Positions 1 to 64,000 of a DNA stretch of 64,000 nucleotides are shown here, piece by piece. Below the pieces are notes generated by a model. That model did not search any database. It had not been told where the DNA came from and was given only the letters and a program-made list of their open reading frames with translations. The translations under genes were made by a program, and so were the position numbers. How positions within the stretch are numbered: position 1 is the first letter of the stretch; each line of letters begins with the position of its first letter. Where the stretch lies: NCBI GenBank assembly GCA_011033025.1, contig WFMF01000192.1, positions 62,001-126,000 of the forward strand. The letters are read 5' to 3'. Source of the stretch: Beroe forskalii (taxonomy: Eukaryota; Ctenophora; Nuda; Beroida; Beroidae).

Positions 1-81
1 CTTAGTAATAGTATATTCTTCATCTGTTGAAATTTACAAACACATTTAACTTCTGTCTGAATTCAACAACTCGAATAGGTG

Positions 82-3000
82 ATGTCAGAAAACAGCTGCT
101 CCTCCAGCGATGAAGAAGACATTGTGATAGACGAGGACAAAGTGCAGGAACTTGAGAACAAGGTACAACCTTGGAATCCTAGAGTGATTTACTTATTAGA
201 TTATAGTTATAGATTATATTAGATTATAAGTTATAGATTATAAGTTATAGAGCTAGCAGATGAAGTGTCACGATTTCGAGAAATGTGAATTATCATTCTG
301 AAATTCCCGAGTTTCGCGGCACCATGTAAGTTAACGTACGTGCAAATTCAGTATCACGTTCGTACAGTTGTCAGTCATGTGGAAGTTTCAAATGGCGTTC
401 TCAGAACTTGCTACACCTAAAATGTATAACGTCACAAGTGATGAAGATACCCCTGGCCCAATCCATCATCATGTCAATGTTTGACTTTGAATTTTAAACC
501 TAAACTCTCAGTTGCGCGAGGAAGCAGCTCTTTTAGTTCTACTCTCTTGTTCCTCCAGGTGGTTGGGAACCCCTACGATTACAATGCTCATGTGGAACTC
601 CTGACCTTGCTGGACCAGGGCGGAGACATTGACAGATGCAGAGAGGTACGTTTCCAACTAGTGTGTGTACTCTTCCAGACTTGGTATTGATTCGGGTATC
701 ACTGAGAGAAAATTCGACATTTTATCGCCCGCCCCCCCCCCCTTCTTATTCATGTGATCCCTATATCCCAGGTTAGGGAGCGGATGAGCGGCCTGTTCCC
801 CCTCCCTCCTGACATGTGACCCCTATATCCCAGGTTAGGGAGCGGATGAGCGGCCTGTTCCCCCTCCCCCCTGACATGTGGCTGCACTGGATAAACCAGG
901 AACGTCTCTTCCTCCCTCTGGACAAGCAGAGGGTCAGAGACACACTGTCAAACCTCTACTCCCGAGCTGTCAAGGACTACTCCAGTGAGTAGCAGTCAAT
1001 CGACCGCTTTGTGATAACCCAGTCCCACGAAGCGGTCTGTTTTTAGCACCCTCTTATTTCAGTTTTATTCTGTTATGTTGGTGCTTCTAAAAAAGTAAAG
1101 AGAATACAATTTTCTTAAATAATTTAAGTACATCACAAATTAATTTTATTACTTTTGGTTCTAAATAGGAAACAATTCAATATTGAATATGTGTTTTATT
1201 CATGGAAATAAGGTGTGTATGGAATGTCTTGGCAATACTCCAATTGTTTTGCAGGTGTGAGGTTGTGGTGCCAGTACTGTGCGGACGTGGTGTCAGTGCT
1301 CGAGTTCTCTGAGGAAAAGACCAGGGAGCTCTTTGAACAAGCCCTCTCCGACGTTGGACTACACGTTACCAAGGTACACATTTACAGTAACACCTCGATA
1401 TCGTAGAGCTCTATAGTTGATTTTGAACCTTTGGACTCTGTTTGAATTTGATGTTTTGGTCCCCGATCTATTACTGGACAGCACTGAGCACACCCTCCCT
1501 ACGCTGTCCACCTTTGCGTCCTTGTTTCCCTGTGGCTGCAACAGTGTTCCAAGGCACACGGTTCGATGAACTGCTAACTAACCCCCTCCCCCATTCCCAC
1601 TCCACCTGTCCCTTCATCAAGTCCTATTTTACAACCTCGCTTGGGTATTGAGTTGTGGGGGCAGTACTACTATTCGGATTCCACGTTCCCCCAGGGTATT
1701 GAGTTGTGGGAGCAGTACTACTATTCCCCTTTCCCAGGGTATTGAGTACTACTATTCCCCTTTCCCAGGGTATTGAGTACTACTATTCCCCTTTCCCCTA
1801 GGGTATTGAGTTGTGGGGGCAGTACTACTATTCGGATTCCGCATTCCCCCAGGGTATTGAGTTGTGGGAGCAGTACTAATATTCCCCTTTCCCCCAGGGT
1901 ATTGAGTTGTGGGAGCAGTACTAATATTCCCCTTTCCCCAGGGTATTGAGTTGTGGGAGCAGTACTAATATTCCCCTTTCCCCAGGGTATTGAGTTGTGG
2001 GAGCAGTACTAATATTCCCCTTTCCCCCAGGGTATTGAGTTGTGGGAGCAGTACTACTATTCCCCTTTCCCAGGGTATTGAGTACTACTATTCCCCTTTC
2101 CCAGGGTATTGAGTTGTGAGAGCAGTACTACTATTCCTCTTTCCCCCAGGGTATTGAGTTGTGGGAGCAGTACTACTATTCCCCATTCCCCTAGGGTATT
2201 GAGTTGTGGGAGCAGTACTAATATTCCCTTTCCTCCAGGGTATTGAGTTGTGGGAGCAGTACTACTATTCCCCTTTCCCCCAGGGTATTGAGTTGTGGGA
2301 GCAGTACTACTATTCCCCATTCCCCTAGGGTATTGAGTTGTGGGAGCAGTACTAATATTCCCTTTCCTCCAGGGTATTGAGTTGTGGGAGCAGTACTACT
2401 ATTCCCCTTTCCCCCAGGGTATTGAGTTGTGGGAGCAGTACTACTATTCCCCTTTCCCCAGGGTATTGAGTTGTGGGAGCAGTACTACTATTCCTCTTTC
2501 CCTCAGGGAATTGAGTTGTGGGAGCAGTACTAATATTCCCTTTCCTCCAGGGTATTGAGTTGTGGGAGCAGTACCACTATTCCCCATTCCCCTAGGGTAT
2601 TGAGTTGTGGGAGCAGTACTTCTATTCCCCATTCCCCTAGGGTATTGAGTTGTGGGGCAGTACTTCTATTCCCCTTTCCCTAGGGTATTGAGTTGTGGGA
2701 GTTGTGGGACCACTATTCCCAGGGTATTGAGTACTACTATTCCTCTTTCCCCCAGGGTATTGAGTTGTGGGAGCAGTACTACTATTCCCCTTTCCCCAGG
2801 GTATTGAGTTGTGGGAGCAGTACCACTATTCCCCATTCCCAGGGTATTGAGTACTACTATTCCCCTTTCCCCAGGGTATTGAGTTGTGGGAGCAGTACCA
2901 CTATTCCCCATTCCCCTAGGGTATTGAGTTGTGGGAGCAGTACTTCTATTCCCCTTTCCCCTAGGGTATTGAGTTGTGGGAGCAGTACTAATATTCCCCT

Positions 3001-6000
3001 TTCCCCCAGGGTATTGAGTTGTGGGAGCAGTACTAATATTCCCCTTTCCCAGGGTATTGAGTACTACTATTCCCCTTTCCCAGGGTATTGAGTACTACTA
3101 TTCCCCTTTCCCCTAGGGTATTGAGTTGTGGGAGCAGTACTACTATTCCCCTTTCCTCCAGGGTATTGAGTTGTGGGAGCAGTACTACTATTCCCCTTTC
3201 CCCTAGGGTATTGAGTTGTGGGAGCAGTACCACTATTCCCCTTTCCTCCAGGGTATTGAGTTGTGGGAGCAGTACTACTATTCCTCTTTCCCCTAGGGTA
3301 TTGAGTTGTACCCAGGGTATTGAGTTGTATTCCCTTTCCCCAGGTATTGAGTTGTGGGAGCAGTACCACTATTCCCCCCTAGGGTATTGAGTTGTTCCCA
3401 GGGAGCAGTACTACTATTCCCCTTTCCCCTAGGGTATTGAGTTGTGGGAGCAGTACTACTATTCCCCTTCCAGGGTATTGAGTTGTGAGCAGTACTACTA
3501 TTCCCTTTCCCCCAGGGTATTGAGTTGTGGGAGCAGTACTATTCCCCTTTCCCCCCTTTCCCAGGGTATTGAGTTGTGGAGCAGTACTACTATTCCCCTT
3601 TCCCAGTGTGGTACTACTATTCCCTTGTGGGAGTTGTAGAACGGTACTATTCCCCCTTTCCTCCAGGGTATTGAGTTGTGGGAGCAGTACTAATATTCCC
3701 TTTCCTCCAGGGTATTGAGTTGTGGGAGCAGTACTACTATTCCCCATTCCCCCAGGGTATTGAGCGGGAACAGTACTAATATTCCCCATTCCCCCAGGGT
3801 ATTGAGTTGTGGGAGCAGTACTACTATTCCCCTTTCCCCCAGGGTATTGAGTTGTGGGAGCAGTACTACTATTCCCCATTCCCCAGGGTATTGAGTTGTG
3901 GGAGCAGTACTACTATTCCCTTTCCCCCAGGGTATTGAGTTGTGGGAGCAGTACTAATATTCCCTTTTCCCCCAGGGTATTGAGTTGTGGGAGCAGTACT
4001 ACTATTCCCTATTCCCCATGGTATTGCGTTGTGGGAGCAGTACCACTATTCCCCATTCCACCAGGGTAATGAGTGCTACCAATCCCCATTCCCCAGGGTA
4101 TTGAGTTGTGGGAGCAGTCCCACTATTCCCTATTTCCCCAGGGTATTGAGTTGTGGGAGCAGTACCGGCAATACGAAGAAGCTCTCCTGCTGAGCATCTC
4201 CGACAAACTCTCCCCTGCTACTGCTGAGGGCAGTGCAGGGGGAACTGGGGAAGTAGCTGATAAGGAGTTCCTGCAGGACTTGTACAACAAGCAGAGGTCC
4301 AGGGTGGAGAACCTATTTCAGAGACAGCTAGCTGTGCCGCTAACTGGTAAGTGATAATGAGGGCGATTAGTCGAGTTACAGCCGAGTGTGATAAGTTCCT
4401 TATCGAGTGGTATGAGTTTTAGGTAACGCACTGTGTCGCATCATTGCTTGTAGCAGTTACTGTGTCGATACTAGATATCACTATTCCCCTTACCCCAGGG
4501 TTAAGTTGGGGGAGCAATGTTTGATTCCCCATTTCTTTTGAACTATCAGATTTTTCTACAATTGAAACACATCTACAATTGATGATTGAGACTTTTCCTG
4601 ACGTTGACAGACCCATTCCCGAGAATCATTGAGTTGTGGGATCCTCCGACATTTTCCTTTGTTCGACTGGACTGGAGAGTGTGTTGAGAGAGTACAGGGA
4701 ATGGCTAGGAGACGAGGGGGCCGTGTCTCCCCATCTCCTGACAAGATACGAGGCTGCACTCAAGAAGAGGGAGGCTGTCCAGTCCTACGAAGAAGCTGAT
4801 AAGGAAGTCCTTTGTGTTGTACCATTTCAGAGGTCAGTGACCTATTTTGCGCTAGCACCCACGAATTTTAAACAGAGAAAAAACAAACCACGAGCCGAGG
4901 TCGACTTTTTTAACTGTCCTTTTCATGAGGGGAATCTGAGTTATTAGGTTCTCAACACTGGGTTTTAAGGTAACATTAAGCAGCACGGCAGTTACTGTGT
5001 CCTGAGATATCAGACATTGTGACCCTCAACTTACCCGTTAAGTTGAGTGTCACAATGTTTGATTACGCCAATCTTTGAACTATCAGATTTTTCTACAATT
5101 GAAACACATCTACAATTGATGATTGAGACTTTTCCTGACGTTGACAGACCCTCTCAGTCAGCTCCTCCAACATCCTCCCTGTTTGTTCGACAGGACTGGA
5201 GTTAATTGAGGAGTAAGGGAATGGCTGGGGACAGGGGCCGTGTCTCCCCATCTCCTGACAAGATACGAGGCTGCACTCATGAGATCCGAGTGTCCAGTCT
5301 TGCCCTGCCAGAATCTTTGAATAAGTGAGCTTTTGACAAATGCATTGACGTCCTACAAACCCAATGAGCGTAAGAAAGAACCTGGTCTGTCCCTTTGGTA
5401 ATCTTCCTGATGGGCAACCATGACGGACGACCCCTTGACGACTTCAACAGACGTCAACTACCTCCGCCGACTGTCGACCTCCTCAAGTTTTTGAAGACCT
5501 ACCCTCCCTTTCATCCCCACCACTACAATCAAGAAGATCCTCAACCAACACCACACCAACGACAACCTCTCCTCGCCACCTCCTCCGGAACCTCCTCACC
5601 AAGACGAAGAATACTCGTAATCCCCCAGACCCCCAATTGAATCTTGAGAGGATTGCCTCACTGCCTTCAGATCACAGCAGACAAGCCCTCTTCCCATCCT
5701 ACTGACAAAATTTCACTTCATGCTATGCTACAGACTCCACCACGCCACTTTCGACACTACGAATCTAGTTTACCTTAATTTTTGTCCATCACCACCGCGC
5801 CGGACACGTCCCCACGTCGCTTTTGAAATGAATACAAAACCGCAAATGAGGGTTCCTCCCAAGATCGTGGTCTGGAAAGAAATAGATTATGTGTATATCA
5901 GGTCCAGTTTTGCAATACAACTACTGTAATTTCTGGAAAGTGCCCGGATTGCTCCCATAATATCAGTCATGAAAATGTCCCTCCGTTTTCCGTCGTCGTC

Positions 6001-9000
6001 CACCTTCCCCATTCACTAAATCATCAAAAAATAACGAATTTCTTAATTCATGGACACTGTCGGTTCTTAAAAGTATAAATCTTATGGTTGAATCTAGTGT
6101 GAGCATGCTCGAACTCAAAAGAGATTTAAAAATTCTAAATTTAATTCTGTTTAAGAATGTGAGACCCTTCAAAAGTTAAAATCTTAGATGGAGTTGGGCG
6201 GTTTTCTGTTGAAAGGCTTCCCGTTTTGTACTAGGTTTAGTACCAAACTGCATAACTATTAGACGTAGCTTGAGAAATACTATTTGCTATGAAAGACGAA
6301 TATTGCTTTTTGGGACAAGAGACAGCATTGAAACAGAAAACAAAAAGCACGAAATTTGAAAATCAGATAAAGAGTAAATCAACTTAGTATAAACATTTAA
6401 GAAAATACATCGCGTGAATAAACAGTGACACAATTTGATGCGAAACGTAAACCAATTCAACAAAATGGCGTGAAATCTACAACGAACTGAGTACAACAAC
6501 GAACGCGCAGCAAGAATTTTTAAGAAATGGCACGTGCCAATTCATATTCTCGGTGGTCGCGCATACACGTCGAAACAATATTTATACTCTTATCACTTTA
6601 AGTTTATAACGACTGCGTTTTGTATTATCTTATTATGATGCTAAGGTTACATCAAGCACCGCTGGGGAGGGAAATTAAGCGCCTGCATACGGCCTACGGG
6701 AACAGCAATAATTGTGTCGGTGCAGGCGCAATTCTTGTTCCTTTTCTAATTCTATGTTTTGCATTGGTGGTCTTCTGTTCAAGTCAATGTTATAGTTATA
6801 CATTTACTGTATGCGGATCAAATTCACTGATCTTAGGCTTTACTTGGCAATTATCATTAATTGCTCTGATGAATCTGAGTCAGGACCCTGTTTTCCTCTC
6901 CCCAGTGAAAATTTAAATCTCCCTACTCACTTCTCACTTCCCTCAGAAACGCTGGAAGAAGCCCTAAAGAGCGGGTTCAGTGACGCGCGCAGCAACGTTC
7001 TGCTCTGGAAGTGCTACCTGAGTTGCCACTGGCGACAGGAGCGGTTTAAGCCCCTCAAGTCTAACGGCAGTTGCTCGGATGGGGAGGAGATAGAGAACAG
7101 TCCTCTGAGCCAAGCCTTCCAGCGGGCTGTGAACTCTGTGAATCAGACCTTCGGGGAGGAGGGCGACCCTACTGGTATGTCAACCTGTGTCAGATGCCTG
7201 AACAAAACAACAGTTTCAGCTGCCTTCCGTATTTAGGGCAAGAATCAGGATCTACAGATGTCATTCAACTGTCAATATCAAGTAATTGATTTCATTCTAA
7301 TCTCATGCCTATTTTCACACGAACTCTTACTCAGGTGAACTGACTCGTTTCATGGCAGAGTGTGAAGCAGAGAGGGATGATCTTAGCAGCTTCAGACAAC
7401 TCATGTCCGGACTCTTCGAATCCAGAATCTACAAGGAGCAATCAAGTTAGTCAATAGTCATCTGTTTGAGGACACCATTGGTTCTTCTTGTTGTATGTCA
7501 ACCCGAAATTACGAATAGTCTGCAGAACCGAATATTTCTACTGGATTTGGCAGTGCGATGTTGTCGATTGGCCGGGCTGCTTACCACAACTCGCAGGACT
7601 GTGGCTGGAGTTCGTGTCCCTGGAGCTAAGGTATGGGGAGGTGGAGGACGCGAGAAGGTCTTCCAGAAAGCGATACAATGCACTACTGACAACACGGAGC
7701 TCATCTTACAGAGGTTCCTCCACTTTGAGTCCGTTCATGGTGAGTAACTTGAAAAGAACTACTAGTACTACTGTCTATAATACTGAATAATCATTATCTG
7801 CAAAGTTTCGCAAATAACATTCTGTTCCACTTGTTGCCTGCCTCTTCGACTAGTAGAGTAGTAGACTATAGACTTCTACTAGGAAAATAAACCGTTGTAC
7901 AAATTGGGGTCTGAAAAAATTTTTCTCAATTTTCAGGTAACATGGAATCATACGATAACGCTGCTCTGAAGTGCAGGCGCCAGCAGAAGAAAATCGATGA
8001 AAAACGGGCCAAGGTAGAATTTTTCTTTATCTTCTCAAAATTGTATTTTGTCCAGCTCATTTCTTATTGTTCTTCTACTAGAAGTATTGCATGATGCATC
8101 AGAATCGAACTAGAAGTTCTAGTTCGATTCTGATGCATCATGCAATACTTGACGCTGTTGTTCCTTCCACTTCCCATTCCTGATTTCGTTAAAATGAGAG
8201 CCTAAAAGTTGTTCCTATCAGGATGCTGAAAAGCAAGAGCAGCAGAGTAAGAAACAAGAACAACAGAGCAAGAAACAGGAGCCCAGTGAGAGCAAGCCGA
8301 GTAAGAAGAGCAAGCAACCACTCAACAAGAAGAGGAAAATGTCCTCTGAACCTGCTGACGAAGTGACGCCTAAGCACCCCAAACCCAACCAACCAGCTCC
8401 CTGTACGAAGTCCCCTGCTAAATTCCCTCGTAACCCTGACTCCCAATCAGCCGAGGTGGACAAGAGCAAGTACCCCGTTACTGTGTTCGTCAGCAACCTC
8501 TCCTACTCAGCCACAGAGGACGACCTGAACGACACTTTCAAGCAAGTCGGCGACATCGTCGACATCCGTCTCGTGAAGAGTGTGAACAACAAATCCCGGG
8601 GATTTGGCTACATTGAATTCCACACGCGGGAAGAAGCCCTGGCTGCCCTGGAGATGGACAGGGTGCCGGTACTGGAGAGACCGTGTTACGTGAGCGAGTG
8701 TAAGGAGCGGGGTGAGGGCAGCAGGGCGGAGTTCAAGTTCAGCACCCGACTAGAGAAACACAAGGTGTTTGTAAACAATCTGCCGTACTCTGTCAGCGAG
8801 GCGGAGCTGAGGGCGATGTTTGAGGGGGTGGGCAAAGTATCCAGTGTCAGGATGGTGACCACTAAGAGTGGCAAGTTCAAGGGATACGCGTATGTGGAGT
8901 ATGGGAGCAGTGAGGATGCCAGTAGGGCTGTACTCGAGCTCAATGGCAAGGAGGTAGGGGAAAGGCCCATGGGCGTGGCTATATCCAACCCTCCCGGCAA

Positions 9001-9268
9001 GTCAGGGGCAGTAACCCTGCTAAACACACTGATCAGTCCCTGGAGAAGGCTGACACAGCCTTCGCCAGGAAAGAAGAAAATGAACTTCCTCGTTCCCAGG
9101 GCCGTTTCTCAGCCTGGCAGAAAGCCAGCTGATAACTCAGCTGCTGCTGCTCCCTCAACGTCTCAGAAAGATGGAGCTGAGAAGGAACCCAAACCAGAAT
9201 CAGACAATTCAGAGGCTCCCAAACCAATGCTTTCTAATGACTTCTTCAGCAGCCTATTCAATAAGTGA
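82..9268 (+). CDS. SART3: SART3/p110 U4/U6 snRNP recycling factor (spliced)
   Basis: Exons read from GT-AG signals and unbroken phase: 82-162, 559-645, 834-984, 1255-1373, 4142-4346, about 4670-4832, 6947-7174, 7335-7445, 7597-7739, 7937-8013, 8222-9268. ATG at 82 has an in-frame TAG at 76-78. The product has an acidic N-terminus, HAT repeats (for example the GIELWEQYRQYEEALL and FGEEGDP segments), a Lys/Gln-rich linker, two RRMs (TVFVSNLSY / RGFGYIEF and KVFVNNLPYS / KGYAYVEY) and the C-terminal LSNDFFSSLF motif typical of SART3. The family recycles U4/U6 snRNP and binds U6 via the RRMs in nucleus and Cajal bodies. Odd: the 4670 exon lacks an AG acceptor, about 90-100 residues of HAT region between 4832 and 6947 are not found, and exon 7597-7739 has a one-base frame break near 7655. 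Family identity is very secure; gene integrity is not. Confidence 0.93.
751..885 (+). repeat. 62-bp tandem duplication of a splice acceptor plus exon start
   Basis: The sequence from CATGTGA at 751 recurs at 813 and begins again at 875 (period 62). Each full unit holds a CTATATCCCAG acceptor and the first codons of the third SART3 exon. Read on from the first copy, the frame meets TGA (CCT GAC ATG TGA), so only the second acceptor (exon start 834) yields the SART3 product. Confidence 0.9.
1645..4165 (+). repeat. Minisatellite of about 42-46 bp units, copies of a SART3 3' splice site and exon start
   Basis: About 50-60 units of the type TTTCCCCCAG-GGTATTGAGTTGTGGGAGCA-GTACTACTATTCCCC fill the intron. 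The last unit merges into the true exon at 4142: GGTATTGAGTTGTGGGAGCA is the start of that exon (G-I-E-L-W-E-Q-Y). Every unit therefore carries a pyrimidine tract, AG and eight exon codons. Variants include TACTACTAT, TACTAATAT (gives TAA in the exon frame), TACCACTAT and truncated units of about 30 bp. 45-bp units read in the exon frame without stops as G-I-E-L-W-E-Q-Y-Y-Y-S-P-F-P-Q; long open frames here are by-products. Confidence 0.95.
4440..5310 (+). repeat. Imperfect direct duplication of a SART3 exon and its upstream intron
   Basis: About 4445-4790 is repeated at about 4985-5310 (shared blocks: GCAGTTACTGTGTC, ACTATCAGATTTTTCTACAA, CCCCATCTCCTGACAAGATA). Copy 1 keeps an open exon (4670-4832) but has TG where the acceptor AG should be; copy 2 keeps TTCGACAG before GACTGGAG but its exon is broken by small deletions and a TAA. 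Neither copy is fully functional as written, so either the gene is damaged or the assembly is wrong here. Confidence 0.8.
4833..6946 (+). other. SART3 intronic stretch lacking the expected central HAT exons
   Basis: Family members carry roughly 90-100 residues (two to three HAT units) between the segment ending at 4832 and the one starting at 6947. I see no Trp/Tyr-rich HAT-like reading here. 5400-5700 is C-rich and codon-like in several frames without a recognisable domain; 5960-6700 is AT-rich with nothing supportable. The phases at the two sides (2 and 1) do not join, also implying a missing exon. Confidence 0.6.
8082..8150. repeat. Perfect 34-bp-arm palindrome in a SART3 intron
   Basis: Arms 8082-8115 and 8117-8150 are exact reverse complements around a single G at 8116; inner ends TAGAA/TTCTA, outer ends AAGTATTGC/GCAATACTT. 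It lies 69 bp from the donor at 8013 and 71 bp from the acceptor at 8222. Either a small foldback element or a hairpin read artefact. Confidence 0.9.
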
Positions 9269-9639
9269 TGCCCTCCCCGCACCTGACTCATTTGTTTTTA
9301 ACGTTTTAACTTCGTTATGAAGCTATGACATATAAGATTTACTCAATTTACTGATTTTACTTAACAATGAATGTTATCAACTATCAATTTCAAAAGCTTA
9401 TTAATATTAACAGTTAACTTAATATTCTGAAGGAAAGGTTAAAATTAAGGATATGATGGTTTTGCGCCATTTACATGGCCATTATTTTAAATTGACACAA
9501 TTTGAACGCTAATCTTTGGAGATGAATTATTGGTAATAATTATCTTGCTATTCTTATTATTATCTGTCGGAAGTGAAATTTAAATTATTAATGAGTAAAA
9601 TTAAAGTAGCGATAGAGAAATACAAAAAAATCACTCAGG
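9269..9639. other. Intergenic gap between convergent genes
   Basis: 371 AT-rich bases between the SART3 stop and the stop of the papain-like gene on the other strand. It must hold both 3' ends. I see no canonical AATAAA in a convincing position on either strand. Confidence 0.6.
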
Positions 9640-11815
9640 TTACTCCTCTGAGTCTGAGCACTGAGTTTGACATGTCCCACTAACACACCTCTTCTCACCC
9701 CTCCCACACGCCTTGTCACACGGCACCTTCACCACCACTTTGTCCCTGCTGTCTCCTGTGTAGACGGGCGCCTTGCCGTCTGCCATGAGGGTGATACTGT
9801 CCCGCATCCACAGACCAGTACAGGTGGCTAGCTCCTGGCAAGCGTCCTTAGCCTCCTCTAACGTAGTGTCCATGTGGATTTTAGTAGTCTGGATGAGTTG
9901 AGGGCTGATCTCCAACCTGTACCCACCCATCTCCTCCCAGCACTGAGTCCCCCTGAGTTTGAAGGAACAACTACCCTCTTCACACACCACCCCGCCCTCA
10001 TGCCCCCTGCTGTGAGTGTGCCAGTGCAAGTAACTCTTACCTTGCACCTGGAACCCTTCTTCAGACAACTCCCATCGCTCAGCCTCACTGCACTCCTCAA
10101 ACCTGACAACACCTTCCTCTCCCCCACTAGCATCCACTGTGAGGCACAGCTTGGTCACCATGTCCACCAAATAACCCTTGTCAGTGAGGCTGAACTCCTT
10201 GCTGCACCCACTCGCAGCCACCAACGCCCGCTTCTGTGCTGAGTCGTCCATATCCACGCAGTCCCCGTCAGAGTGGACTATCTCGCCGTGCTGCACTACC
10301 TCTCCGTAGTCTGCCATACTGTCCCGTCCACCGTCCTTATTGTCCCGTCCACCGTCCTTCTTATCCCGTCCACCGTCCTTCCTGTCCTTCTCACCATGGT
10401 ACCCGGTACAGGTTGCACCCTCCTTACACTTGAGTTGGGGCCCCACAACCCGTGAGTTGATGAGGCAGAGGTTGTGTTGTTTCCTGGACATCTTGATGTA
10501 GCCCCCGTCCCCCCAGTTCCTGCCCCACGAGTTCCTAACGTTCCAATACTCGGGGGTGTACCCCACCACACTGACAGCGTGGTCGTGAAGCTGCTGACAG
10601 TTACAACTCCCGCTGCACTCGAATACTCCTGAAGAGGGAGATAAGTAGTAAGTGGGGGTGATGTTAGAGATCTGAGATATCGCATGATTTATGAGCTCGA
10701 GACGGCATGGAAAGATGAAGAGGAGGCTGCCACAAAAATTCCATTGCTGTGCAACTCAAACTGGAAAAGCAAATATTATTCCCTAATAGAGCTAAAACTC
10801 ACCCTCTCTGTACCACATCCAAGGGCTGTTGGTAGCCTGTATGTGCACTGATGCCACCCCCCGCGCTACAGCACCTGCTAATCCTCCCTTCTCACTGGAG
10901 TAGTAGTACAAGGTAAGGTCTGCTTTGGTGAAGCTGTTTGGCACGTCCTGCACCTCGCACAGCCTGTCCTTGCCCACGTACGGGTAGTCCTGCTCCCTTG
11001 CCAGCCGCCCCGTGGCCTGGATGTAGGCCAGGGCCTGGTCCATGTAGCCCACCTCGCACCCGTCAGTGCCCATGTAGCTCTGCTGCGTCACTGCAGGCTC
11101 CTCCCAGACGCAGTCCAGCAGTTCCTGCTCACTGAACCGGACCAGCTCCCCCGTCAGCAGGAAGTACGCCGCGTCCACGGAGCTGACCGTGGAGAAGGCC
11201 CAGCTGCTGGTGCAGGCTAACTGGTCCTTGACCGGGGGCTGCGCCCCTGCCGCCACCCAGTCCACGCTCTCAGGCAGCCTCCGACCTAGCGTCTCTCGCT
11301 CTGTGCCGAAGCGGGATCTGGAGGCGTTTGCTCCGGGGTTCAGCATTGCGTCACGTTCTGCATCCGTCATCACAGACAGAAAGTTGATTGCTGCGCTGTA
11401 CCCTACCGAGTGATCGTCGTTGGTTTTATCGATGATTTCAACTGATCTTCGGAAATTTTCCATCCTAACTTTTCTTTCGTTTGCATCTGGGTTCGCTAGC
11501 AACATCTGAGCGAAAAGAAATTTATTTGAGATGCAATAGCTGATGAGGAATCCTAGAATCACTCTCAAGTATCATATTCATTTCATGAGCAGACTCGTTG
11601 ATGATTTTATCACGGTGAATAAGGAGACTGACCTTTGTGTTATCAATTCCGCGGTATTTATCCATGGTCTCTCGGAACATCTTGGGTATGTCGCGTTGAC
11701 GCTCTTTTACAGGAGCATTCAGCAGTTTTGAAAAAGAATCAGAGTTATCTGTCAAAACCAACGAATTCACGTGCACAAGCAGCATTATCATTCCCCATCC
11801 GATTTTCACGACCAT
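9640..11815 (-). CDS. Papain-family (C1A) pseudoprotease with C-terminal lectin-like extension
   Basis: complement(join(9640-10628, 10803-11505, 11633-11815)), phases 0 and 1, 624 residues. Residues 1-22 look like a signal peptide; about 30-115 an I29-type propeptide; the mature domain starts near LPESVDWVAAG. The active-site block reads KDQLACTSSWAFS instead of CGSCWAF: oxyanion Gln156 is kept, but the nucleophile position (162) is Ser. His312 (DHAVSVVGY) and Asn328 (VRNSWG) are kept. About 335-625 is an extension: three KDGGRD repeats, a Cys-bearing segment with the flavour of a ricin-B trefoil (LCLTVDASG, WELSEEGFQV), and a Cys-rich end. Cys-to-Ser also occurs in TINAG-type proteins, which are secreted non-proteolytic papain-fold proteins. 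I infer a secreted, probably inactive binding protein. The lectin call is weak. Confidence 0.85.
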
Positions 11816-11885
11816 CTGGTATAAGGTGGTCTCTGTCAGATTTTATTGTGAGTGAACTTAAACAGTTAAAAAATTACTGATCCTT

Positions 11886-11897
11886 TAATTTATAAAA
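11886..11897 (-). promoter_or_regulatory. Possible TATA box of the papain-like gene
   Basis: On the minus strand GTTTTATAAAT lies about 70-80 bp upstream of the ATG at 11815. The spacing is plausible for a TATA box with a short 5' UTR, but the region is AT-rich and this could be chance. Confidence 0.25.
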
Positions 11898-12059
11898 CGT
11901 AAGATTTATTTCACTTCATCCGAATTCGCACAGAAACCAAAAGCAATGCAACTTTGATACGAAACAATGCATGCAATTCCTCCGTGGAAAATTCGAACTT
12001 CGAAAGGGAGACCTTCAACTTTCAATTTCAAGCACCTGTGCGCGCGTTTCGCAAAGTTA

Positions 12060-12420
12060 TTTACTGTGCACAACATGAATCAGTTTCGGACCGAAAGTGC
12101 CATTTCACTCATAAAACCATTTTTGAACGTTGAATGTCAAATTGATACCAAAATTTGCAGGAATATAGTTTAGGGCACCAGACAGCGTCTGTGAAAATTT
12201 GAAGGTGGTTTCATCATTCCGCGTCGATCGAATGGACTGATCAAATGAACAACGCGCGCTTGCTAAACACGTATATCCCTGTGTGGCTCGCGAGTCGCGC
12301 GGCGCGTACACACACCTATGCGGGCTTAGGAAAACGCGCGCAATACACTTTTATGATGATTTCCGCGCAAAACTGAAAACAGCAATTGTGTGCGTTTTTC
12401 ATTTGATCAATTCATTTGAT
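12060..12420. repeat. Dispersed repeat with TTTCGGACCGAAAG core and GC-rich tail
   Basis: CAGTTTCGGACCGAAAG at about 12080, then ACAGCGTCTGTGAAAATTTG at 12180 and AAACACGTATATCCCTGTG at 12265. The same order of blocks recurs at 44860-45330, and the GC-rich tail (GCGCGGCGCGTACACACACC) recurs at 18320. This copy shows the uninterrupted site GGAATATAGTTTA that is split by a MITE at 44977. Confidence 0.75.
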
Positions 12421-12489
12421 CATTTTTTGTGCGCGCACAACGGGTTTTCCCATTTTTTTAAATAATTTTTAATTTTATAGTTATTTAAG

Positions 12490-15245
12490 AACAAGAACGG
12501 AACCGGAACTTAGATCTTAGAGAACAAGATCGTAGAACTGGATTTAGATCTTAGAACAAGATCGTGGGAACTGGATTTAGATCTTGGAACAAGATCATGG
12601 AACCGGAACGAGATCGTGGAACAGGATTTAGATCTTAGAACAGATCTGGATGGGCGGAACAAGATCGTGGAGCAGGATCGTAGAACTGGATTTTAGATCT
12701 TGGGGCCCAGGATCATGGAACCGAACAAGATCGTGGAATCGTAGATAAATGATAGATCTTGGAATCTTGGAACAAGGATCCTTGGGCCCAGAGAACAAGA
12801 TCGTGGGGCAGGATCGTAGAACTGGATTTAGATCTTGGAACAGGATCATGGGTGGCAGAACAAGATCAGTGGAACAGGATCGTAGAACTGGATTTAGATC
12901 TTGGAAGGATCTTGGAACAGGATCATTGGAACGGAGTTTAGATCTTGGAGGGAGTTTAGATCTTGGAGACAGGATGTAGGATGTAGATCTTGGAACAGGA
13001 TCATGGAACTGGAACAAGATCTTGGGACAGGATCTGAACTGGATGTAGATCTTGGGAACAGGATCATGGAACCGGAACAAGATCGTGGAATTGGAACAGG
13101 ATCGTGGAACTGGATTTAGATCTTGGAACAGGATCTTGGAACCGGAACAAGATCGTGGAACAGGATTTTAGATCTTGGAACAGGATCGTGGAACTGGATA
13201 ACAGATCTTGGAACAAGATCTTGGAACAGGATCGTGGAACTGGATGTAGATCTTGGAACAGAGATCAGATCGTGGGGGACAGGATCGATGAACTGGATTT
13301 AGATCTTGGAACAGGATCTTGGAACAGGATCGTGGAACTGGATGTAGATCTTGGAACAGGATCATGGAACTGGAACAAGTCTGGTTAGATCTTGGATCGT
13401 GGAACAGGATCTGGAACAGGATCACCGGAACAAAGATCGTGGAACAGGATCAGGAATTGGATTTAGATCTTGGAACAGGATCGTGGAACTGGATTTAGGG
13501 CTTGGAGACAAGATCTTCCCTTGAACTGGATTTAGTGGAACAGGATCATGGAACTGGAACAAGATCTTAAAACAGGATCGTGGAACTGGATGTAGATCTT
13601 GGAACAGGATCACAGAACCGGAACAAGATCGTGGAACAGGGTCGTAGAACTAGATTTAGATCTTGGAACAGGATCGTGGAACTGGATTTAGATCTTGGAA
13701 CAGGAGCATGGAACAAGATCGTGGAACAGGATCGTAGAACTGGATTTAGATCTTGGAACAGGATCTTGGATGGAACCGGAACAAGATTTTAAAACAGGAT
13801 CATGGAACTGGATATAGATCGACTTGGAACAGGGTCATGGAACTGGAACAAGATCTTGGAGACAGGATCGTAGAGCTGATTTAGATCTTGGAACAGGATC
13901 GTGGAACTGGATGTAGATCTTGGAACAGGATCATGGAACTGGAACAAGATCTTGGAACAGGATCGTGGAACTGGATGTAGATCTTGGAACAGGATCTTGG
14001 AACCAAGATCGGAACAGGATCGTGGAACTGGATTTAGATCTTGGAACAGGATCTTTGGAACGGGATCTTGGGGCAGGATCGTGGAACAGGATGTAGATCT
14101 TGGAACAGGATCATGGAACTGGAACAAGATCTTGGAAGGACAGAGGATTTAGGACAAGATCTTGGAACAGGATCACGTGGAACTGGATGTAGATCTTGGA
14201 ACAGGATCATGGAACCGGGAACAGATCGTGGGGGCAGGATCGTAGGTGGATTTAGATCTTGGAACAGGATCGTGGAACTGGATTTAGATCTTGGAACAGG
14301 ATCGTGGAATAGGATCCTTGAACTGGATTTAGATCTTGGAACAGGATCATGGAACTGGAACAAGATCTTAAAACAGGATCGTGGAACTGGATGTAGATCT
14401 TGGAACAGGATCACAGAACCGGAACAAGATCGTGGAACAGGGTCATAAGAACTGGATTTACAAGATCTTGGAACAGGATCGTGGAACTGGATTTGAGATC
14501 TTGGAACAGGAGCACAGAACGTGGAACAAGATGGATTTTGGACAGGATCGTAGAACTGGATTTAGATCTTGGAACAGGATTTAGATCTTGGAACAGGATC
14601 ATGGAACTGGATATAGATCGACTTGGAACAGGGTCATGGAACTGGAACAAGATCTTGGAGCAGGATCGTAGAACTGGATTTAGATCTTGGAACAAGATCT
14701 TAAAACCCAGGACTGGGGGATCGTAGAACTGGATTTAGATCTTGGAACAGGATCATGGAGCCAGAACAAGATCGTGGATGACAGGATCAAATAGAACTGG
14801 ATTTAGATCTAGGAACGGATCATGGAACTGGATTTGGAACATAGATCTTCATGTAGCAACTAGAACAAGCATGGAACGGAACGATCGTGGAACAGGATCA
14901 TTAGAACTGGATTTAGATCTTGGAACAGGATCGTGGAACTGGATTTAGATCTTATAGAACATAGCTCACCATCTTAGATCGTGGAACATAGATCAATAGA
15001 TCGTAGCTGGATTTAGATCTAGAAACAGCTGATAGTGGAACTGGATTTAGATCTTAGGAACATAGCCCACTGGATCGTGGAACATCGATCAATAGATCGT
15101 AGCTCACTAGAACAAGATCATGAACCGGAACAGGATCGTGTTACTGGATTAGGATTTAGATCTTGGAACAGGATCATGGAACTGGATTTAGAATTAGATC
15201 TTAGACCAAAACTCACTAGATCATAGATCGTGGAACATATATCAA
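12490..15245 (+). repeat. GATC-rich satellite, 32-bp unit built of two 16-bp halves
   Basis: Dominant unit: GGATCGTGGAACTGGATTTA followed by GATCTTGGAACA, 32 bp, with half-unit similarity (GATCNTGGAAC). Variants read GGATCATGGAACTGGAACAA-GATCTTGGAACA or GGATGTAGATC. Near-regular GATC spacing throughout; units decay towards 14800-15240. Open frames here have Trp-Asn-Arg-type repeat peptides that rotate frame and are not genes. Confidence 0.95.
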
Positions 15246-17280
15246 TAGATGTGAATAATTTGGCCGGGGACTGGACCTACAATCTCTAACTCAATATCCA
15301 AATTCTAAAACAACAAGGGTTAAAAAGGGAAAAAAAAAATATGGAAAAAAGTGGCAAAAATTTTAAAGCTCCAGATAATACCCCCCATGATCACTAAATA
15401 GATCTGCAACAACAAAAAAAAAACGGCCAAAATAAAGGTTTGAACCAAAGACAGTATTTGAAAAGGTACCAGTTCAGAAGGGGGGGGGGCAAAAATTTTT
15501 GAATCTTTTTTGATTTTAGAAAATTTTCTTTCTTTGAACTCATAAATTATTTAAAATTTATTTTGGGGAAAGGAACAAGCATTAAAAAAAAAATTTGAAA
15601 AAGGGTGGTAGCCATTAGAAACTATCTGAAATGTTTGGTTTTGGGGTACGGGTTCCATATTTTTTAAAATTTTGGGACTGACCACAATTCTAATAAATAA
15701 AAATAAATTGCTAACGTTCTAATCCTTTAAAATAAAACTAGAGAGTTACAAACGGGGGGAAAAGTTATTGGGCCAGAAAAAAAAAGACCCAAGTAGACTT
15801 TTCCAATAAAAAAAAAAAACCCAAAGGAAAAAACAAAGGTTTTTTTAAAAAAGACCTAAAAGAATTGAGTACCATTAGAATTGGGGGATAAGGGGGGAAT
15901 TATTTTTTTATTTTAGAAAATTTTTTTTGGGGAATTATGGGAACTGAGTTTTAAAAACCCTTTACCAAAAATTGGGTTAAACAATCAGGAAAAAATTTGC
16001 GTCCCCCCGGGAAAGTTTGGGAAAGGTCGTTGATTAATTTGGAAAGGCGGAAACGGAACAAATTTAACAATCTAAACTAAAGTTTTAACGGGAAAACCGG
16101 AAAACAGGACAGAACGGGATCGTAAACTGAAGTCGGGGAAAATTGGAACTGGTTTTGTTTTTAGAACATTTTTTAGGATTAAAACAAATGGGTGATCGGG
16201 AACTTTTTAAAAAAGAACTTGGGAACTGCTCAAAAAAAAGAGAAAAACTACTAAAAGGGTTTTGGAATCTTTTTTTCCCCGACTTTTTGCATGATTGTTA
16301 AACAAATTTACCCCCTGTTCAAGACTAAAAAAGCTTTCCAACGTTCGGGGTTTGAAAGATTTTTAAATTCCCCAAACCTTTAAATCTAAATAATTCTACG
16401 ATCCTTTTATTTGCCCCAAGATCAAAATTTAGATCTGAAAGATTAAATTAGTTTAGACCTTTCAGATTTGCCGGTTCGTACCTGTTAAGATTTATTCCCA
16501 GACCTTTCAAGATTGTTCATTTATGTCTTTAAAATCTATTTCCCCTCCTTTTTGTCAAATCCGTTCCCCCCCCAAAATCTTTTCCTTCCTTTCCTTTTCC
16601 CAAGATAAAAACCTTTCCCCCTTTCCCCCTTTCCGTTCCATTTTGTTGGTTCCAAACCCTTTCCAAGAAAACCATTCTACGACCCTTTCCCGCCCTTTCC
16701 GGATCCCCAAGATCTAACCTTCACAATTTTCCGTTTTTTTTACCCACGACCCTGTTCCGTCTTGCCCTTCCCAACCCTTTTCCCCGATCTTTTTTCCTTT
16801 TTTTTGGGTTCCCCAATTTTTCCAAAGTTTCTACCCCACCCCATCTTTTTCCCGGGTTTCCCGGCCCTGTTCCAAAAATCCTTTCCAAATTTTTTCCCAA
16901 GACCTGCCCATTTAATCCTTTAAGATCATCCGCCAGACCCCTTTCCCAAATCAAACCCAGTTCCAGCCCGTTCCAGTCCCCCAGTCCGGTTTTCCAAGAT
17001 TTTTTTCCCATCTGTTCCAGATTTTTTCCCTTCCCCGCCTGTTCCAAGCCCCCAAATTCCCGATCCTTTTCCCCGATCTTGTTCGGCCCTGCCCTTTTCC
17101 CAAATTAAACCCACCCAAACCCTTTTCCCAAACCCGTTCCGATCCTTTTCCCAAGATTTTTCCCATTCCGACCCTTTTCCCAAAGATTTCCCATTCCCAG
17201 ACCCTTTCCCAAGATCAAACTTTTCCACGCCCGTTAAAGATCCCGTTCAATCCTTTCCCCTTTTTTCCCAGTTCCCGTCC
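15246..17280. other. Homopolymer-rich, probably mis-called centre of the satellite
   Basis: Very many runs of A, T, C and G of 5-10 bases, with recognisable satellite fragments: AGAACGGGATCGTAAACTGA near 16110 in + orientation, and CCTTTCCCAAGATCAAAC-like pieces from about 16380 on in - orientation. This looks like satellite read with systematic base errors where the array inverts, rather than unique DNA. Open frames in it should not be annotated. Confidence 0.65.
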
Positions 17281-17650
17281 TGTTCCAGTCCACCCGTTCC
17301 GACTATTTCCCAGATCTTGTTCAGTTCCATGATCCCTGTTCCCAAGATACATCCAGTTCCACGATCCTGTTCCAGATCTAAATCCCAGTTCCACGATCTG
17401 TTCTAAGATCCTGATCCAGTTCTACGATCCTGCTCCACGATCTTGTTCCGGTTCCATGATCTTGTTCTAAGATCTAAATCCTGTTCCACGATCTTGTTCC
17501 GGTTCCATGATCTTGTTCCAAGATCTAATTCCAGTTCCATGATCTTGTTCCAAGATCTAATTCCAGTTCTACGATCTTGTTCTAAGATCTAAATCCAGTT
17601 CTACGATCTTGTTCTAAGAATCTAAGATCTAAGTTCCGGTTCCGTTCTTG
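17280..17650 (-). repeat. GATC satellite, inverted arm
   Basis: Reverse complement of the 12490-15245 unit, for example TCCACGATCTTGTTCC and AGATCTAAATCCAGTTC repeated at about 32-40 bp. It joins the inverted-repeat end at 17628-17720. Confidence 0.9.
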
Positions 17651-17722
17651 TTCTTAAATAACTATAAAAATTAAAATTATTTAAAAAATGGGAAAACTAC
17701 GTTGTGCGCGAACAAAATAAGT

Positions 17723-18763
17723 TTGAAATTTCATGAATAAATAAGTGGTGCCGTGAAAAAAAAGTAGGGCAAAAAATGACGTCACTCAGCCCCGTTTACA
17801 TGGGAGACATACCCGAAGCCTTTTCATCAATAAAGGATCGTTCACTTCACATATTACATTATTACGTAAAAAATCAACCTCCCTCCCCCTGACGTCGTCA
17901 GACCCATTATTCTGCGAGTCGCGTGGCGCGCGCGAAGGGTTCAGGCAAGTAGGCAACGCCTGACAATACATACAACATAGAAGGCTTGCACTTCCTAAGC
18001 CCACTTAGTTTCCCTAACCAGTACTGGTGCAGGTGTCGCGAAACGAGCAAGGCGCGGCGCGCGCGTAAAACTAGGGATCTGGTTAGAGCAACCCACTTAG
18101 GTGTGCGTATGCGCGCGGCGCTTCCCTACGGGAAGCGCAACGCACAGCAGGGATATACGTGTTTAAAAAGAATTGCACCCAGGAAAAGCATACTAATTAA
18201 CAAATGAAAGACAAAGTCGTAGGATGTTAGCCTACCCTCGCGCGCGCGAGGCACAACGTTCCACATTTGGACGTCACATTTTCATCTTGCTAAACACATA
18301 TACCCCTGTTATCGTCGCGCGGCGCGTACACACACCTATGCGGGCGCCGGGCTTAAAAAAATTTTCGCCGCGCCTCATTGCTCATGTCATGTCAGAGGAA
18401 ATAGACATTAAAGATGGGCAACGTCCGTGGTCCGTCGAAGAAAAAGGGTCTTCCATATTCTAGTGATGAGGGTGTTGTTGACAAAAATGGATACAAAATG
18501 CATCTTAATCTGCTCAAAATTTTGTAATTGTATCTTTTAAATACCTTACTCGTTTCCCTTACCCAGCGGGGTATCGTTGTTGTCAGCCGTTGATGGACCC
18601 TTGTTGGACCTATAAACTCGAAATCACCGCCAAGTGTTCATGTCGAGGCCACCTATTATCCTAAACTTCGTATTTTTTAAATATTAGGATTGGAGTAATT
18701 GACTGAGAATGTGTTGCCCCACTTTGTGGATTTCCTGAAGAAGATTCAGATATTTATCTGAAA
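17723..18763. other. GC-rich dispersed repeats, no gene seen
   Basis: 17830-17910 starts like the TIR family of 46106 and 59972 (GGATCGTTCAC, TATTACGTAA, then CCTCCCTCCCCC). 18060-18360 holds blocks in both orientations shared with 12260-12340, such as AGGGATATACGTGTTTAAAA (18152, inverted) and AAACACATATACCCCTG (18291). 18380-18470 is open (METs at 18386) and could hold a leader exon, but I cannot show it. 18480-18760 shows nothing. Confidence 0.55.
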
Positions 18764-18768
18764 AATGA

Positions 18769-19078
18769 CAGTTGAATAGATAATGGAGTGGGGCAATGTT
18801 TATAATTGCATGTTGTACTGAAATTTCCGTTTTAAATTATATTTTTCCTCTGATTGTGACAAAATGAGAAGCAGCTCCTAAAATAGTAAGTCTTCAATGA
18901 TCATTCTACATACAAAGTCATCATCAGTAATCCTCAAATTTGATTGTATAAAGTAGTGACTAGTGTTGTAAAGTTTAAAAATGATCATTAAAGACTTACT
19001 CTTTTAGGAGCTGCTTCTCATTTTGTCGCAATCAGAGGAAAAATATAATTTGAAATGGAAATTTCAGACAGTTGAATA
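18769..19078. mobile_element. Foldback (MITE-like) element
   Basis: Arms of about 88 bp, 18817-18905 and 18975-19063, are reverse complements with a few changes (GAAATTTCC / GGAAATTTC at the outer ends; GAGAAGCAGCTCCTAAAA / TTTTAGGAGCTGCTTCTC inside). GACAGTTGAATAG occurs directly on both sides (18769 and 19066) and may be a target duplication or part of the element. It sits about 170 bp upstream of LIN37. Confidence 0.8.
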
Positions 19079-19245
19079 GCAGTGTAAATATGTGGGTTTG
19101 ATGTCACATTTAAGAATTTCTGTGTTTCACTGAAACAATATTTATTTTGTTTTATCAAATTATTGGAATTACTCCCGAATTTTCAATATCTTTCATTTAG
19201 CTCAACAATTTCCTTAATCACACGGCAATAACTCAGGAAGCAGGA

Positions 19246-19854
19246 ATGAACATAAGGGAAGCTCGTCAGCAGTTTGACTTATTACTTTCTGTTGATACTG
19301 GAAACAAAAACACTTCTTCTGCAAATCATGTGACAGATGCAGATCAAGCTGGTAATCATGGATTTTCAGATGAACTTATTATTGAAACTGTGTACAGTCC
19401 CAGAAAAAGGAGGCGAGAAACCAACAGAACTAAAGTTCATGACTTGGTGGGCATGTCACATGTCATGACACTTTATGACCGATCCATAAACTTGAACAAG
19501 CTGAATGCAAATAGTACATTATATTCTGCTTCAAGGGAGTGGATGAAAAACAAACCTTCTGCAGCTCCATCACTGCAAAGCCCAAAAAGTACTGAGAGTG
19601 AGGGAGATACACAAGTAGTGTATTGCTATGACTGTACAGATACAACTCCTTATCCTGAGAGTGATCTCCCACTCCCTTCAGAAGGAAGCAGTGTCCCAGT
19701 CAGGACAGAAGTTGACATTTCAACTCTGAGGAATATGAATTTGAGAAAATGGAAGGCTGTTCGAGAAAAATGGAAGGAAACATATGAGGAGAATTATAAA
19801 GCTCATCCTGAATGTGTTAATTTTATAAAAGCTCTTTATCAAGCACCATCCTAG
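19246..19854 (+). CDS. LIN37: LIN37, MuvB core / DREAM complex subunit
   Basis: 202 residues from this ATG. Matches LIN37 in order: ARQQFDLLL near the N-terminus, basic PRKRRRE, the central block VMTLYDRSINLNKL...LYSASREWMKN, and the C-terminal LRNMNLRKWKAVREKWKE...NFIKALY. LIN37 is a MuvB core protein; in DREAM it helps repress cell-cycle genes in quiescence, and in B-MYB complexes it accompanies activation. The frame stays open upstream to an acceptor-like TTTCATTTAG ending at 19200 (adding L-N-N-F-L-N-H-T-A-I-T-Q-E-A-G), so a short first exon is likely upstream and was not found. The body is in one exon. Confidence 0.9.
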   Translation: MNIREARQQFDLLLSVDTGNKNTSSANHVTDADQAGNHGFSDELIIETVYSPRKRRRETNRTKVHDLVGMSHVMTLYDRSINLNKLNANSTLYSASREWMKNKPSAAPSLQSPKSTESEGDTQVVYCYDCTDTTPYPESDLPLPSEGSSVPVRTEVDISTLRNMNLRKWKAVREKWKETYEENYKAHPECVNFIKALYQAPS

Positions 19855-20480
19855 CTAAGTACAAATGGGGGGCCAGACATTTGGGGTTGTCCTTCTTAGC
19901 CATAGGCTTTCTTTGCAATACTATTTGACTTTGCCAATATACCTTTAAATACTACCTACATCTATTGTATTCTATTTTAGGGGGTGCCACTGTCCCAATT
20001 GTCCCTTACTCAAGAAAAAGTCGATCAGAAGAGAAACATTTGGGACTAATAGGACAGAGGAAACGACATAAAAGGGACTCAAAAATTGAATTGGGACTGA
20101 GATAATTGGGATGAATGAATGAATGAATGATACAGATATAGTGGGATTCAAAAAGTCAAATGGGACAAAAAATGGACATTTGGGACAAATGAGCAAATGG
20201 TTTTGTTTATGACCTGGTTCGAATATCCCCTCTAAACTGTGTTGCTCAGGAATCCGGAGTCCTGGGTGGCCCAGCCTTGCAGTTGTAAGCTGTGAGGGGT
20301 ACGTGGGCCGAAACCCCTCTGTTTCCCTTGTCACCTGCTGATGGTACACCTACATCGCAGATGGCAGTGAGACCTTACAACTGTAGGGTAACCACTGATG
20401 ATTCACAGTTTAGCTTTAGTCTCTTCCACCTCTTATGTCAATCTTTGAATTAGGAAATCAATATTCAGTATTTTGTTATG
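19855..20480. repeat. GGGAC-rich dispersed repeat and short microsatellite
   Basis: 19975-20215 has many copies of (T)TGGGACA / TGTCCC and a GAAT tetranucleotide run (about 20112-20130). A related stretch with TGTCCCAATT and TTGGGACAGTG is at 28545-28640. No gene seen. Confidence 0.6.
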
Positions 20481-20484
20481 TTTG

Positions 20485-20626
20485 TAGAATACCCATACAC
20501 CTCTATAGATAAGACATTGGACTGCAATCCTGGCAATCCTAACTGGGCAACATTAATTGCAATAAGGATCTTGTTGAGGCTTTGGATGGGAGTTTGTGTT
20601 CGAGGGGTTGATGCCTTCGTTTCGAA
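20485..20626 (-). pseudogene. Decayed copy of the MFS gene's first exon
   Basis: The minus strand reads S-T-P-R-T-Q-T-P-I-Q-S-L-N-K-I-L-I-A-I-N, similar to S-T-P-R-A-H-I-P-I-Q-S-L-S-K-I-H-I-T-I-I in the exon at 23943-24117. The matching start codon is ACG (about 20618-20620) and an in-frame stop lies just upstream; no clear donor follows. It could alternatively be the exon of an unseen paralogue with another start. Confidence 0.55.
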
Positions 20627-20960
20627 ATATGGTTAGCATGGTTAGCAGTGCTCATGGGAGGATTTTGTGGAACCTAAAAGTTCACGGACATTGATATTCA
20701 CGCTTGATCATGTCACTTCAAACCTACTTAAGAGAAATTAGAAATTTTAATCGTTTTACTTAAAGAAATTAAGTGGCATACCTTTAATTAAAACATAATA
20801 CTGGAACATTTTATATATTATGTCCTGTTGCTAGAGGTTTCCTGTTGAAACCCATATAATGAGATTAGACACAATGAAATGCCAAAAAGTTTTCTTTAGA
20901 TAGGTTATAAAAGATCTGTAGATAATAAAAGATTAAACAAATCAATGTGCCAGTTACTAC

Positions 20961-23900
20961 CTACACCCTCCTTATTGATGCAACCTTGGTGAACACAAGG
21001 ACTGCTGTTGTAATAACCGATAAAAACCCAAGTGCAAGAAAAACTGGTATTTCACTCTTTCTGGTAAGAGTTAGTCCTGATAACGCAGAACCAAGAGCAG
21101 CAGAAAAGCTGAATGAGGCATTGTATATAGTAGTCGACCACGTTCCGAGATCTGCCTTCGATTCTAGCCCGCTTTGTTCCATCAGCACAAACTTACTCAT
21201 GATACACAAGTTGACTATGGCTGCATCTCCGATTCCTGCGAGAATTGATCCCAACACAAACTGTGCTGGGAATAAATTTAAGTTTTCAGTTGTTGAGCCA
21301 AATGTAAAGACCAATCCGACGTAGTAAATTATATTCCCCACAATCATTACCAACAGTACATTCACTTTCTTATCAGAAATCACTCCCCAAATAAGTGCTG
21401 CGAGGAAACTGAACAAGTTGAGTAAGTTGAAAAACAGAACAGCATCTGCCAGACTCTGTCCGTTGAAGCTCACCATTCTTGCTGGGAGGGAATATGATAT
21501 CATGCAAAAAGTCACATTGTTAAGGAAGGTTGTGACATCAGGCATATAGAAAGCAAAAGTTTGTTTATGGGTCATGCTTGGCACTAGAGCATCTTCTTCT
21601 GTTGCAGTTGTAGCGGTTTGGTTTTGTGATATGGTCATCTCACCATCAGTCTGTTGTTGGTCTGGCATTAGAGCCATGTCTATCTGTCTATCTGCACAAG
21701 ATGCTAGTTCCTGACCCTCTGGCACCACTACTTGCTGCATCCTATTCTGTACTTTCAGCAGTAGTGGGAGGGTTATCAAGGGTAGCAAGTTGAATGCAGC
21801 TATTCCAAGTCCTGTGGCCAGCCATCTACCAACTAGGAACAGCTCAGCTGCAACCACTGAGCTTACCATGGAAGCTATGTGCATTGTGCTGCTGATAACC
21901 ACGATAAGGACTTTGTATTTTGCCAAGTATAGGTCCACTAATTCTCCCTGTGTGGAATGCATTAATTATTTTTTCCTGAAATGTCAAACTTTCAAAAGCT
22001 ATATAATGACAACGTACTCTTTCGTATTAGTTAATGTACAGTTTTACTTCATATTAAGTATTTAGAGTTGATACCCACCTGCACCATTATAACGATCAAC
22101 GATTGAGTTTGTTCCCCATACCTTTATTTATTATATTATATGTTGTGATTGAGTAATTCTAGATAATTATGCTACATCTTGAGTGCTGTTACTGAAGATG
22201 ACTATGTGCCCGAGATGTGCCCCAAGTGCGCAAAAGATGTGCCCCAGGTCTGCCCGAAATGTTCCCTCAGGTGGTTGTGCCCCAGATATATTTTGTACAT
22301 TAATTGTGTCCGAGATGTGCCCCAAGTGTGCCCAGGGTGCCCGAGGTGTGCCCCAAGTAGTTGTACCCAAATGTGCCCCAGGAGTGTCTTGTACCCGAAG
22401 TTTGCCCGAGGTGTGCCCGAAATGTACCCTAGATGTGCCCCAGGTGTGTCCAGGTTGTGCCCCAGGTGTGCATTGGCAGATTACCGAGTTGCCACTTTTT
22501 TCCTGAATTGTCAAACTTTCAAAAGCTATCTTATTACATGAAATTAAGAAAGCAGTTAATTAAGAAACCGGGCAAAAAAGTTTCTTAATAAACTGCTTCT
22601 TAATTTCATGTTTCTTTAATAATATGTACCTACCTTAATTTCATGACTCTTAATTTAATTTAATATCATTTCTACATTAATGTTAAAAATTTCGTATTTC
22701 GAAGCCATGAAAGACTCAAGAGACATCTCAGTTGACTTACACTTAGATCCTTTTTCCAGGTTGAGTACGTAATTCGAGAATTTGACAAACTTAGGTATGG
22801 GTATAAAGCGGTTTTATTGAAATTATATTTAGTCCTCGTCATTCATTAATCTCATGCATTTCAATTATTGCTTAATTGCTGTCTGAGGAAAAATTTTCAG
22901 AAACAAATATTCTCATTCTATGGAGCTATAAAAGTTTCTTAATTTATTCTGGATCCAAAAAAGTTTCTTAATTAATTTTCAGCCTTTAAAAAGTTTCTTA
23001 ATTTTATGATTTTTTATTTTCCTTAGGATTAATTAGTTGCTTACTAAATTGGTTACAATAAGGTATATACTGACAAAGTACTCTTTCGTATTAGTTAAAA
23101 TGTACACTTTTACTTCTTAAGTATTTAAATTTATACCCACCTGCACCATTATAAATATAGCTGCCGCTGTGAACCCCTGCAGTAATCTGCTCACTAATAT
23201 CAGAGCTAGAGCCCCCCAACCCTCAGCATCCCATTCAAGTGCTGTGTCAACGATACTCATTAGGCCAAGGAAGAGGGTGTTCAGCAGGAACATTAGGAGG
23301 CATCTCGCCTGAAGAAGAGAAAAGTCACACACACAGGTACACACAGGGACTGAAAAAGCTGGATGGAACACTGACAAAATCCAAAAATGCTGAAAAACGA
23401 ACCGACAGACTGATGGACAGGCCGTGTGACAGACAGACTGAATAATAGACAGAGATTAGAAGGCTGACTGCTGAATACGGAAAACTTGGTCACTTCTCAT
23501 TCAATTTCGACAAACAAACTAGTATGATTAACCACCATCAAAATGACGCATCTAGGCTATCTTAGCAAACTCATATCCAAAATTAGTGTTTTCCATAATA
23601 TGATGATGGATGACCCCCCCCCCCAACAAGCATAGACGAAAAGGCAATCAAAGAAGGCAAACGGAGGCACTGTATCAGAAGAATTACTGACCTGTAGCGA
23701 TATTGATATCTTGTGTGGAATGATTCTTGGAAGAAATGGAGCTATGCCAGAAGTTACAAGCATACTGGAAATTGCTACAGCACCTATTTTGATATCATCG
23801 GATTACTCTTTTTGGTAAATTTTGAGGTAGTGGACCATAGACATCAAAGCCCTCATGGGTGGCCCAGAGGGATTTTTATTTTTAAACATACTTCAATCTC

Positions 23901-24117
23901 AATTGTCAATTGCTTCTTTGTTAGTTCATTATTTTCACTCACCGAAATTTTTATCAAGTTCCTCGTCTTCAATAAAATGGAAATAAAATCCTGTCGGAAA
24001 GTAGCGTGTCATTTGGGCCACGAAGTTCCCGAAGCAGGCAAAGATAAGGATGATGGTAATGTGAATCTTGCTGAGGCTTTGGATTGGAATATGTGCTCGA
24101 GGGGTTGATCCTGCCAT
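20961..24117 (-). CDS. Major facilitator superfamily transporter, SLC18-like
   Basis: complement(join(20961-21947, 23141-23308, 23692-23783, 23943-24117)); phases 1, 0, 0 join cleanly to 473 residues. Twelve hydrophobic segments can be traced: TM1 in exon 1 (HITIILIFACFGNFVAQM), a TM2-loop-TM3 part, R-L-L-Q-G-F-T-A-A-A before TM4, V-G-R-W-L-A-T-G-L-G at TM5-6, a polar cytosolic loop (about 205-260, Gln/Thr-rich), then TM7-12 with W-G-V-I-S-D-K-K. The pattern in TM10-11 (GIGDAAIV, then W-S-T-T-I-Y-N-A-S-F-S-F-S-A-A-L-G) resembles SLC18/SLC18B1 vesicular amine or polyamine exchangers. Substrate is unknown; membrane location is vesicular or plasma membrane. Subfamily is less sure than MFS. Confidence 0.8.
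21975..23160. repeat. Duplicated acceptor/donor flanks inside an MFS intron
   Basis: About 22000-22098 (GTACTCTTTCGTATTAGTTA, ATACCCACCTGCACCATTAT) recurs at 23075-23155, where it spans the real donor of the 23141-23308 exon. About 21972-22010 (TTTTTTCCTGAAATGTCAAA) recurs at 22497-22535. The intron has thus grown by segmental duplication of its own ends. AAAAGTTTCTTAAT recurs at about 22577, 22928, 22958 and 22988. Confidence 0.75.
22200..22480 (+). repeat. Degenerate GTGTGCCCCAAG minisatellite in an MFS intron
   Basis: Roughly 20 copies of a 9-18-bp motif (GTGTGCCC, GATGTGCCCCAG). Open in several frames and rich in Cys-Pro codons, but unlike any protein I know and lying in an intron of the opposite-strand gene. 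Confidence 0.8.
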
Positions 24118-24745
24118 CGTGACGATTTATTTGTGCCTCAGTATCTTGTTACTACAATGGTACGATGGGTTGGTTGATGGTGAAATTGAGACAGTTTTGA
24201 CGCAATTGTAACTTTGTAAATATGGAGGCCTATGCTAACATGCTAGTTTTTTAGTATCCTACATCATCGAACTTAGAATGAATTAATGCCTTCTCACTTT
24301 GGGAGCTGCGAGGGCGATCAAAATGAGATGGTATTTATTGGTAGACACTATACTTCCAAAAATAGTTAATAAGTTAATACGGTTAGCAGTGCAAATGAGA
24401 GGAATTTCTTATCAATCGAGATGAGAAGGTATTTATTGGCAGACTAACAAAAATGGTTTGTACGGTTGGCTGTGCTAATGAGAGGAATTTTTTGAAATAT
24501 TGGAGGATTTTCTTAAAATGATGGACTAGATTTTCGTTGACAGTGATAATTATGTCCTAAAAGGTAGGATATCAGCTCTTTGATGAAAAGGACGTTCGAT
24601 TTGTGCCTTTCAGAAAAGTTACACGGTACGTACTTGTCAAACTGACGCATAAGATCAAAGTTCAGTACAATTTTTAACTCTTAGGTATCAATCTGCAAGT
24701 TTTGCAGGTCACAAGAAAAAAAGATAATAAAGAAACCTTTTTAAT
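24118..24745. other. Upstream region of the MFS gene with a short tandem duplication
   Basis: GGTATTTATTGG, ACGGTTAGCAGTGC/ACGGTTGGCTGTGC and AATGAGAGGAATTT occur twice at about 24325-24500 (period near 95-100). The same GTTAGCAGTGCTCATGGGAG motif lies beside the decayed exon at 20640. No gene or clear TATA box seen. Confidence 0.5.
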
Positions 24746-25757
24746 GAGGCCCCTTTTCAAGACGGCTCTGGCAAAGCAAAGAAAATTAGTGCATCAGTAC
24801 GTCAGTTTATGGCGCTGATAGAAGAATTAGGGCAAAGTTATCACGTCATCAATTCATTAATCAAATCAATGCCATAATTTTCCTTGAATGCCCTTATTTC
24901 AAAAATATATTAGGGCCTCACTAAGAAAATTAGGGCATCATCAAGTGCTCCTCAATACCATTACAAATATTTGGGCAGTGTTATGAAAATTAGGGCATTG
25001 TAACATAAGATTATTGCAAGTGATTGAAAGGAGCATCATTCCTTCCTCTTAAGAAAATTAGGGCATTGTAAGAGATATTATGGCGTTATAGGGAAGTAGA
25101 TTGTGTATGTTATGAAAATTATGGCATTGTAAACTGAAATTAGGGCAAATGAGCGATATGAACATCATTCTTTCCTCTTCTGAAAATTAGGGCATAGGAA
25201 GTAGATTATGTGTTATGAAAATTATAGCATTGTAACCAGAAGTCAATTGTTCTCTGAAAATAAGGGCATTGTAAGGATATTATGGCGTTATAAGAAGTAG
25301 ATTATGTATGTTATGAAAATTATGGCATTGTAACATCAAGACATTTATTAGAATGTAGAACACTCAAAAGTGCATTATATTGTGTTAATTAAGTTACACT
25401 CATACACTGGAATAAAATTCCGTGCCTCGGTACTGTGGAGAGACTGCTGTGTACACACTTGGCTTTGAGGAAATGATTCGAATGATCTCTACTACATTAT
25501 ACATAATATTATGATTATTATTCAAAATAAAATCAAATGATGTCGAGTCGCAAAATAAACTGAAATGTGAACATCACAGTAAGTGTCACGTGACACTGGA
25601 ACTTTCAGATACCTTATCAGTTTTAGTTTATATAAATTCATGTTGTCATTTTGTTGTCATTGGGACGTAGAATGTAACATAAACACAATATAAATGCGAC
25701 CCTTGTATGATCTTATTGTAATTTGCACCCTTCTAACGGATAATTTCAACTTTACAG

Positions 25758-25850
25758 GCATCCTCCCAGAGGAGAGCAGTGATTTCCATGTTTGGGATGT
25801 TTCACCAACAGTTGGGCAACTTTGAGCTGTTTAAGCCCGACTGCACCCAG
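25758..25850 (+). pseudogene. Exon-like segment captured in the palindrome (mirror copy 26400-26496, -)
   Basis: TTTACAG acceptor, open frame A-S-S-Q-R-R-A-V-I-S-M-F-G-M-F-H-Q-Q-L-G and on to F-E-L-F-K-P-D-C-T-Q, then GTACGT donor. The mirror copy has one extra codon-sized TTT (FFEL). I do not recognise the protein. The unchanged splice signals suggest a fragment of a host gene carried by the element. Downstream the block GAGCTGTTTAAGCCCGACTG is repeated two more times in decayed form (about 25945 and 26055). Confidence 0.5.
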
Positions 25851-26165
25851 GTACGTCAGTCATGTGAAGGTCATGTGATAGTCACGTTACTGAACAGTGA
25901 GTGCAACGAATTGACTGTTCTTCCAGCAGTGACGGCAAGGAATGAGCTGTTTCAGCCCGACTGCACAGAGAAAGTTTTATGACGTGATAGTCACGTTATT
26001 GAACAGTGAGTGCTACGATTTGACTGTTCTCCCAGCAGTGAAGGCAAGGAATGAGCTGTTTATTCGTGATTGCACCCAGGTACGTCTGTCATGATAGTCA
26101 TGTTGAGCAGTGATTGCAACGAATCGACTGTCCTGTCACCAGTGCGGGCAGGAATGGACTGCTCA
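25850..26165 (+). repeat. Tandem decayed copies of exon end plus donor
   Basis: Three units of about 125-135 bp: GTCATGTGATAGTCACGTTA, CTGAACAGTGAGTGC, GACTGTTCTTCCAGCAGTGA, CAAGGAATGAGCTGTTT, CCCGACTGCACCCAG-GTACGTC. The exon's last codons with the donor are duplicated in each. Confidence 0.75.
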
Positions 26166-27145
26166 CGCCCTGTTCTCCCTGAATTGAAATGACATTGTAT
26201 ATTGTAAATGCGTGACTGAACAGCGCAAACGTTGCTTGCACTGTTCAGTCACGACATTTACAATATACAATGTCATTTCAATCTAGACAACGGGCGAGAG
26301 CAGCCCATTCCTTGCCTTCACTGCTGGGAGAACAGTCAAATCGTAGCACTCACTGTTCAGTAACGTGACTATCACATGACTTTCACATGACTGACGTACC
26401 TGGGTGCAGTCGGGCTTAAACAGCTCAAAAAAGTTGCCCAACTGTTGGTGAAACATCCCAAACATGGAAATCACTGCTCTCCTCTGGGAGGATGCCTGTA
26501 AAAGTTGAAATTATCCGAATTGTGAAGGGTGCAAATTACAATAAGATCATACAAGGTCGTTACTTGTGTTTATGTTACGTTCCACGTCCCAATGACAACA
26601 AAATGACAATATGAATTTATATAAACTAAAACTGATAAGGTATCTGAAAGTTCCAGTCAGTAGTCACGTGATACACTTACTGTGATGTTCACATTTCAGT
26701 TTATTTTGCGACTCGACATCATTTGATTTTATTTTGAATAATAATCATAATATGTATAATGTAGTAGATCATTCGAATCATTTCCTAAAAAGTGTTTTGT
26801 AGTCTCCACAGTACTGAGGCACCACTTGAATTTTATTCCAGTGTATGAGTAACTTAATTAACACAATATAATGTACTTTTGAGTGTTCTACATTCTCTAA
26901 TAATTTCATAATTTTCATAACATACATTATCTCTCACAATGCCCTAATTTTCAGAAGAGGAAAGAACGATGTTCATTTCATAACACACATAATCTACTAT
27001 AACCCCACAATGCCCCTAATTTTCAGAAGAGGAAAGAATGATGACGTGATAACTCGCCCTAATTCTCTCTATCAGCGCCATAAACTGACGTACTGATGCA
27101 CTAATTTTCTTTGCTTTGCCAGAGCCGTCTTGAAAAGGGGCCTTT

Positions 27146-28133
27146 AATGGCAATGGATTTAGAATTCAATCCAGGTATTTACTGTTATAAAGGTAGAAAA
27201 GCGAATTTTACACGAAATAAAAACGCCCTTGAAATATTCCCTGGATACATTCAAAATATTCAAACTTGAGACAATTGCAGGAATTCCCTTGTTGATGGAA
27301 GGGTGATGCTAAGCACAAATGCGTAATTTGTGAGTTTAGAATTCAAAATAAGATTGAAATAAGACTTAAAATCCTATTGAGGTGAAAATTTAATCTATTG
27401 AAAATGTGTGGCTTCTGGGGGCTGTCACCCCAAACCCCACAATCCCGCATTCTGGATTTTATTCTTCAGTTCCAATGGAAGTCCTGTTGTATCTGGCCTG
27501 GATACATTCAAAATGTTCAAACTTGAGACAATTTGCAGGAATTCCCTTGTTAATCAGGCCAGGCGGTGATGTTGAGGCACAAATGTGTAACTTGTGAGTT
27601 TAGAATTCAAAATAAGATTGAAATAAGACTTAAAATCCTATTGAGATGAAAATTCAATCTATTGCTCTTTTGAAAATTTTCAACTGGGGGCGTCACCCCC
27701 AAACCCCAGTCTATTCTGGATTTTATTCTTTTTTATCCCCCGTGAAGTCCTGTTGTATCTGGCCTGGTGACTGCCAGATAGAATTTGGTTCAAATTTACT
27801 GGGGGATTTAACATGCTACTATAATGGGAGGAAAACCCTTTTTGGAAGGCAAGAAAATAGTTTTTTTGGGTTTTACAGGAGAACTGGCGTAAATGGACGA
27901 ATATCATTGTTAAAGTGGTGTCAAGTGCATAATTAATGACCAGAGTCACCATTATGTGGCCACCCATGAGACCTCTATGGGCCATGGGGATTTAAGGCTA
28001 AAAAGGCATTTTTGTTTAAAAACGCAATTTTTATCCTTCATACAAGACGAACAAGAATTTCGCCTGCCAGCGTATTTCTTGTGCCCGATGTTCCCGTATG
28101 CTGGTGCTTAATTTCCTGTCTCCTGGGGCTTGG
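27146..28133. repeat. Direct repeats of about 230-260 bp; no gene
   Basis: Blocks GGATACATTCAAAATRTTCAA, AGAATTCAAAATAAGATTGA and GACTTAAAATCCTATTGAGR occur at 27240-27390 and 27505-27655; TCCTGTTGTATCTGGCCTGG occurs at 27482 and 27747. 27940-28130 shows nothing supportable. Confidence 0.7.
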
Positions 28134-28140
28134 TATAAAA
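28134..28140 (+). promoter_or_regulatory. Candidate TATA box
   Basis: TATAAAA in a locally GC-richer stretch, 48 bp upstream of an ATG (28188) that is followed directly by the consensus donor GTGAGT. This looks like a core promoter with a tiny first exon ending at the start codon, possibly for the gene at 29043-31265. Linkage is inferred. Confidence 0.35.
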
Positions 28141-29042
28141 ACACGCCGTCATTTGATCTACGACCGTTGTCCGTCTTATTTACTGACATGGTGAGTTAGT
28201 TGACTATAAACTTATAAAGCAAAAAGTGACCTCCAAAATCAAGGTACAATCGCGTGTGTACACCAACGAGAATTAAGAGAAAGAGGTTGTCTTTAATAGA
28301 TTTAAGATTTATCTGAAACAATTTTCCGTGATAAAACGCTTCTTCTATCAACTTCAATTGTCACATAATTGGCAGTTGCTATGATGAAACTGTCATGTTC
28401 TTTTTCTATCATAGGTTTTCAGGTAAACATGCTTACTTACTTACTTGGTATAATAGTATGGATATTAATTTCTGGCAGAATTTTTTGAAATATGCAAGAA
28501 AAACTTGCACAATTTAAAAATTCACTTATCCTTTCTACTTCTTTATTTGTCCCTAATGTCCCAATTTTTTCAAATAATAATCCCAAACTCAAAAAAGTAA
28601 ATTAGGGCAGGGACAATTGGGGCTTTGGGACAGTGAAATTCCCCCATTGTAAAATTTTTGTTATCACCAATTCATGATTATCCTGTGAGCAGAGCCTGTA
28701 TTTCAATAATGTTATGAAATCATGATACATCATCATCATCAATTATATATGACTGATTCCTTGATTTGATTTTGTTAAATGTTTATTAATAACTCTGTTT
28801 GCATGAAATCAATTTCAATACCTTATACCATCCTTATAGGTTTGATTTCTATTGCAATTAACTTTTCAACTATTTTATTTTTGTGAATAGCTCTGTTAGT
28901 TTAAAATTTCAGACATACAGTAATGGCTTTTGAATGAAAAATATCAGCTTATTCATTTTTCTATCTTCATGTTAAATTTAATCAGTTTGATTGAGACAAT
29001 GTGCAAATACCATAGCTAGGTGTAAGTAACACTATATCACTC

Positions 29043-31265
29043 ATGAGTGAGAATGGAGGAAGTCCTTTGTCCCATGGATCCCCAAGCAGGAAAAGAATGT
29101 GTGTTTCTCCCAAGCACGAAGTTGAGGAACCAATGCCATTGTTGCCCAACTTATCACTGGATGTTCAGAACTTCATGTCGAAAATAAATATCACAGTCAG
29201 TGATTACATATCCCAACAGTACTTAGTGAGGGGTTCACCCAGCTATAAAGTTTGAAGGTCAATATGTTTAAAATCTATCCTTTGTTCTTGTCTATCCATT
29301 GTACACTACATATTATCAATACAGATACCTAACTGAAATTATTTGTTTGCAGAAAATTAGAAATTCCAAGTACCTAAAGTAGGCTTAAGAACTTATATCT
29401 TAATAAATTTCCTTCTTCATCAAATTAATAGCACAGTGCCTATAGTTACTATCATTGGGACAAATGCACATCTTCAGGATAAAATCAGAGAGTACTGTCT
29501 GTCATTGAAACCAACTGGAATGAAAGACGGTACCAGCTGCAGTGTGTTATATTTGGTGAGTTTATTGCTCTAAATCTAACAACGGTTTATTGGTGACACC
29601 TTACAATTTTATTTTCATTTGGTTCTTCTGATTATGATATCAATTTACATTTTCCAGGTATACCAATCGCTGCCAGAACTAAAACGAACTGATGAAGCAG
29701 ACTCAATCATCAGAAAGATGATAGGGAAACACATTAGAAATGCAAAGTACAGAGCCAAGTGTAAACTCAGAGAATGGTAAATGCAAATATTTAACAATGA
29801 AAAGAATTCATACTCATTTCAAAGGTCATTTAGCATTCTAGAATATCAGAATATTAATTATTTACTCTTTTTTTTACTTTTTCAGTAAGATGGGTGATGG
29901 GAACAGACCAGATAACACAAGAAAACTCAGTGGGGTGAGTCACAGTGAATGAAGTATGAACTTGATCATATTACTCTCCAGATTAAATGATACAAATAGT
30001 GAATTGCCTTCATCGAACAATCGAGTCATTCACCATTCTACTGGTTAATATGCAAATTCATTAGCTATTATGCCAGTTGCCACTTGCTAGGCTGCCCAAT
30101 TGGCGTTCTCCTTTCAGTTATGAAAATATTATGTTCATAGCTAATCAAAGTCTTCGTGGTGAGTCATGAACGGTCCCTTACTGCTTCATTGATACAGTTA
30201 GTAGTTACATGATATATGGGAAGTTTCATAATCTATAAATCAGAGAGGTAGTTCGGAAGCGTGCCCACTTACCTGCCACAAATGGAGGGTAATAGGAAAT
30301 GTGGTGGGATAGACCAAGATCTGGTTTAAAAGTCCATCCGAACTTTCTATAAAACGTCTGAAATGGTCGAAAAAATCAAGTGAGAAGCAAAGGCTTAAAT
30401 CGGCCTGTCCCCCATTGCTATGGTAACAAGCGCAAACTAACACCTGCGTCGTGCAAATAATCATTAGTTACTGCAGTGTTTACGTTTTGCGTCAATGTCT
30501 TTTAAGGGGCCCGGGGGGTCCTAGGTCGATTTCCTGGCGTTTTTTTATCCCATGAAGAAATATTTTTCCTAGCCGAAAATTTTCAAATCGCAAGTTCGCC
30601 TGTAATTACGTAATTACAGTGTGCGCACGAACTTCTATTACACGATTTGCCGAAAATCAACTTCAAAATCTATCTTCTCCTACAAATTTTGGAGAAAACA
30701 CTTGAAATATTGAAGTTCTAGGGCTTATTAAAACTCAACTTTCAATCGAGCCGATTTTTGATTTATTAGGCCTTTGAAGAGAAAATATCGACTTTTGAAA
30801 TTTAAAAATGACCTTTTTGACTATTTTTTCGACAGGAGAAGTAAAATTACAGGAAAGCTCACGATTTGAAAATTTAGAAATTCAGCTAGGAAAAAAACTT
30901 TTTCATGGGGTAAAAACCTACTGGTAGATGCCGTTCTCCTCTATTATTTTATTGATCTTGAAGTAGTCATTTTACGAAAAAGTATGATGATACAGAAAAA
31001 TTGAAGAGTCTAAAGTTATCGACGTATTATCTTTGAGGTATTCTTTCATTTTCAGGTTATGTTACATCCTCAGTCAATGATACATCCAATCAACATTTTT
31101 GATGCATTGAAAAAATTTTCAAATTACTTTGAATTGCATCGTCCAAAATTTGCGAACGAGATGCCGAGAGAGCTATGTTTCATAATTTTCGATGCAGTAA
31201 AAATTATGACGCGTTGGATAACTGCAGGTAGAACGTTTTGGTTTCTGTGGCTGGGTTTCCTGTGA
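29043..31265 (+). CDS. Unrecognised multi-exon gene
   Basis: Exons: from ATG 29043 to a donor at about 29218-29230 (phase uncertain), about 29432-29556, 29658-29777, 29886-29935 and 31056 to 31231 or to a stop at 31263. Four middle junctions have good signals (TTTTCCAG, TTTTTCAG, GTGAGT, GTAAAT) and phases agree (29777 TG joins T at 29886). The product has a Ser/Pro-rich basic N-terminus (S-P-S-R-K-R-M-C), a conserved-looking block V-P-I-V-T-I-I-G-T-N, then a basic helical part (I-I-R-K-M-I-G-K-H-I-R-N-A-K-Y-R-A-K) and a C-terminal helical part rich in Phe and Lys. I know no family for it. The first junction and the end are uncertain. Confidence 0.5.
30500..30935. mobile_element. Inverted-repeat element in an intron of the unrecognised gene
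   Basis: Left arm about 30521-30597 (TATCCCATGAAGAAATATTT, CCTAGCCGAAAATTTTCAAA) pairs with right arm about 30862-30932 (TTTGAAAATTTAGAAATTCA, GCTAGGAAAAAAACTTTTTC, ATGGGGTAAAAAC). Ends and target duplication are not clear. Confidence 0.6.
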
Positions 31266-31962
31266 CCAAGAAGGCTTACCGGGCCTTCTGGTAAGCTAGA
31301 ATAAGATGTAGTCGTCAAACGATATCAAGTAAGAGGCTATTTGGAGGGAAACGAAGTAAGCATAGGGACTTCAGAACGAGTAACCACGACTAGTTAGTTG
31401 CAGCGAATTTTCATCATTATAAGCATATGACATCATCAGGCTGAAATTGTATTGGCATTTATATCCTTGCACACGCGCGAACATATAAATATTGATAAGA
31501 CTTAACTCAATATCAAAAACGTGGAAAGACATGTCGATTTACAGTTCTCAATCGATCAAAGTCAGAAACAGAAATGAATATGAAATAATGCAATCATCAA
31601 ATATTACATATTATACAAACTGAAAAGATAACAGCAAATAAAACTAACAAATTCTGATGAAACAACGCCCTAAAAGATGCGCAATGGTTTGCAATATTCC
31701 TGTGTAGGTATTAAGCGTTTGTTTCTTGCCTAGTTTGAGCATAAAACTTTCCATATAGCGGAGCCGAAGATCGTTTGAGCAGTTTCCAAGGATTTGAATG
31801 TCATTGAAAACAATATTCCGATCAAATACGTGACCAGTACTATCAGCTACATTCTCTTATTGATTATTCAATAACACACTTTCTGGGTCTTAAAGCAAGT
31901 TATACGAGTCTCCCTTCATGTTAACATTATCAATTGTTCTCCTCAGTCATCTGGAAAATATG

Positions 31963-33400
31963 CTAAATTTCCGACTCTGTAGCTGCAATAACTTCAATTT
32001 CATCCGTGGCCGCCCTCCCGTTAAATCTAGTTGAGTGGACTCTTAGCGACCATCTACTGAGGAGGACGTTGGAAATGTTCCCGAACACCGTGCTCAGACC
32101 GTTCTTCTCCTGGAAGTCGCCCCTCAGCACGATAACTAGAGGAGTGAGTGTGGAGGAGACAAGGAAGAGACTAGTGCCGGAGAAGTATATCAGCCACAGC
32201 TGTGTCCAGGAGAGGGCCTGTATGACGTCCGGCATCCCGTATGTCACGGTCAGGAAATCGTGGTACACCACGACCCAGATCAGAACAGAAGTTAGGTTAC
32301 AGATGGTGAATATCACAGATAGGATGAGAATGGTTTTAGCTGCCTTGACACGGCTCTTGGCTATCCCTGATGTGATTGTGCACATTTCTGCGCTTCTTCT
32401 TTGCCTGATTAGGTGAACGACCTGAAAAAAGCTTTGTTATAATCGTACATCGAAAGATCAAATGTTGCATACTTGCATCCAAGAAGTGCTATTCATACTT
32501 CATAGTCTATCCCATGATATGAAAACTAATAGTTGATACCCATTATAAATTACAGATCTACTGTCGGCGTAGCATATAATGCATTGCACATAAGAAGGTA
32601 TTACCTGAATGACTGTAGATATAAGGAGAATGATGACAGAACGACGAAAACAGGCACAAAAGAACCATCAAGTCGTGCCACGTAGCCAATGAGTTCGATG
32701 TGATGTACCTCAGAGAAGAATACCCCACTTCCGGTTTGAATAGGAATGTCTTGATCGAATACAGAGAATACCTTATCGATCCATTATCAGCAAACCTAAC
32801 CACATCAATAACTGCCACGCTAAACCAGACCAGAGCGAACAGTATCACCACCACTGCAATCAGCCCTTTGTTGATGGAGGTAAAGGGTCGGGTAATCTTT
32901 ACTGACCGCACAACGCACAGTACGGTGTTAATCAGAGTGCTGCTTCTGATGGACGTTCCGAGCACCACATAACTGAATAGTGTTATGTACACGGCTGTGT
33001 ATCTGGCTCCTGCTATGTAGAGAATCAGAGCCAGACTCTGCAGGAGCACTCCTGCTCCTATGCAGGTGTCCACCACTGCGTTACAGAAGAAGAGGAAAGG
33101 CACAGACTTGGAAATGGAAGTCCTGTAGAACCTGACGATTATCACATTGAGCGGGATGGAAACAAGGCAGATCAGCGCGTTGTACACCACAATGCTGCTC
33201 GATACCGCAACATTCAGATCAGAGCGTGTTTCAATGCCTGGTGTTGACAGAGTGGCGCCATTGTGAGACTTTGAAGTGACCTTACCCGGCCACCACTCGT
33301 GATGGTGAGGATAGTATGTGGTGGTTCTGTTATCAGGAAAAGAGTAGGTGGAGTGGAGGAGGGATATGAGAAGAAGGAGGGTGGTTCCTGAGTTGATCAT
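31963..33400 (-). CDS. Rhodopsin-like GPCR (frame break in TM5)
   Basis: complement(join(31963-32421, 32605-33400)). Signal peptide M-I-N-S-G-T-T-L-L-L-L-I-S-L-L-H-S, a glycosylation-prone N-terminus (N-R-T-T-T), TM1 with S-I-P-L-N-V-I-I-V, TM2, TM3 ending C-V-V-R-S-V-K-I-T-R-P-F (DRY region changed), TM4, then TM6 A-K-T-I-L-I-L-S-V-I-F-T and TM7 with T-L-T-P-L-V-I-V-L in place of NPxxY. Exon 1 is 796 bases; the open frame runs off at TM5, but shifting by one base near 32656-32672 restores S-V-I-I-L-L-I-S-T-V-I-Q and makes the junction phase 0 with V-V-H-L-I-R-Q-R-R. So one extra base is present, by error or mutation. About 417 residues if whole. Ligand unknown. Confidence 0.8.
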
Positions 33401-33511
33401 TGTAGATGTCTTGCCTTGGGGAGGGGTAATGTTATATTGGCAAAGAGAATAAGTAACCCTCTACTAGATACAAGAGATCCAATGAAATGATTCGATTAGT
33501 TGGAGTGTGGA

Positions 33512-33522
33512 AAACTATATAA
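33512..33522 (-). promoter_or_regulatory. Possible TATA box of the GPCR gene
   Basis: Minus strand reads CGTTATATAGTTTT about 115 bp upstream of the ATG at 33400. Plausible by position only. Confidence 0.25.
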
Positions 33523-33524
33523 CG

Positions 33525-35590
33525 AAATGTTCGTCTCTTGGGAGAGTATTGGGGAAGTTTAAAAGATAAAAGTATCAAATGTCAGTTTAAATGCGCTTCT
33601 AACAACCAACACGTCAACTGTAGCGCTGCTATGAACTATGTAGCATTAACCTAAAGGTTAGTTTTACGTAGCTTCTTTACTAAGCTTGGTCATTATATAT
33701 GCAGTGTACTGTGCAGGCCCATGACAGTGCCTAACTGTCAGGAGGTTTCTAATGGCAGTTCATAAGGTGGTTAAAAGTAGCGTCATGATTATGCTTTTTA
33801 AATGCTAACATCTCTTACTCGGCTCCTAGCGGGAGATTATAATGCTGTAATTTAGGAAGCTGTACGTTATCCCCCTGGTTTATCCCCCTGTTAAGCGATT
33901 ACCGCAAAATAGTCGTTCACCTCTCCCCATTCTTATGGTAACAATTATAGGGATTATACCCCTCATAGAATTGTTATACCAGTATACGGTCACCATAGTA
34001 TTACAATTTACTCGTCACGCCTCGTCCATTATCCAACTTACACAGTCTCGGCTTTGCCTCGACCATGTAGGTTGCGGTATACGGTCACCACTTCGACTTG
34101 TAACCGCTTATAACACGAATCTCGAAATATTTCAAACACACCATTCTGCTGAGCTGCTAATAGAGGTGCATTTGGCCTATTTAGAGAGGGGGTCTGATTG
34201 TCCTACATAATGATGGTGCTTTATCCTAATTACACGTGAACAGCATGAATTTAGCGTAGTTGTCACAGACAAATGACAACGATTTACAAAGTCGGCTAAT
34301 TTGAATAAATTCTAGCTTAAAATCTGCTTATGAAAAGAGCTCAATTAATCTCACCACTGAATGAGCTAGGTCTAACAATGTTACAAAGAAATGAGATCCT
34401 ACCAAACTGCGAGGCGTTGTTATATAGGCACCTGGCACATTGTACCGCTCACGCTTATAATGTAATTGCAATTAGAGATCCAGTATATCTGGTCGTGATA
34501 TAATACGTTAATTCACGCCACAAAGGCGTTAATTTTGCACTAATTGCACTCGGTTAATCCTCGTGCCGATCAGTGTACTCGGCTTTTCCACTGGGATTAT
34601 TGCACAAATATCGCAATAAACACTCGGCTTCTGCCCGTCCAATCCATTCACCAACAAGCTGATCCATGTACTACAAACCGATACTACAAACCGATAAATT
34701 AGTGCGTACAATCTAACGAATACAAGATCAATTTAATGTGTTTCTTAGTGCTCCCTTTGTAGGCAACAACCTTATAAATTTCACATGTTGTGTTGCATTG
34801 TCCTCGAAAGTCACCACATTAATTCATGATAGTGACGTCATTCTCAGCCTTATCCTATATCGGTCACGTGATACGGCCCAGTCACGTGCTTCCTAATGAT
34901 GATCCTATTGGTGATCACAACACGACACGCCAGTGGGGTTAGAGAGGAACAAAAGCCTTAGCTTGCTATCGGAATGATAGTTCATAGACTCTGGTGATCG
35001 TAGATAATAGAAGCTGGTTAATTGGTAATGGAGCATCCAAGTGTTGTCCCTAGCTCCATGAGCAAACAACTATTTTCTGTGCGTAAAACATTCAGCATTC
35101 TGGCCAACAACTAACAAATGAACAATGGTCCAAGTAAGGCAGCAATGTCTACTACAGTGCAAAGGGGGACGGACCAGCAAGGGCCCTTTCAGCCCCCTTG
35201 CGGGAGGTAATAATTCCAGCAGACTATCTAACATGTCTATACAATTTAGATCGTGAAATGTGTTTTGGGGTATAAGAACACGAGGCCTTCGTTATAAAAG
35301 TATAAAACGGTACATAACTGTAAATATCAAACGACATTGCCATGTAATTCTAAAGTAGGCCTAGTGTTAAAGTCAATTTCCCATTTCTCCACATAACTGC
35401 AACATTAGCTGCCCAGAAACTTGCTGACAGTTCATACGCCGTACAGACTTACAGACTGGAAATCTATGCAATAAACTACCCAAAACTGCGTTATACAATG
35501 CGAGCTGAGATGAGCTAATGCGATGCAACCTGATATAGATAAGTGGTGTCATGCGAACCATCGAGGGAGGGTGACCGTGGAATTTTATTT
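33525..35590. other. Intergenic, no gene seen
   Basis: AT-rich, with the short repeat GGTATACGGTCACCA/ATACGGTCACCAT at about 33982 and 34076. Open frames are short and without recognisable domains. Confidence 0.5.
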
Positions 35591-35705
35591 AGCCCAGATG
35601 TCCAGTCAGGCCGAATGACCGTAATTTTTAGTACAGAGTGTTAAGCCAAATGTCCAGTTAGGCCAAAAGACCGTTATTTTTAGTGCAAAGCGTTAGGCCA
35701 AACTG
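35590..35705 (+). repeat. Two-copy tandem repeat of about 60 bp
   Basis: AGCCCAGATGTCCAGTCAGG...GACCGTAATTTTTAGTACAG and AGCCAAATGTCCAGTTAGGC...GACCGTTATTTTTAGTGCAA, about 61 bp apart, with a third start (AGGCCAAACTG) at 35695. Confidence 0.75.
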
Positions 35706-35734
35706 ATCTCCAGAAAAAATAGTGCTTTCGTCCA

Positions 35735-36485
35735 ACGTGAGTTTCTTCGCTGATGACACGAAAGTTCCAAAACTGATTGGCTGTTTTGAAGACTGCTTGT
35801 TGCTTCAGGATGACTTGGTCAGAATTCTTGACTGGTCACGTGCAAACAATATGAAATCCAAAAACAAAAGTTTGACATTTTAAAGTTAAACCAACCTCAC
35901 AATCGGAGAAGCTTTTTCCTTGAACTCCCGTTCTTTGCCGAAGCTTTACATTACGAGGTGTCGAATGAGGAAGTTCTCTACCCTGTCGAGAATATTAGAG
36001 ACCTTGGCGTTCAGATAGCGAGTGATCTAAGCTGGTCAAGACACATCGCAAGCATGGTCACCAAGGCTAGAATAACACTATCATGGGGCTTCAGTGTCTT
36101 TAAAACTTACGACAGTACTGTCATGACTACATTGAACAAGTTCATTGTTAGAAAGTTAGAAGAACACAGGAAGATGACTGCTGTCCACTGTGGAACCCTA
36201 GCAAGGTGTCTGATGTTTAGCTGTTAGCAGGTGTCCAAAGAGCATTCAGCAGTAGGACAGGACTACAGGAGGCCTTCGTCATCTGAATTACTGGGAGAGA
36301 CTGGCTAAGCTCAATCTCATGTCACTGCCACGCATACATCATCTTAATGATGTGGAAGATTTTCCTCAACATCATCCCAAATTGCTGCAACATACAGTTC
36401 AGTATGACATCAAGGCATGGTGCGTAAGCAGTTATTCCTCCCTTGTCGAAGTCAAGCTCTTTGGCCAATCAGACACCCTATGATA
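35735..36485 (+). pseudogene. Non-LTR retrotransposon (LINE) reverse transcriptase remnant
   Basis: Frame-broken 3' part of an RT. 35740-35880 reads V-S-F-F-A-D-D-T-K-V with the F-A-D-D catalytic motif, followed by L-Q-D-D-L-V-R-I-L-D-W-S. About 35958-36220 reads R-D-L-G-V-Q-I-A-S-D-L-S-W-S-R-H-I, the usual segment after the palm. 36270-36480 in a third frame reads L-N-Y-W-E-R-L-A-K-L-N-L-M-S-L-P-R, typical of the thumb end. At least two frame changes and a stop at 35880 make it inactive. The 5' part and endonuclease are absent. Confidence 0.85.
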
Positions 36486-39077
36486 GATAATTTGCAGTCC
36501 TAGATTAAAACTGTGGAACCAAGTACCGCACGTTGATACCGGACGAACCTCCGGTCGTCGGGTACAGCTGCAGCTGGTCTAACTCTCTGGTAGACTACTC
36601 AGCCCATTTTCTGGCCTGAGGAACCTGATAAAGAGGCTAAGAATTATGTGACTCAAGCAGAAAAAAAGATGGATACCTTTTTACCGAAATCATGATTTTC
36701 TTCGACTGAAACTTTATCGCCAATTTTGTATGCCCTAAAGGATAACTTTTGACCCCGAACAATATACAGTTCTTTTGTTGGGAAATCGTGAAACGCCCCG
36801 ATTTTTTGACGTATTTATGTTCGCTAGTTCATGCTCGCCCTAACTGGCAAGTTTCATTAAAATGTGACTACCAGTTTTTGAGCAATCGTTGTACCAAATT
36901 CTGCGAAATCCAATTTTTTGACGTTTCTATATTGCTTGGGTCATGCTTGATTTAACGGAGAAGTTTCGCCAAAATGTGTCGAATAGTTTCCGAAAAATAG
37001 TTGTACCAAAACACCTTACTTTCCGCAGTATTCTTTGTAGACTTTTGATTAGCATCTTAGTGAATCGTGGCGAGAAGGCGTTCTAGCAGAGTATTCATGG
37101 AATCGTCTAAGCTACATAGGGGTTCCACTTCGTTTTTGTCGTGGATTTAAGAATCCTCTCTGTCACCTCGTGGCTTCAATTATGTCTGCTTAATATCAGG
37201 TTCTAAGTATTCTTAGAAATTCGTTGGAGCTTCTTCGCGTTCCCTACGGCACACGCAGGATGCTTTGACGAGGATCGATATTTAGATCAACATGTAGAAT
37301 AATGGCAATTTTCAGTGGCAATTTTTAAATTTAAGTGGCAATTTTCAGATAGATTGCGTAGCGCGCGTGGACAAAATAATTGATGTCGTAGCGCTGGGGA
37401 AAAATTTATTAGTAGAGCAGCTGAGCAGCGCGCGCCGGCCGCACCACGTACGCGCGCACGGCCCCGTGAATGCTGCTGCGCCCCCCTGGAAAAATGGAAA
37501 CTTTCCAAAATCTTGCTATCATGCTAATGAATGTCGTAATATTCGTGTCAGGATGATGCAGATAGTATGATAAAGTTCATGAATTTCGACCCGAAAAAAC
37601 AGTCAATGATTATCCCGGAATGGTTAGATGAGTAATGAGCATACGTGTCGGTGTTATGGGGCCACATAACACTTTGCATTTTACAGCGATTGTTGTTTTC
37701 AAGGAAAATCGCTTTCAGTTTCAAGAGGGAAATCATCGGTTTACGGAACGGTAACGTGCATTAAATAATTGTTTTGTCAATTGTAGAATAACTTGTTAAA
37801 TCTTTAAAATTGAGTTCGAAATATGAATTTAAAAATTAAACGTTTCCCCAGGAAGATCTATTTGTGACAAATTGCATTTTTTATAACAAGACTTGATCGA
37901 CGCGTGTTCCCTAACAATTAACGAAAAAATGGGAAAATACGCAACACAGACCCACAGGGTACACCTACTGCTGTTATCTGATATCTGAGTTGGTTAATAA
38001 CGCACTAGTGATCCTATCATCTGCTGTTTATCTGTTGCTTTGTAGGTTGCATTGTCTATACCAGCTCCATTATTACTGCTTAACACCTGTTCTAGAAGAG
38101 GTGAAGTGCTGCTGAAGTGCTGGGTAAACGCTCTAGGTGTAGCTATGGATGTGCATTACAAGTTAAACATCGCACACTGGGAAACATGTCTGGTTCCAGT
38201 TTATCTGAAAAATCTTAATTTGATCCGTAGTAACCAAGCCATAACTATACTATAGTCTTGTAGAATATTGTAAAACCGTGATTAGGTTACACCCGGGCCA
38301 CCGGTTATTGCACCGCCGTGGTACGGGTCTCGTGGGCGGTGGTTCACGAAGTGACAAGTCTTGAATCGTTGAGGAAAGTAAACTGCGTAACAAAGAACTG
38401 AACAAGTTACGTATCCAATATCGGGTCAACGCGTCAGGGTAATCTAATCAGCTAAGTAAACATCTCTGCAAGATCTGCAGCTCTGCAGGCCAATAATGGG
38501 CCAAATAAAGGCCAGTAATGTATTAAAATATCAGGCTACACTATACCGTGACACACGGGGGTACAACATAAAGCCATCGCTATTATATTAGGGTTTACAT
38601 TCACTATCACGCAATGACTGTATTCATCATCTATCCTTGGCCATTGCTGGACATTGGAACAGTGGCTTCTTCTGCGTTTCTCCTCCGTGTAGTCTTAATT
38701 GAATTGATGCCGTCCCAGTCATGAGTTTTCGTCCTGATCCGATACCAGTTTACAAGTTTATGTTGGGTGCATGATATCAAATCATCACAAATTCGCGACG
38801 AACTTCCGATCAATTCGTGACAAACTGTTATCTCATTGGTGACGAAATGTCTGCAAACTTGTGACGAAGTCAGACGAGTGTCTAGTCTATTCGTAGTACC
38901 TGTTCCAATGACTGTTGAGGAATCTTGATCACATGACACTCCCTGCGACATTAGGGCTGAAGGCAAAGGAGGGGGCCTTGTCTAGATCACGTGACCGCTA
39001 CGATGACATGTAATTATTAGGACCTCTACCCCAATAATTGCGACCTAACTGGACCCAGCCACTATCAGAAGGTATGG
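36486..39077. other. Long intergenic stretch without a recognisable gene
   Basis: GTGGCAATTTTCAG/GGCAATTTTTAAAT repeats around 37300-37350, a GC-rich spot at 37415-37490 (GCGCGCCGGCCGC, ACGCGCGCACGG), and otherwise short open frames only. A 37420-37500 CpG-rich patch could be a promoter or part of a repeat; I cannot tell. Confidence 0.45.
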
Positions 39078-39084
39078 TATAAAA
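39078..39084 (+). promoter_or_regulatory. TATA box of the homeobox gene
   Basis: GGTATAAAAC lies 79 bp upstream of the ATG at 39157, leaving room for a 5' UTR of about 45-50 bases. Sequence and spacing both fit. Confidence 0.55.
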
Positions 39085-39156
39085 CCACTCTGATGTTCGA
39101 AGTACCATCATACCTCCCACAACTCTAGTTACTTTATCATTCATATTGTGAGTGCC

Positions 39157-40277
39157 ATGAAGCTTGAGCCCTGCGACCCTCCTGTTGTGGACCCGCTCTT
39201 CCAAGAACAGCTCTCTCAAGAACCACTTCCCTTAGGCTGTCCCATCTCGCTGGACATTAAACCCACCATACACTTGGACGAGGGTGGTGCCGCAACAGAC
39301 TCCACATCCCAGCCTCCTTCTTTACTCGAACCAACACCGCAGAAGGATTCGCAGGAATCCCTCAGCTTCTTATCCCCTCTCCTCACCCAGCTGTCTCCCT
39401 GGCAAGTGACCTCTCACTGGACACCCACCCATCCTTCCATCTGTCTCCTGGCTACTTTGAGAAGATAGCTTCACTGCTGGACGAATCCCGGAACCAAGAA
39501 CCAGACAAAGAGATCGGCACAGATTTCAAGATAGAGTCCCTCCTGAAACCTGATTTTAAGCAGCCTAGGAAGAAGGTGTATCCCACAGCGTGTCCCAGGG
39601 TCCCTATCCCAACCCACCACTCTCCACCTACTGCTATAGAGGGTTGTAACTCACCCCTATTACCAACTATTGCAGAGGACACACCCACTCAGACCCTCTC
39701 CTTACCTCAGTTACCATCCCTACCTCACCTCCCTGAGACCCTACCTCACCTCACGCAGACCCTATCTCACCTCTCTGCGACCCTACCTCATCTCCCGCAG
39801 ACCCTACCTCACCTCCAGCAGACAGCACTCCAACCACCGAAACAGGAGTATCAGCCTCACTCAACCCAGCCCCAGTCTCTAACTTCTTCTGAAGACTCAT
39901 TCAAACATCTTCCTCTTCCTGAACAGAGGCAGTCTCTGAAGAGACCCTTCCCAGAGACCCCTAACCCTCCACCGTCTGAGAAGACACCCAGTGACCGTAT
40001 CCTCCTCACACGAGCAGAGATCGAGGAGTCGAGAGAGCGGCTGCGAGCGAAGCGACCCCGGCTCCGCCACGAGATCGGCCGGGAGAAAGTGGGCATGTTG
40101 GAGGAGTGGTACGAGAAGTACTCGTACCTTAGTAAGGAAGGGAGACAAGTGCTGGCGGAGCGCACTGGACTGCCGGTCAAGACTGTCATGTACTGGTTCC
40201 AGAACAAGAGGAGAACTATGAAGCAGAAGACGGGGATAGACCAGTCTACTTCAATGGCTCGTCTTATGAAGTGCTGA
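39157..40277 (+). CDS. Homeodomain transcription factor
   Basis: Best model join(39157-39283, 39391-40277), 337 residues: exon 1 ends G (donor GTGGTG) and exon 2 starts CT after TCCTCACCCAG, giving D-E-A-V-S-L-A-S-D in phase. The 107-bp intron is itself open in the first frame, so a one-base error is the alternative. The protein is Pro/Ser/Thr-rich with five 7-residue L-P-H-L-x-x-T repeats (39725-39830), then a 60-residue homeodomain at about 264-323: helix 1 K-V-G-M-L-E-E-W-Y-E-K-Y, helix 3 V-K-T-V-M-Y-W-F-Q-N-K-R-R with Trp48, Phe49, Gln50, Asn51 and Arg53 kept. DNA-binding nuclear factor; class not assigned. Lys52 and the short basic tail are unusual. Confidence 0.85.
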
Positions 40278-40786
40278 TTTTACACTTGCAGAGAGGATCG
40301 GAAGTTATATGAATTGTTTCTAAGTGAATAGTTTCTTTTATGAAGCTCTCGTTAAGTTTTTCGATAGACCGGATTTGATGTATAATTATGAGTTATTTTA
40401 ACCATGATAATTTTCATAATCATAGTATTATTTCTTATTTGGATTCAGACAATGCAATCTATTCATGGTAGCTTTCGTATCTCCACTCGTCCAATGATAA
40501 AAGTTAAGTCAAAACGACCAAAATTACTGAATTACGTGTTTCTAAACATAACTTTGAGCATTAAATCGGCTTTAAGAGTGCCTTGCACGGGATAGAAATA
40601 AAATTTCAGCTTATTGTACGTTACTATGGGGAATGGGGAAAAAACGTTGCATTGTGCCACCTTTTTATCTTGTTAAGTGGTACTGGTGCTAAGACTTCAT
40701 GAGGATAACTAAAAAACTTACCGAAGTGTTCATATACATTCCAATTTCGCTACCAATGCCTTGTGTTTATCCATTGCCCCCCTCAG
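40278..40786 (+). other. Gap between homeobox and zinc-finger genes
   Basis: AT-rich. The upstream exon or exons of the zinc-finger gene should lie here or further away; I could not pick them. The homeobox 3' UTR occupies the start. Confidence 0.5.
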
Positions 40787-41971
40787 GACGTTGACGCTAG
40801 GTTTGTATCTCTCCTCCACTCTGATGGTAGGACTGACAATGGGAGTCCCTTAGTAGGCGGTCCCGTGCTGGAGGATGATACCAACCCCGCCCTCCTGTCA
40901 ACCCTCGTCTCTCTGGCAACCACCCAAAACAGGGGAACTCCTGGCAAACTGCCACATTCCGCCTTCTCAGGGCTGATCTCGGGGCTGAACAACATGACAA
41001 GTAAGAGTGACAGTGAGGTAGTGGTAACTAGAAGTGTGGACACAAAGTCAGGCGGGGAACCTATCAAGGATGATTTTGTGTCCAAGTCTCTGCCTGACGT
41101 AAGGTCACCAATCGGACAATTTGTACTACCTAGCAACCAACTGACAACTACATGCCAACATCACCAATCATCCGGTACTGATTATCTGCTATCTAGCAGT
41201 CACATGTTGCGACCATCTGATAGTCAAGTGATGCAACCATCCAGCACTCAAGTGCAACATGCATCTGGCAGTCCAGTGCAACAGTCATCCAGCACTCAAG
41301 TGATGCAACCATCAGGCACTCAAGTGCAACAGTCATCAGGCAGCCAAGTGATGCAACCATCTAGCAGTAAAGTGATGCAACCATCTAGCAGTAAAATGCA
41401 ACAGCAACAGTCATCTAGCAATCAAGTGCACCAGTCATTTTGCACCCATTCCTCTTATCTCAGCACCCTCTCCACTCCATTAGGCACCCAATTAGACACA
41501 TTGCCCAGTAGCACCGCATCCCCACTCTGCCCTGGAAGCCTCCACTCCCACCCCGTCACTACTCCCCAACCACTGCTCCACAAACACTCAGCACAAAGCA
41601 GTGGCGAGTCCAGCTTCGAGACCATCTCCGTCAGTCCTCCCTGCAGACCTTCTCCCAGCCACCTGATATCGCCCCCTGCCGCCTCTCAGCCAACCAAGCC
41701 GCTGCCCATCATACCCGCCAAAGTGCCTCAGCCGCCAGTGAGCCGCCCGAGGAAGTCTCCGCCGCCTAGAGGCGCTAAACGGGCGCTGAACGAGGTGTGC
41801 GACCACCGCCTCAAGTTCATCTCAGGGAGCACCTACGCGTGCACAAACTGCAGCGACTACTTCGAGAGGCTGCCTGCGGAGTGCCTGTCTTGCAGCCTCT
41901 GCGGGAAGCAGTTCACTCACCGCCACCTCCTGCTCCAGCACAACAACGAGGTCCACGCGCTGCAGTCGTGA
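40787..41971 (+). CDS. 3' exon of a C2H2 zinc-finger protein (5' part not found)
   Basis: An acceptor (CCATTGCCCCCCTCAG) precedes phase-0 coding sequence D-V-D-A-R-F-V-S-L-L, 394 codons to TGA; no ATG lies in frame upstream, so earlier exons are missing. Residues about 135-225 are Gln/Ser/Met repeats of about ten residues (Q-V-M-Q-P-S-S-S/T), a Pro-rich basic stretch follows, then two Cys pairs: Y-A-C-T-N-C and a full finger C-S-L-C-x12-H-x4-H (CSLCGKQFTHRHLLLQH...VH) close to the C-terminus. A nuclear DNA-binding or cofactor role is inferred. Its last codons H-A-L-Q-S-stop seed the array that follows. Confidence 0.75.
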   Translation, partial: DVDARFVSLLHSDGRTDNGSPLVGGPVLEDDTNPALLSTLVSLATTQNRGTPGKLPHSAFSGLISGLNNMTSKSDSEVVVTRSVDTKSGGEPIKDDFVSKSLPDVRSPIGQFVLPSNQLTTTCQHHQSSGTDYLLSSSHMLRPSDSQVMQPSSTQVQHASGSPVQQSSSTQVMQPSGTQVQQSSGSQVMQPSSSKVMQPSSSKMQQQQSSSNQVHQSFCTHSSYLSTLSTPLGTQLDTLPSSTASPLCPGSLHSHPVTTPQPLLHKHSAQSSGESSFETISVSPPCRPSPSHLISPPAASQPTKPLPIIPAKVPQPPVSRPRKSPPPRGAKRALNEVCDHRLKFISGSTYACTNCSDYFERLPAECLSCSLCGKQFTHRHLLLQHNNEVHALQS

Positions 41972-42150
41972 GAATGTCACGCGCTGCAGTCGTGACCATG
42001 TCACACACTGCAGTCGTGATCATGTCACGCGCTGCAGTCGTGACCCTGTCACGCGCTGCATTCGTGACCATGTCACGCGCTGCAGTCGTGACCATGTCAC
42101 GCGCTGCAGTCGTGACCATGTCACGCGCTGCAGTCGTGACGCTGTCAAGT
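41949..42150 (+). repeat. 24-bp minisatellite grown from the zinc-finger gene's last codons and stop
   Basis: Seven to eight units of GTGACCATGTCACGCGCTGC-AGTC. The first unit is the coding end itself (CACGCGCTGCAGTCGTGA). Each later unit repeats CACGCGCTGCAGTCGTGA and adds CCATGT. Units are 24 bp, so frames stay constant. It forms the start of the 3' UTR. Confidence 0.92.
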
Positions 42151-42675
42151 TATATTAACTTACGTGATCAGGGAGTGTCACGTGATAAAAGAATAATGGA
42201 CCGTGAATGCAGAAGCCCGAATGGCACATGACCTGATCAAGCTGTGAGTTGATAAGGTCAACATTAGTTGGTTCAGTGATACTTGAACTTCAGCCATTTT
42301 ATCGATGGTATTTTGAAAGGAAATATCTACTACGAAAAGATTCAGTTATGCAGGGGTTTTCCAAATTTGGGAAATTTATTTGCTATAATATCCAGACTTA
42401 TAATTGTGTCCAGGTTATTATGTCTTGTCACATGCGATGACTGACTTTTAATTTTATCCATCAGTAATTTTATTGCTTTGTCGCAGCCACATCGTCTTTT
42501 TAAATTTCAATTATTTTCAGTTTCACTCAGTGGTCATACAATTATCGTTAAATTGGTATGGCATTACTGGTAACCCAGACATAAGTCAAAATATGATGAT
42601 CAAATTGTGGCGTTTTTTAATGATTATCTTATTTCATTTCGGGTGTGTTTTCTAATCACTACCTCTAACTGAGCG
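42151..42675. other. Intergenic, no gene seen
   Basis: AT-rich spacer between two co-oriented genes; carries the 3' end of the finger gene and the promoter of the next. Nothing specific recognised. Confidence 0.5.
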
Positions 42676-44317
42676 ATGGGCAAGAAACCAGCTCAGAAAG
42701 TGTCAGCTAAAAAGTCTGGCTTCCAGAGAAAATACTCTGACATTTTCAAAGAAAAGAACCCTAAAGCAGAGGACCACGAAGGGCCAGGTATGCTTTTTGG
42801 AGTGATTTTCAATCGAGATCTCCGAACGAAATTTCTTCCTTGTTTTGTTTTTATTTCTCGGTGTTGGAAAGATTGGAAGTTGGAACTACTGATTAGTGAT
42901 TGGGGATTTCAGTACTTTCAACTTTTAGCTGTGGAAAAGAATATGCGTTACAATTTGACGGTCAATAGCTTTAACCCTGCATCCTTCACTTTCAGCAAAA
43001 AAGAAGATGAAGAAGAATAAGAATGCCTTGAAGAAAGAGAAGGCTGGAACTGAGAAAACAAGCGACAATGCACCCGAGAAGACTGAAGGGCAGCAGGAGG
43101 TGGCAAGTAACGTAAAGAAGACGGGGAAGAAACCCCGATTCATTCTCTTCGTAGGTTCGTATTGGTTTCTTTTCCGACCAAGTACCTCCCAAGGTCCGAT
43201 TCCTATAAACATTCAGATTTACAGATTGGGCCATTTTTAAGATGCAATTAACAATAAAAACATTCTTCAGACTTGATTTACATTCCGAACTTTCCTTCTA
43301 CTGTTACTGTAGAAGTGGTGCTGTTACAGTACTACCAACCCTCTACACAACGCATCATATTTCATCACTAAAATCACTTTACTCCAGGAAATCTGTCCTA
43401 CACAACCACCAAAGAGTCATTGGAGGAACATTTCAAGAAAGCAGGTAATCAAAGATTAAGAAGGACACAAAAATAGTTAATGGCGGCGATGGTTTAATTA
43501 GAGTATGAAAATCCTATTACTTTTTGAGCAATTAATGTGCCTTTATTCACTCTCTTTTGCATTTTTAGGGGGTTACACGCGCGAAATTTTTGAGTAACCT
43601 GCTAAACAATGGAAATGGGGGCTATTCTAATATTCTAAGTCCTACTCCTAAATTACTGATACCCGACCACCAGGGCCTTTGCAAGAGGTGCGACTGCTGC
43701 TGAATGCTCAGAAAGAACCGAAGGGTTGCGCTTTTGTGGAGTACAAGACATCTGCAGCTATGCTGGTGAGCTGAAACCACATTCTTCTTGTTCATTAGTA
43801 TAACTATAACTAATAGTATAACTATAACGACGCGCGTTGTGCTTTTCTGCGCGCAAATGTGCTTTCTTCGCAAAAATGATAGTGATTAGATTGCTGCAAA
43901 GAACATAACCTGCGTCGTTGTACTCCACGAACCAGAGTCGGGACACTGGACAGTTCACGTTATTCCATCATCGAAGACATTCGCTGTGAATGTGATAAAT
44001 GACTAAAATGTGCTACCATGATTATTCGCTGTGAATGTGATAAATGACTAAAATGTGCTACCATGATTATTTAAAATTTTACATTGAAATATCATATTAT
44101 TATATTAACCTTCCCATTCTCCCAGAATGCGCTACTGTACCACCACACCACATTTGAGGACAGGAAGATTAACGTGGAGATGACAGTGGGGGGTGGAGGA
44201 AACAGTTCTAAACGGAAGAAGAAAATCCAGGAAAAGCGAAACAAATCAAACGAGCTCATTCACAAGATGCTAGTTCAGAAGAAGAAATCGCAGTCAACGT
44301 CGGCACCTATAAAGTGA
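42676..44317 (+). CDS. Nop6-like nucleolar RRM protein
   Basis: join(42676-42787, 42996-43154, 43388-43444, 43674-43765, 44126-44317), all GT-AG, phases 1, 1, 1, 0, 203 residues. Lys-rich N-terminus, then one RRM: F-I-L-F-V-G-N-L-S-Y (RNP2), K-G-C-A-F-V-E-Y (RNP1), followed by D-R-K-I-N-V-E-M-T-V-G-G-G-G-N and a basic helical tail (K-R-K-K-K-I-Q-E-K-R-N-K). The I-N-V-E-x-T-x-G-G-G-G-N signature after the RRM is characteristic of yeast Nop6-type proteins, which act in 40S ribosomal subunit assembly. Nucleolar location and a role in ribosome assembly are inferred from that likeness. The RRM is split over four exons. Confidence 0.85.
43978..44070 (+). repeat. 46-bp exact tandem duplication in an intron
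   Basis: ATTCGCTGTGAATGTGATAA...GTGCTACCATGATT occurs twice back to back (about 43978 and 44024). Confidence 0.85.
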
Positions 44318-44561
44318 CGGACTGTTTATTTTTGTCAATGATTCTGCTCAATGTAACGAAAGGGTATTTGCATTTTGACCCGCAGTTGCTTTTTAATTTC
44401 CATTTTACGCGTACGTGCTACGGACGACTGAATTCAATTTCAATAGTACTCGGCAAATGAAAGCTTCACCTCTGAAAGATGACCTGTTTTAGATTTAATA
44501 ATAATTTAAAGTTAAACCAAGATTTGAAATTGAGAACTCATGTTTTTATGTTTAACAATAA

Positions 44562-44723
44562 GTATAACTTGTCAGTTCAGAAGGATTTCTAAGTTTGATT
44601 TATGATTACAAACTTATAAAATTAAAATTAAAATTATCATATGAATAACTTGTCAGTTCAGAAGGATTTCTAAGTTTGATTTATGATTACAAACTTATAA
44701 AATTAAAATTAAAATTATCATTG
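44562..44723 (+). repeat. 80-bp exact tandem duplication
   Basis: ATAACTTGTCAGTTCAGAAG...AAATTAAAATTAAAATTATCAT appears twice without visible change, period about 80. It lies in the 3' flank of the Nop6-like gene. Confidence 0.85.
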
Positions 44724-44854
44724 CACTTGCATCGCAAGTAAATTTATTCAAATTTTAACTTTGTCCTAAACTTTCGTGTTTTGATGAATCAGAATGATCT
44801 GTTCAAGTTTTGCGGCAACACTTTTATACACAGACACTTTACTGTGCAGTTAGA

Positions 44855-45625
44855 TCAGTTTCGGACCGAAAGCCTTGCGCGCAACGGCAAACTTTGACCA
44901 TCTCACTCCTATTAGTATTAGTATTCCTAAAACCATTTGCGAATGTCCAATCGAAAACCAAAATTTTCATGGATATCAGGCGCCCGTAACGTTCGTCGGT
45001 CGATCGAATGGAATTGGTCGATCGATCAACTCCATTTGAACGAATGATGTGTTTTAATGCTCCCTGTTGACTTTAATCATGTTTAAATGAGCAATATTTA
45101 GTTGTTTCTCTACTAGCTTAAAGATTTTCTATTAAAAACACATCAGTCGATCAAATGAAGTTGATCGATCTACCAATTCCTTGCCCTAACCAGGACCCTG
45201 GTTACGCGCACGGCGACGCCCCTGGCGCGGCGACGCCCCTGGTTAGGGGAACCAATTCCATTCGATCGACCGACGAACGTTACATGCACCTTATAGTTAA
45301 ACTTTGTGGCATGAGACAGCGTCTGTGAAAATTTGAAATTGAAGCATTTTCATCCAATTCCAAAAGGATATAGCGGAATTCAGTCAGTTTCGGACCGAAA
45401 CTGCCACTTTCGGCCAGAGACTTCATTTTGCAATATTTTTTGTCACTTGTCGATGAAAATGCTTCAAATTTACTCAGACACTGTCTTAGTCTTATGCCAT
45501 AAACTATATCCATGAAAATTTTGATATCTATTGGAATTTGGACATTCACAAATGGATTAATGAGTGAATTGGTCAAAATTTGCGCGCAGCACTTTGGGTC
45601 TGAAACTGATCTATGTTATGCACAG
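44855..45625. mobile_element. Foldback dispersed repeat with CAGTTTCGGACCGAAACTG palindromes
   Basis: + copy 44855-45395 (CAGTTTCGGACCGAAAG, then ACAGCGTCTGTGAAAATTTG) meets a - copy that ends near 45620 (AATTTGCGCGCAGCACTTTG, GATATCTATTGGAATTTGGA), with the turn around 45390-45420 where CAGTTTCGGACCGAAACTG is a palindrome. Same family as 12060-12420. No protein. Confidence 0.7.
44977..45291. mobile_element. 315-bp MITE nested in the foldback repeat
   Basis: Exact 33-bp inverted repeats at 44986-45018 and 45251-45283 (GTAACGTTCGTCGGTCGATC...), extended imperfectly to CAGGCGCC / AGGTGC ends. The two uninterrupted relatives (GGATATAGTTTA in the inverted copy at about 45505, GGAATATAGTTTA at 12167) show the empty site. 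Here it reads GGATAT-element-TATAGTTAA, so TAT was duplicated on insertion. The inside has CCCTAACCAGGACCCTGGTT and GCGACGCCCCTGG repeats. No coding capacity. Confidence 0.88.
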
Positions 45626-45764
45626 TTACTCATACTGCAGCTCTACATTGTTGTTTGCTTAACACGTATACCCAATACCCATATTAAAAAATATGGGCCA
45701 GACAACGTCTGGCACAGGCAATGCAGACCGCTCAATTGAAAAAGGCCTCGATAAAGACGCGCGA

Positions 45765-46055
45765 AATTGTTACCATTGGTGCATTCAAATGGCAACAATG
45801 GCTCCACTTCCAGTTCCATTGGTACTAATGGAACCTATGGCACCATTGATGCAATTTTAATGGTTCCAATGGCACCATTGACACTAATAGGTCCAATGAT
45901 GCCACATGGCACCATGATGCTAATGGCACCAAATGTTTATGTTCCATTGGCGCCAAATGTTCCATTGGTGCCATTTCAGCCATCACCATTGGTGCCAATG
46001 GATATCCATTGGTGCCATCTAGTGGCGCTATTGGTCATGTGGCACCCGGTATGAC
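45765..46055 (+). repeat. Degenerate CCATTGGTGCCA repeat
   Basis: About 20 copies of a 12-bp, largely self-complementary motif (TTCCATTGGTGCCAATGG) in both orientations. One frame is open and reads Pro/Met/Val-rich, but this follows from the repeat. Confidence 0.8.
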
Positions 46056-46105
46056 ATTTTTGCCCGTCAATGGAAATTTTTATGACCCTTTTGCCAATGC
46101 CATAA

Positions 46106-46292
46106 GGGATTGTTCACATATTACGTAATCACCAAGAGGGGGAGGGGGTTTCTAAATGATTACATTAACATTTTACATGTTATTGTATTTGTAATTGTAA
46201 CAAATACAACTACTGTAAGTGTAAACTTGATTACGAGGGTGAGGGGGGTTGAAATCGGCCAAAAATTGATTACGTAATATGTAAACGATCCC
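46106..46292. mobile_element. PIF/Harbinger-type MITE
   Basis: 25-bp inverted ends GGGATTGTTCACATATTACG-TAATC and GGGATCGTTTACATATTACG-TAATC (reverse strand), two differences, flanked by TAA on both sides (46103-46105, 46293-46295). TWA target duplication and GGG start fit PIF/Harbinger. Same family as 59972-60470. Confidence 0.85.
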
Positions 46293-46295
46293 TAA

Positions 46296-46898
46296 ATGAT
46301 TTGGAATTGGAGCACAAGAAAAATGATTCATTTCAAGAAACTGTAACTTTTTAAATTTATTAACCCGTTTACATTGATAATGCACAAATCTTGCAGTTGC
46401 ATACCAATTCCTGGAGGTGAAAGTGAACATAAAGGAAAATGTCCATATGATACCGTCAGTTTTTGGGAACGGACATTTGATCTCAAGACATTTGAGTTGA
46501 TCTCACGACACTTTATCTCGGAGTATTTCAACACTGAGCAAAGGTTCAGGTTGGGGTCTGGGTTAGGGTCAGGACCGGGAGATGAAATGTTATACTAAAA
46601 AACATCTATTTTATTTCTTTACCATCTATGCTACCATCTATTTTATCGCTAGACGTTTCATTTAAATAACATCTGCTATTGTCTTGTCATTGTGTTATTA
46701 AATGAATTTATTAACCTTATTGGAGACGGTTCCACACTTCGTGGAAGATTGTCGCAAAATCTGAAAGTCATTCCTCTTGGCCCCGATATTGATAGTCTAA
46801 TAGTCAATAACGATGGAGGTGATTGGAGAGGGATGAAGTTTCTCAATCGCAGCACAAGGTTGCAAATCTGACATGATCATTGATATCACTCTGCAGTT
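46296..46898. other. Intergenic, no gene seen
   Basis: Unique AT-rich sequence; holds the 3' flank of the minus-strand channel-subunit gene. Short open frame at 46374-46598 has no recognisable domain. Confidence 0.5.
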
Positions 46899-47717
46899 TC
46901 AGGGTTTGTAGGCCGGTGGAGGGCTGGAAGGCAGCTCCTGAGAGTTCGAAGGGCCCATCTGGCTCCCGTACGCAGCGTTATAATGTTCGTAGAACAGATT
47001 GTTAGGGGCCGGCACTTCTACGGGAGTAAGAGGTAATTCGAGTCTCTGGTTTGGCGGTATTTCCACCTGCCCCTCCCTCCTCACTCTTCCCTGACACTTG
47101 GAGCAGCATGTGCAGTGACTGCAGTGTCGGCAGTGCCAGCAGCAGGACACGCACAGACTCCGCGCCTCGTCACTAAACACTATCAGCAGGATGAAGGAGA
47201 TTACCAGGAAGATTAGGGGCAGGAAGAGGGCCAGGTGGGCCTTCTTCTCAGAGTAACTGTTCTGGAAGTAGAAATCATCTCCTCGTGCCCAGCAGGTGAA
47301 GTCGGAAGACATGGATTGGATGGAGTAATCAGCGGCGAAGCGGTTTATTGACTCCAAGACCCGCTGCTTGTTCTCATCGGGGTCCCGGGAGCAGTGGGGG
47401 ATGACAAAACATCCCTTGGTCAAACTGTCGTAGTCGGCATGGAGCGATCCCTTCGTTTTAGGGGCATGAGGGTCATCGTAAGGTGTGTAGAAAGCCTTGA
47501 AGTCGACGCAGGGGAACTGGGAGGTGCAGGTGGTGCCACAGGAGCAATCCTTCCAGGGCACGTCCCTGACTTGAACATACCTCTCAGCGATGTAGCACCT
47601 CCCGATCTCAAAGAGGGAGCCGTGGTAGTTGGGGATGGTCACTCGAACGAGGACAACGAGCCAGATAGCCAGGGAGAGGGATGTCAGGACCAGCCATACC
47701 ACAGTGACCCGCCTCAT
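46899..47717 (-). CDS. BK-channel beta / TipE-like auxiliary subunit
   Basis: 272 residues in one exon. Short cytosolic start, TM1 at about 8-28 (WLVLTSLSLAIWLVVLVRV), a large outer loop with eight or more Cys, TM2 at about 162-183 (LALFLPLIFLVISFILLIVF), then a cytosolic tail. The loop follows the KCNMB layout: C-Y-I ... C-S-C-G-T-T-C ... S-Q-F-P-C, then an acidic D-Y-D-S-L-T-K-G-C-F-V-I-P-H-C, then D-F-T-C before TM2. KCNMB and TipE proteins modulate BK or sodium channels. The tail has a dense C-C-W-H-C-R-H-C-S-H-C-T-C-C-S-K-C cluster just inside TM2 (possible palmitoylation or metal site) and ends S-P-P-P-A-Y-K-P, a PPxY motif for WW proteins such as Nedd4. Channel partner unknown. Confidence 0.7.
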   Translation of the reverse strand: MRRVTVVWLVLTSLSLAIWLVVLVRVTIPNYHGSLFEIGRCYIAERYVQVRDVPWKDCSCGTTCTSQFPCVDFKAFYTPYDDPHAPKTKGSLHADYDSLTKGCFVIPHCSRDPDENKQRVLESINRFAADYSIQSMSSDFTCWARGDDFYFQNSYSEKKAHLALFLPLIFLVISFILLIVFSDEARSLCVSCCWHCRHCSHCTCCSKCQGRVRREGQVEIPPNQRLELPLTPVEVPAPNNLFYEHYNAAYGSQMGPSNSQELPSSPPPAYKP

Positions 47718-48170
47718 AATCCTGGGGTGGAGTGATGTTTAGATGTGGCTTTTGGGGAGACAGACTGATGTTTAAAGGTAATTATCTTTAGGTGGAGCGA
47801 TGTTTAGATGAAGTGATGTTTATATGGGAGGGGGGGGGGGAGTCCATCGGCCTATAACCGCAAATGGGCGGAAATTGGAAATTTATTGGATAAATGGCCA
47901 GTTGGCTGTTTTTTCGTTAATTTTTGAGATAAACTGCTCCTTAGGGGGGTCTAATCAAACTCCCACATAATGACAGAATACACATTTTCTTAGATCCTGT
48001 ACCAATATTGTTTAAATATACTAATGAATTAAAATGGCGTTACTTAAGCTCCACTATCCGCATTGTTTATTATCAGCAACTTTTTATCTCTTTGAAATTG
48101 ATATCTTAAGAGGCTTGGAAACTGACCAGCCGCGGCAGCCCCCTTATTTTACCCCCCCCCCCCCCAACAC
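47718..48170. other. Upstream region of the channel-subunit gene
   Basis: Contains TGATGTTTA-GATG repeats (GTGATGTTTAGATG at 47732, 47797, 47812; also at 55992), poly-G/poly-C runs near 47830 and 48160, and no coding signal. Confidence 0.5.
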
Positions 48171-48174
48171 GCTC

Positions 48175-49080
48175 ACTCTACACACTCTCTGACAACCCCT
48201 CTGGAGAAAAAGAGTTACCTCTTCCTGATCACGTGGACATCTTCCTTCTCCGCAAGGAGATAGATGCGAGCAACAACACGACTCTGGAGGCCGTCATGAG
48301 TGCCATTGAGGAACGAATCTTCCTGGAGCACAAGGCTGAGGAACTGTCAGCGGTAGGTGGGTTGAGGAAATACATCATGGAAATTTCGAAAAAAAATGAC
48401 ATTATTACCCTCCCGTGGCTCAAACTCCAGTGTGATAATTATCGATATATCACTCCTTCATAGGACTACTGAACACTGGCGGAATAATAGAGCAGAATAT
48501 CGTTTAATAAATTGTTGATTTTATGAAGGAGCACTCAAAAATCTATAAAAACTTTGAATTCAGACGAGGGTCGTCAGACCCGAGTGGTAGGGAGTACTGT
48601 TTTGTCGGGTAATAATATAATTAACAAACTCATGGATCGTGTGATAATTTTCGATATAACACTCCCATTCGTTTGTTAATCGTACAGTATATCACGTGTT
48701 CAGAATGAACGACATTTCAATATTCAAATTAAACAAAAACTCACTGGGTCTAGCATCACTGCTCGGTGCTCAACACACATTTATAAATCTTCCCCTTCAT
48801 AACGATGAAATGATATCGCTATTATATCCTCAATACCTGCTAATTTCCGCGGGCTATTGCTAGTAATTGATGTCATGAAGTGCTATATATTTCAAAGGTG
48901 GACTTTTATTCTCCGGCTGTCCTCTATGGGGTTTTTAGTCCAGTACCGGTTCAACTCCTCTACCCTCGAACCTCACAACAATAGCGACCTGTACACTGCT
49001 GTTTCTGTTCAGCTTCAGCTTGACACTTCCATATGATGACAGTAGGACGATTGAAAATCGTACAAACAATACCTACTTCA
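48175..49080 (+). repeat. Left arm of a 7.5-kb inverted duplication with a gene fragment
   Basis: About 48190-48400 and 48690-49080 match the reverse complement of 55760-55480 and 55470-55080 at roughly 90%. The first block is an exon-like frame D-H-V-D-I-F-L-L-R-K-E-I-D-A-S-N-N that stays open to 48463. Between the two blocks, 48425-48680 is extra sequence absent from the other copy, with related ends (GTGATAATTATCGATATATC and GTGATAATTTTCGATATAAC), probably an inserted element. Downstream the frame equivalent to 55451-55194 is broken. Confidence 0.85.
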
Positions 49081-50966
49081 TTATTTTCTCATAAAGCTGA
49101 GGAAAACCCTTGCCTTTCAAAAGCAGTTTCATTTTTCTTCCCGGTAGTGGCAAAAATTTTTCCCACTCAATCAAATTTTCCCGTTTTCTGTGGCCCGCTC
49201 GCTTCGCTCGCAAAAACTAAAACTAAAAGATTCAGAAAAACTGCAAATATCATCAGTATGCTGCATAGCTACTCATGTGTCATTGTGGGAAGTTCGATGT
49301 GGATTCAGAAGTTGCGACAGAGTCTTGAGTTTACTATTATCCTTTTTTTAGAGAAGTCTGACACAACATGTTGTAATTTTACTTCATATTCTATTTCTTT
49401 TATGTGATTTTTGGTACCTTTGTACCTTGCTTATTTAATTTTATTTTGTCATCAAACTTTTATGTAATTTGACCATATGAATTCTAATTCTAATTTTTCA
49501 GTATCACGGACAAAATTTTCATGGACATTAATATTCACGATGAGGTGCTCAGCGTGACTGTAATGTCCGTGATAATTACGCCCGATAAGGTTATCTCGAA
49601 TACTGTACAACTGTATTTTCCAAAACCAAAAAACTAAAAGGATTTGGTTGTATTGGTCCGCGGCAGTTTTGTCGTCCTTCACTCTGAAACCTTTGATATA
49701 AGGAAGAACGCGGCGGTTAAAACGGCCGCAAACTCAAAGTCACTTCAATGTGCCCAGCTGTTTAATAACAAAAAGCACCTATCGGAGCCAATATACCCGG
49801 GGATTTTGGATCCGATGAGCTTTCAATTTTTTGGAGGCCTTACTTAAAATTCTGCTCTATAACAAAAGTGCAAAATTAAGTTTCGAAGCGATCCTTTCAA
49901 GGAAAAAGGTTGAAAAAGTTGAGATTTTGAGCAAAGTGTAAAGTTTGGTAAATAAGGTCAAATTCACTTATGAATTGGTCTGCCTATCAATTTTGACCTA
50001 AATGATGGGCAGACACGTTTGAAGCTCATATCTCTAAAAATGTAGCCATAATGGTCATCTTTAGTTTTATGCCCGAAATAGGCCAACTGCCACTTTGGTG
50101 TGCACGCTTCGCAAGGCCATAACTTGACCATTTTTAATCCGATTTTAACATAATATAAAATGACACTAAAATGATCAGCTCGTCGAGACGAATCGAATGC
50201 AAGCAAAAGCTAAGCGCTATCTCCTCCCGGTGAAATTACGATTTTTGGACGCCATTTTTGCTCCGAGGCCTCGCATTGGCCATGTTGGACCTATGGACTC
50301 AAGACCACTGTCAAAATGTTGGTACACGCCCTGGCCATCCTGGCCAAGCCATATCTCGAATTCGTGTTTTCCAAAATATGAGGGGTGAACCCCCTCCCCC
50401 TTTTAATGCTACTGAGTAGAGAGAAAATTTTCAAATTTGATGTCGTGAACCTCTGAATAATTTTTGTTATTTATGTACAAGAAACAAGAAATTGCGTGAG
50501 CAAAAACATGCAGTTTTGTGATTTCAAACTCAAATATATATTTTACGAGGTATGCTGTAGACAAAGGAAAAACACGTTTGAGGGGGTTATGTGCGAGACA
50601 GTAAGTCGCCACGTTCAACCATTCTGTTTGGTTCTTTGATTTTCATGATCAGATAATATGAGAATTTAATAATAACCATGGAGCAGTGTGAATTGTAAAA
50701 CCACAGTATTCGAAATTAATTCATTTTGCGAGCTCACTGCATCAGTACCCCAGAAATGTGTGACTATGCTCTATGGATCGCTCACATATTATTATATTAC
50801 GTGTTCTTTTTTTTTAGAAACTCAATTAGAATCAACTGAAATAATCCACATCGTTTTCAGTGTTTATTATAAGCCTTATCTATTTATTTACTTTTTTGAT
50901 CTTCCTGACTTCAGTATTTTGTTTCAAACTTCCTTATCAAGCATAACCTAAAATCCGTAGTATAAA
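49081..50966. other. Upstream region of the LDLa receptor, no gene seen
   Basis: Unremarkable AT-rich DNA. CACGGACA/TGTCCGTG inverted pair around 49505-49575 with a relative at 20690. 49850-50400 reads like an old repeat. No TATA box assigned; AGTATAAAATG abuts the start codon and is too close to serve as one. Confidence 0.45.
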
Positions 50967-53900
50967 ATGTTTACCTTCTGTGGAAATGTTTGGAGGGCTA
51001 TTCCTGTAATAAGCTTAGCAATATCCATTGCCACAACTGAAGCTTACTATGATGGACTACAAACATTCGTTAGGCGTCTTATCGATGTCACCATTTCCCC
51101 CTCACCCTTTGAGGACACCATGGTCACCAATTGCAGCACTATAGTTCTGAGAGGTTTTCTCAAAGAACAGTGCTTTGTTGGTGGCAAGCCGTACTACAAG
51201 TGTCCTTTCTCAAACAGTTTCTATCGAGTTTTGCTGGAGCAATGTAAAGAACAGTGGTTTACTCACCTATGTGAGGATGACCCTACCTTCTACCAGTCAT
51301 GCGGCCACTTTGTATGTAGTCCTAATGTGCAAAGTAAGCAGTTATCAGGAGTTGGGGTTTGCGGAGAGATAGTATGCCAATATCCTCCATCTATCGTCTC
51401 AAACATAGCTCCCATAACTACAAGAAAGAAACCCCTGCCTTTCATTAGAAGCATCGTGACAAGTGGCATCTTTGGAGACCAACGGTGTGATGGCAAATCA
51501 AACTGTTTAAATGAGCTAGGTGGGATAGCGGTCGATGAGATGTTTTGTGAAACAAACACAACACTCTTTCATTGCATACTATCATCCAATTCACCAATGC
51601 AAACAGTCAGGCCAGAAAACATTTGTGATGGTATTTGTGATTGTGAAACAAATTGTCGTGATGAAGCAAAGTGTTACAATTACTTTACTGGTATCATGTG
51701 CCAGCATCGGAGACTGAACACTGCAGGAACATTTGAGTATTTGCCACCATGGAAAATATGTGATAGCTTTAGAAACTGCATTAATGGAATCGATGAAAGA
51801 AACTGTGATACGAACGAAATCTGCCTCAGCCTATCCATCACAGAAACATCTCAGAAGTTCACAAGACCACTAAACAGTAGAAACAAGTGTGGTGTGCTGC
51901 AGAGCACATCGCTAAAAAGAGTTTGTAAGGATTTTAGGGATCAAATGAACTGTAGTAAAAGCATCAGTTTAATGAGTCCCTTGATCTGTGACATTGATGG
52001 CTATCCAACCACTTTATCACAGTATGTTCTCTGTAAAAATCTTAGCTTATGCGATGATGACCTAGATATGAAATGTGTGAATTTGGGCTCCAGTTGCACA
52101 GTCCATAAGCACAGAATGTGCGATGGCATTGATGACTGTCCACTAAGAGATGATGAGAGTAAACAAATTTGCAAGAACACAGTCGCAGACATTACCTGTG
52201 TAAGAAAACTTTCAAACACGAGTGAACCTCGTCTTCCCCTTCTATCTGACTGGGTTTTAGATGGGGTGCAGGATTGCACTGATGGCATTGACGAAAGCAC
52301 GGACCTATGGGAGGAGCAATGTGGAACTGGGAGTGTGAGTGTCCATGTTATGGCTGGCATAAGCAAGTTTTGTCAATCACGCACTTTGCTGAAATGTCCC
52401 CACATGCAGGGCGTTTATTTAGCTTTGGAAAATGTTTGTCTTGATGCCTGGAACTGTGATTCATCATTGTGTCGTGTTTCACGGGGAAGCAATCAAGCTG
52501 GAAATCTAATTACGAAAACGAACCAAGAAAGCCATAAGTACAGAATGAGATTCTTCATTTGCCTTCCTGGTCTCGAGAGTTTACAGGCCTTCATAGGTCC
52601 ATGTGAAATGCTGCACCTTGAGACAGGAAATAAACTTATTGGAGTTGAGGAGAGCATGAAAAAAATAATGTTCAATCGCTATTTTGCTGCCCGTGTGGAT
52701 TGCAAGGATATCTTTGGTGAACTGTACATTTACATGAGATGTACGGGACAGTGCAGGAACTCAGTTCAATGTGTTCTTGAAGACATTGTTCCGCACTCTT
52801 CCTGCATGAATTATCCCTCAGAAAAGAAAGCTATGACCGTAACGAGAAGTGGATTCCTCACTGTAGTTCTTCGAAAGAGTGATGGAACATTCCATCAGGA
52901 CATCTTCAGTTGCAAGAACAGGAACTGCATTGAATTGCACAGGGTCTGTGACTTAGTGGACGATTGTGGTGATGCCTCAGATGAGGATTGGTGTGGGAAC
53001 AATTTCAAATGTGATTCAGGTGAATTCATCCCGCTCTCAAGGAAATGTAATGGGGATTTCGATTGCTTGGACTTTAGTGATGAATGTAATGTCCACTGCA
53101 GTAACCAAGTGAAGATTTTTAGCCATGTCACTTTGTGCATAGCGGCCTGGATAGCAGGCACAGTGTCTGTCATTTTGAATGGATGGATTATCATTAAACA
53201 CATAATAAGTTTCAGTGAATTAAAAACCAGCGTAGCGAAGACAAACAGTTGTCTCATGACAGTGATATCTGTAGGGGATTTTCTCCAAGGTTCATTCCTC
53301 CTGCTTGTCGCTTTGGCTGATGAGTTCATCAACAAAAGTACTTGTTTCACGCAATTCAATTGGACCACCAGCAAGACATGCAATTTGCTAGGCATTATTT
53401 CAACCATTGGATCTCAGATATCGCTGTTTTCTATGACCTTGTTGAGTATTACAAGGACCATAGGGGTTACATCCATGGTTAGACCATCAGAAGATTTATC
53501 AAGGAAGTCAAAGATGATTCTTATAGCTGAAGTAGCCGCAATATTTGTTTTCGCAATTGCATTGGCACTCTTGCCTCTCTTACCTTTTGCTGAAGAATAT
53601 TTTGTTGAAAGCCTGGCCTATGAAAACAAACTTTTCGTGGGAAAAGTGGACAAATCTAAGCATTTTCAAATCATACAGGCATATTTTGGGCGGATTCATA
53701 GGGTCAATCAAGATTGGGATCCTATCAAACAGTTAGTCGCAGAAATGTTTGTCAATGATAGAGTCGAGGGTGAAAAGATTGGATTTTATGGAAGTAACGG
53801 TTTCTGTCTCTTCAATTACTTCATTAGAAGGAGAAATCTCGGCAAATGGCTTACTGGATCGGTTTTACTGCTTAACTTAGTCTGTGTTACGATTATAGCA

Positions 53901-54308
53901 GTGAGTTATATCATAGTAAATATTTCAGCTTGGAAGAGTTCTGCACTTGCCGGGGAAAACAACAAGGCATTGATTAAGCGAAACAGAACCATCCAAAGGA
54001 AGGTAGCGATTCTTATAGCCACTGATGTGCTCTCCTGGGTCCCCTTCATCATCATCTCAACTACACACTTCCTAGAGCTATTAGATGCGTCCAGCTGGCA
54101 TTCCGTCTTTAGTATCATCATTCTTCCCTGCAATTGTATCATCAACCCTGTCTTAATACTAGAGGATACCATCTGTGAGACATTTCTCGCAGTGTTCGAG
54201 AAAGTGAGCAAAGTTTTCAGTGCCGTGAAAAAGAGAAAGAACAATGATATGGGCATGCAAAATAGGCATGAAATAAATGCCAATGAAGTGAACCCTAATA
54301 TGACATAA
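50967..54308 (+). CDS. LDLa-repeat seven-transmembrane receptor (LGR/relaxin-receptor-like, no LRRs)
   Basis: 1113 residues, intronless; in-frame TAG at 50958-50960 supports this ATG. Signal peptide about 1-27. Ectodomain to about 710 with six to eight LDLa-like modules, clearest: C-D-S-F-R-N-C-I-N-G-I-D-E-R-N-C, M-C-D-G-I-D-D-C-P-L-R-D-D-E-S, V-C-D-L-V-D-D-C-G-D-A-S-D-E-D-W-C, K-C-N-G-D-F-D-C-L-D-F-S-D-E-C; these Asp/Glu sets bind calcium in the family. Seven helices span about 715-1075. The F-Y-G-S-N-G-F-C-L before TM5 is the LGR/relaxin-receptor signature; TM3 ends S-I-T-R-T (no DRY) and TM7 has N-P-V-L-I-L-E-D. Leucine-rich repeats, normal between LDLa and 7TM in relaxin receptors and GRL101, are absent. 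G-protein signalling at the plasma membrane is inferred; ligand unknown. It lies between the arms of an inverted duplication. Confidence 0.88.
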   Translation: MFTFCGNVWRAIPVISLAISIATTEAYYDGLQTFVRRLIDVTISPSPFEDTMVTNCSTIVLRGFLKEQCFVGGKPYYKCPFSNSFYRVLLEQCKEQWFTHLCEDDPTFYQSCGHFVCSPNVQSKQLSGVGVCGEIVCQYPPSIVSNIAPITTRKKPLPFIRSIVTSGIFGDQRCDGKSNCLNELGGIAVDEMFCETNTTLFHCILSSNSPMQTVRPENICDGICDCETNCRDEAKCYNYFTGIMCQHRRLNTAGTFEYLPPWKICDSFRNCINGIDERNCDTNEICLSLSITETSQKFTRPLNSRNKCGVLQSTSLKRVCKDFRDQMNCSKSISLMSPLICDIDGYPTTLSQYVLCKNLSLCDDDLDMKCVNLGSSCTVHKHRMCDGIDDCPLRDDESKQICKNTVADITCVRKLSNTSEPRLPLLSDWVLDGVQDCTDGIDESTDLWEEQCGTGSVSVHVMAGISKFCQSRTLLKCPHMQGVYLALENVCLDAWNCDSSLCRVSRGSNQAGNLITKTNQESHKYRMRFFICLPGLESLQAFIGPCEMLHLETGNKLIGVEESMKKIMFNRYFAARVDCKDIFGELYIYMRCTGQCRNSVQCVLEDIVPHSSCMNYPSEKKAMTVTRSGFLTVVLRKSDGTFHQDIFSCKNRNCIELHRVCDLVDDCGDASDEDWCGNNFKCDSGEFIPLSRKCNGDFDCLDFSDECNVHCSNQVKIFSHVTLCIAAWIAGTVSVILNGWIIIKHIISFSELKTSVAKTNSCLMTVISVGDFLQGSFLLLVALADEFINKSTCFTQFNWTTSKTCNLLGIISTIGSQISLFSMTLLSITRTIGVTSMVRPSEDLSRKSKMILIAEVAAIFVFAIALALLPLLPFAEEYFVESLAYENKLFVGKVDKSKHFQIIQAYFGRIHRVNQDWDPIKQLVAEMFVNDRVEGEKIGFYGSNGFCLFNYFIRRRNLGKWLTGSVLLLNLVCVTIIAVSYIIVNISAWKSSALAGENNKALIKRNRTIQRKVAILIATDVLSWVPFIIISTTHFLELLDASSWHSVFSIIILPCNCIINPVLILEDTICETFLAVFEKVSKVFSAVKKRKNNDMGMQNRHEINANEVNPNMT

Positions 54309-54421
54309 ATTTCAACTATTCGAGCGTTTCAACGACAAACAACTATCCTACCTCATCTCAGTTTGGTAGCTGACGTTAACTATGCTGGAAGGAGACTATT
54401 GCTGAAAATTCTATGGAAATA

Positions 54422-54848
54422 CCTTATTGGCCTTATTCAGTCGGCCTATTTTTAACCGACCCTTTTTTTAACTGGCACTATGGACAAAAATAGAATCATT
54501 TTTGAACCATTTTAACCGGCCCCTTGGACAAAATATTTTCAAGTGGCTGCCAAACCAAGATCTTTGCTCAAAAATAGTCACGAAAACGAACTTATACTAA
54601 GTAAATTGCATCAAAAACCCATATCCTGGCCTAATATCATGATTCAGGTTATTATCTGTGTTCTATAATGACGGTCAAATGAATTTAACAGTACATAAGC
54701 CAAGTGATAGAAGTTTCATCCGGCCTAAATCAGCTGGCCTTTAATTTAATCGGTCCCACTTTAACCGGCCATTTTTAACCGGCCCTTTGGACAAAAATTT
54801 CAAAATTGTTTTTGTCCGTAAGGGCCGGTTAAATAACGGCCAATAAGG
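54422..54848. mobile_element. Mariner-type MITE (CCTTATTGGCC ends)
   Basis: Ends CCTTATTGGCC and GGCCAATAAGG are exact reverse complements, flanked by TA on each side (54420-54421 and 54849-54850). Inside are many AACCGGCC/GGCCGGTT and TTTGGACAAAA pieces in inverted order. No frame. TA target duplication fits Tc1/mariner. It sits 114 bp after the receptor stop. Confidence 0.85.
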
Positions 54849-55193
54849 TAACTTTTGCCTATTAGCATATTATATTATTGCAAAATTAAGCTAATATTGA
54901 CATCCTTGTAAATTATCAGCAGTATGGGGTATGGCGCAGAAAAAATTCCGCGCCACAAAATTTGAAAAAAAAACAATGATTACTGCGCCACAATTAATTT
55001 GAATTTGAACGTTCATTTGAACGTTCACAATTCATTTGAACGTTGACTGAAATGAAAGCAGCGATTATGGCTTCTGATTGCTCTTCCTCCCAGGAAATTA
55101 TGAAAAAGCAGCTTTTCCTCAGTTTTATGAGGAACAAATGAAGTAGGACTAGGTATTGTCTACGATTTTCAATCGTCCTAAAGAAACCGCAGT

Positions 55194-55762
55194 TTACAGG
55201 TCGCTATAGTTGTGAAGATTGAGGGTAGAGGAGTTGAACCGGTGGACTAAAAACCCCATGGAGGACAGCCGTAGAATCAAAGTCCACCTTTGAAATATGT
55301 AGCACTTCAAGCAATATCCCGCGGAAATTAGCAGGTATTGAGGATATAATAGCGATATCATTACATCGCTATGAAGGAGAAGATTTATAAATGTGCGTTG
55401 AGCACTGAGCAGTGATGCTAGACCCAGTGAGTTTTTGTTTAATTTGAACATAAAATGTCGTTCATTCTGAACACGTGATATATTTTCATATCTTTTTTCG
55501 AAATTTCCATGATGTATTTCCTTAACCCACCTAGCGCTGACAGTTCCTCAGCCTTGTGCTCCAAGAAGATTCGTTCCTCAATGGCACTCATGACGGCCTC
55601 CAGTGACGTGTTGTTGCTAGCATCTATCTCCTTGCGGATAAGGGAGATGTCCACGTGATCAGGAAGAAATAACTCTATTTCTCCAGAGGGTTTGTCAACT
55701 TCAGTAAAGTGAGTGTGTTGGGGGGTCTTACTTTCTTTGATTTTGGCATCAGTAAACAGCAT
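55194..55762 (-). pseudogene. Unrecognised gene or gene fragment (right arm of inverted duplication)
   Basis: Minus-strand frame from ATG 55762 reads M-L-F-T-D-A-K-I-K-E-S-K ... R-K-E-I-D-A-S-N-N-T-S-L-E-A-V-M-S-A and L-R-K-Y-I-M-E-I-S-K-K to a stop at 55439. A second frame, 55451-55194, overlaps its end and reads F-K-L-N-K-N-S-L-G-L-A-S-L-L-S-A-Q-R, then a hydrophobic stretch to a stop. Together they look like two parts of one small protein separated by a frame change or a short intron. No family recognised. The mirror copy at 48190-49020 is more damaged. Confidence 0.5.
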
Positions 55763-56215
55763 AATATAAACGTATGGAGCTTGGACCTTCTTTAAGAATT
55801 ACTTCTTACTTCTTAGACTAAGCACAAGGGCAAATTTCGACTGTTTCAACCCTCTTGATTGAAACATTTGACACCCCACCTATCAAATTAGCAGGAAAAT
55901 GTCAGTTATAGAGATTGTAACAACATTTTCTCTCGAGAATTTTGTCGACAAATGGCCGTTGGCCGGTGGACACCCCCCCCCCCCATTATATGGAGTGATG
56001 TTTAGATGAGTTGATATTTAGGTGATTTGATCTACTAATTGTAGGAAATTTTATCTAAATTGAAGAATGAAGATAAAGAGATTAATTCACGGAAGTTTTT
56101 CGAAGATGAAACAACTCAGTTCACAAGGATAGTGATTTAACGGATCGGGTTGTTGAATAAGAGTCGCATTATTACAAAATAATGAGTACCTTACTTGTTC
56201 TCTTTTGTCTCAATG
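55763..56215. other. Intergenic, no gene seen
   Basis: A poly-C run near 55972 and GTGATGTTTAGATG (55992) echo the sequence upstream of the channel-subunit gene at 47732-47830, so the inverted duplication may extend further in decayed form. Confidence 0.45.
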
Positions 56216-56218
56216 CCA

Positions 56219-56455
56219 ATGGTTCAAGTACAAATGTTAACTATGTGGTTATTTAATGACAATCAATTTCGTCGTTCTACGACATCTTCAGGTCTCAGTA
56301 AGTTAGTTTAATGTGTTGTGTTGTAAGTTTTAAACTTGCAACACAACATATATCAAATTAACTAAATGAGACCTGAAGGTGTCGTAGAACTTTGAAATTG
56401 ATTGTCATTAAAGAACCAATCGTTTACATTTGTACAATGTACAAGTACCATTTTA
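56219..56455. mobile_element. Foldback element (about 235 bp)
   Basis: Arms 56240-56325 and 56328-56415 are reverse complements (TTTAATGACAATCAATTTCG, TCTACGACATCTTCAGGTCT, TGTTGTGTTG-TAAGTTT), with weaker pairing continued out to ACAAATGT / ACATTTGT. Almost no loop. No coding potential. Confidence 0.8.
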
Positions 56456-58682
56456 GTCAAAAAAGGATAAATAAGGAACTCATTGATAACAAATCACAAT
56501 GATAAGCATCACAAGACACGGCAGCTCTATAAGCAATCTGTTTCACGAATTGAGGCATGCATTTCGATGTTTAATGCGGACTTATCAAGCAACGTCATAG
56601 TGTATTACTCATAAGACACGGGATTTTAGTTGAGCGATCAGATACAATTATTTCAGAAAAACGTTAAATATTGCTGTTACTTTGATCTAAAGAACAAAGA
56701 GAAATATGCAAGCTACTCAAGGGTATAGCTGAAATAATTGATTTACTTCATGTTATGGTATAGAAATGCTATAATCCATATACTAAGGAACGCATTGTGA
56801 TGGACAGGGTTAAAACTGGCGCTGGAATAATATGATGCATAGTTTAGGAAGTTGTGAGATCCCATTATGATTGTGAAGTGACGGGGCTGTATTGCATGCA
56901 GGAAATCAAAACGTGTCACATTCTCTCACCGGTTGTTAAGCGATGAGTTCTCAGTTCCACTCCCACAGTTTAAACATGTCTCCACTCAGTTGGGCTGCAA
57001 AACTCCAGCTCTCTGAAATGGTAGTGTCAAGAAATAACGTAGGATACACACTGGGATGGGCGAAGTATTGCTCAGCTAATTTATTTGAAATGAGAGTGAA
57101 TCAAGTTCATTAAGCATAGCATTGTGCTTATGGCAGTGTACTCATTGTTCAGCCATTGTGGTTTGAAATTAAGGTTAATCCCTCGTAACCAAGGTGGTTT
57201 GAAATTAGGGTTAATCCCTTATAACGATGGTGATTATCTGGCAGCAGGGGACTAGGTTGTTCACCAAATTACGTAACCAATAGAAGGTGTAATTACAGGG
57301 ACAAAGCGTAGAGGGGTTTGAAGGTGCTTGCTTTGTACAGGCCTCACTTCCATAGTTCAAGCTTTGTCAATGCTGTGCATGTGCGTGTGTTGAATGTAAC
57401 AGCTACTTGTCCTGGCAGTTACAGTACATGCAGCTTCCAGCCATTGTAGACACGCAGCGTTTACCACTAGGCAGTACCATTGTATTGGGGCTGCAGCTGC
57501 TTCATTAAGGACGTCCTGCTTTCCAGCATATCCCTCTCATCGTTACTTCACCTGTCTTTTAACTTGTAATTCCCTGACTTTGAGTGTGTGATGTTCATTA
57601 GGCAATTCTTTTAATTATCTTTAACTCTCGTTCTTGTGTTTCATAGCTTGTATTTTCATGGCATATGAATGCCCAATGATTGATTTAATGTGAATAAATC
57701 TAACAGGTCCCTTGGGCAGTGATTTAAGAATCTAATGGAAATGCAATGGACTGTAGACTATTGGAATCCAAAACCCATTGAATCCATTAGAAATTCAAAG
57801 AAAACTCTGCCACACGGATACTTGGTACATTGGACAGTTTTCAATGGACTTTTCATCAACTCTTGTAGCATTTCCCTTTATCTATGACCTGGATACCGTT
57901 CCAATATTTTCGTGGGAGTTGCTTTGCATTTCTAACACGTCTAAAAACTTATATGAAGTTAGAAACATAAATTTATAATCGTAATCCTCGAACATGGCTA
58001 TATCCTTGTAAAATCGATATTTAGGGTTCTTCTGCTTTTGATTCACGCGAGCTTTTCAAGAGAATAGCCATGTCCTTAGCTGGAACAGTACAAATTCAGC
58101 TAACGATTTAGTGAATTGCATCTCCAGTTGTCCGTTCCGTGGATCTAACATAAGAATCAGGGGATATAAGCGGACCTGTGCCAGCAACTTACCATCTTGA
58201 AGCCTGACCATGACGCCACCATTAACAGCCCGTTCTTTGAGCCATACACGTAATATAGGAATACTCTAGTTCGCTAAAACCATGTATAAACGTAAAGCGC
58301 ACGTATATGCGTACGTGCGTGACGTGGGAACAAAAAGCAGTATTTTGTACATGTACACTTTCCTTGCTTGCTTCTAAACTTTTGAACGATAGTACCAGGA
58401 AATCATGTCCGGGGGTAGCTATGCCATTTATCGATGTGATTTTCATGAAAGGCAATAGATAATTATATTCAAGTCTTTTCAAGATAAGCTTTGTTTGCTT
58501 TATTCTACCCTCAAATTGAAAATTAGATTCTATATCAAAGTACTAAGAATTTAGAAGGCCCGCTGGGCCTGCTCATACATCGAATGACCTTGGGAAAATA
58601 ATATTTGAAATTATTTCTTACTTTCCAAATAATTTTCGTCCTATACCATGTGCATGTGCCTCAACTAATCAACTATACCATG
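56456..58682. other. Intergenic, no gene seen
   Basis: Contains a 37-bp two-copy tandem repeat at about 57160-57235 (GGTGGTTTGAAATTAGGGTT-AATCCC). Otherwise short frames only; 57778-57978 has no recognisable domain. Confidence 0.5.
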
Positions 58683-58690
58683 TGCCTCAA

Positions 58691-59621
58691 CAGGCCCGTA
58701 GCCAGGATATTTTCCGGGAGGGGCCCTTGCGCCGGGAGCGAAGCGAGCAAGCTGCCGTAGGGGTCTGGGACGCAGCCCTCAGCAGGGTCCAGGGGCTGAG
58801 CCCCTGCCAGGGTGTTAAGGGGGGGGGGGCGAGGCCCCCGGAAAATTTTAGGGAAATTAGGGTGCTGTAGGATGATTTTTACAATAAAGAAATGCATACA
58901 GGAAATGTACAGGATGATATTTGCCAAGATCAGAGCATTGAAAAAGTATACAATCAACTATAAGCGAGCTATAACAGTCAGAATAATCTTATTCTGACTG
59001 CCACTATTTAACCGAGCCAAAGTATATAATTATGATTATCAGTCAAAAAACTTTTATTCTACCTTAGGAGGTCTATTTATAAAGGTTGTAATTTGGGGAT
59101 TTTTCGAAAAAATCCCCATATTTTCAACCTACCAAAATTTTGCCCGCCACAATTTTACTCCCCGATTTAATTCAACCCGCTTTCGAAATTTCTTGAACTA
59201 TCTGTACTAAAACAGTACAATTTCGTATCAGAGATGAGTTTTCAGATAGTTACAGATAGTTTAGTCAAAGTCAAATCGTTAAAAGAATTGAAATTCAAAA
59301 ATTTAGAACAGTAATTAATGAAGCAGAGGCTCAGGAAGACGATCAATTCGATTTGCAATATTAGAATTAATCTAATTTTCCATTGTTTTCCGCAAAAATC
59401 TTTAATTTGTCAGCAAAAGTTAGAAAAAATCACTAATTTTATTTGGTGGGTGAAATTTGGGGATTTTTGAAAAAATCCCATATTTTCAACCACCAAAATT
59501 TCAAACACCGCAATTTCAACCCACATAAATAGACCTCCTAAGGTAACTATTTTCTTGAAATGGTACCTTTTCTTCCGAGGGGGGCTGCAGCCCCCTTAGC
59601 CCCCCTCTGTCTACAGGCCTG
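58691..59621. mobile_element. hAT-type non-autonomous transposon with 8-bp target duplication
   Basis: Ends CAGGCCCGTAG and (reverse strand) CAGGCCTGTAG, followed on both sides by GGGG/CCCC-rich subterminal DNA. TGCCTCAA is present directly before (58683-58690) and after (59622-59629). The 8-bp duplication and CAGGC... ends fit hAT elements. 931 bp, of which 482 are a nested MITE, so the original was about 450 bp with no transposase. Confidence 0.9.
59062..59543. mobile_element. Mariner-type MITE nested in the hAT element
   Basis: Ends CCTTAGGAGGTCTATTTAT on both strands, TA duplicated at 59060-59061 and 59544-59545. Subterminal palindromes GGGGATTTTTCGAAAAAATCCCC-like occur near both ends. 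Ends resemble the element at 54422 (both start CCTTA). No frame. Confidence 0.88.
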
Positions 59622-59971
59622 TGCCTCAACTATACCATGTTCCTCAACTTTTCCAAACCCACAGCCTGCAGTGCATGGGACTAAACCAATATCGACCCGA
59701 TTAGGCAGGGGTCTTATATGTATCATAAAAACTGATGAAACTTCAGATTGTTCTATAAAGCAATTATAATGTGTAGTCTCCGATTAAAGCAAAATCGTAG
59801 ACCCATTATTATATTACGAGTAATGTAAAGCAGTGCTGTGACGCAAAATTGCTAATTATACACGGGCTATTAACATAACTACTTAATCATGTGATTGTGT
59901 AACAATACCAGTCATTAGCAGCACAGCGCAGGATACCATCTTAATAAACCAGTAAATCTCTCATTGACTTA

Positions 59972-60470
59972 GGGATCTTTCACATAGTATTACGTAATCA
60001 TCTAGGGGGAGGGGAGGGTTTTTTTCAAATGATTATGTTTGATAACGGGGAGGGGGCTTTCGGTGGTTGATTATACAATCGAAGTTTCAGATTTTCGACA
60101 CAATTTTTGACATTTTTGCCACGAGTTTTCGGTATTTTTTGGCAAACTTTTCAGAAAACTGACTCAAAAGCAACATTTTCGAACTTTCCTTGATATTTTC
60201 ATATCAATTTTCCGAAGTTGGAACATCAGGCGGTTTGCGAGCCCGAGGACACGAAGGGTCCGAAGGTGAGCTCGTAACAGCCCATTTTTATCGAGTCCTC
60301 GGGCCCGAGGACAATTCTCCGTAACTTCGCTTGCCAGCCCTAAACTATATGTTTTCATGAACTGGCTATTCACGACGAAATAATTACGTTATGTTCTCCT
60401 CAAGAGTGGTGGGGTACTGGGGTGGGCTTTGATTACGTTTGATTACGAGGCGGAATAAGTGAACGATCCG
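59972..60470. mobile_element. PIF/Harbinger-type MITE, longer relative of 46106
   Basis: Left end GGGATCTTTCACATAGTATT-ACGTAATC, right end on the other strand CGGATCGTTCACTTATTCCG..., TTA on both sides (59969-59971, 60471-60473). Subterminal G-rich tracts (GGGGGAGGGGAGGG) as in the 46106 copy. 499 bp, non-coding. Confidence 0.82.
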
Positions 60471-60625
60471 TTATTAGTTAGTTTCATATTCTTGAAAGTT
60501 GAACTAATATCACATTGGTAACTTCAGTGTAACTTTTATAACTTCACATAACTAATGTCACATAGGTAACGAGGTATCATTGTAACCTGTAAGCTAACAA
60601 GTTGTGTAATGCATAATAGATTTAT

Positions 60626-60916
60626 CTAAAATGGACATGATTGTTCGCTGGACCAGCCTGGACCGAACGTGGGTAATACACCTGTAATTTGAACTTTTGA
60701 AGCTAAATATCGATTATCGATTCGTGGCGAGTGTTGCTCCAGCTTTTGTTCTTCCAGGACTCTCAAATCGACAGTAAAGTTAGACCTGACATTTATCCTT
60801 TTCATAAGCCGTTGAAACTCATGGGCTGTATTCTGTCTGCGGGTTAACATATGTTTTATAATTGGAGCATCGTCAAACGCTTGGCTCTTACCGAGATTCT
60901 TCGTCCGATGATACAT
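60626..60916 (-). CDS. Open frame of unknown status (96 codons)
   Basis: ATG at 60916. Balanced, hydrophilic and basic composition (H-M-L-T-R-R-Q-N-T-A-H-E-F-Q-R-L-M-K-R) that looks more protein-like than its surroundings. No family recognised, no splice partner found. It may be a remnant of a transposon or gene, or chance. Confidence 0.25.
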   Translation of the reverse strand: MYHRTKNLGKSQAFDDAPIIKHMLTRRQNTAHEFQRLMKRINVRSNFTVDLRVLEEQKLEQHSPRIDNRYLASKVQITGVLPTFGPGWSSEQSCPF

Positions 60917-61109
60917 GCCGCGGCTCTTTATTATTCAGCTTGGAAAGCACACAACCTTCGTCTATCGTCTGCCGGGTGAAGACAATGATTCGACCATTGT
61001 CCCATCCTTAATAATATTCAGTACCCCACAATTCATATGGTTTACATTATGCCATGCTCCTCCTCCTGTACACGAATCCAGCCGCCTTCCCGTTGCTAGT
61101 AAAATACTC

Positions 61110-61512
61110 CATTAGCCAACAACTATGAATAAGTCAACTAGCCACCTTCTACTAGTCAACTTCTGCTAGTCAACTAGCCAACATTTACTAATCTACTAAT
61201 TTGTCAACAAGTCAATTTCTAATAATCATCTTGTCGACTACTACTAGCCAACAATTTGTCAACCTTTCAACTTCTAATAGTCAACTCGCTGACTACTAAT
61301 AGTCAAATAGTCCAATAGTCAACAATAAGTCAGATAGTCACTTTTACTAGCTAACAATTCAACTTGTTGACTACTATAACTTGTCGACTATACTAGTCGA
61401 CTTGTCCACAAGACAACAATTTGTCTGAAGTAGTCAACTTCTTCTAGTCAACTTCTTCTAATCAACTTCTTCTAGTCAACTTCTTCTAGTCAACTTCTTC
61501 TAGTCAACTACA
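61110..61512 (+). repeat. CTAGTCAACTTCT minisatellite
   Basis: Loose 8-16-bp repeats of (C)TAGTCAAC from 61110 on, ending in five near-perfect 15-bp units of CTTCTTCTAGTCAA at 61437-61507. Confidence 0.9.
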
Positions 61513-64000
61513 TGACATTATACTTCGCTTAGTCGGTAGTCCTCTTATACACTGAAACCATGATCCGGCTCCCTGCTGCGAGTCATATCGGTCCTAATCT
61601 ACCTGGTCCACGACAGAATGGCTACTTTGAGTAGGAATTATATCTACAAGATTCATATGCACACTATGGTACTTAAATTGCCATGTAGCCCATGCATATA
61701 TGAATTGACTATTAAGAACTTAAAATCTAAATTGTATAGATGAAGATGGTCTCTACGCATATATTGTGGCTTGCTTATTGATATATATTCTCCACTATTG
61801 TGTAGGACCGTTTACCAACAATTCCACCGGAGCCTGCCTTAGATTTTACAAAAGATGTCCGATGAAATGGCCCGGACTTTGGCCCTCAATTACAACTCAA
61901 TTAATTAGCGGTACAGCACGAGCTATCAAATGTCTTCATCTGTCATTATGCGAGGTTCTGAGAGCCGTATCCTGGAGATGTCCCTTGTTCGACTCATTAT
62001 GAAGAGATTCGCGTGTTCGTGTATGCAGAAAGCTGGGTTGGCGAAATGCTCGATAAATATTATGTTTAATCCCGGGGTCAACTGGGATGTCGAGAGAACA
62101 TCCGAAGGGTGATACCGGTCTTTTTTCTTTTGTTTTTATTCTGTTTCACCTATCCAATTTGAAGAAAAGAAACAGGTATCATGATTGCATAACCCGTAGT
62201 GTCTGACAAACGAATGATGTGCTGTTATTAACTAATGTTGTTGATGTTTATCAGTTAGACAGCAAAAGTCAAAACAAGTCTGTTCCCCGCACGAATAACA
62301 ATTAACAGAGCGAAAAGTGCACTATTTTTGCTAGAAACTTGCTTTGAAACTGTCAATCAATTGACTCTTATCCTGCACAAGGTTTTATTGGTTCGTAATG
62401 AGGGTGATTATATTATCAAAATATTGTCACCGTATTTTGTTAACGAGAATTTTAGACGCCGGTTAGTGTTCAAAAGCAACTGTTTTCGAGTTACCATTTT
62501 AAAATTTATACCTTTTTGTTGCTACCTACTACCTAGAACAGTGGATTTATTTTTACAAACGACAAGAATAAGTACAATCACAATTTTGATTTTTTATTCG
62601 CATCGAGTGATATGTGCCAAATTAGGGTTTGAACTTTTATACAAGGTGGTTCAGCAATTATTCGCGGAGTGTTGACAGGGCTGGACGGTAGCGTTTACTG
62701 AAAAATTACCACTCCTTTCACTAATTTAATTCCAATTTTGTTCTCTTTTTCCGTCATGTTGCCTTCAATTTCATGTATGTTTTGAATGAATTCATTAGAG
62801 TAGTAAGTAATACTGCAACTGCTATATATTTGGATCTATGTTTTCTAATAGATAGAAAGTATAATTTGACTGATTTTGCTAAGACAACCCGGTTTGATCA
62901 AGGAGCGGTTACCAAGGAGCGAATTTCGGTGGCTTCTGACATTTCCTAGAATAAAAAGCTGGTGAGCAGATGCAGCAGATTGTTTCCAACAGTCCGATCA
63001 TTTAGAACTACTTTCCGTATGTGTGTTGTAGAATAGATTGCCAGGGTCGGTTTTAAAAGTTGAAATAGCTTTCATTCTGCGGAATCCAGGTCACTGTGGC
63101 ACTCACATTTTGTAAAAAAGTTTGTCAACACCAAGAGATCAGAACAATTCATTATATTTTATTTCGGTGAAAGAACTATTATCTCACATACAATCTTCAA
63201 ATTCCTATGATTGCCATAGCATTTAAAGTACACTTTCACACTTTCAGTGACATAAACAACCTCTCTTAAAAGCCTTCTGTTAATTGGTTAATGATAGCTT
63301 TACTATAGGACAATAGGAATAGCCTAAGGATATCTGATTACTCTCATTAATTACTCCAATTATTTATTAACTGTGAATTTTGGATTATTCTTATTGTTCC
63401 AGGCCCTGACTAATGATGTCCTACTCTAAGTCTTCCTAGTCAGTAGCTATATAATTTGTCTACTTCAATCCTCTATTCCATGGATTGATCCGGCTTAGAC
63501 AGTTTTTTGTAGATTAATTATCCACAAATCCAGAGTAGTTAGTTTATTTGCTAAGATACCATTGGTTGTGTAATATTTACAGCCACTGCATATTTTTCGA
63601 CGTGGAATTAGAGTTTTTATGAGGCCTTTTTCTCTTTCTCTCTGGGCAAATTCTAGGATAGAGATTTTTGCATATCAAGGCATATTATCAGCGTTGGTTT
63701 TGGTCATAGTCATTCCTTGGCAGATACTGATAATTCTATGAACCTCTAATCCAATAGAATTACTGTGCACAATTGCTATCCGTCGTGGTTCTTTCTTGTA
63801 GATAGGTATGAATCATGAATTCAAAACTCCATGTTCATTGCATATTTTCAGTTTTCTTCTATTTCAAGAATACATGCCCGACAACTATTTATGCTTTGTA
63901 AACCATCATTTGTCGAACTTCTCTTAAAAATCTTTGAATAGCAACAAAGACTTGTTGATTCAGCCAAAACTTTCAAATAGCATCAAATACCGAATGTTTC
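61513..64000. other. No gene seen to the window end
   Basis: AT-rich. The longest frame (62328-62675) has hydrophobic, AT-driven composition and no recognisable domain. Splice-like signals occur but no convincing exon. Confidence 0.45.

Follow-up and report, generated by a model that had tools for sequence, protein, structure and literature searches.

The SART3 gene and its surroundings

The window, meaning here the whole 64,000-nt stretch of DNA that was analysed, is part of contig C239 in a eukaryote assembly of 216 Mb and 1134 contigs, and its first 9.3 kb contain a SART3 gene. On the plus strand, the coding part of exon A (82..163, starting with MSENSCSSSDEED) was found by translation and placed on contig C239, and exons B (559..645), C (834..984), D (1255..1373) and E (4142..4346) were delimited by translation together with alignment to human SART3 structures, with an acceptor matrix used in addition for exon C. 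The protein joined from exons A–F matched 5jpz_A among the human SART3 structures (E 1.9e-40), and two RRM_1 stretches were recognized in the last exon, the protein thereby combining the N-terminal HAT repeats and C-terminal RRMs by which SART3 is known. Searches of IMG/VR gave 12 pattern stretches as relatives of the protein, none of them confirmed, and did not find the exact 24-nt start of exon E.

The last residues encoded by exon D are ...HVTK, the exon closing in phase 0, and exon E, of 205 nt, starts with GIELWEQYRQYE. Across this junction, the query lhvtkgielweqyrqye paired gap-free with LHMTKGLALWEAYREFE of human SART3, and because the human protein spans the D/E junction in this way, position 4142 is the conserved start of exon E. 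This exon gave a single match in the whole assembly and the RRM exon gave 21, one of which was identical and the others 24–41% alike. Exons A–C were found again as a partial second copy on contig C969, 91% identical over 1737 aligned columns, which gains indels and stops at a 100-N gap, short of the position of the array described below; this copy may represent either a paralogue or the second haplotype.

Several smaller repeats lie in the same gene, all on the plus strand. A 62-bp tandem duplication with 2.1 copies, detected by TRF at 751..880, spans the acceptor of exon C together with the beginning of that exon and recurs in the C969 copy, where it contains indels; reading from its upstream copy gives VRERMSGLFPLPPDM and then a stop. 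The intron following exon E holds a degenerate single array-like unit at 4480..4516 (85% over 40 columns, E 1.2e-5), followed by the end of the E–F intron with exon F in a first copy (4540..4836, approximate limits), where CTG replaces CAG before GACTGGAG, and by a decayed second copy of intron end and exon F (5081..5310, limits again approximate), in which CAG is kept and the reading frame is broken. TRF arrays with a period of at least 10 make up 13.3% of the window bases, and the same measure, in a non-random sample of five other 10-kb stretches, was 0 (L011), 1.2 (L022), 2.8 (L010), 8.4 (L013) and 10.6% (L012), with 2.6% for L009. A further array, with a period of 24 bp at 41954-42147, is built from copies of the 3' end of another open reading frame, comprising its final codons and stop.

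Anatomy and growth of the array between exons D and E

The intron between exons D and E contains, at 1644..4141 of the plus strand, an array of 58 units as determined by TRF and anchor mapping, with a consensus of 45 nt in which 24 nt of exon start (GGTATTGAGTTGTGGGAGCAGTAC) precede 21 nt from the end of the intron (TACTATTCCCCTTTCCCCCAG). TRF itself called 1776-4165 with a period of 45 bp and 53.1 copies, and also as an 89-bp period with a score of 2515. Units were delimited by the anchor GGTATTGAG with up to two errors allowed, and the 59 anchors thus found, 56 of them exact, gave the 58 units plus the true exon start at 4142, with copy number and C-run lengths being those of the assembly. 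The repeat unit hence spans the authentic exon–intron boundary, and that boundary is itself intact at one end of the array, as seen in the gap-free human alignment at 4142. All of the at least 25 matches in a DNA search of the assembly fell on C239, at a single locus.

This count bears out the original observation that the intron holds dozens of tandem copies of a 3' splice site. The accompanying description, with a pyrimidine tract, CAG and the first 24 nt of the exon in each unit, stood with regards to the terminal AG, which was present in 56/58 units, but was too uniform otherwise, since CAG was found in 43 and TAG in 13, and the exact 24-nt exon start in only 36/58 (42/58 with no more than one mismatch). 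One of the two units lacking AG, at 3316, is explained by an anchor off by one base, and the other, ending at 4019, has lost its AG. Unit lengths were 45 nt in 22/58, 44 nt in 11, 43 nt in five, 31–33 nt in eight and other values from 19 to 102 nt in the remaining 12, with a multiple of three in 32/58; the eight units of 31–33 nt are without about half of the exon part.

Among the 58 units 44 are distinct, and the longest exact repeat in the array measures 180 nt at a spacing of 134 nt, which together indicate that blocks of units have been duplicated. Identical twins were found for none of the last four units on the exon side, for 21 of the 50 inner units and for three of the first four. The four exon-adjoining units also fell outside the homogenized zone by nearest-neighbour similarity (one-sided Mann–Whitney, p 0.013), and the array thus displays inner concerted evolution from which the units at the exon end, and not those at the outer end, are excluded. 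Growth from the exon side was considered and rejected, as 19 of the 24 twin-bearing units lie in the distal half and none among the four adjoining the exon.

The diversity of units also bears on the reading that the array exists but that misassembly or mis-polishing has distorted its length, its unit phases and some patches in its flanks. Such errors would account for array-like patches in the next intron at places where the duplicate copy has other sequence, for the CTG in place of CAG before exon F, for changes of reading frame within exon I and for the indels and terminal 100-N gap of the C969 copy of exons A–C, and the amphioxus BflGb6 array is said, in the part of the report available, to have been aberrantly assembled in its genome draft. 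As 44 distinct unit types with linked variants are unlike a looped consensus, we nevertheless regard this reading as improbable.

Rare variants, those in no more than two copies, were by hand tabulation equally frequent in the two halves of the unit, with 10 types over 24 positions in the exon half vs nine over 21 in the intron half, and they included a stop (TGG to TGA), so that recent changes show no coding constraint. Raw substitutions instead numbered 11 in the 24 exon positions vs 70 in the 21 intron positions, and variants shared by at least three units comprised 0/10 substitution types in the exon half vs 7/16 in the intron half (Fisher p 0.023, hand-entered counts). This imbalance is not predicted by simple neutrality; as an argument against neutrality it is, however, weakened because block duplication spreads variants in a non-independent manner, and because several units carry a 12-nt deletion that lies in the exon half.

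Upstream acceptors and the reading frame

Upstream of 4142, 55 YAG sites passed a pyrimidine filter of at least 11 pyrimidines among the 14 positions from −17 to −4. With a small acceptor matrix built from eight other SART3 acceptors, the true acceptor scored 9.02, a value equalled or exceeded by 37/57 upstream array sites and by 1.7% of the 1836 YAG elsewhere on the plus strand of the window; the eight source acceptors scored 10.8–16.8, partly because the matrix was made from them. The proposal that dozens of decoy-like acceptors precede the true one was thereby upheld. Branch-point matches, judged with preset rather than fitted weights, were level with or better than that of the true acceptor for 12/57 upstream sites, and 11/57 equalled or surpassed it on both scores together, for which reason 4142 would not be expected to win on sequence strength alone. 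The true acceptor is thus, to judge by these sequence scores, not privileged by strength alone. RNA structure was also rejected as its marker, with the true acceptor ranking 21, 15 and 38 of 58 for unpaired probability in three window settings, a rough measure giving some slightly negative values. In the array units, moreover, AG was no better preserved than the adjoining exon-derived bases.

Read from the phase 0 end of exon D, 17/55 upstream acceptors share the frame of exon E, and from 54/55 a stop is met after 4–135 codons. The sole exception is the acceptor of the last unit (4097..4141, plus strand; exon start 4097), which is open and adds the 15 residues GIELWEQSHYSLFPQ. Stops derive from the TACTAAT motif and also from the TAG variant of the acceptor, which closes a 45-nt unit with a TAG stop, and of the 22 units of 45 nt, 13 carry an in-frame stop and nine do not. 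A TAA-bearing unit begins at 3931, so that even perfect 45-nt phasing would leave only a few acceptors after it possibly open. For the same reason, errors of phase would leave the stop argument largely unaffected, which further counts against attributing these patterns to faulty assembly.

The suggestion that upstream acceptors could insert multiples of 15 residues accordingly failed for all but one of them, and protein length variation through translation of the units as 15-residue inserts in a HAT repeat appears very unlikely: the acceptor at 4097 is in frame and open as that reading would have it, against which stand the closed state of the other 54 and the stops within 13/22 units of 45 nt. 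Coding use of the unit copies was rejected on frame, stops and rare variants. Even less probable, to the point of being hardly credible, is stepwise (recursive) splicing or a series of mini-introns, in which GGTATTG of one unit would act as the donor for splicing to the CAG that comes next. The units do read AG|GGTATTG, with GT directly after nearly every AG, but AGG|GTATTG as a donor scored −1.3, a value reached or surpassed by 61% of the GT dinucleotides in the window, whereas the nine SART3 donors from which the matrix was made scored between 6.8 and 10.5. As the GT of the unit is a poor donor, recursive splicing was rejected for want of a usable donor in each unit on this nine-donor matrix.

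A further reading takes the array as a length-dependent splicing modifier, in which a longer array would reduce correct inclusion of exon E, either by decoys leading to NMD or by skipping, and so set SART3 dosage. The 37/57 decoys that equal or outscore the true acceptor and the 54/55 that would give a stop agree with this, and skipping would shift the frame because exon E has 205 nt. A precedent is found in the human ABCA7 intron 18 VNTR, whose 25-bp unit begins with a splice donor and for which, in the available part of the report, single units appear to be retained at a rate of about 2% and skipping of exon 19 grows with array length (PMC5954066). The SART3 unit similarly includes a copy of the splice site next to the array, whereas the ABCA7 repeat, as far as the part available describes it, lies on the donor side, has a shorter unit of 25 bp and comes with measured effects on exon skipping. 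Set against a modifier are the lack of any sign of selection for AG as such, the amphioxus arrays described below, and a literature search over titles and abstract openings, in which none of the papers listed showed a report of SART3 autoregulation. Autoregulation would be a regulated form of the same reading, and our analysis of the array neither favours nor opposes it. We therefore judge a splicing modifier to be rather unlikely. Somewhat less likely still is a length-tunable rheostat, with array length setting the loss of SART3 pre-mRNA to poison acceptors or exon E skipping; if true, this would place the dosage of a core U4/U6 recycling factor of a non-chordate animal under the control of a hypervariable minisatellite.

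A probably tolerated boundary minisatellite and its known counterparts

The structure of the array and its likely origin are well supported, and we think it likely that the array is an acceptor-side mirage, that is, a boundary-spanning minisatellite derived from tandem duplication, which is a mostly tolerated burden and not a device. A segment across the boundary of intron D–E and exon E would at first have been duplicated in tandem, and as the copies came to lie on the intron side, the real exon, being the last copy, would have been kept intact, so that the array could have grown with little harm. Expansion would have proceeded by duplication of blocks of one to several units, probably accompanied by changes in C-run length and by the 12-nt deletion seen in several units. 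The spliceosome would mostly pick 4142, presumably because the donor at 4346 is paired, through exon definition, with the acceptors nearest to it, closeness to exon E's own donor being the evident advantage of the true site. The 4097 unit could then give a minor isoform with 15 additional residues, and use of distal units would result in mRNAs with early stops that are expected to be degraded. The second boundary duplication in SART3, at exon C, and the commonness of tandem repeats in the window both support such a tolerated minisatellite, and a tendency to form minisatellites at the margins of coding sequence may be a trait of this genome.

Mirages have been described in amphioxus for Adh3, the globins BflGb6 and BflGb9, and TnC, with PGBD5 likened to them, and in the available parts of these reports splicing is stated to be undisturbed and array length unstable (PMC3087553, PMC3902484), with the boundary units of the globin mirage escaping homogenization (PMC3087553). 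Within the limits of those same parts, the SART3 array is likewise made of minisatellite-like tandem copies of an intron–exon boundary, its unit consists, as in BflGb6, of the 3' end of an intron and the 5' part of an exon, and its boundary units are similarly excluded from homogenization. The unit size lies within the amphioxus spread, from 10–72 bp in Adh3 to 150–160 bp in BflGb6, whereas 58 units in one array differ from the 3 and 6 units given for BflGb6.

The host is also different, being probably not a cephalochordate. On the 13.3-kb contig C1134, assumed to come from the same animal, cox1 uses TGA for Trp, and 5/7 AGR codons face Arg in 7o37_a. Mitochondrial AGR as Arg does not fit the cephalochordate code or most bilaterian codes, and because cox1 on C1134 reads AGR in this manner, the host is probably not amphioxus. 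Such a code would suit a sponge or cnidarian, provided that C1134 comes from the same animal. A literature search with partial journal coverage, which returned PMC3087553 and PMC3902484, found no mirages outside amphioxus. We thus regard the SART3 array as a further mirage, unusual for its copy number, for its likely non-chordate host and for the second boundary duplication in the same gene (62 bp, exon C), and it suggests that minisatellites of this boundary type also occur outside amphioxus. It would also constitute a natural experiment on competition between 3' splice sites, with some 57 near-identical acceptors in one intron of a presumably needed gene. Should 4142 still be chosen, the locus would give a measure of the extent to which exon definition prevails over site strength, and should it not be, minisatellite length would be linked to the dosage of a splicing factor.

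Human introns have reportedly arisen from tandem arrays, according to the title of a study by Zhuo et al. from 2007. In intron gain by tandem genomic duplication (AGGT), the duplication copies splice signals, as described in the available part of PMC3443670, and the tandem duplication in SART3 does the same. In the AGGT case, as far as that part goes, a new intron is formed inside an exon, whereas in SART3 no new intron was seen and it is an existing intron that has been lengthened.

Further duplications and a frame shift in SART3

A tandem duplication of 62 bp (751-880) was found to span the acceptor of SART3 exon C, and this duplication is likewise present in the partial second copy of exons A-C carried by another contig of the same assembly. 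Usage of the upstream acceptor copy would, as judged by translation, add 62 nt and lead to a stop after 15 codons. Exon F is also duplicated, together with part of its intron (4340-5345). The first copy of this exon has an intact reading frame, with CTG at the place of the CAG acceptor of the second copy, and the first copy of the duplication contains patches resembling units of the tandem array in intron D-E. These features may be the result of conversion, template switching or polishing error. Intron E-F of the second copy carries a hairpin-like inverted repeat, TGTGACCCTCAACTTACCC...GTTAAGTTGAGTGTCACA (5013-5070), recognized by eye, at the position occupied in the first copy by array-like sequence. 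Translation furthermore revealed a shift of reading frame inside exon I (7597-7739), which could be an assembly indel.

Minisatellites elsewhere in the window

A large 32/64-bp minisatellite of the GATCTTGGAACAG type occupies 12488-15202 and, about 2 kb away, a smaller array in reverse orientation (17307-17625) has a unit that is similar as judged by eye. The 24-bp array at 41954-42147 (8 copies), having a unit that copies the final codons and stop of the open reading frame 40709-41971, is a coding-edge minisatellite at the 3' end of that frame.

Codon usage in cox1

A divergent cox1 sequence was found within the initial 2844 bases of C1134, a mitochondrial contig of 13,339 bp that is assumed to derive from the same animal. 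It had no CGN codons and seven AGR codons, five of these at conserved Arg positions, and its in-frame TGA is read as Trp.
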